Shown one piece after another: positions 1 to 27,464 of a DNA stretch of 27,464 nucleotides (its first letter is position 1; each line of letters opens with the position of its first letter). The stretch is from positions 1-27,464 of the IMG/VR virus record IMGVR_UViG_3300032284_001963; one strand, given 5' to 3'. The notes beneath the pieces were generated by a model. The model did no database searches and had not been told where the DNA came from. It saw only the letters and a list, made by a program, of their open reading frames with translations. The position numbers and the translations under genes were made by a program. Source of the DNA: a virus.

Positions 1-326
1 GGATCGCATAGAACAAATTCAGATTCATAAACTCCATCCTCAAGAAGAAGAATATTATCTGCTTGCTTTATTTTTAAATTTTCATTTGTAATGGCTAAAA
101 ATTTAAGGAGACGTTCTGGATCCCGAATGATGATATCGGTTATACTTAAAGTATCTTTTTTGATAGTGCAATAAGATAATACTGCGCTTTTATGAGCTAT
201 AACATAAGAAGACAATTCTATCTTGTTAGATTTATTGTTCAAAAAAATATAATAATCTTCTACTCCTTTAAGGTTTAAAAAAACCTTCTTTATAGAAGAC
301 ACAATAACCTCTTTGCTACTACTCAT
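1..326 (-). CDS. Possible sliding clamp (gp45-like), C-terminus beyond window
   Basis: An open frame begins with ATG at 326 and runs off the left edge without a stop, giving 108 residues. It lies 9 bases after the stop of the family B polymerase, so it is probably the next gene of that operon. The N-terminal part (MSSSKEVIVSSIKK...) is not diagnostic. The stretch at about residues 63-107 (TDIIIRDPERLLKFL, then a short charged turn, then LLLEDG and SEFVLCD) resembles the T4/RB69 gp45 segment that reads roughly DVALYDLNSFLSIL...IKIAD. A clamp next to gene 43 would make sense because gp45 tethers gp43 to DNA. The match is by eye, the gene is incomplete, and another function is possible. That the frame is coding is much surer than its name. 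Confidence 0.5.
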   Translation of the reverse strand, partial: MSSSKEVIVSSIKKVFLNLKGVEDYYIFLNNKSNKIELSSYVIAHKSAVLSYCTIKKDTLSITDIIIRDPERLLKFLAITNENLKIKQADNILLLEDGVYESEFVLCD

Positions 327-335
327 AAAACAAAA

Positions 336-2915
336 TTACAAATATTTTATAAACTTATTGACTTTTTTGTTAAGATTTATTTGACCCCAATTCATATTTT
401 CATAAATCTTCGTCAATTTATTAATCAGATTGCGGTCAAACATAGCCTCTCTGTCAACATACTTATTCATTATTTCTCTAATATCAGGACAGGGTTCATA
501 ACCATTTATAGCCAAAACATCTATGTTATAAGGATTATCTTTTAAATAAACCCACAACATTTTATCCCCTGCCTGAATAATAGGGAAAGTTCTATGCATT
601 CCCTTAAATCGTAACAAATCATTGTGATAAATAGCCGCTTTGGTATTTACTGGACAATGTAATTTGGTTGTACTAAATATCTGACCGGCACCTGGAGCCT
701 TGCCAATATATTCTCTATACTTTTTTATTCCTGTAGGTTTAGCCACTTCTTCAAGAGAAAGCGTTTTAAACTTCTCCCTAAAGTTTAGAATGAGTTCATC
801 TACAAAATCTTTCTTTTTACCAAATAATAAGTTCTTAACTAAGTTTTGATAAAATTCTCTAAACAATTTAGGAAAAGAACTTTTCATACCATCAAGACCC
901 TTGAAATCAAAATCTTCAACGATCACACCTTCTCTGTCTACTATATATTGTGCATACTGTTTCTTAGCCGAAATATATAAAGTTTTAGAAATCGTCTCGG
1001 ATTTGATCCTAACCCGATTATTATCGGAGTTAAAATATCCTTTGGTAAAATAAGAAGCATAGTATTCGTTGAGAGTATCGGCAAATTCCTTCGCTATTGG
1101 TCTCAATTTTTCAATAGAGGTTTTATCATCATTAAGATCGATCTCGGGAAAACGATGCCTTAAAACGCTTCTAGCGTCAACATAAAGCGAATCTGTATCA
1201 GACATAAGAACATAATCATTGTCTGTACTACATTCCGCATTATATTTATCATTTACAAAATCGGCGGACCTCGTAACAATAACCCTACCAGTTGCAGTAA
1301 TAGCTGAAGCCAAATAATCCTTACCATCTGAATATCTAAAAGATTTTAGTCCCAAGCATCCATAGATGCTATTCAAAAATACCTTCATCACATTTTGATA
1401 CAGATCATAGAATTCAAACATTTTGGTGTTTCCTTCCTCACCATATTTAATCATTGTTTTTTTAAACTCTTTCCTCTTGATAAACCAAGATTCCATAACC
1501 GCTGCGAGAATGCTTTTGTTTTCAGTATTAAAAGCTACTCCATTAGGCGATATAGTAAAATTGTTTTTTTCTATTACATTAATAAGCTTTTCAATAGTAA
1601 CTTCTTTTATCATCCCGTTTAACCGTTCTACTTGAACAACATCCTCTGGGTTCTTCTGTTTCAATTCATGAAGATTCCAGGAATCATCAAACGGATCTTC
1701 TGTCACAACCTTGAAAACAAATGTTTCAATTCCCGCATTTAAAAGAATACCAGCACTGGGATATTCCGATTCAATGTCTAGATCAAAATTCCAGCCATAT
1801 AGTCCAGGTATGGGGTCTTTTACGTATGCTCCGGCAAATTTGTCATCTTCTTCACCTTCCGCTATGTCATTCAAGGTAGGATCGTTGGTTGTAGGTTTAT
1901 TGGGTGACACAATGTCCATCCTCTTCAAATAGGTCATAATAGCCCCTTCTACAACCCTGGATGATTGATATACGTAATGATAAGGCACATGACCTAGATG
2001 ACACACCATTATAGCAAGATCGATGAATTTCTTTTTACGATCTAGTTCTACAATAAGTCGAACGTCATTAACGTTATACTCAATAAATTTATTCACGTCC
2101 TCTTTGAACAATCTATCCAAACTTCCTTCATACTTAATTTTACCTTTACCCAATTCTTTTTGGGAAATGGCTTCCAAAGCATAAGAAGGCTGTTGGCGAG
2201 GAATAAATTTCTTATACAATCTAAGATAATCGAATGAATTAACACCGGCTATCTTATAAGGCATCTTATCATCTCTTTCATCAAAATCTACTATACCCAG
2301 AGGAGAAAGCTTATTAGCTTCTTTTTGGCCTATAAGCTTTTTCATTCTGTTATACAGGTACGGAATATCAAAAGAATCTCCATTCCAAGTAGAAACAATG
2401 GTAGGATCTATCTCAATCCATTTATCCAGAAATTTCCTAAGCAATTCTATTTCAGAAGTACATGGTATAACCGTAGTATCATCTTTTGTAGTAGACTGCA
2501 AATCGGAAGAAAGATCCAGGATGTAAACATAGTAATGTTTGGTATTTTCATCATAGACCGCAACGGCTGTGATTTTCATCGGAGCTTTCTGACAATATGC
2601 TAGATTTATCGCTTCTCCTCTTTCTGTTTCAATGTCGAGATAGATCCTGTTATGATAGGTCGGTACATCATCGACTTCCCTGTAAATGTCAAGAAGAATA
2701 CTTAAATTCTTGTCGACATCTTTCTCGTAGAGTTCAAAGTCCTCTTTGACGTACTTCTTTGTAGCATTGGCTCTTTTACCATCCAAAGTAGCAAATTCTC
2801 CATCCTCTGCCAACTTATAATAAGTGGGATTGTATGGAAATTTGATCCACCCTTCCGCATCATCCCTAAGATGACAAATGCGGTCTCTGTATGAATAGTA
2901 TATGCTTTGGTACAT
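336..2915 (-). CDS. 43: Family B replicative DNA polymerase (T4 gp43-like)
   Basis: This replicase copies the phage genome and proofreads with a 3'-5' exonuclease. Using ATG at 2915 it has 859 residues, close to T4 gp43 (898). Exonuclease motifs are intact: Exo I YLDIETE (D94, E96), Exo II TWNGDSFDIPYL (D183), Exo III YNVNDVRL (Y280, D284). Polymerase motif A is DIESEYPS (D380, steric-gate Y385), motif B KVFLNSIYGCLG (K511, N515, Y518) and motif C SDTDSLYVD (D573, D575). The usual Leu before the motif A Tyr is Glu. The frame stays open up to a GTG at 2951, but ATG 2915 lies one base after the dUTPase stop and gives a gp43-like N-terminus, so I chose it. It belongs to the dUTPase operon and probably acts with gp32, the helicase and a clamp. 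Confidence 0.96.
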   Translation of the reverse strand: MYQSIYYSYRDRICHLRDDAEGWIKFPYNPTYYKLAEDGEFATLDGKRANATKKYVKEDFELYEKDVDKNLSILLDIYREVDDVPTYHNRIYLDIETERGEAINLAYCQKAPMKITAVAVYDENTKHYYVYILDLSSDLQSTTKDDTTVIPCTSEIELLRKFLDKWIEIDPTIVSTWNGDSFDIPYLYNRMKKLIGQKEANKLSPLGIVDFDERDDKMPYKIAGVNSFDYLRLYKKFIPRQQPSYALEAISQKELGKGKIKYEGSLDRLFKEDVNKFIEYNVNDVRLIVELDRKKKFIDLAIMVCHLGHVPYHYVYQSSRVVEGAIMTYLKRMDIVSPNKPTTNDPTLNDIAEGEEDDKFAGAYVKDPIPGLYGWNFDLDIESEYPSAGILLNAGIETFVFKVVTEDPFDDSWNLHELKQKNPEDVVQVERLNGMIKEVTIEKLINVIEKNNFTISPNGVAFNTENKSILAAVMESWFIKRKEFKKTMIKYGEEGNTKMFEFYDLYQNVMKVFLNSIYGCLGLKSFRYSDGKDYLASAITATGRVIVTRSADFVNDKYNAECSTDNDYVLMSDTDSLYVDARSVLRHRFPEIDLNDDKTSIEKLRPIAKEFADTLNEYYASYFTKGYFNSDNNRVRIKSETISKTLYISAKKQYAQYIVDREGVIVEDFDFKGLDGMKSSFPKLFREFYQNLVKNLLFGKKKDFVDELILNFREKFKTLSLEEVAKPTGIKKYREYIGKAPGAGQIFSTTKLHCPVNTKAAIYHNDLLRFKGMHRTFPIIQAGDKMLWVYLKDNPYNIDVLAINGYEPCPDIREIMNKYVDREAMFDRNLINKLTKIYENMNWGQINLNKKVNKFIKYL

Positions 2916-2916
2916 T

Positions 2917-3375
2917 TTAATTACCGGTACTTCCAAATCCACCTTCTCCACGATCTGTGGAAGACAATTCTTCTACTTCTTCAAATTCGATAGGAATAAC
3001 TTCTTCTAAATATATTTGACCTATCCGTTCCCCTATCTCAAATGGCGGCTTCGCATATTCAAAACTATAATCAATAAATTTTGTAACACCTGTAGGGAGA
3101 GATCTAAATCTAAATTGATATTCTCCCATGTAATCCGCGTCTCCAAGACCAGGAGAATTTTGTAATATCCATTTTGTTTTAGTGATGGAACTACGCGGAA
3201 CCAATGTTATTTTAAAATTGGGTGGGGGTTGCATAGCCCATCCTATTTTATAAATCACTAAATCTCTACTATCTTGAATCATCTCTGTCGCAACTACGTC
3301 CCATCCACCCGCAAATTCTGTAGATCTCTTAGGTACTACAGCATTAAGATGCAATTTTTTAATCTTGATATTCAT
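2917..3375 (-). CDS. dut: dUTPase (trimeric dUTP diphosphatase)
   Basis: It hydrolyses dUTP to dUMP and pyrophosphate, which keeps uracil out of phage DNA and supplies the dTMP precursor. All five motifs of the trimeric family are present in 152 residues: I AGGWDVVA (22-29), II PRSS (60-63), III GLGDADYMGE (76-85, with catalytic Asp 79 and ribose-discriminating Tyr 82), IV GERIGQI (115-121) and V RGEGGFGSTG (142-151). Length is typical. ATG at 3375 overlaps the end of the upstream small gene by 17 bases, and its stop sits one base before the polymerase ATG. This suggests translational coupling. The position beside a ribonucleotide reductase and replicase fits nucleotide supply. Motif III reads G-L-G-D rather than the common G-V-I-D; otherwise it looks fully functional. 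Confidence 0.95.
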   Translation of the reverse strand: MNIKIKKLHLNAVVPKRSTEFAGGWDVVATEMIQDSRDLVIYKIGWAMQPPPNFKITLVPRSSITKTKWILQNSPGLGDADYMGEYQFRFRSLPTGVTKFIDYSFEYAKPPFEIGERIGQIYLEEVIPIEFEEVEELSSTDRGEGGFGSTGN

Positions 3376-3586
3376 GAATTATATTTTCTATGAGGTTAAT
3401 AATATCCATCGGAGGTTGTACTTCTTTGAATCTTTCCCTATGAAAACAATTATGGGGAGGAGGCGGTTCAATTTCTACTAATATTAGATGACCTTCCCCT
3501 ACTACATCATACACAGTATATATACTGCCTTCTTCAATGATTCCTGGAGAACCTTTAATACATTCAACTAATGATCCCGCTTGCAT
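3359..3586 (-). CDS. Small conserved phage protein, probable SH3-like beta barrel
   Basis: The product has 75 residues and no assigned function. It begins MQAGSLVECI and continues with GSIYTVYDVVGEGHLILVE, ending in an RF-containing strand (HRERFKEV). This G-x-x-V...G-x-x-Y-x-V...RF pattern is common in small phage proteins predicted to form SH3-like barrels. Residues 40-44 hold a proline run (EPPPPH), and the last 17 residues look helical. ATG at 3586 follows the previous stop by 5 bases, and its own end overlaps the dUTPase start by 17 bases, so it is part of the same transcript. The fold is inference and no role is assigned. Confidence 0.72.
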   Translation of the reverse strand: MQAGSLVECIKGSPGIIEEGSIYTVYDVVGEGHLILVEIEPPPPHNCFHRERFKEVQPPMDIINLIENIIHEYQD

Positions 3587-3591
3587 AACTA

Positions 3592-3810
3592 TTATTTTTT
3601 AACTTCTTCTTTTTTCTCGATTGCGTCAAGATGTTCTTTCAAATATTCTAACGCTCCGCTTGCAGTAACAATAAATTTGACCAGCTCTACATTTAATTTT
3701 TTCTGTTCTGACAAAGAATGAAATAAATAAGCGATACCTAAACAAAGACCTGCTATTGTGATGCTCAATACATCATTACTAATTTGACCGTCTGGGTTTG
3801 TGAAATGCAT
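3592..3810 (-). CDS. Small single-pass membrane protein
   Basis: The product has 72 residues. A hydrophobic segment at about residues 14-32 (VLSITIAGLCLGIAYLF) should cross the membrane. It is preceded by a short polar N-terminus (MHFTNPDGQISND) and followed by a helical region and a charged tail (AIEKKEEVKK). Size and layout are compatible with a class III-type holin, a spanin subunit or a membrane-anchored accessory protein, but nothing in the sequence decides between them and no lysin gene is nearby. It lies between the DUF5522-like gene (31-base gap) and the SH3-like gene (5-base gap) in the nucleotide metabolism operon. Confidence 0.7.
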   Translation of the reverse strand: MHFTNPDGQISNDVLSITIAGLCLGIAYLFHSLSEQKKLNVELVKFIVTASGALEYLKEHLDAIEKKEEVKK

Positions 3811-3841
3811 AACAAATTGTTTAGACCAAAATTAAAAACTA

Positions 3842-4015
3842 TTATCGATTTTTCAAAATTTTATTTCCTTTTTGATTTTTTGGTTGATAAGGACAATTTA
3901 AACAACCGTTTCCACAACAAGATCCTCGTTGGGTTAAATAGAGAGCGGAGAATACCAAGTATCCCCGCTCGTCTATATAGTAATGAACACCCTCTATTAA
4001 TTTATTCGATGGCAC
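3842..4015 (-). CDS. DUF5522-like small Cys-rich protein
   Basis: The product has 57 residues if translation starts at GTG 4015. The core is YIDERGYLVFSALYLTQRG followed by SCCGNGCLNCPYQP. This matches the DUF5522 pattern of G-Y-x-V-F-T...RG-x-CC-x-x-GC-x-x-CPY, whose four cysteines probably bind metal. The function of the family is unknown. I know it chiefly from Bacteroidota genomes, which supports that host group. The frame is open to a TTG at 4048, inside the reductase gene. I prefer GTG 4015 because GGAGG stands five bases before it, inside codons for the reductase C-terminal CAGGQC tail. The gene therefore overlaps the reductase end by 14 bases (47 with the TTG start). One residue departs from the usual form: GCLNCPY instead of GCRHCPY. 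Confidence 0.8.
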   Translation of the reverse strand: MPSNKLIEGVHYYIDERGYLVFSALYLTQRGSCCGNGCLNCPYQPKNQKGNKILKNR

Positions 4016-5852
4016 ATTGTCCTCCCGCACAGGCCGCAACTTGACCAAAATCTACCGCATCGTCGAGTTCAATAACATTAGAAAGATCAAGAGCTTTTAA
4101 AGTATCAATTCTTTTATCATATTCTTCCTTAGTTATATCACAAAAAGGAGCTTGGGCATAACTGCCTCCAAAATGAGGCAATACACTAAGACCGTTATAA
4201 AATTCTTTATTGTCCCACATCCAGGAACCAACAGTTTCCCATTCATTTTCTTTTACATAAATGGTGGCAGATACGTTATGAGTATTATCTCCAGAAATAT
4301 GTCCAGGTTTAACCCATTCCTGAGAGAATTTTTTAACTCTTTCTAAAGTATCAATAGAAGATTCTGTTCTAAAAATAGAATTTTCAGGTGCTTTTACGGG
4401 AATTCTTACGCATAAAGTATCGTGAGGCCTAAGTACATCATCTTCACACAATTCAGGATGATTGACCATAAGATACATAGCAAGATCTTCATTCTTATTA
4501 AACCTCATGGTGCGAAGATAATAGTCGTTATGCCATGCGTGAATGCCGGAAGATGTTCCCAAAACAAGACTTGTAGTTCCAGAAGGTTTGATACAAGTTA
4601 CTCTAGCCGCAGGATTAGTTCCAATAATACCGCTAATCCTTTTATTAGTTTCTATAGCTAATTGTGAAGCGGCTTCCAAATCATAATTCAAAATTTCACC
4701 AGATCCTATTCCAGTCATACCGATACCTAAAAGAGCATCCTTCTGAGTAGTCTTTTGCCAAATAGGCCTGAGATAATGAAAATCTGTGAAACCGGCTTGA
4801 AGAGATCCAAATAAAGCAGCGGCTATTGCTCTTTCATTTAAATCTTCTTGACTAGAAATATCAGAAACATTTAGTTCGCAAAGATTGCAGAACTGATAAG
4901 GCCTGAGGCCGATTTCGCAGCAAGGATTAGTTCCCCAATCAATATTGTTGGTCCAATAAATTCCAGGTTCTCCGGAATTAGAGGCTTCAATACGTTTCCA
5001 AAGATTAAGAAATTCTTCTTGACTAATTTTTCCTCTTTCAAGAACGGCAGAGTTGTTTGCTCTTCCCCTCTGTTCATTTAATTCATACCATTCGCCATAT
5101 TTGCAAGTTATCATGTCTTCATCATCGTGGCTAAATAAAGCGATCATAGCACTTCTCCTGATACCACCAGCAAGAACACTGTTAGCAATATGACAAAGAA
5201 TATCATGACATTCCAAAGGAGTTAATTGCTCACCTTCTGCTTTTCTATCTAAAATAGCCTGGATATGGGCTAAGCAAAGTTTCAGAGGTTCGGGACCGGG
5301 AGCTTTGCCACCAGCAGTTACTAGCCTAGCACCTTTATGACGAATGCTCCTAAAATCAAAATTAGGCATAAACGATCCTTCTAAATATGCTTTCATAAGC
5401 ACTTTGACCGCATCTGCCCATCCCATAATAGAATCTTCAATCAGATAATTTCTTTTCTTACCAGGAATTTTTACAGAAGGAAGAGTAGAAACATGGTGTT
5501 TTTGTACAGAATAACCTACACCGGTTCCTCCAAGAAGAAGAAACATCGTTTCGCTAAAACTATGAATGCTATCAATAGGTAAAAAGCAACAATTATATAT
5601 GCGAGAATTATTAACCTCAGCAGCAGGTCCTGCAAATTGTAACGCTCTCATAGAAGGTAAAACCTTCTTATCTCTGATAAATTTGGATTTTTCTATGATA
5701 ACATCTTCAAGTTTAGGATACTTGTTGACCATCATTTCAACATATCTATCTACAATCTCATCCCAAGTTTCTCTTCTTTTCTGTTCCGGAATATACTTCG
5801 CGTATTTACTAAATACTGTAATCGAACTCAAGGCTTCAAGTCCCAAATCCAT
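4002..5852 (-). CDS. nrdJ: Class II (adenosylcobalamin-dependent) ribonucleotide reductase
   Basis: It reduces ribonucleotides to deoxyribonucleotides using a thiyl radical generated from coenzyme B12. The 616 residues include LPSMRALQFAG (65-75), YNCC (86-89, first active-site Cys), GGTGVGYSV (108-116), GGIRRSA (229-235), NPCCEIGL (309-316, with radical Cys 311 and Glu 313) and FCNLCE (321-326, Cys 322 as the second redox Cys). They also include KPSGTTSLVLGTSSGIHA (422-439) and the C-terminal shuttle pair CAGGQC (608-613). The tail closely resembles CEGGAC of the monomeric Lactobacillus enzyme. It is shorter than that enzyme (739), with no separate ATP-cone visible. There is no class I small subunit or class III activase in the window, as expected for class II. 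It would need host B12 or a host salvage pathway. Confidence 0.93.
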   Translation of the reverse strand: MDLGLEALSSITVFSKYAKYIPEQKRRETWDEIVDRYVEMMVNKYPKLEDVIIEKSKFIRDKKVLPSMRALQFAGPAAEVNNSRIYNCCFLPIDSIHSFSETMFLLLGGTGVGYSVQKHHVSTLPSVKIPGKKRNYLIEDSIMGWADAVKVLMKAYLEGSFMPNFDFRSIRHKGARLVTAGGKAPGPEPLKLCLAHIQAILDRKAEGEQLTPLECHDILCHIANSVLAGGIRRSAMIALFSHDDEDMITCKYGEWYELNEQRGRANNSAVLERGKISQEEFLNLWKRIEASNSGEPGIYWTNNIDWGTNPCCEIGLRPYQFCNLCELNVSDISSQEDLNERAIAAALFGSLQAGFTDFHYLRPIWQKTTQKDALLGIGMTGIGSGEILNYDLEAASQLAIETNKRISGIIGTNPAARVTCIKPSGTTSLVLGTSSGIHAWHNDYYLRTMRFNKNEDLAMYLMVNHPELCEDDVLRPHDTLCVRIPVKAPENSIFRTESSIDTLERVKKFSQEWVKPGHISGDNTHNVSATIYVKENEWETVGSWMWDNKEFYNGLSVLPHFGGSYAQAPFCDITKEEYDKRIDTLKALDLSNVIELDDAVDFGQVAACAGGQCAIE

Positions 5853-5984
5853 GTTCTTATTTTTATAAGGTTAATGATTATTACAACAAAAAATTATTAG
5901 AGGCAAGAATAAATAGGCTATCTAAACACTAAATTTTTAGTATTGCCCGTGTTTTTTTAGTCGATATATATGATATCTATCGAC
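5853..5984 (-). other. 132-base gap with inverted repeats before nrdJ
   Basis: This is the longest gap in the replication module. An 8-bp inverted repeat (AGTCGATA...TATCGACT, 5959-5985) begins at the helicase stop codon. On the minus strand it is followed by A residues rather than U, so it is not a standard terminator and could protect the mRNA end. A weaker 6-bp repeat (ACTAAA/TTTAGT) lies at 5928-5941. I found no good TTTG/TAnnTTTG promoter and no small ORF. A promoter for the reductase gene is plausible but not shown. Confidence 0.4.
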
Positions 5985-7328
5985 TTAACTTCTCGACAAT
6001 CTGGTTCTCAGATTATTAAGATCGTCATTACTAAATTCCCCGTTTCCATCTTGTTCTTCTTCCTCATCATAAAGGTCTTCCGATATATCGATAACGCCAG
6101 AACTAAGGTCGATTTTGGCAGCATAGGTCATTCCGTCAGGTCCCAATCGCGATTTCATGATATGAAACCTACCAGTACCATTGATTTTATCTTTACGCTT
6201 TCTAGAAAGTGACACACTAAAGTCAGCAATCATCATCTTGCCAAAACTTCCTGCTACCTTATCACTTTCAATAATCTCGTCTCTGGCACCCATGCGATTA
6301 ATCTGAGAAGGACAAATGAATGGAATCTTCATGTCTTTGGCGAGACCTTTTAGATCGGTATATATATCATCGATCTCTTCTTTGGTCTCTTTGCGGACCT
6401 TCCTGGCCCTTAAAAGATCGGGGTAGTCTATTATAACCAGATCAGGAATAAACTCGCTATTGGCCTCTGTCTGCCTCAGGTGAGATTCTATAGTATCTAG
6501 AGAAGCGCGACCAGGAGAATATTCTTTGATTATTATTCTTCCGGGTAATTCCTGGATTGCTTTAGTTACTTCTTTCCTATGAAATTTTAATTTCTTGATG
6601 TCGATTCCAGTGAGGATAGAATCGATTTTTTTACCTACATACCTCTCGTCTAGTTCGAGAGTATAATAAATGACTTTATAACCTAACTTAACAGCGTTTG
6701 CAGCTATGCAACATACAACAGTACTTTTACCTATGCCGGGAGGAGCAAACAGAAGCATGAGATTTCCATATCCTACTCCGCCGTCTGTAATATCGTTGAA
6801 AACCTTCCAAGGGAAAGGTATCTTATGATCCTCTTCTTCCCTAAATCTCGTTTCAATATCCTTTTCGTATTCATGGCCGATATTCTTATCGTTACCGGAT
6901 TTCAATGCATTGTCGATAAGTTTCCTTATCCCTTCATATTCTCCGTCTTTAAGAAGATCGACTGACGTTAATAAAGCTTCTTTTAACCTTTGGTTTTTGC
7001 AAAAATTAAAAAATTCTTCTTTTACATATTCGATTTCGTCGTGAGTAGTAGTATAAATCTGTTTTAATTCATTCTTGATAGAAACTCTCAGTACCTCATT
7101 CTCTTCTTTCTTCATTTCTACCTTCAAAACTTCCATAGTAGGATACGTATGATACTTTGCATAGTATTCTAAAACAGAATTGATAATCCATTTGTGTGCA
7201 GGAGATTCAAAATAATCGCCTGTTAAAACATCAGCTATCTTCTGAAGGAATGGTCTATCCTGGAGGAGAGAGTACAAGACTTTGATTTGGAACTGGTGGC
7301 CGTATTGTTCCAATTTATTTGCTGTCAT
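5985..7328 (-). CDS. 41: Replicative DNA helicase (DnaB family, T4 gp41-like)
   Basis: This hexameric 5'-3' helicase would unwind the fork on the lagging-strand template. The 447 residues are close to T4 gp41 (475). The N-terminal helical domain covers about 1-150. The RecA-type motor follows, with Walker A APPGIGKST (195-203), YYTLELDERYVGKK after it, Walker B PDLVIIDY (296-302, Asp 301), then CPSQINR (sensor-type Gln) and FSVSLSRKRKD. The C-terminus is acidic (DLYDEEEEQDGN) and ends LRTRLSRS, a possible interaction tail. ATG at 7328 lies 12 bases after the exonuclease stop. No separate primase or helicase loader is visible in this window. Confidence 0.93.
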   Translation of the reverse strand: MTANKLEQYGHQFQIKVLYSLLQDRPFLQKIADVLTGDYFESPAHKWIINSVLEYYAKYHTYPTMEVLKVEMKKEENEVLRVSIKNELKQIYTTTHDEIEYVKEEFFNFCKNQRLKEALLTSVDLLKDGEYEGIRKLIDNALKSGNDKNIGHEYEKDIETRFREEEDHKIPFPWKVFNDITDGGVGYGNLMLLFAPPGIGKSTVVCCIAANAVKLGYKVIYYTLELDERYVGKKIDSILTGIDIKKLKFHRKEVTKAIQELPGRIIIKEYSPGRASLDTIESHLRQTEANSEFIPDLVIIDYPDLLRARKVRKETKEEIDDIYTDLKGLAKDMKIPFICPSQINRMGARDEIIESDKVAGSFGKMMIADFSVSLSRKRKDKINGTGRFHIMKSRLGPDGMTYAAKIDLSSGVIDISEDLYDEEEEQDGNGEFSNDDLNNLRTRLSRS

Positions 7329-7340
7329 AGAGTATAGATT

Positions 7341-8381
7341 TTATTTGTAACTGTTCAAAACCGAAAACAAATTCAACCAAACTTCTAAGTTGGGGATATT
7401 ATCCGCCATCTTATCATGATTATAAAGTTTGATAAAATCATATTTCCTAAAAATCGGAATAGGAGAATGATATATGCTCTGTATTTTATTTTCATCATCT
7501 TCTGTAATGTTTATCTCTTTGAGATCCATAAGACGATAAAAAATATCCAGATCATTTTTTACATTTAACACCCTTTCATATAAAACCGATTTTTTCGGAG
7601 GGTGTTCACAAAGATCGTATAAATTTTCGATACTTTTAGCTTCGCTTTCAGATAAAAGCTGAAAAAGTTTTGGAGTATTTTTTTCACCTAACCCACTAAC
7701 CCCAGGAATATTATCTGAATCATCGCCAATCAAAATCTTATACAGAAGAAAATTAATAGGATGTACTTGATATTCTTCAAGAACGTTTCCTATTTCATAT
7801 ATTTTCTTTTTTATAGGGCTATAAACTTTTACTCGATTATTTATTAGCTGTAAATAATCAGTATCAGTAGACATTATATAAACATTAGCATCATCATATT
7901 CTCTTTGTACATGCTCAGTTATATATCCAATAACATCATCTGCTTCTAATCGATCTATAGAAATAGATATCAAAGGAAGATACGATAAATAATCCATTAA
8001 ACGAACTACTTGTTCGTATTTAGATTCATCTTCATCTTCTTTATTATCAAAAGATCTTCGATTTAATATTCTTGGTCTATTTCTGTTTGCTTTGTACGGA
8101 GGATACAAATATTTTCTATTAACCGACCCGGATTCACCATCAAATACGATGATGACCCGAGTCGGATTTAATATCTTAATAGCATGGCCTACAGATTTTA
8201 GGAATCCTATAATTCCACCAACATCATGGCCCATAAGATTACTTCTAGTAACAGCAGCAAACCCTCTTAAAAAAGTATTGATACCATCGACTAGAAGAAT
8301 CCTGCTATTTAGATGAAAATTGGGTTTGGATTCTTCCTTATCTATTTTAGAAAAAATATCAAGAAGTCTGTTTTTATCCAT
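7341..8381 (-). CDS. 5'-3' exonuclease / flap endonuclease (T4 RNase H-like)
   Basis: It should remove RNA primers and 5' flaps during lagging-strand synthesis. It belongs to the family that also forms the N-terminal domain of bacterial Pol I. The 346 residues carry the metal-binding acids in order: LLVDG (Asp 32), VIIVFDG (Asp 81), EADDVIGY (Glu 146, Asp 148, Asp 149), STDTDYLQL (Asp 173, Asp 175) and IGDDSDNIPGV (Asp 220, 221, 223). They are followed by the helix-hairpin GVSGLGEKNTPKLF that binds DNA. All expected acids are present. The gene starts one base after the uvsX stop. It is notable that a Pol I-like polymerase without this domain is encoded about 2.5 kb upstream in the same module. 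Confidence 0.92.
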   Translation of the reverse strand: MDKNRLLDIFSKIDKEESKPNFHLNSRILLVDGINTFLRGFAAVTRSNLMGHDVGGIIGFLKSVGHAIKILNPTRVIIVFDGESGSVNRKYLYPPYKANRNRPRILNRRSFDNKEDEDESKYEQVVRLMDYLSYLPLISISIDRLEADDVIGYITEHVQREYDDANVYIMSTDTDYLQLINNRVKVYSPIKKKIYEIGNVLEEYQVHPINFLLYKILIGDDSDNIPGVSGLGEKNTPKLFQLLSESEAKSIENLYDLCEHPPKKSVLYERVLNVKNDLDIFYRLMDLKEINITEDDENKIQSIYHSPIPIFRKYDFIKLYNHDKMADNIPNLEVWLNLFSVLNSYK

Positions 8382-8382
8382 A

Positions 8383-9474
8383 TCAATCTTCTATTGTGTA
8401 TTCAGCAGAGGGAGTTTTATCTTCAGGAATATCTTCTTCCATATAAACGTGAACTTCACCGTCTCCCAGGATAGAAAGCCATTCTGATCTATGTTCCTTC
8501 TTGTACTTTTCGATTGCCGAAGGAGTATCTTCGATGAATCCGTGGGCAGTCATTACAATACGAGCAGAAGTTGTAGATTCAGTAATATGGTTTTTATCTA
8601 CTGAAATCTTAGTCCTCTTAGCAAACACAACTGTTTTCTTATCTTTCTGCGCTTCAACTTTTGAAGTACCAGAATTAGTTATATTACCTAAGGTAATAAC
8701 CAAAGTAGCGTCCCAATACATGGCATCACCACCTTTATTCTTCATTTTGGGTTTTTCATTAGGATTATTAACCGGATATTCTACTCTCACTTTATTCACA
8801 ACTACAAAAGTATTTGTGAATTTATTAGAAGCTTTTCTAGATAGAGTAAACTCCTGGTTAATGAAATTACCAAACTGCGTAGACATTGCAGCAGCATTCC
8901 ACATTGCATTGTTCTTTCCAGACTCTACGCTTTGCAAAGAAGGGATAGAACCAGCAGAATCCCAAAGGAAAACAAGATCAAAAGGAAGATTTCCTTTCTT
9001 TTGTTCACTAAGAATATCAGTAATGAAATTTGCTACATCCTCAATCGTATAAAGAGACGATCTATCGACATAAATGAAATTTCCGCCATAACTAACTTCT
9101 CCAGTTTCAGGATCCGGTTTCATCTCTGCTTGGAATCCCATCTGAATAGCATGTTCGAAACTCCATTTCATCTCAGTAACAATGAGAATAGGTAAAAGTC
9201 CCATTTTTTGAGCAGCTACCGTAGCTTCAATCATAGCAAGAGTCTTCCCAGTATCACTATGACCTCTAATGATTGTGATGTGGCCTTTTGGATATCCCGG
9301 CAAAGAAATAGCATTATTAAAAGCCGGTGAGAACGGTATCCATTCCGTCTTCTTAAACTTAGTATTGTCAATAAGATTTTTGGATTTCTTAAAACTATCT
9401 AAGTCAAAGGTACGCGATTTTTTATCAAGAGCGCTTGTTACAGCGCCCTTGATATTTTTTGTTTCTCCAGACAT
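8383..9474 (-). CDS. uvsX: UvsX/RecA-like recombinase
   Basis: This ATP-dependent strand-exchange protein drives recombination-dependent replication and repair in T4-type phages. The 363 residues include PGYPKGHITIIRG leading into Walker A GHSDTGKT (71-78), LIVTEMKWSFE after it (with the catalytic-Glu position near 101), Walker B LVFLWDS (167-173) and a Gln-containing loop region (AAAMSTQFGNFINQ). The C-terminus is acidic (EEDIPEDKTPSAEYTIED), as in UvsX, where such tails modulate partner binding. T4 UvsX has 391 residues, so this is full length. It lies 10 bases after gp32, its functional partner, which also suggests co-expression. No UvsY is recognised in the window. Confidence 0.93.
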   Translation of the reverse strand: MSGETKNIKGAVTSALDKKSRTFDLDSFKKSKNLIDNTKFKKTEWIPFSPAFNNAISLPGYPKGHITIIRGHSDTGKTLAMIEATVAAQKMGLLPILIVTEMKWSFEHAIQMGFQAEMKPDPETGEVSYGGNFIYVDRSSLYTIEDVANFITDILSEQKKGNLPFDLVFLWDSAGSIPSLQSVESGKNNAMWNAAAMSTQFGNFINQEFTLSRKASNKFTNTFVVVNKVRVEYPVNNPNEKPKMKNKGGDAMYWDATLVITLGNITNSGTSKVEAQKDKKTVVFAKRTKISVDKNHITESTTSARIVMTAHGFIEDTPSAIEKYKKEHRSEWLSILGDGEVHVYMEEDIPEDKTPSAEYTIED

Positions 9475-9484
9475 ATGAATTTAA

Positions 9485-10366
9485 TTAATCTTCGTCTTCA
9501 AATACTTCGTTAAACTTGTCCGATGCGTTTTTATGCGTTCCTTTTTTGTTAGAACTGCCTTTAGGCGGATCAGGAGTAAACGGAGGCGTATCATCTTCTT
9601 CCTGGGTCTCAGGAGCCGATACTGTTACTTCTTCAGAAGATTCTTCAACTTCATCATCAGACTTCTGAGCGGTGGCATCAGAAGGACTAATATAGTTTTT
9701 AAGCATTTGCTTAATATCCTCGTAAGAATACCTCTTGTAAATTTCGAGAATATCCTTTTGATTTTCGAGGAAGGCCTTTACTTCGGCTTCAGTCTTAGCC
9801 AGAGGAGTAGAATTCCTTTTGGGTGTGATATTCACCGCAATATATTCCACTTCTTTCTTACCAATTTTTACAGAATCCTTATAACCTTCTACCGTAAGAT
9901 CCGTGCCGCTTACGATGTTGTCGATTTCGCCGTAATCTTCATTAGCCATAATAGTGAGAAGTTTCTCATAGGTAGTTTTGTTAAACTCCCAAATCCTGGT
10001 TCCGAGATTTTCTTCCCCACGTACTACTACTTGAGCAAAAAATTTGTAGCGAGGACCGATTTTTTTAGCTAATTCTTTGGATTCTGCCGTGTTTTCGTTG
10101 TAAAGTTCTTTTACAAGCTGAACTACAGGGTCTTTCTCACCAAAATTTTCCAAGCAATAGATGCTTTTCTTGAATACGTTGTACTGGTGGAAAGAGACTT
10201 CCGCAAAGGGATAGTCGGGGTTGGATTTGCGCGGAACAATTCGAACTACTTGCGAACCAATTTTTGGTTTCCAGAAGAGAGTTTTGAAATCTATTTTCTC
10301 TCCGTTGTTAGAACCTTTTGATTGCATTTTCGACAGTCGCTGTTTGATCAGATCAATGTTTGACAT
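9485..10366 (-). CDS. 32: Single-stranded DNA-binding protein (T4 gp32-like)
   Basis: It coats single-stranded DNA at the fork and during recombination and organises the replisome. The 293 residues (T4: 301) show a basic N-terminal segment (IKQRLSKMQSKGSNNGEK), a core with TLFWKPKIGSQVVRIVP and TRIWEFNKTTYEKLL, and a low-complexity acidic C-terminus rich in Asp, Glu, Ser and Pro that ends FEDED. This is the hallmark partner-binding tail. In T4, zinc is held by one His and three Cys. Here His 60 and Cys 71 remain, but the positions of the last two cysteines fall in FGEKDPVVQLV without any Cys, so the zinc site is apparently lost. A host-type promoter candidate stands 26 bases before the ATG. 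Confidence 0.92.
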   Translation of the reverse strand: MSNIDLIKQRLSKMQSKGSNNGEKIDFKTLFWKPKIGSQVVRIVPRKSNPDYPFAEVSFHQYNVFKKSIYCLENFGEKDPVVQLVKELYNENTAESKELAKKIGPRYKFFAQVVVRGEENLGTRIWEFNKTTYEKLLTIMANEDYGEIDNIVSGTDLTVEGYKDSVKIGKKEVEYIAVNITPKRNSTPLAKTEAEVKAFLENQKDILEIYKRYSYEDIKQMLKNYISPSDATAQKSDDEVEESSEEVTVSAPETQEEDDTPPFTPDPPKGSSNKKGTHKNASDKFNEVFEDED

Positions 10367-10392
10367 GAAAGTTAAATTTTAAAAGTGAAAAA

Positions 10393-10420
10393 CAAAGTTA
10401 CAAAAAATATCAGTACCAAA
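10393..10420 (-). promoter_or_regulatory. Candidate Bacteroidota-type promoter for gene 32
   Basis: Reading the minus strand, TTTG (10420-10417) is followed after 16 bases by TAACTTTG (10400-10393), a match to the -7 consensus TAnnTTTG. The spacing is a few bases below the usual 17-23. Transcription would start about 20 bases before the gp32 ATG. A dedicated promoter for an abundant protein is reasonable. Confidence 0.45.
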
Positions 10421-10432
10421 AAAAATTTTCGT

Positions 10433-10825
10433 TTAATTCAACGAAATTATTTTATGGATTTTAGTATTCAGCCTAGTGAATAAGCCAGTACGGTTTAACA
10501 GAATGCTATTCCGGTAATCGTTCCAGTTAATTTTATAAGTCTTATCTACGATACCGTTATTTAAATTGGCTATCAGCAGATTTAAAGAATTTATAGTATA
10601 TAAAGTGTCTGTTTCTTTCCTCCTATGCATCAATATAGTGCCTGGGATCATTCTCGATCTATCGGTATTTTCTATATCGATATTATAAGTGCATACGTAT
10701 TCTGTGCCGTCGACTATTTCTAAAACAAAAATCTTAGAATATTTCACCGTATAAGTGGAATTGATTCTAGTCAATGTTTCGTCTAGCGCATCTTTAGGAG
10801 AAAAAGTACAAAATAACTTATTCAA
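10433..10825 (-). CDS. Unknown 130-aa protein between polA-like gene and gene 32
   Basis: I do not recognise this protein. The only usable start is TTG at 10825, because an in-frame TAG stands 27 bases upstream. It is predicted to be an alpha/beta protein: KIFVLEIVDGTEYVCTYNID is strand-like, HRRKETDTLYTINSLNLLI follows, and the C-terminal part (INWNDYRNSILL, then LNTKIHKIISL) is mixed. There are no membrane segments and no Cys-rich metal site. Length is near T4 RegA (122 aa), the translational repressor found near gene 43, but I see no convincing RegA similarity. It lies 67 bases after the family A polymerase and before the gp32 promoter, so it is probably the last gene of the polymerase transcript and replication-related. 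Confidence 0.75.
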   Translation of the reverse strand: MNKLFCTFSPKDALDETLTRINSTYTVKYSKIFVLEIVDGTEYVCTYNIDIENTDRSRMIPGTILMHRRKETDTLYTINSLNLLIANLNNGIVDKTYKINWNDYRNSILLNRTGLFTRLNTKIHKIISLN

Positions 10826-10892
10826 TCGAGTATTACTTATAACTTTATACTAATGTATAACACATATAAATATCGACGAATCTATTAAAACA

Positions 10893-12230
10893 TCACAAGG
10901 TTTTCATTTCTTGATAATTTTTACCATACCTACATGAAGTTGCAAAACCTCCTTGTTCTAAAGTCTCCTGGATACAGTTTAAAAGCTCTTTACCGTCCTC
11001 TTTGGAATAATCGATCAGAAATGAGTCATAGCAATATAATACCAATTCACTTTTTTTACCCTCTAGGCATTTTAAGACCTCGCTTAAGATCATTATATTT
11101 CTCTCCGTCTCGTAATTCTGAAGGAGATACGGGAGAATTTGAGTTTTAGATTCTATCCCTGTTATAGGTTTTTTAGAAATGGGACTATCTAACCTTTTAG
11201 TTTTTTTGTAATTATCCCACAAAGTGTTTTTAAATTCCCGAACTTTCCATATAAAAGGTACATTTTCTAACTCCGGAATATCGGTTTCTGTATAAAGAAG
11301 CTTAAAAGTCAATTTTTTACTTTCATCGTATTCTTCCTTTGATATCTCGTCTTTCTCGAAATAGCTTTTGGCTAGATGTGTATGTATATCCGTCTCATCA
11401 AACTTATAATCAATGAGTTCACATAATATCCTCAAATGATAAGACGAATAATCAAACTCTATTAAGTAGTTGTTCTTAGATCGAATTGCCGATCTGCTGC
11501 CATCTTCTTTATTTAAAGCCGCAAAATTTATCCCATTAAAAGCGTTAGATGGCCTACCCGTAACAGTAAACATATTATAAGAAGAGTATATAATATCATC
11601 TTTAATAGAAAACAGGGGGTCTTTAAGAGTGAAATGCTTTTTTAATTCCTTTTGATTTACTTTAATTCCATTCTTTTCTATTTGATAGAATATCTCTACA
11701 GCCATATCAGAATAAAATTTCTGGTAGCCTCGAGTAAACATTTTATCTATATCCTCAAAAGAGGAATATAAAGATTGCATTTTTTCATAATGTTTACTTA
11801 TGGGAATAAGTTTATTTACCGCCAAATCATTACCGAATTTTTGTTGAAAATATCTATGAGCTTTAGTATTAAAGGAAGATTCATCCAGGATCTTCCCAGA
11901 TTTCAAGTATAAGCCTGTTTTTAGGCAAAATAAGGCCTCTTTCCTATTAAAATAATATCGGAACCTCTTAGCGTCTACAGCGTAAATTTGGCCTACTGTA
12001 TGGTCTATAAACGATACTACGTCGGCTAGAGGTAAAGAAAAGGCTTCTTCATGATCGATTGGTAGAATAAAACCGGTTCTAGAACGAAAAGGTTTAATAT
12101 AAACAAGACAAATAGGAGATATTTTATTGTGGCAGTGATCGTTGTGAGGAACAATATCAACCACACACTTGGAAAAGTCGTATTTCGAAAATTTTTCTAA
12201 TTGTTCTTTCGTCTCTATTATATAATACAC
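10893..12230 (-). CDS. Divergent thumbless family A DNA polymerase with degenerate exonuclease domain
   Basis: Family A motifs run in the right order in 445 residues: FYQIEKNGIKVN (181-192), TGRPSN (224-229, for TGRLSS), motif A DYSSYHLR (260-267, for DYSQIELR), DIHTHLA (281-287), motif B KKLTFKLLY (305-313, keeping Pol I K758, F762, Y766), a motif QNY (371-373, Q849) and motif C CYDSFLID (400-407, for VHDELVFE). Both catalytic Asp are kept (260, 402). The distance from IEKNG to TGR is about 41 residues instead of about 120, so the thumb is missing. Glu 710 (steric gate) is His 265, Arg 754 is lost and motif C His is Tyr. Residues 1-140 look like a DnaQ fold lacking Exo I Glu (VVDIVP) and Exo II Asp. 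It starts at GTG 12230, the first start after an in-frame stop. Activity is unproven. Confidence 0.85.
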   Translation of the reverse strand: MYYIIETKEQLEKFSKYDFSKCVVDIVPHNDHCHNKISPICLVYIKPFRSRTGFILPIDHEEAFSLPLADVVSFIDHTVGQIYAVDAKRFRYYFNRKEALFCLKTGLYLKSGKILDESSFNTKAHRYFQQKFGNDLAVNKLIPISKHYEKMQSLYSSFEDIDKMFTRGYQKFYSDMAVEIFYQIEKNGIKVNQKELKKHFTLKDPLFSIKDDIIYSSYNMFTVTGRPSNAFNGINFAALNKEDGSRSAIRSKNNYLIEFDYSSYHLRILCELIDYKFDETDIHTHLAKSYFEKDEISKEEYDESKKLTFKLLYTETDIPELENVPFIWKVREFKNTLWDNYKKTKRLDSPISKKPITGIESKTQILPYLLQNYETERNIMILSEVLKCLEGKKSELVLYCYDSFLIDYSKEDGKELLNCIQETLEQGGFATSCRYGKNYQEMKTL

Positions 12231-12247
12231 AACTTAAGCCTTTGAGA

Positions 12248-12279
12248 CAAAAGTAATTTATTTGGCGTATTGAACCAAA
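12248..12279 (-). promoter_or_regulatory. Bacteroidota-type promoter for the replication module
   Basis: On the minus strand TTTG (12279-12276) is followed after 20 bases by TACTTTTG (12255-12248), a full match to TTTG-N19/20-TAnnTTTG. It overlaps the last codons of the 173-aa structural gene. Transcription would begin about 10 bases before the GTG of the family A polymerase, giving a very short leader. It marks the border between the virion and replication modules. Confidence 0.55.
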
Positions 12280-12779
12280 TTTTTAAAATACTGGCTGATT
12301 CCAGGTATTTTGCTTTCTAAATTCTTTAAAGTTTTTTGATTTGTGCTTATTATGCCATCAACAGGCAAATTCATATTATAAAAAACATCATTTATAGGTC
12401 CTGTTATTTTCCACTTAAAAGAGACTTGAGTATATAAAGGATTAGATAAACTTTTATTATAATCTTCCTGATTGATCTCTTTAATTGTTTCATAACCACT
12501 ATTTACTCTTTTCATGGCATATCTTGTTATATAGCCTTTATTATAATCATCCTGGGTTGGTATCGGTATATAAGAATCAGGAGTGGTTATTTCAACGTTG
12601 ATATTTGAATTGTTTTTTATTAATTCTTTAGCCTCTAAATTAAAAGTAGCACCAGTATAGTATTTACCATCAGATGTAGCATAATAATATCCTTTATAAG
12701 GTTTTAAAGTATCCTTATATACTAAATCTGCTCCTGTGGATCTTAAATTGGGAGTTATTTCAGACGGAGGATAATACAT
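12258..12779 (-). CDS. Unknown 173-aa protein, probable virion-associated
   Basis: I cannot assign a function. The N-terminus MYYPPSEITPNLRSTGADLV followed by YKGYYYATSDGKYYTGATF is of a type I associate with virion-module proteins of large tailed phages. The Tyr/Gly-rich GYYY...GKYYTG segment (about 29-45) suggests a small beta structure. The middle (TPDSYIPIPTQDDYNKGYITRYAMK) and the C-terminus (GISQYFKNLVQYAK) have no recognised motif. ATG 12779 lies 15 bases after the 1028-aa hub candidate without a late element, so it should share that transcript. It is the last gene of the structural module, and the replication-module promoter overlaps its end. A baseplate or fibre-linked role is inference. 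Confidence 0.7.
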   Translation of the reverse strand: MYYPPSEITPNLRSTGADLVYKDTLKPYKGYYYATSDGKYYTGATFNLEAKELIKNNSNINVEITTPDSYIPIPTQDDYNKGYITRYAMKRVNSGYETIKEINQEDYNKSLSNPLYTQVSFKWKITGPINDVFYNMNLPVDGIISTNQKTLKNLESKIPGISQYFKNLVQYAK

Positions 12780-12794
12780 ATTTTTATTTACATA

Positions 12795-15700
12795 TTATTG
12801 TAAAGAAGAATGAATGGCATCTTTTTTATAGGTATGATCATCAAAAGTAATAATAAGAGTAGAATTAGTACTTAATTTAGCCGTGTCCAGTTTTCCTAAA
12901 GTATCATAAGAATTAGGATTTAAATAATGAATAACTACATCACTATGAATACCTTCGTATGCAGTAAGAAATGAAGGATCAATAATTCCGGGACGAATAA
13001 AAATAGTAGGATTAGTAAAAGTTGTAAACATTTTAACTAAAGCTCTAAATCGATCATATAATTCACTATAAACTTGTAATATAAAAGCAAAATCAGCATC
13101 AAACTTAGATTGTATTTCTGGTACAGCTTGCATATTATAATAATATTTATTTCTCTTAACAACTTCACTTATGTAGTTATATACTGTTTTCATATAATCT
13201 ATATCTTCATAATTATTAACTCCAGGATTTCCATATCTATTTAGATATGTAGTTATTGGAATATCATCTGTATTATTAACTTGACTATTCACATTAAAAA
13301 ATCCAGTAGGAGCTGAAATAGATTGATTATTAGCAGCACCATAATAAGTCAATTTTGCTATATCTTGAGTAAGATCTAATTCATCATTACCTGATATACT
13401 GTATGAATTAGCTATGGCTTTGAGAATTTTTGGTTTAGATAAAGATCTTACAGTAGGATAATGTATAGATATTTTATTTAAATTTTTTGTTTCGACTATA
13501 TTAAATTCGTCCGCAAAAAAATCATGAATAAATGCCATTAATATATTATAAGATTTTGCTGCATTTTCTATGGCGACTTTATTTTGAGTAACCCGAGCTG
13601 CTGCGTCATTATAAAATTGATTGGAGTAGTTTTTTATTTTTTTATTTCTAGCATGGTCATCTAATAAACAAAATTGAGCCGTTATTGTAGTGGTCCAATC
13701 AGCTCTAACAATATTATGAGACAATCCTGTTACAATAAATCCTACTGACTTATCTCTATATTCTCTAGGTAAAACACTAGCATTTAATTTAAAAACATCT
13801 CCTATAATTATTCCTGCAATACCATCCAGTTTAACTTCTAATGCCATAGGCACTATACCTTTATAATCAGTTGCTCTTTCTAATCTAACTAAAAGAGAAT
13901 TAAGAAAGGTGTTTAAAGAAGACAAAGTAGGTGATCCTGCTAAAGGAGGAGTTCCTGTTAAAATATAATCTCTTACATAATCAAAAAGAACAAGACAATT
14001 ATTGATAAATATATTTTTTTCTTTAGCTAACTGATCCGAGTCATTTTTAGATACCGGATCTGTATAGTCCATATTAACTACTAATCTATCTTTTAGATTT
14101 TTATTCATTGCCACATAAGTAGATGTTTGATAAGAACCTAAATTCTCTCTATCTTGCGCAGCAATAGCAATCATTGAACTTTGTTCTTGATAAATTCTAG
14201 AGTGTACCTTATGATCCCTGGCAATAGTATTATTACCTAATATATTCAATACAAATTTGTTATTAGGATTAGGATCTATATAGTGCTTATCCATTATAAC
14301 ACATTTATTGTCTATAGTGAAAATATCAAAAGAATTTATAGACCCTAAGGCATATTCTATTTCTCCAAGAATTCCCTTCATTAAGGGACCGAAAAAAACT
14401 TGTCCTTTATTTTGTTTATGTACCGACCTATATATACTTAATATTTTACCTATATTAACATATATATTTCCTATAATACCGTAACTTTTTTGACTGGAAT
14501 CATGATAAATATAATTTTTCATGTTTGCTTTACCTGAATTGACATCTCTGGAATTGACCATAAATGGATCGAACCCGTTATTCCCTATAAAATTCTTGTT
14601 ATTAAAAAGAGCATAAGGATTAAATATTATACAACTAGAATTATCTATGGTCATAGAATTATCTGAAGCTAAACACAATCCATTACCAAAATTACTAGGT
14701 AAAGTATTAACTGGTATTTCAAAGTCTATATATTTTTCACCATTTTTTATAAAAAGATTATGCTTTTGATTTATAAAATGTATAAAATAAGCTAGTTGTA
14801 TATAACAACCATTAATAGGATCCAAATTAGCATTATGACTTAAATCTTGTTGTGCGTTAGACGGTGTTGTATTATTCTGCGCAGGTGTCGTTTGAGTATT
14901 TGTATTTAGTGAGGGTCCCATGTTTAATGGAAAAATATTAAATGATAATATTTTATCATCTAATATTCCACTTGTAAATAAATTAGGGGCTTTATTTTTC
15001 AATTCTGAGGCTATAGGCGGATCAGTAGTAGCGCCTATTGCACTACCAAAAGCTAATTGATATAATGCATTTTCAAAATCGTCTTTAACATCTTTATTTT
15101 CATCTATACTAGACTTAAGATTAGTATCTATTCCGCTATCTGCATTCATTTTAATAGAACTGATGACTTCACCTAAGCTTATCAATGTAGTAGTACATTC
15201 AAATCCACCGTTTTCTAAAAGAGTATATTCAAAATTTTTTATAGCACCCAACATCCCCTCATAGTTACCTTTAGTCGCTATATTCAATTCTCGTATTTTA
15301 CGATAGATAGTATCTATTTTTGGAGAGCCGTCAAAAATATTTATAAGAGGTTCGTCAAAAGTTTTTACTATATACTTGCTGACCGGAGATGTATCATCAT
15401 CGACATCAAGATATTGAGAAAATCCCCATTCTAATAATACGTGATAACCCGGACGCATATAAAGAATAATCAAATTCTCCAAATCTTCTAATGTCCAAGC
15501 ATAAAATTTTACTGTGGCTTCTCTGAGTGAACCGTATGCGTCTCTTGATCTAACATTTACTTCTGTTATTCCAGGCATGGGTCTAAAACCAAATTGAGGA
15601 TCTTGTTTATAAGCAGCTTGACTGCCTGATACAGAAGCTAATCCTTCTACACCCCTTTTTAAACCTATTTTACTTTGGGTTCCTCCCTTTAAAACATAAT

Positions 15701-15881
15701 TTTTTGCTAAATTAGAATTGCCTTTATAATCGACAAAAGAGGTCATTTTGACCCAGGGAGTTTTTCCTAAAACATATTGATGAAAAGCCTGAGGCCTGGG
15801 GCCGTCATAACTAATCAGATTTTGCCTAGCATTTATTTGTTTTTGGACATGATCAGGAAAAGTGTCTTTAAATATCGACAT
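12795..15881 (-). CDS. Large baseplate hub candidate (1028 aa)
   Basis: The gene lies between the LysM wedge protein and the end of the structural module, where baseplate genes are expected. Two regions look like tail hub (gp27/gpD-type) material. Residues 101-160 include MPGITEVNVRSRDAYGSLRE and GYHVLLEWGFSQYLD, followed by MLGAIKNFEYTLLENGGFEC (around 210-230). Later, VKLDGIAGIIIGDVFKLNA and FIVTGLSHNIVRADWTTTIT resemble the C-terminal barrel of hub proteins. A Thr/Asn/Gln-rich linker (NTNTQTTPAQNNTTPSNAQQ) splits the first half. The last 280 residues are unassigned; I see no lysozyme or peptidase catalytic motif there. It is much longer than T4 gp27 (391), so it may combine hub and accessory domains. 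The hub role is moderately supported and the rest is open. Confidence 0.7.
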   Translation of the reverse strand: MSIFKDTFPDHVQKQINARQNLISYDGPRPQAFHQYVLGKTPWVKMTSFVDYKGNSNLAKNYVLKGGTQSKIGLKRGVEGLASVSGSQAAYKQDPQFGFRPMPGITEVNVRSRDAYGSLREATVKFYAWTLEDLENLIILYMRPGYHVLLEWGFSQYLDVDDDTSPVSKYIVKTFDEPLINIFDGSPKIDTIYRKIRELNIATKGNYEGMLGAIKNFEYTLLENGGFECTTTLISLGEVISSIKMNADSGIDTNLKSSIDENKDVKDDFENALYQLAFGSAIGATTDPPIASELKNKAPNLFTSGILDDKILSFNIFPLNMGPSLNTNTQTTPAQNNTTPSNAQQDLSHNANLDPINGCYIQLAYFIHFINQKHNLFIKNGEKYIDFEIPVNTLPSNFGNGLCLASDNSMTIDNSSCIIFNPYALFNNKNFIGNNGFDPFMVNSRDVNSGKANMKNYIYHDSSQKSYGIIGNIYVNIGKILSIYRSVHKQNKGQVFFGPLMKGILGEIEYALGSINSFDIFTIDNKCVIMDKHYIDPNPNNKFVLNILGNNTIARDHKVHSRIYQEQSSMIAIAAQDRENLGSYQTSTYVAMNKNLKDRLVVNMDYTDPVSKNDSDQLAKEKNIFINNCLVLFDYVRDYILTGTPPLAGSPTLSSLNTFLNSLLVRLERATDYKGIVPMALEVKLDGIAGIIIGDVFKLNASVLPREYRDKSVGFIVTGLSHNIVRADWTTTITAQFCLLDDHARNKKIKNYSNQFYNDAAARVTQNKVAIENAAKSYNILMAFIHDFFADEFNIVETKNLNKISIHYPTVRSLSKPKILKAIANSYSISGNDELDLTQDIAKLTYYGAANNQSISAPTGFFNVNSQVNNTDDIPITTYLNRYGNPGVNNYEDIDYMKTVYNYISEVVKRNKYYYNMQAVPEIQSKFDADFAFILQVYSELYDRFRALVKMFTTFTNPTIFIRPGIIDPSFLTAYEGIHSDVVIHYLNPNSYDTLGKLDTAKLSTNSTLIITFDDHTYKKDAIHSSLQ

Positions 15882-15894
15882 AAAAACAAAACAT

Positions 15895-16194
15895 TTAAGG
15901 GTTATTTAACGCATAAAAAGAATCTAAAATATCGGAAAGATTTCCGGGTATTCTCAATTGTGTACCGGGAGGTATAAATATGCTACCATTTTTTATGTTA
16001 TTAGCATAACTTAAAATCCAATAATAGTCAATAGAACCATAATAATTATCGGCTAAAAGATCTAATCTATCACCGTGAACTGTAATAATATAAAAATCAT
16101 TATCAGTATATGGTATACTAGGATATTTTAATGAACCAAAATATCTTTTATTAGTCTCTTCATCTTTTAGTATTATAGTATTGTCGTATCTCAT
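15895..16194 (-). CDS. LysM-containing baseplate wedge protein (gp53/gpX-like)
   Basis: In 99 residues the core HGDRLDLLADNYYGSIDYYW followed by ILSYANNI and IPPGTQLRIP (about 40-83) is the LysM-type signature of phage tail proteins. It reads D-x-L-A-x-x-Y-Y-G...W-x-L-x-x-A-N...P-G-x-x-L-x-I-P, as in P2 gpX and the C-terminal part of T4 gp53. In T4, gp53 clamps adjacent baseplate wedges. The N-terminus (MRYDNTIILKDEETNKRYFG) is short compared with gp53 (196 aa), so only this domain is present. It sits 8 bases after the tube-cap candidate and 13 before the hub candidate, inside the baseplate operon. Confidence 0.78.
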   Translation of the reverse strand: MRYDNTIILKDEETNKRYFGSLKYPSIPYTDNDFYIITVHGDRLDLLADNYYGSIDYYWILSYANNIKNGSIFIPPGTQLRIPGNLSDILDSFYALNNP

Positions 16195-16202
16195 TTGAAA
16201 AA

Positions 16203-17924
16203 CTAATATTTAGTAACTAACGATGAATAGCCGCTAGTTAACCATTTTTGTCCAGGTTTAATATTTTGATAAAGATCAATACCGATAAACGGCGATTGAC
16301 TAGATTTTTGCGGTAAGAAATTGTAAACAGGCCTAAACACCATGCTGCATTTTAACATATGCGGAAGTTCCTGCATATCGCTGTCTTTTTGTTGCTCCGG
16401 TTCATCGATGGCTATTTCCCAGCTAACATCATTAGGCACATCCATGTTAAAATTAGTAATAATACCAGGCTGGTATATTATAAAATTACCTACTGTCAAT
16501 TCTGCTATGTTACCTTTCATATTGTTTTTACTAGAATATTCAGGTGCCATACTAGAAATCAAATAATTTAACTTTTGATACAACGGTTTCATTTCAGTTC
16601 TACTAGAAGCTGCTATAGTAAAGGTCAATGTTATATTTTCTGAGAAACCATCATACATAAAAAACTGTTCACCTCTTCCTACATATCCGTATTCATTCCA
16701 TTTAGATGTAACACTTCTCTTAACATCGCTTATGTATGCCCTAAAAATTATATATACACCTTTAGTCGGTGCATTATTATCTAGAATTTTAATTCTGAAT
16801 TTTATTAAATCTCTTATTCCTATATCAGATTGATTTTTATCTGTAGATCCTGGTACTATTTTACCATTAAAATCTTTAATAGTGCCGTCTCCACTAGGGC
16901 CATTGCTATAATATAAACTTATATTATTGACTTTATCTTGAGTAGAATTACTATCGCTTTTATAATCGTATCTATCTTCGGCAGGTCTATTCTTAGAAAT
17001 TCCTATTCTGTCTTCTAAATTATAAGTTTTATAATCAGTCGTGGCTAATTGAACTCCGCCACCTATATAAGAAAGAAGTTGATTTTTATAAACTCTAAAA
17101 TCTATTTTTTGATCAGGATCTATTTCTACTCCTAAAGTATTTTGATTTGGTTCTATTGCTGTAGTATCGGTTCCGTTTTTAAAACTTAAAATATCACGAA
17201 TAGGCATTTTAATAAAACCATTATCATTTGTATTATAAGCAACATCTACCATTGTATTATAATACCTTTTGATAGTAGTTTCTCCTATACCAAAAAATGA
17301 ATCTGATCCGCCTGGATATTTTAAAATAAAACTTTCTCTAAATTGTTTTGATCCTATATCGGTAAGAACATTAGATAAAAAAGACAATCTATTACCTTTT
17401 GCAGGATCCTCTCTATCCGCTTCACGTACAGTATTTTCATATAATGTAGTGTCAGACTGTCTTGGAACCATTCCATGGCGCAGGTATCTAGCGCCAATTC
17501 CATTTCCTGCAATTTGTGCAAGCATAGTCGCACCTAAAGGATTATAAGCTCTAGTATCAAAAGGTGCAGTTTTCGTAGATTTCGTTACGTCATAATATTG
17601 TAACAGCGGACCAGATCTTTGTAAACCGACCTGTTTTAAAAGAAAAAGAGGTCCTTTAGGAAGAGTAGTTAAAAACTTACTGATCCTAAGAACATCAGCC
17701 GCTGTTCTGGTAGTTACCGTAGCTGCTCCAAATTGAAGGAATCCATCATCTATATTTGACGGACTCCATCTAAATCCAGGAGGAGTTACGACATAAGGCT
17801 GATTACTACTATCTCCATTTAAATTATCGTCGCCAAAAGGTATTTTATTTTGAGTAAAATTACCTATTCCGGTATAATAATTAAAAGAAGATAGATTATT
17901 AACTAGATCTCTTAAAGACGGCAT
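16203..17924 (-). CDS. Tail-tube cap / baseplate protein candidate (gp48/gp54-like)
   Basis: The 573-residue protein has a C-terminal third that resembles tube-initiator proteins at the baseplate-tail junction: GRGEQFFMYDGFSENITLTF, PLYQKLNYLISSMAPEYSS, GNFIIYQPGIITNFNMDVP and VSWEIAIDEPE, then ELPHMLKCSMVFRPVYNFLP. The beta-rich tube-like fold, a position after the tape measure and a place before the LysM wedge gene match T4 gp48 and gp54, which cap the hub and start tube polymerisation. The N-terminal 250 residues are unassigned. It begins MPSLRDLVNNLSS, echoing the N-terminus of the 76-aa gene just before it (MSTSLRDLKSKM). Its ATG overlaps that gene's stop by one base (TAATG). Assignment to one specific T4 gene is not possible by eye. 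Confidence 0.72.
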   Translation of the reverse strand: MPSLRDLVNNLSSFNYYTGIGNFTQNKIPFGDDNLNGDSSNQPYVVTPPGFRWSPSNIDDGFLQFGAATVTTRTAADVLRISKFLTTLPKGPLFLLKQVGLQRSGPLLQYYDVTKSTKTAPFDTRAYNPLGATMLAQIAGNGIGARYLRHGMVPRQSDTTLYENTVREADREDPAKGNRLSFLSNVLTDIGSKQFRESFILKYPGGSDSFFGIGETTIKRYYNTMVDVAYNTNDNGFIKMPIRDILSFKNGTDTTAIEPNQNTLGVEIDPDQKIDFRVYKNQLLSYIGGGVQLATTDYKTYNLEDRIGISKNRPAEDRYDYKSDSNSTQDKVNNISLYYSNGPSGDGTIKDFNGKIVPGSTDKNQSDIGIRDLIKFRIKILDNNAPTKGVYIIFRAYISDVKRSVTSKWNEYGYVGRGEQFFMYDGFSENITLTFTIAASSRTEMKPLYQKLNYLISSMAPEYSSKNNMKGNIAELTVGNFIIYQPGIITNFNMDVPNDVSWEIAIDEPEQQKDSDMQELPHMLKCSMVFRPVYNFLPQKSSQSPFIGIDLYQNIKPGQKWLTSGYSSLVTKY

Positions 17925-18154
17925 TAGTGCGGAGGATTATCGAGATACTTTACGGGGTTTTCCGGAAAGAGATAAGCCGGATTTACCGGTCTCTGCCTTC
18001 TCAAATATGCATCTTTATAGGATGCAAACGGAGGTTTGCCATTAGTAGAAGAAGTAAAATGGAGAGTAGAACCGGCTCCAAGTTCGAAATTATCGGGTCT
18101 TCCACCATTAAAATAGCCCATTTTAGATTTTAAATCTCTTAAAGAAGTTGACAT
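17924..18154 (-). CDS. Small structural-module protein, unknown
   Basis: The product has 76 residues and an unknown function. It starts MSTSLRDLKSKMGYFNGGRP, then a Gly/Ser/Thr-rich middle (ELGAGSTLHFTSSTNGKPPF) and a Pro/Tyr-rich C-terminus (YLFPENPVKYLDNPPH). It is probably largely extended or disordered. The opening SLRDL is shared with the next gene, whose start overlaps its stop by one base. The two may therefore share an N-terminal recognition element or have arisen by duplication. A late element is placed 15 bases before the ATG, so this gene leads the baseplate operon that follows the tape measure gene. Confidence 0.68.
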   Translation of the reverse strand: MSTSLRDLKSKMGYFNGGRPDNFELGAGSTLHFTSSTNGKPPFASYKDAYLRRQRPVNPAYLFPENPVKYLDNPPH

Positions 18155-18169
18155 GTCTTTCTATTTTTA

Positions 18170-18178
18170 TATAAATAT
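18170..18178 (-). promoter_or_regulatory. Late-gene element ATATTTATA
   Basis: The minus strand reads ATATTTATA, 15 bases before the start of the 76-aa gene and just after the tape measure stop. It is the same element as before seven other virion genes and probably the promoter for the baseplate operon. Confidence 0.5.
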
Positions 18179-18180
18179 CA

Positions 18181-20442
18181 TTAAGCGTAAGAACTGTAAC
18201 CCATTCCGTAAGCTGTACCGGATTTAACGCTGTCTATATATACGTTTCCACCTACTTTTACTGTATTTATAAGTTCATCTAATTTACTTTCTAATTTAGA
18301 CGTATCCATAGATCTATTACCGTTTAAAAGACCACTAGGATTAGTTGTTGTTATAATAGAATCGTTTTGATCTGGAACAATCCTTCCTCTAGGTGTTGAT
18401 ATCATCACATTTCCAGAAGGACCTATTACTGAATCTTGAACCTTCGTGTCGGTTAATCCTGATATTACAGCTGCTCCGCCAGCCACTACGGCTGTTCCTA
18501 TACCAGCAGCAGCAATCATACCTAATAACGCAGTAATTCCACCAGAAGCAATTGAAGATGCTACTGCTGCTGCTGTTAATGCACCAGCTAAAGCTATAGC
18601 ACCTATAACTAAACCTCCCAACATCCATTTTATAGCAGTAGTATGTTTTAATATATTACCAAAGCTTTCTAAAAACCCTGTAATTGGTCCGGACAGCATA
18701 TTTACAAATATTTCTTTTATTCTAGTAATAGATTGTTCAAATCTTTGATTTAATGTGGCTCTAGCTATATCTTGAGCTAACATTTCTCCATTCTCTTGTT
18801 TTCTAATAGACGCAAGAAGAGCATTAGCTTCTTCTGTTTTGCCCATCTGCATAAGATTTTTATGTCTTTCTTTTAAATTGTCAAGACTACCAGCTCCTAA
18901 TTTTTTTATTATCTCTTCTTGTTGAGCATATTTAGTTAATTCTTCTGAAGATAAACCTATGGATTCTGCTAAAGCCTTTCTTTGAATAACATTTAATTTA
19001 GATAATTGATTTATGCCTCCAAATTGAGTGACTAATTCAGATGCGGCTTCGGCAGACTTTCCATCTAAAGCTAAAGCTCTTGCTTTTTCAAAATTTAATT
19101 GTTTACCGGTAAGAAGTTCTGCTTTAAGTTCTCCATCTATCGATGATTCAAAATTTAAAAGGCTGTCAGATATTTTTTTAGTATCATTAAGCGACATACC
19201 TATTTTATTAGCTTCTATAGCGGCTTTAGCTAATAATTCGGGTTGATTTTTGTAAGCCGCAGATATTTCAGTATTCACATTTGCTATCTCACCAATCAAT
19301 TTTCTATAAGATATAAATGCTCTATTCTGTTTTGTTATGGTATCTAAAACACCTTTAGCGTTTACATTAGATAAAAAGAAATATTTTTGAATTCCAGCGG
19401 CATCCTCTTTACTTAAACCCATCTGCTCAGTCAATAAAATTTGACTTTGTAACAAATCGTTAGAAAAAGCGGCACTTGTGCCAAAACTTTCTTGTAATGA
19501 CGACATTGCCTTACCAGCATTAGTCATACTAAGAAAAGATGAATCTAATAACCCAGGCAATTTGTTTGCTTCATCGCCTACATTATAAAATTCTTCTAAT
19601 AATCCTTGCGCTGCTTTTTTAGAAATGCCTATACTATTTGCTATATTAGTAGCATTCTCATCAAAAAGTAAAACTTGCTTAGTAATAGATTTTAATAAAT
19701 CAAACAATTTAGAAAAGATTGCAAAAGCCATCGCTCCTAATAAAACAGGACTAGAAAAAGCCGTTTTAACTTGTTCTCCTAATTCTTTATATCCTGCTTT
19801 TTTACTTTCTAAAAAGGCATCAGCTACTCTAGACGCATCTAATAAAGGACCTATGATAGGTATTTTTGATATAGAACTAAATACCCTTGCTAGTACTTTA
19901 GCTTTTGTAATTGTTTCTCTGGCTTTATCATTAAACTTATCTAGAGTATTCAACATAGATTGTAATACAACTCTATTACTTTCATTAGCCGCTATATTTT
20001 TTTGAACCGTTCGTAATAGTTCTTCTGCCTCGGTTCTTTGCTTTATAGTAGCTTTTGTATTTGCATTTTGTAATAATGTCTTTTTTTCTTCTGCTTGTAC
20101 TCGTTCATTTTCTAATTTTGAGGCAATAGTACTTTGTTGTTCCATCAATTGATTTAATCTGCCTCTTTTAACATATTCATTTCCTAATCTCGCATTTATA
20201 GCCAACAAATCATCCTGTATTGCGTTTATTTTGGTAGATACTGTAGAAATTCTTGCCATTTCATCTTTATAATTTTTCATCGATTTGGCTAATTCTTTTG
20301 CTGAATTTACTTGATTAATAAATTCAAAATTTATATCAACCATTTCTGTCCTTATTGCTTCGACAAGATCTTTAGCTGCTGATAATTCTTTTTCTAATGC
20401 TTGAGTATCTATAGATCCGGAGCTAACGCTTTTTGAGGCCAT
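18181..20442 (-). CDS. Tail tape measure protein
   Basis: The 753-residue protein is almost entirely helical. The N-terminal 200 residues form long coiled coil (VKRGRLNQLMEQQSTIASKL and similar). The middle is amphipathic, and residues 603-663 are a long Ala/Gly/Ile-rich hydrophobic tract (WMLGGLVIGAIALAGALTAA and onward) of the kind used in tape measures for membrane passage. The short tail ends with a helix (LESKLDELINTV) and GTAYGMGYSSYA. It directly follows the predicted chaperone pair, the usual position of a tape measure gene. In the assembled tail it would span the tube and set its length. At about 1.5 angstrom per residue this predicts a tail of roughly 110 nm, similar to T4 (inference). 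A late element precedes its ATG by 15 bases. Confidence 0.88.
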   Translation of the reverse strand: MASKSVSSGSIDTQALEKELSAAKDLVEAIRTEMVDINFEFINQVNSAKELAKSMKNYKDEMARISTVSTKINAIQDDLLAINARLGNEYVKRGRLNQLMEQQSTIASKLENERVQAEEKKTLLQNANTKATIKQRTEAEELLRTVQKNIAANESNRVVLQSMLNTLDKFNDKARETITKAKVLARVFSSISKIPIIGPLLDASRVADAFLESKKAGYKELGEQVKTAFSSPVLLGAMAFAIFSKLFDLLKSITKQVLLFDENATNIANSIGISKKAAQGLLEEFYNVGDEANKLPGLLDSSFLSMTNAGKAMSSLQESFGTSAAFSNDLLQSQILLTEQMGLSKEDAAGIQKYFFLSNVNAKGVLDTITKQNRAFISYRKLIGEIANVNTEISAAYKNQPELLAKAAIEANKIGMSLNDTKKISDSLLNFESSIDGELKAELLTGKQLNFEKARALALDGKSAEAASELVTQFGGINQLSKLNVIQRKALAESIGLSSEELTKYAQQEEIIKKLGAGSLDNLKERHKNLMQMGKTEEANALLASIRKQENGEMLAQDIARATLNQRFEQSITRIKEIFVNMLSGPITGFLESFGNILKHTTAIKWMLGGLVIGAIALAGALTAAAVASSIASGGITALLGMIAAAGIGTAVVAGGAAVISGLTDTKVQDSVIGPSGNVMISTPRGRIVPDQNDSIITTTNPSGLLNGNRSMDTSKLESKLDELINTVKVGGNVYIDSVKSGTAYGMGYSSYA

Positions 20443-20457
20443 ATGTATTGCTTTAAA

Positions 20458-20466
20458 TATAAATAT
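20458..20466 (-). promoter_or_regulatory. Late-gene element ATATTTATA before tape measure
   Basis: The minus strand reads ATATTTATA, 15 bases before the tape measure ATG. It begins in the T-rich tail of the preceding terminator hairpin, so termination and re-initiation signals are packed together. Confidence 0.5.
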
Positions 20467-20467
20467 T

Positions 20468-20494
20468 AAAAGCCGCTATTTTCTAGCGGCTTTT
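20468..20494 (-). terminator. Rho-independent terminator overlapping a stop codon
   Basis: On the minus strand an 11-bp stem (AAAAGCCGCTA / TAGCGGCTTTT) closes on a 5-base loop and is followed by TTTTAATATTTATATTT. The 5' arm contains the last codons and the TAG of the downstream chaperone frame. The U-tract is interrupted, so termination may be partial. Confidence 0.65.
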
Positions 20495-20761
20495 GGGGCT
20501 TGTAAAATCAGCAGGTAATTGTTCTCTCCTCTTAGCAAGATCTTCCATGCTTAAACTAGTTCCTTTACCTTGAGCTTTTTCTATTTCTTCATTTTTCTTT
20601 TTATTGATCTCTGAAATTTTTTTAATATTTCGTATTCTATATGCTATTGGCATATGATAAGCTTCCGTATAAGATATTCCGCCTTCGGAGTTCATTGATA
20701 ACCAAAGAACTTCCTCAAACATATCATCTCTATACTCCAAGGTCAGGCCAAAAAAAGTCAA
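20483..20761 (-). CDS. Second frame of tail assembly chaperone (T-domain), probably made by frameshift
   Basis: This 92-codon frame overlaps the end of the gp26-type gene by 32 bases. Its core (EEVLWLSMNSEGGISYTEAY, then HMPIAYRIRNIKKISEINKK) resembles the C-terminal T domain of gpG/gpGT-type chaperones: a short helix, Gly-Ile-Ser-Tyr turn, M-P-x-x-x-R helix and a charged coiled-coil tail. The only start near its 5' end is TTG 20761 with no good ribosome site. The next is an internal ATG about 36 bases later (weak GGAG 12 bases away). The tape measure gene follows immediately. The simplest reading is that it is translated as an extension of the upstream protein through a +1 or -2 frameshift at TTTTTTT. 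Independent initiation cannot be excluded. Confidence 0.72.
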   Translation of the reverse strand: MTFFGLTLEYRDDMFEEVLWLSMNSEGGISYTEAYHMPIAYRIRNIKKISEINKKKNEEIEKAQGKGTSLSMEDLAKRREQLPADFTSPKSR

Positions 20762-21500
20762 CCGTCATCGGCAAAGTGAGGCCCTCCACTACCTCACCGC
20801 TAGACCTAGTAAAATCAAACTTCATATCTAAATCCGGGGTAATAGAAGATATATATTTTCTGAGTTCTTGAGAATCTCTCATCGGCATAGACTTCACAAA
20901 TTCTCTAATATCTTTCTTCTCTCTATTACCATTTACAGCTACAATGGTGTTATTAAGACGAACTGTAACATCAGCAGCCATGTTTTTATTGATTTTTTGT
21001 AGACCTTTGGCTTCTGCGTCTATGATGTTTTCGTCCTTGTTAGTTAACAATTTAAAAGTCACTACTGCTTTAGACATAGGCAATTCAAAATCAAATTCAT
21101 TAATACCTTTCTTGAATAAATCCCAATCTACTTCTTTATTTTTAAGATCTCCTAAATCTACGGTAACTGTTTCAGTCTGATTAGAAATAGGATCTTTGTA
21201 CTTAAAAGAGTAACTAGGACCGTATGCGAGGATCCTAGAACCTACCAAGATAGCATTTTTGTCTCCTACGAGAAGATCATCATAATTAAACTTAGTAGCA
21301 ATAATAGATTGTAGAAATTTATCTAAGACAATTCCCTGCTGAATATAGTTCCTATTGGTAAGAATATCTTCATGAAATGCGGTAGGCAAATACAGATCGA
21401 TCATTCCAGATCTAAGCGGGTGATTATCAGGATAAATAAGGCCTTTTGAAGGTAAATCTAACGGTTGTGTGGGAGCTTTGAAAACTTGATTATCAGACAT
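20730..21500 (-). CDS. T4 gp26-type baseplate/tail assembly chaperone protein
   Basis: The 256-residue protein has the hallmark opening of the T4 gp26 family (Pfam T4_baseplate): LPSKGLIYPDNHPLRSG, then EDILTNRNYIQQGIVLDKFL. It continues with a beta-rich centre (SYSFKYKDPISNQTETVTVD) and a C-terminal helical part with REFVKSMPMRDSQELRKYI. In T4, gp26 is needed for hub assembly. Homologues precede the tape measure gene in many phages and probably act as its chaperone. The frame is open to 21536 (MKYIFIYTKE...), but the late element at 21519-21527 lies inside that extension. ATG 21500 (MSDNQVF) gives the usual 18-base spacing, so I chose it. It ends at TAG 20730, unless ribosomes slip at the T7 run into the overlapping frame, giving a product of about 338 residues. 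Confidence 0.85.
   Translation of the reverse strand: MSDNQVFKAPTQPLDLPSKGLIYPDNHPLRSGMIDLYLPTAFHEDILTNRNYIQQGIVLDKFLQSIIATKFNYDDLLVGDKNAILVGSRILAYGPSYSFKYKDPISNQTETVTVDLGDLKNKEVDWDLFKKGINEFDFELPMSKAVVTFKLLTNKDENIIDAEAKGLQKINKNMAADVTVRLNNTIVAVNGNREKKDIREFVKSMPMRDSQELRKYISSITPDLDMKFDFTRSSGEVVEGLTLPMTVDFFWPDLGV
20747..20754 (-). promoter_or_regulatory. Probable programmed frameshift site (T7 run)
   Basis: On the minus strand the upstream frame reads GAC TTT TTT TGG CCT, with seven consecutive T. Moving +1 (skipping one T before GGC) or -2 on this run enters the overlapping frame at GGC CTG ACC, about five codons before the upstream TAG. A P-site Phe-tRNA re-pairs perfectly with UUU in either case. 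A Trp codon in the A site could promote pausing. No clear downstream stem or upstream Shine-Dalgarno stimulator was seen. Confidence 0.6.
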
Positions 21501-21518
21501 AAACATTTCTTTTGTATA

Positions 21519-21527
21519 TATAAATAT
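21519..21527 (-). promoter_or_regulatory. Late-gene element ATATTTATA before gp26-type gene
   Basis: The minus strand reads ATATTTATA within a near-palindrome (GTATATATTTATATATAC), 18 bases before ATG 21500. It lies just after the terminator at 21535-21560 and helps decide the start codon. Confidence 0.5.
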
Positions 21528-21534
21528 ATACTTC

Positions 21535-21560
21535 ATAAAAAAATCCGCCGTTTGGCGGAT
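21535..21560 (-). terminator. Rho-independent terminator after the charged 227-aa gene
   Basis: On the minus strand a 7-bp stem (ATCCGCC / GGCGGAT) with the 4-base loop AAAC is followed by seven T in a row counting the last stem base. It lies directly after the 227-aa gene. The plus strand also has a T-run after the hairpin, so it could work both ways, although no plus-strand gene is near. Confidence 0.85.
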
Positions 21561-21566
21561 CTTTTT

Positions 21567-22250
21567 TTATTTTTTCTTTTCCATTTGCTCTCTTAAGGCC
21601 ACATTTAAAATAGCTTTAGCTACTTTTTCTTCATCTACACCTTCTTTACCACTCTGTTTAATCTTATCCTTCATTTGAAGAACTTTTTCAACAGGCATCT
21701 TTTTCATGATCTTTGATACAGAGTCTTTATCTCTGATCACTTTACTTAAATGCTTTTCAATATTTTTAAGACTTTTTGCGGCATCTTTTGTTTTAACTTC
21801 AGTATTTTTCTCCTCAAGCGTTCCCTCATGCGCTATAAGGCCTTCTAAAGCCGTTTTAGCGGCCTCCATATACTTCATAGCCTTCATAGCATGTCTTCCG
21901 TGTTTCTTGTCTTTAGGGGCCTCAGAAAGCGTTTTAAGCTTATCGATTATCTCAGAGATTTCGCCAGCCATGCAGGTGGAGCAAGGGCCTTCTCCGTTAT
22001 GATCGTGTAAATGATCTTCTTCACCTTTCATTTTATCTTTCTTTTCTTTCATCTGTCCAGTCTGTCCAGGTTTTTTATATCTGATATTAGTTCCGGGTCC
22101 AGCATTTGTAATGGTGCGTTTTTGATCCCCGGTGACTGTTCTGGGAGTACCGTCAGTAGTAACAACTACCATGTCTTCTTCCTTAATTTTTTCGATTTCC
22201 TCATTCAGTATTTTCTTGATGAGGGTATTGAGTTTTTGTGTTTCTTTCAT
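21567..22250 (-). CDS. Charged helical protein with HxHxH/CxxC cluster, unknown
   Basis: I do not recognise this 227-residue protein. It starts with a helix MKETQKLNTLIKKILNEEI and has a Thr/Gly-rich linker. A potential metal cluster follows, HLHDHNGEGPCSTC (80-93, three His and two Cys). The rest is a long lysine- and glutamate-rich helical region (for example KHGRHAMKAMKYMEAAKTAL) to LREQMEKKK. Composition resembles phage scaffold or core-type proteins, but there is no specific similarity. It has its own late element and is closed by a strong terminator, so it is transcribed as a single-gene unit between the metallopeptidase and the chaperone pair. A virion or assembly role is inferred from position only. 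Confidence 0.72.
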   Translation of the reverse strand: MKETQKLNTLIKKILNEEIEKIKEEDMVVVTTDGTPRTVTGDQKRTITNAGPGTNIRYKKPGQTGQMKEKKDKMKGEEDHLHDHNGEGPCSTCMAGEISEIIDKLKTLSEAPKDKKHGRHAMKAMKYMEAAKTALEGLIAHEGTLEEKNTEVKTKDAAKSLKNIEKHLSKVIRDKDSVSKIMKKMPVEKVLQMKDKIKQSGKEGVDEEKVAKAILNVALREQMEKKK

Positions 22251-22261
22251 ATTAAATTATA

Positions 22262-22274
22262 TATAAATAAATAT
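22262..22274 (-). promoter_or_regulatory. Late-gene element (ATATTTATT/TATTTATA doublet)
   Basis: The minus strand reads ATATTTATTTATA, two overlapping copies of the element, 11-15 bases before the start of the 227-aa gene. Confidence 0.45.
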
Positions 22275-22294
22275 CAAATGTGCTATAAAAAATT

Positions 22295-22897
22295 CTATAT
22301 ATCGTGTTCTTTAAAAAGCTTTTCTAATTTTTTAGGAAGTTTATCATAATTCATATTGAATCTTTTAGAAGAAGCCTCTAAAAATTCCGGTACAGTATAA
22401 GGAAATTTTCCAGGTTTAGCCCATCTCCTGGAGATAAGAAGATAGTTATAAAAATGCAAATACAGGTTGGCTCTTTTTATATACAAATCGATATCAATAT
22501 CGAGATCGAAAGTTTTTATTAATTTAACAGATCTTTTTTCATTATCTAATTCTAAATTTCTAGCGTTCGCTAGATGTTTTTTTATATTTCTGACGGATTC
22601 TCCTGACAGCCATTCCTCCACATAATTTAAACTATACAATCCTTTTTTCCAAGCATCGCATTGTTCAATCCATTGAGTGACATGTGCGTACTCATGAACA
22701 AGTATTTCAAAAGCCAGGGGACTCTTCATGGAACACACTAAGATCGGCTGTTCATCTCCTTCAGCATCGAAATACCCAGATGCCTTTATTTGCGGAGTAG
22801 CTTTTACATATTTGACATTTCTAAGACTGCATTTAACACCGTTTTCTTTGCAGGTCTTTTTTACATGCTTTATAAAAGCTTCGTTGTTTGGAGACAT
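22295..22897 (-). CDS. Putative zinc metallopeptidase (HEYAH)
   Basis: In 200 residues the segment LAFEILVHEYAHVTQWIEQC holds HExxH at 68-72 (His 68, catalytic Glu 69, His 72). A third ligand could be Glu 116 or Glu 120 in NLELDNEKRSVKLIK, about 44-48 residues later, which is the spacing of gluzincins. The protein has no signal peptide or membrane segment and a basic C-terminal helix (KLPKKLEKLFKEHDI). A compact cytoplasmic or virion peptidase is likely, but its substrate is unknown. It could process a virion protein or act in host takeover. It sits between the tail tube terminator and the charged 227-aa gene, with its own late element 17 bases before the ATG, so it should be made late. Confidence 0.78.
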   Translation of the reverse strand: MSPNNEAFIKHVKKTCKENGVKCSLRNVKYVKATPQIKASGYFDAEGDEQPILVCSMKSPLAFEILVHEYAHVTQWIEQCDAWKKGLYSLNYVEEWLSGESVRNIKKHLANARNLELDNEKRSVKLIKTFDLDIDIDLYIKRANLYLHFYNYLLISRRWAKPGKFPYTVPEFLEASSKRFNMNYDKLPKKLEKLFKEHDI

Positions 22898-22914
22898 TTG
22901 GAGGAGTTTACTGA

Positions 22915-22923
22915 TATAAATAT
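22915..22923 (-). promoter_or_regulatory. Late-gene element ATATTTATA before metallopeptidase
   Basis: The minus strand reads ATATTTATA, 17 bases before the metallopeptidase ATG and immediately after the T-tract of the tail tube terminator. Confidence 0.5.
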
Positions 22924-22930
22924 TCCCTTT

Positions 22931-22961
22931 TAAAAAACAAAATCCCCGCTTTTGGCGGGGA
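22931..22961 (-). terminator. Rho-independent terminator after tail tube gene
   Basis: On the minus strand the stem CCCCGC / GCGGGG (plus one A-T pair) closes on a 5-base loop and is followed by ATTTTGTTTTTTA. It is the strongest terminator in the window and ends the sheath-tube transcript. Confidence 0.88.
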
Positions 22962-22992
22962 ATTTTTGTTTTGACCTATAAATTATTGAAAA

Positions 22993-23481
22993 TTAATAGT
23001 TTAATATCATACCAGAATTTCCAAGAGTCATTTCGATTGTCGTATACTCCTGAGCGCTCCAGTCCCAGTCTCCAAAGTTAGATACGTTCTTGATAAAGGC
23101 TTTCTTAATCACCCACTCATTTACAGTATTACCAACAGGATCGATAGCGTTGAAAGTAATATCTTTCCAATAGAAGTCACCATATCCGGCTCTACCAGTT
23201 ACAGTTTCATATTGTAAGCGCGCCCATTCCATTACAGATTGCGCGCCGCTAGGACTAACGGGATTGTAAAGGCTAAGAGTAATATCATTCCACCTACGTT
23301 TAGCCCTAAATTTAACGTAAGAGTTGATATGGTCGATGATGACTTCACCGTCATCGAATCCGATACCACTGATTTTCTTAATCAAATAAGCAGGGATACC
23401 ATCGATCGACATTACAAACCTATGTTGTAAAATCGGTTCGAACATTGTACCGAGCATCTGATCTGTAGAGAGAATAGGCAT
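22993..23481 (-). CDS. 19: Tail tube protein (T4 gp19-like)
   Basis: This protein polymerises into the rigid inner tail tube. The 162 residues match T4 gp19 (163 aa) in length and layout: a short N-terminus (MPILSTDQMLGTMFEP), LQHRFVMSIDGIPAYLIKKI, a long strand region with VKFRAKRRWNDITLSLYNPV, then YETVTGRAGYGDFYWKDITF and a C-terminal strand ending in MTLGNSGMILNY. Such a compact beta-barrel is the tail tube/Hcp fold. It follows the sheath gene by 34 bases, carries its own late element and is followed by a strong terminator. This is as expected for the two most abundant tail proteins. Assignment is firm from content and neighbours. Confidence 0.93.
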   Translation of the reverse strand: MPILSTDQMLGTMFEPILQHRFVMSIDGIPAYLIKKISGIGFDDGEVIIDHINSYVKFRAKRRWNDITLSLYNPVSPSGAQSVMEWARLQYETVTGRAGYGDFYWKDITFNAIDPVGNTVNEWVIKKAFIKNVSNFGDWDWSAQEYTTIEMTLGNSGMILNY

Positions 23482-23502
23482 TTTATACTAATTTATTTCT
23501 AT

Positions 23503-23511
23503 TATAAATAT
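23503..23511 (-). promoter_or_regulatory. Late-gene element ATATTTATA before tail tube gene
   Basis: The minus strand reads ATATTTATA, 21 bases before the tail tube ATG and five bases after the sheath stop. It allows tube synthesis independent of the sheath transcript. Confidence 0.5.
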
Positions 23512-23515
23512 TAGA

Positions 23516-25750
23516 TTATTGGAAAGTTGCGCCAGTTGCTGTAATATTGAATTCCAACAGAATAAATTCGATCGATTTAGTCGGAGATACGAAGATCTTA
23601 CCTACTAATTGGTTACGATCAATTACATCATTAGTATTCAAAGTTTCATCAATCTGAACCCTGAAAGCATAAAGACCTTGACGAGATTGAACGTTCTCCA
23701 TATAAGGTACAATCTGGTTGACCAGTTTATTCCTGGTGGCGACAGTATTGTTTTCGAATACGAAGTATTTAGCAATCTGATTAATATGTGTACGGAGATC
23801 GATTAACAATCTGCGAACATTGATTCTATTAAGGGCCGTATCTTTCTTCTGCATGGTTTTCTGTCCCCAGATAACCACACCGGTATTCGGGAATTTAGCA
23901 ATCGGATTGATTCTAGCAGCATACAGAGTATCGCGATCAGATTTACTGAGTTTGAATCTAGTATCAACTGCACCAAGAATACCTCTAGAAAGACCAGCCG
24001 GAGCATACCATGCAGCGGCTACTCTATCATTATATGCATATGCCTGAGGAACAACTACCGACGGAGGAACTATAATCTGTTTAGAACTACCGACAGAGTT
24101 CACTTTAACCCAGGAATAGTAAGTGGAGCAATAGCTAGAGTCTATGCCAGCGGCAAGAGAAGTAGCAGTTACAATAGTACTATTCATACCGGTAAGATCT
24201 CTGATATAAACACAATCTGTGCGAGTTTCTGCTATAGACTGTGCATATGCAGTTACAGCACCGTGATATTCATCGATTACACCCGGAAGAGCTAACAGAT
24301 CAAATACATATTCTTCAGCATTAACCAGGATATCAAGAGCCTTTTTATAGGAAATATATCCAGCGGCAGAAGTAGAAGAAAGGTTGTATCCAAATACGTT
24401 AGTACCGTCAGCAGCAATTGCCGAACCGATCTTAGGTATAACAACATAGTTCATACCATCAGATCCACCTTGGAACGGAATAATGAATTTATTATCGTTA
24501 GAAGGTTTGGTAAAGTTCGCATTAAGACCTACACCAGCTTCAAGAGGAACAGGATTAAGGTAATTGTAGTTATCTGTATTGGAATAATCAAATCCAGAAT
24601 ATACGTAGGAACCTGTATTACTTAAAGATACGCTTGCCGAAGGCAAGTAAGAGCCAGAAATACCAGCTATAGTTTCATACACCGCTTCATACCCATTAGG
24701 AATAAGCTGCGGATAGGCAGTAGCATTGGTAACGCCATCTACTACTTCTACTCTAATATAGTTAGATACATTATCGTAGTTTCCATATTCTATTACTTTA
24801 CCTTGAACATCATTATATTCAAGATACTTATCGCCAATCATCTTGGCTATAAAGTTTGCAGAATTAGGATCTAAGCTAACACCAATATACTGTTCTAAGA
24901 TAGAAGGATATTTGTCACTATCATTCCAAGCTCTAACAAGAATATCAAAAGTAGAATAAGTGCTAGGCGTAGCACCAACAGTAATATTGCTAAGACTTAT
25001 TTTAACGTCTGTATTTGTTTTAAATCCGTCAGACCTGTGATGGAATTTGAAAAGTCTAATTCCACTATCTGAAAGAATCCAGGGAGTAGTTGCGTGAGAA
25101 TAACCACCGGCATAAGAACTAGTAAATGTACAAGCTGTAGTAGTAAATTTGAAAGAACTAGTTACAGAAGAAGTGAGTACAATGCTAGCACTAGAAATAT
25201 AGTTATCAAAAAGCAAATACGGGAAAACTGATCCAGTCTGATGGTTAGCATCATTACCAAGAACTTTAGAAATGTAAAGCGTGGAGGTAGGATCTAAAGA
25301 TGCACTAAACGAAAGTTTAGAGTAAGAACCCGTCAAATTAATATTGAAAGATCCGAACGAACCAGTAATCTGCGCACCATTTAATGCGACAGTTGTAGTA
25401 TTATTCTGAGTAGGATATAATACAGATAAAATTGTTGAGCCGGTTACAATTGCGGCCAACTGGTAAGTATTGTTATATACCCAACCGCCGTTACCGAGGA
25501 TCCTAGTTACTTTTACAGTACTTCCTGCCTGAAGATAACTATACACCGTTTGAGTAGTATAGTTTGTACTGGCATCGGATCCAAATAAATTGGTGAATTG
25601 AGAATAACTGGTTACATCAATGGGAACAAAAGCGGGTCCCTTTTGGGTGGGGCCGACTACTGCTAAACCGGTTGTAGCATTTCCTTGAGTGTAAAAACTT
25701 TGATCGTTTTCACTCTGATATACACCCGCAGAGAGGATTTTTTCTGTCAT
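23516..25750 (-). CDS. 18: Tail sheath protein (T4 gp18-like)
   Basis: The contractile outer sheath of the tail is built from this subunit. The 744 residues (T4 gp18: 659) begin with ILSAGVYQSENDQSFYTQG and TTGLAVVGPTQKGPAFVP, the conserved N-terminal sheath handle that links to the neighbouring subunit. The middle is a Ser/Thr/Asn-rich variable surface domain (about 90-430). The conserved C-terminal domain holds FPNTGVVIWGQKTMQKKDTA, LNRINVRRLLIDLRTHINQI, FVFENNTVATRNKLVNQIV and the closing strand (SPTKSIEFILLEFNITATG). It is placed before the tube gene, as in T4. A long 5' leader with a late element about 40 bases from the ATG precedes it. The family assignment is secure. Confidence 0.96.
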   Translation of the reverse strand: MTEKILSAGVYQSENDQSFYTQGNATTGLAVVGPTQKGPAFVPIDVTSYSQFTNLFGSDASTNYTTQTVYSYLQAGSTVKVTRILGNGGWVYNNTYQLAAIVTGSTILSVLYPTQNNTTTVALNGAQITGSFGSFNINLTGSYSKLSFSASLDPTSTLYISKVLGNDANHQTGSVFPYLLFDNYISSASIVLTSSVTSSFKFTTTACTFTSSYAGGYSHATTPWILSDSGIRLFKFHHRSDGFKTNTDVKISLSNITVGATPSTYSTFDILVRAWNDSDKYPSILEQYIGVSLDPNSANFIAKMIGDKYLEYNDVQGKVIEYGNYDNVSNYIRVEVVDGVTNATAYPQLIPNGYEAVYETIAGISGSYLPSASVSLSNTGSYVYSGFDYSNTDNYNYLNPVPLEAGVGLNANFTKPSNDNKFIIPFQGGSDGMNYVVIPKIGSAIAADGTNVFGYNLSSTSAAGYISYKKALDILVNAEEYVFDLLALPGVIDEYHGAVTAYAQSIAETRTDCVYIRDLTGMNSTIVTATSLAAGIDSSYCSTYYSWVKVNSVGSSKQIIVPPSVVVPQAYAYNDRVAAAWYAPAGLSRGILGAVDTRFKLSKSDRDTLYAARINPIAKFPNTGVVIWGQKTMQKKDTALNRINVRRLLIDLRTHINQIAKYFVFENNTVATRNKLVNQIVPYMENVQSRQGLYAFRVQIDETLNTNDVIDRNQLVGKIFVSPTKSIEFILLEFNITATGATFQ

Positions 25751-25790
25751 TTTCTATAATGTTTGAAAATATAATATAGCTTGATACGTT

Positions 25791-25799
25791 AATAAATAT
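25791..25799 (-). promoter_or_regulatory. Late-gene element ATATTTATT before tail sheath
   Basis: The minus strand reads ATATTTATT, 40 bases before the sheath ATG. This is the longest leader among the eight copies. An A/T-rich leader (AGCTATATTATATTTTC) lies between. Confidence 0.4.
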
Positions 25800-25833
25800 C
25801 AAAAAAAATTCTCAAAACACTATAGAAAAACTA

Positions 25834-26106
25834 TTAAACAGTCTGTATTTTTCCTGTTTCTAAATCAATCGACCCTGGGCCGTATTTTTCTACTAAAGTT
25901 TTCGAAAGAGTTTCACTTTCAACCTTTAATTTACTGTAATCGGATAAAAGATAGCTTTTTTCTTTCTCGGTTTGATCTTTCTTAAGATTGATGTCCGACA
26001 AAATAATTTCGTTTTCACCAAGAGCTAATACTATAGCATTATACTTGGAATTGATTTCTTTTAAAGCCTTTAACTCTTCTTGTGTAAGTTCTTTTACTTC
26101 TGCCAT
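25834..26106 (-). CDS. Small coiled-coil protein
   Basis: The 90-residue protein is predicted to form a long helical hairpin: ELTQEELKALKEINSKYNAI, then ENEIILSDINLKKDQTEKEK and KLKVESETLSKTLVEKYG, ending in a short strand (GSIDLETGKIQTV). Proteins of this size and shape are frequent just before sheath genes in large phages, but no function is established to my knowledge. ATG 26106 lies 10 bases after the zinc-ribbon gene without a late element, so it is the third gene of the transcript starting at 26681. About 83 bases separate it from the sheath. Confidence 0.75.
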   Translation of the reverse strand: MAEVKELTQEELKALKEINSKYNAIVLALGENEIILSDINLKKDQTEKEKSYLLSDYSKLKVESETLSKTLVEKYGPGSIDLETGKIQTV

Positions 26107-26116
26107 TTTTTATAAT

Positions 26117-26350
26117 TTATACTGACCATTTACCTTTGGGACATGCTGTTCTTCCGTCTACAGGAGTGAATATTTTTTTATTGAGAGGACAACCACATAA
26201 CCCGCAATAATGTATATTTAATGTTTCATTTTCTCTTTTAAATTCACAACTTTGACAAATTATTAGCCTCTTTTTGGCTTTTTCTTTTTGTTCCGGTGTT
26301 GGATTTGCTGCTGAAAACCACGCTGAAGCAATTTCTAATAATTTATTCAC
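26117..26350 (-). CDS. Small zinc-ribbon protein
   Basis: Six cysteines lie in 77 residues: CQSC (32-35), YCGLCGCP (48-55) and TACPKGKW (69-75). The CxxC...CxxCxC...CPxGKW pattern is that of a small zinc-ribbon family (DUF6171-like) common in phages. It probably binds zinc or nucleic acid, but its role is unknown. The N-terminal helix (MNKLLEIASAWFSAANPTPE) precedes the metal domain. It starts with GTG at 26350, overlapping the end of the membrane-protein gene by 8 bases, so the two are translationally coupled. It could bind the partner encoded just before it (inference). Confidence 0.78.
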   Translation of the reverse strand: MNKLLEIASAWFSAANPTPEQKEKAKKRLIICQSCEFKRENETLNIHYCGLCGCPLNKKIFTPVDGRTACPKGKWSV

Positions 26351-26681
26351 TCTTCTTTTTCTTTTTAACAGATTTTTTAGGTGCCGGAGCTTCTACTGCC
26401 TTAACTTTTTTCATTTTAGCTTTTTTTTCCGGTTTAGTAGGCGTTTCTTCGGCTTCAACTACTGTAGTTGGTGTATTGTATACAAAAACTTTATCTTCAA
26501 CAGAATAATGAGCTTTGACTTCAAAAGCGGAAGGTTCAGAAGAGACTTCTATATTTTTATTTTCTGTTGTAACAACAGGAACTTCAGGCTCTTCTTTTTT
26601 TACTTTTTTGGATTTAATAACAGAATATAAAAATGCTGCTAAACTTGTAACTCCGATGATTATTCCGATAATGTATAACAT
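26343..26681 (-). CDS. Membrane-anchored protein with charged tail
   Basis: The 112-residue protein opens with a hydrophobic helix (MLYIIGIIIGVTSLAAFLYS, residues 1-20), followed by positive residues (KSKKVKKEE) that suggest an N-out, C-in anchor. The remainder is low-complexity: acidic and Val/Thr/Pro-rich, then very lysine-rich near the end (KPEKKAKMKKVKA, KKSVKKKKKSE). This looks like a flexible cytoplasmic arm. The function is unknown. A late element stands 18 bases before the ATG, so it heads a three-gene transcript with the zinc-ribbon and coiled-coil genes. Confidence 0.72.
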   Translation of the reverse strand: MLYIIGIIIGVTSLAAFLYSVIKSKKVKKEEPEVPVVTTENKNIEVSSEPSAFEVKAHYSVEDKVFVYNTPTTVVEAEETPTKPEKKAKMKKVKAVEAPAPKKSVKKKKKSE

Positions 26682-26699
26682 AAAAAAACTGATTGTATA

Positions 26700-26708
26700 T
26701 ATAAATAT
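26700..26708 (-). promoter_or_regulatory. Late-gene element ATATTTATA before 112-aa gene
   Basis: The minus strand reads ATATTTATA, 18 bases before the ATG of the membrane-anchored protein. It lies in the gap after the fibre gene. Confidence 0.5.
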
Positions 26709-26748
26709 ATAAAGATGATTTAAAAAATTATTTTTTTTTCTTTTTATT

Positions 26749-27464
26749 TTATCCTATATAAGCGGCTGAAAAGTTATCATTCCCATCAAATGAAATTGAA
26801 CCTAATGTGACCTCAACATATAAAGTGTCCCCCACAGCCAATTTACTAATAGTACTGCCACCTATGTGATTTGCTGTAGTATTAGCGGCCCATTCAAGCA
26901 TAATTTGAGATGTTATTGTTCCTCCACTATTTTTTCTTACTATAATTTGTGCAGAAGGATTTGAGTTACCCGATGTTCTACAAACAACATTTACTTGATA
27001 TAATCCAGCTATAGGCGCAGTAAATCTTCCGTTTGTAGAATTATAAGCATTTCCTTGATTAAAATCTACAGATACTGCACTTCCAGATATTACTGTTGTT
27101 GCAGATATAGTGGCACCTGTTCCTACTACTCTAAAAGCTGGCCTGTTAGGCATAGTTAAAGAGCCGCTTATATTCATATCACCAGCATCACTTAAAGAAA
27201 GTAAGGTGCTAGAATAAGCGCTGTTTATAATTTCAAAACCACCAGTTCCATTTATTCTAAAAAACTTATTGGTATTAGTGGCCCCGGATGATAAATTCTT
27301 TACAGACAGAAAATCTATATAAGAAGATCCACCTACAGTATTAGAACCAGAAACAACTATAGCTGCACCAGCTCCATTACCATTAGGAATGGCAAATAAA
27401 GAACCGGAGTTCATTTTTATACCACCATTTATCTCCAACTTTTGAGTTATGCTGGTAGTTCCTA
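26749..27464 (-). CDS. C-terminal part of tail fibre with C1q-like tip (gene continues beyond window)
   Basis: The frame is open to the right edge (the codons before the apparent TTG start at 27438 read GTTSITQK), so only the last 238 residues are here. The N-terminal half has repeated fibre-type strands (SGSNTVGGSSYIDFLSVKNL, LSLSDAGDMNISGSLTMPNR). The C-terminal 135 residues look like a C1q/TNF jelly roll: PAFRVVGTG, YNSTNGRFTAPIAGLYQVNV, QIIVRKNSGG, LAVGDTLYVEV and a final strand (NDNFSAAYIG). C1q-type tips on phage fibres bind host surface sugars or proteins, so this is probably a receptor-binding protein. The fold is inferred by pattern. It is the first gene of the module and is not followed by a visible hairpin terminator. 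Confidence 0.82.
   Translation of the reverse strand, partial: GTTSITQKLEINGGIKMNSGSLFAIPNGNGAGAAIVVSGSNTVGGSSYIDFLSVKNLSSGATNTNKFFRINGTGGFEIINSAYSSTLLSLSDAGDMNISGSLTMPNRPAFRVVGTGATISATTVISGSAVSVDFNQGNAYNSTNGRFTAPIAGLYQVNVVCRTSGNSNPSAQIIVRKNSGGTITSQIMLEWAANTTANHIGGSTISKLAVGDTLYVEVTLGSISFDGNDNFSAAYIG

Follow-up and report, generated by a model that had tools for sequence, protein, structure and literature searches.

Many mostly aquatic phages share a family A DNA polymerase that lacks the thumb

The open reading frame at positions 10893-12230 of the window (the whole virus record of 27,464 bases that was analysed here) is a divergent family A DNA polymerase. Its missing thumb is read, by homology, as a derived loss within the Pol I superfamily, since the remainder of the protein aligns over its full length. 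A large number of bacterial viruses, most of them aquatic, encode relatives; each has a separate full-size replicase where one could be identified, and the thumbless enzyme is probably a working helper polymerase. Besides a replication block, the window carries T4-like tail genes for sheath, tube and baseplate, and all of these genes lie on the minus strand. Searches of the window for Rfam RNAs and tRNAs found none. The features assigned are as follows.

12258-12779, minus strand: p173, conserved protein upstream of the polymerase (tblastn; found in 72 of 92 loci)
10893-12230, minus strand: thumbless family A DNA polymerase, 445 aa, GTG start (Pfam, profile, AlphaFold2 [AF2] model)
11736-12230, minus strand: vestigial 3'-5' exonuclease-like domain, about residues 1-165, DEDD ligands not conserved (structural alignment to Bacillus BF from residue 300 and profile alignment; boundary approximate)
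11562-11666, minus strand: 35-residue link at the thumb position, residues 189-223 (profile alignment, AF2)
10902-11609, minus strand: palm and fingers, residues 208-443 (profile alignments)
11436-11453, minus strand: motif A, D260..H265 (E. coli D705..E710; family alignments; Glu to His invariant in the family)
11292-11330, minus strand: motif B, Y301-x3-K305-x3-F309-x3-Y313 (E. coli R754, K758, F762, Y766; family alignments)
11010-11030, minus strand: motif C, Y401-D402-S403-F404-x2-D407 (E. coli H881-D882-E883; family alignments)
10433-10825, minus strand: p130, conserved small protein directly downstream of the polymerase (synteny, family conservation)
9485-10366, minus strand: single-strand DNA-binding protein, SSB (phrog_224, E 1e-15, and synteny)
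8383-9474, minus strand: UvsX/RecA-like recombinase (phrog_97, E 7e-19)
7341-8381, minus strand: stand-alone Pol I-type 5'-3' exonuclease, FEN-like (PF02739, E 3e-29; PF01367)
5985-7328, minus strand: DnaB-like replicative helicase (phrog_19, E 8e-78)
4002-5852, minus strand: ribonucleotide reductase large subunit, RNR (phrog_367, E 1e-122)
336-2951, minus strand: family B DNA polymerase, presumed replicase of the window phage (phrog_262 positions 29-856 of 856, E 1e-152; PF00136; MSDTDSLY motif)

The GTG start is shared by a 53%-identical relative in L001, and p173 gave no convincing family match. Among the tail genes, the sheath protein (23516-25750, minus strand) has 744 amino acids against 496 positions in the phrog_23 profile, and an inserted domain is probable. 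A C1q-domain protein (PF00386, E 4.5e-8; 26749-27438, minus strand) adjoins the tail genes and is perhaps a tail fibre or receptor-binding protein.

Assignment to family A (the Pol I superfamily) is supported by motifs, profiles and fold. A first-pass annotation of the window had described the family A motif series in the correct order, with both catalytic Asp residues and the equivalents of F762, Y766 and Q849, and had proposed structure prediction with superposition on Klenow, a profile search and a phylogeny; the profile alignments agree with its description, and all three analyses were run. The only Pfam match of the window protein was to DNA_pol_A (residues 208-314, E 3.3e-8), at 33.3 bits versus a curated cut-off of 34.3 and therefore just under it. 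For a profile of 49 relatives, Klenow was the best match among PDB sequences (E 7.8e-9); the family A match is clear. The AF2 model (pLDDT 92.5, pTM 0.89) matched PDB structures with Foldseek E values down to 3e-19 and fitted the Bacillus and Mycobacterium Pol I large fragments end to end over 411-415 of 445 residues (VIA Z 28), with the palm and fingers fold present. Ten of the 49 members had no DNA_pol_A match in Pfam at E up to 1; curated databases overlook this polymerase group or detect it weakly.

The distance from IEKNG (184-188) to TGR (224) is 35 residues in the window protein versus 121 in E. coli Pol I, and the corresponding IE-NG to TGR spacing is 35 in 81 of 90 relatives and 17-37 in the remainder. 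The thumb had initially been called absent from spacings of about 41 and about 120 residues, a conclusion that stands with slightly corrected lengths. Profile-profile alignment of residues 1-443 with Klenow 6-605 (E 2.4e-16) contains a single large gap at Klenow chain 235-316, or Klenow residues of about 558-639, which places an 82-residue deletion at the thumb helices. In the AF2 model the link between the exonuclease domain and TGR has a single seven-residue helix (193-199) rather than a helical thumb, and no thumb was found elsewhere in the modelled chain; since 415 of the 445 residues have a counterpart in the Bacillus enzyme, the protein carries no additional domain at another place. A split or intron-broken replicase can be ruled out, as the frame begins with the exonuclease-like domain, varies little in length among about 90 relatives and, the thumb excepted, aligns from end to end.

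Most of the Pol I active site is retained. R226, D260, K305, F309, Y313, Q371 and D402 are identical to E. coli R668, D705, K758, F762, Y766, Q849 and D882, respectively. The replacement of Glu 710 by His 265 had been noticed at the outset and proved to be invariant in the family; Arg 754, described then as missing, is indeed not an Arg, and a mostly conserved Tyr (Y301) stands in its place. Glu 883 is replaced by Ser403 (Ser or Ala in the family). In an alignment of 49 sequences, the most distant of them 29% identical to the window protein, T224, R226, N235, D260, H265, K305, F309, Y313, Q371, E374, T375, N378, Y401, D402 and D407 are invariant. The first IMG/VR search patterns contained D260/H265 and the motif C Asp, which biased those columns, and the test was therefore repeated on loci found via p130. 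In 58 polymerases chosen by this neighbour, some of them on contigs that also belonged to the pattern-selected set, these fifteen residues, among them H265 and the R668, D705, K758, F762, Y766, Q849 and D882 equivalents, were again all invariant. The median dN/dS of closely related pairs (n=94) was 0.10, with a maximum of 0.22. Together with the invariant active site, this indicates that the gene is under strong constraint and that the active site is kept; these genes are not decaying and form a distinct, probably active group.

The N-terminal exonuclease domain is kept as a fold, with model residues from 1 aligning to BF from 300. Loss of the exonuclease metal ligands, another initial observation, is borne out by the lack of conserved acidic residues at the positions aligned with the DEDD ligands rather than by a residue-exact superposition, as the alignment is loose in this domain and least certain there.

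Compared with the bacterial Pol I large fragment (Klenow, Bacillus BF and M. smegmatis Pol1), the window protein has the exonuclease-like domain, palm and fingers in the same order and shares the seven identical residues named above. It differs by the absent thumb, the E710 to His, R754 to Tyr and E883 to Ser/Ala changes and the lost exonuclease ligands; identity is about 16%, and in the phage the 5' nuclease is a separate gene. Actinobacterial PolA2/APEX resembles it as a second family A polymerase with an inactivated 3'-5' exonuclease and without a 5' nuclease domain, but is described as confined to Actinobacteria and as carrying a clamp-binding motif, with no thumb loss described in the excerpted account (PMC12926913). 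The same paper provides a precedent for division of Pol I functions between a solo FEN nuclease and other enzymes, with a solo 5' nuclease kept in bacteria that lack Pol I (PMC12926913). DNA polymerase X of ASFV, a thumbless viral polymerase that fills gaps, is alike in its working only, belonging to family X with an unrelated fold and evolution; it thus offers a precedent from another family for a thumbless gap-filling polymerase (PMC5330486).

Relatives were found in at least 581 IMG/VR stretches and in eight bacterial-genome contigs. Among 50,697 phage records, they were found in four Flavobacterium phage immuto records, the huge uncultured phage LR756508 and Microcystis phage Mel-JY01; the immuto relative (34% identity) is annotated as "DNA polymerase family A". 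In a tree of the palm and finger region, a branch with 100/100 support separated all 21 sampled thumbless proteins from Pol I, from SPO1-type and T5-type polymerases and from the phages' own replicases; the thumbless proteins are likely a clade in this tree, which was rooted by midpoint only. The tree and the profile scores rule out a recent duplicate of the phage's own replicase. No thumbless or truncated family A phage polymerase was found in the open-access literature searched.

The genomes that carry the thumbless enzyme also carry another polymerase, of full size, which supports the earlier suggestion that it is not the main replicase. The complete family B (gp43-type) polymerase reported in the window was confirmed, and a family B enzyme also accompanies the thumbless one in LR756508, Mel-JY01, G019 and G020. 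As a general rule this pairing does not hold, since most relatives are paired with a full-length family A polymerase (immuto, G003, G004, G005, G007, G018, G021-G023 and the MAG G016). No genome among these records was seen to have replicases of both families. Retention of the thumbless enzyme across the swap between family A and family B replicases argues for a function of its own. The full-length family A replicases (immuto gp199 type; 768-787 aa) share the family and the genomes with it; however, they have Leu at 762 in those read, form a separate group (100/100) and are hardly detected by the thumbless profile. In G001 (147 kb), the other polymerase looks like family A in two overlapping frames of 466 and 201 aa (L104, 1489-3451). 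In LR756508 the family B matches fall in two long frames (1022 and 625 aa; about 260623-266900) with several kb between them, which suggests inteins, introns or a split gene.

The order p173, polymerase, p130, SSB, UvsX, 5' nuclease, DnaB helicase (and RNR) is kept in nearly all loci that are long enough. The catalytic activity, substrates, partners and biological role of the thumbless polymerase are inferred, and the preferred reading, which we consider about evenly poised between right and wrong, is that it is a distributive accessory family A polymerase for filling short gaps and for extending intermediates of recombination or repair, while another enzyme copies the genome. The fold, the deletion, the invariant site, the constraint, the synteny and the second polymerase in the genome all speak for this role. 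Without a thumb the enzyme would grip DNA weakly and synthesize distributively, and the lack of proofreading would suit it to short synthesis; a template- and dNTP-binding active site would be retained under strong purifying selection, with replication of the genome left to the separate family A or family B enzyme. Together with the Pol I-type 5' nuclease, which is encoded as a separate protein four genes away, it could carry out the Okazaki or gap-repair work of bacterial Pol I, and 5' nuclease, SSB and UvsX, as partners in the same block, would make up a "Pol I split over several genes". Of the roles that the first-pass annotation had suggested, gap filling or lesion bypass fits best. Several points weigh against the preferred reading: E710 is His, and most or all members have other residues at R754 and E883, both of which matter in Klenow, so that catalysis could be weak or altered; the gene order may stem from the shared ancestry of a single phage lineage rather than from cooperation, and p130 may be the real partner, with a different role.

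A translesion or mutagenic polymerase, whose open, thumbless site without proofreading would bypass lesions or extend D-loops inaccurately, is an unlikely but credible alternative; it would account for the absent thumb, the lost exonuclease ligands and the changed E710 and R754, with UvsX and SSB nearby, but the sequence gives no distinction from faithful short-gap filling, and no SOS-type or lesion-bypass partner was identified. Replacement of E710, R754 and E883, along with the further family-specific invariants E374, T375, N378 and D407, could also point to a scaffold without catalytic activity, serving to bind DNA or replication proteins. Pseudoenzymes usually lose catalytic residues, however, while here both catalytic Asp and the K758, F762, Y766, R668 and Q849 equivalents are invariant in about 90 to 100 sequences, to about 25% identity, and a scaffold seems quite unlikely. 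The invariant His at the steric gate may alter sugar selection, and ribonucleotide use is a possibility; in BF, E658A (the equivalent of E710) lowers rNTP exclusion (PMC7200780). Ribonucleotide use had been proposed on the strength of this change but does not follow from it, as His is bulky rather than small and F762 and Y766 are kept. No primase was found in the 27 kb window, as first reported, which reflects the size of the fragment: of eight related records above 100 kb, six encode a DnaG-type primase, including immuto, Mel-JY01 and LR756508, and the two that lack it, G018 and G019, are not known to be complete. These DnaG primases make a substitute-primase role unlikely, and the window protein has neither Toprim/zinc-ribbon nor AEP domains; the one primase-named match among 49 relatives was weak and came from a single member (PriX, E 0.041). 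A primer-making or ribonucleotide-incorporating polymerase is the least probable reading.

Finally, p130 could supply a thumb or processivity factor in trans, giving a two-subunit polymerase. In each of the 58 loci that extend far enough, the polymerase gene sits 20-96 nt upstream of that for p130, the two co-occur in the same six of 50,697 phage records, and p130 is the more conserved (mean column identity of 63% versus 49%), with invariant H67-R68-x-K70 and Y76-T77-x-N79. However, its predicted fold is compact alpha/beta with a ferredoxin-like beginning, not a helical thumb, and had no significant match in the PDB, and inheritance within a lineage could explain the co-occurrence; the idea that p130 is a displaced thumb is thus disfavoured, and supply in trans appears very unlikely. 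A broader proposal, phage-specific two-component polymerases in which a thumbless catalytic subunit with an altered nucleotide gate would use p130 (or SSB) as a DNA grip in trans, for a step of recombination-dependent replication beyond either replicase type, is distinctly improbable.

Family A polymerases are regarded as needing the thumb, a basic element of their structure, to hold the primer-template. Its loss from hundreds of phage enzymes whose catalytic centre is unchanged would show that catalysis of the family A type is possible without a thumb, and would identify, in a large set of aquatic phages, a second polymerase that stays while the replicase swaps between families A and B.
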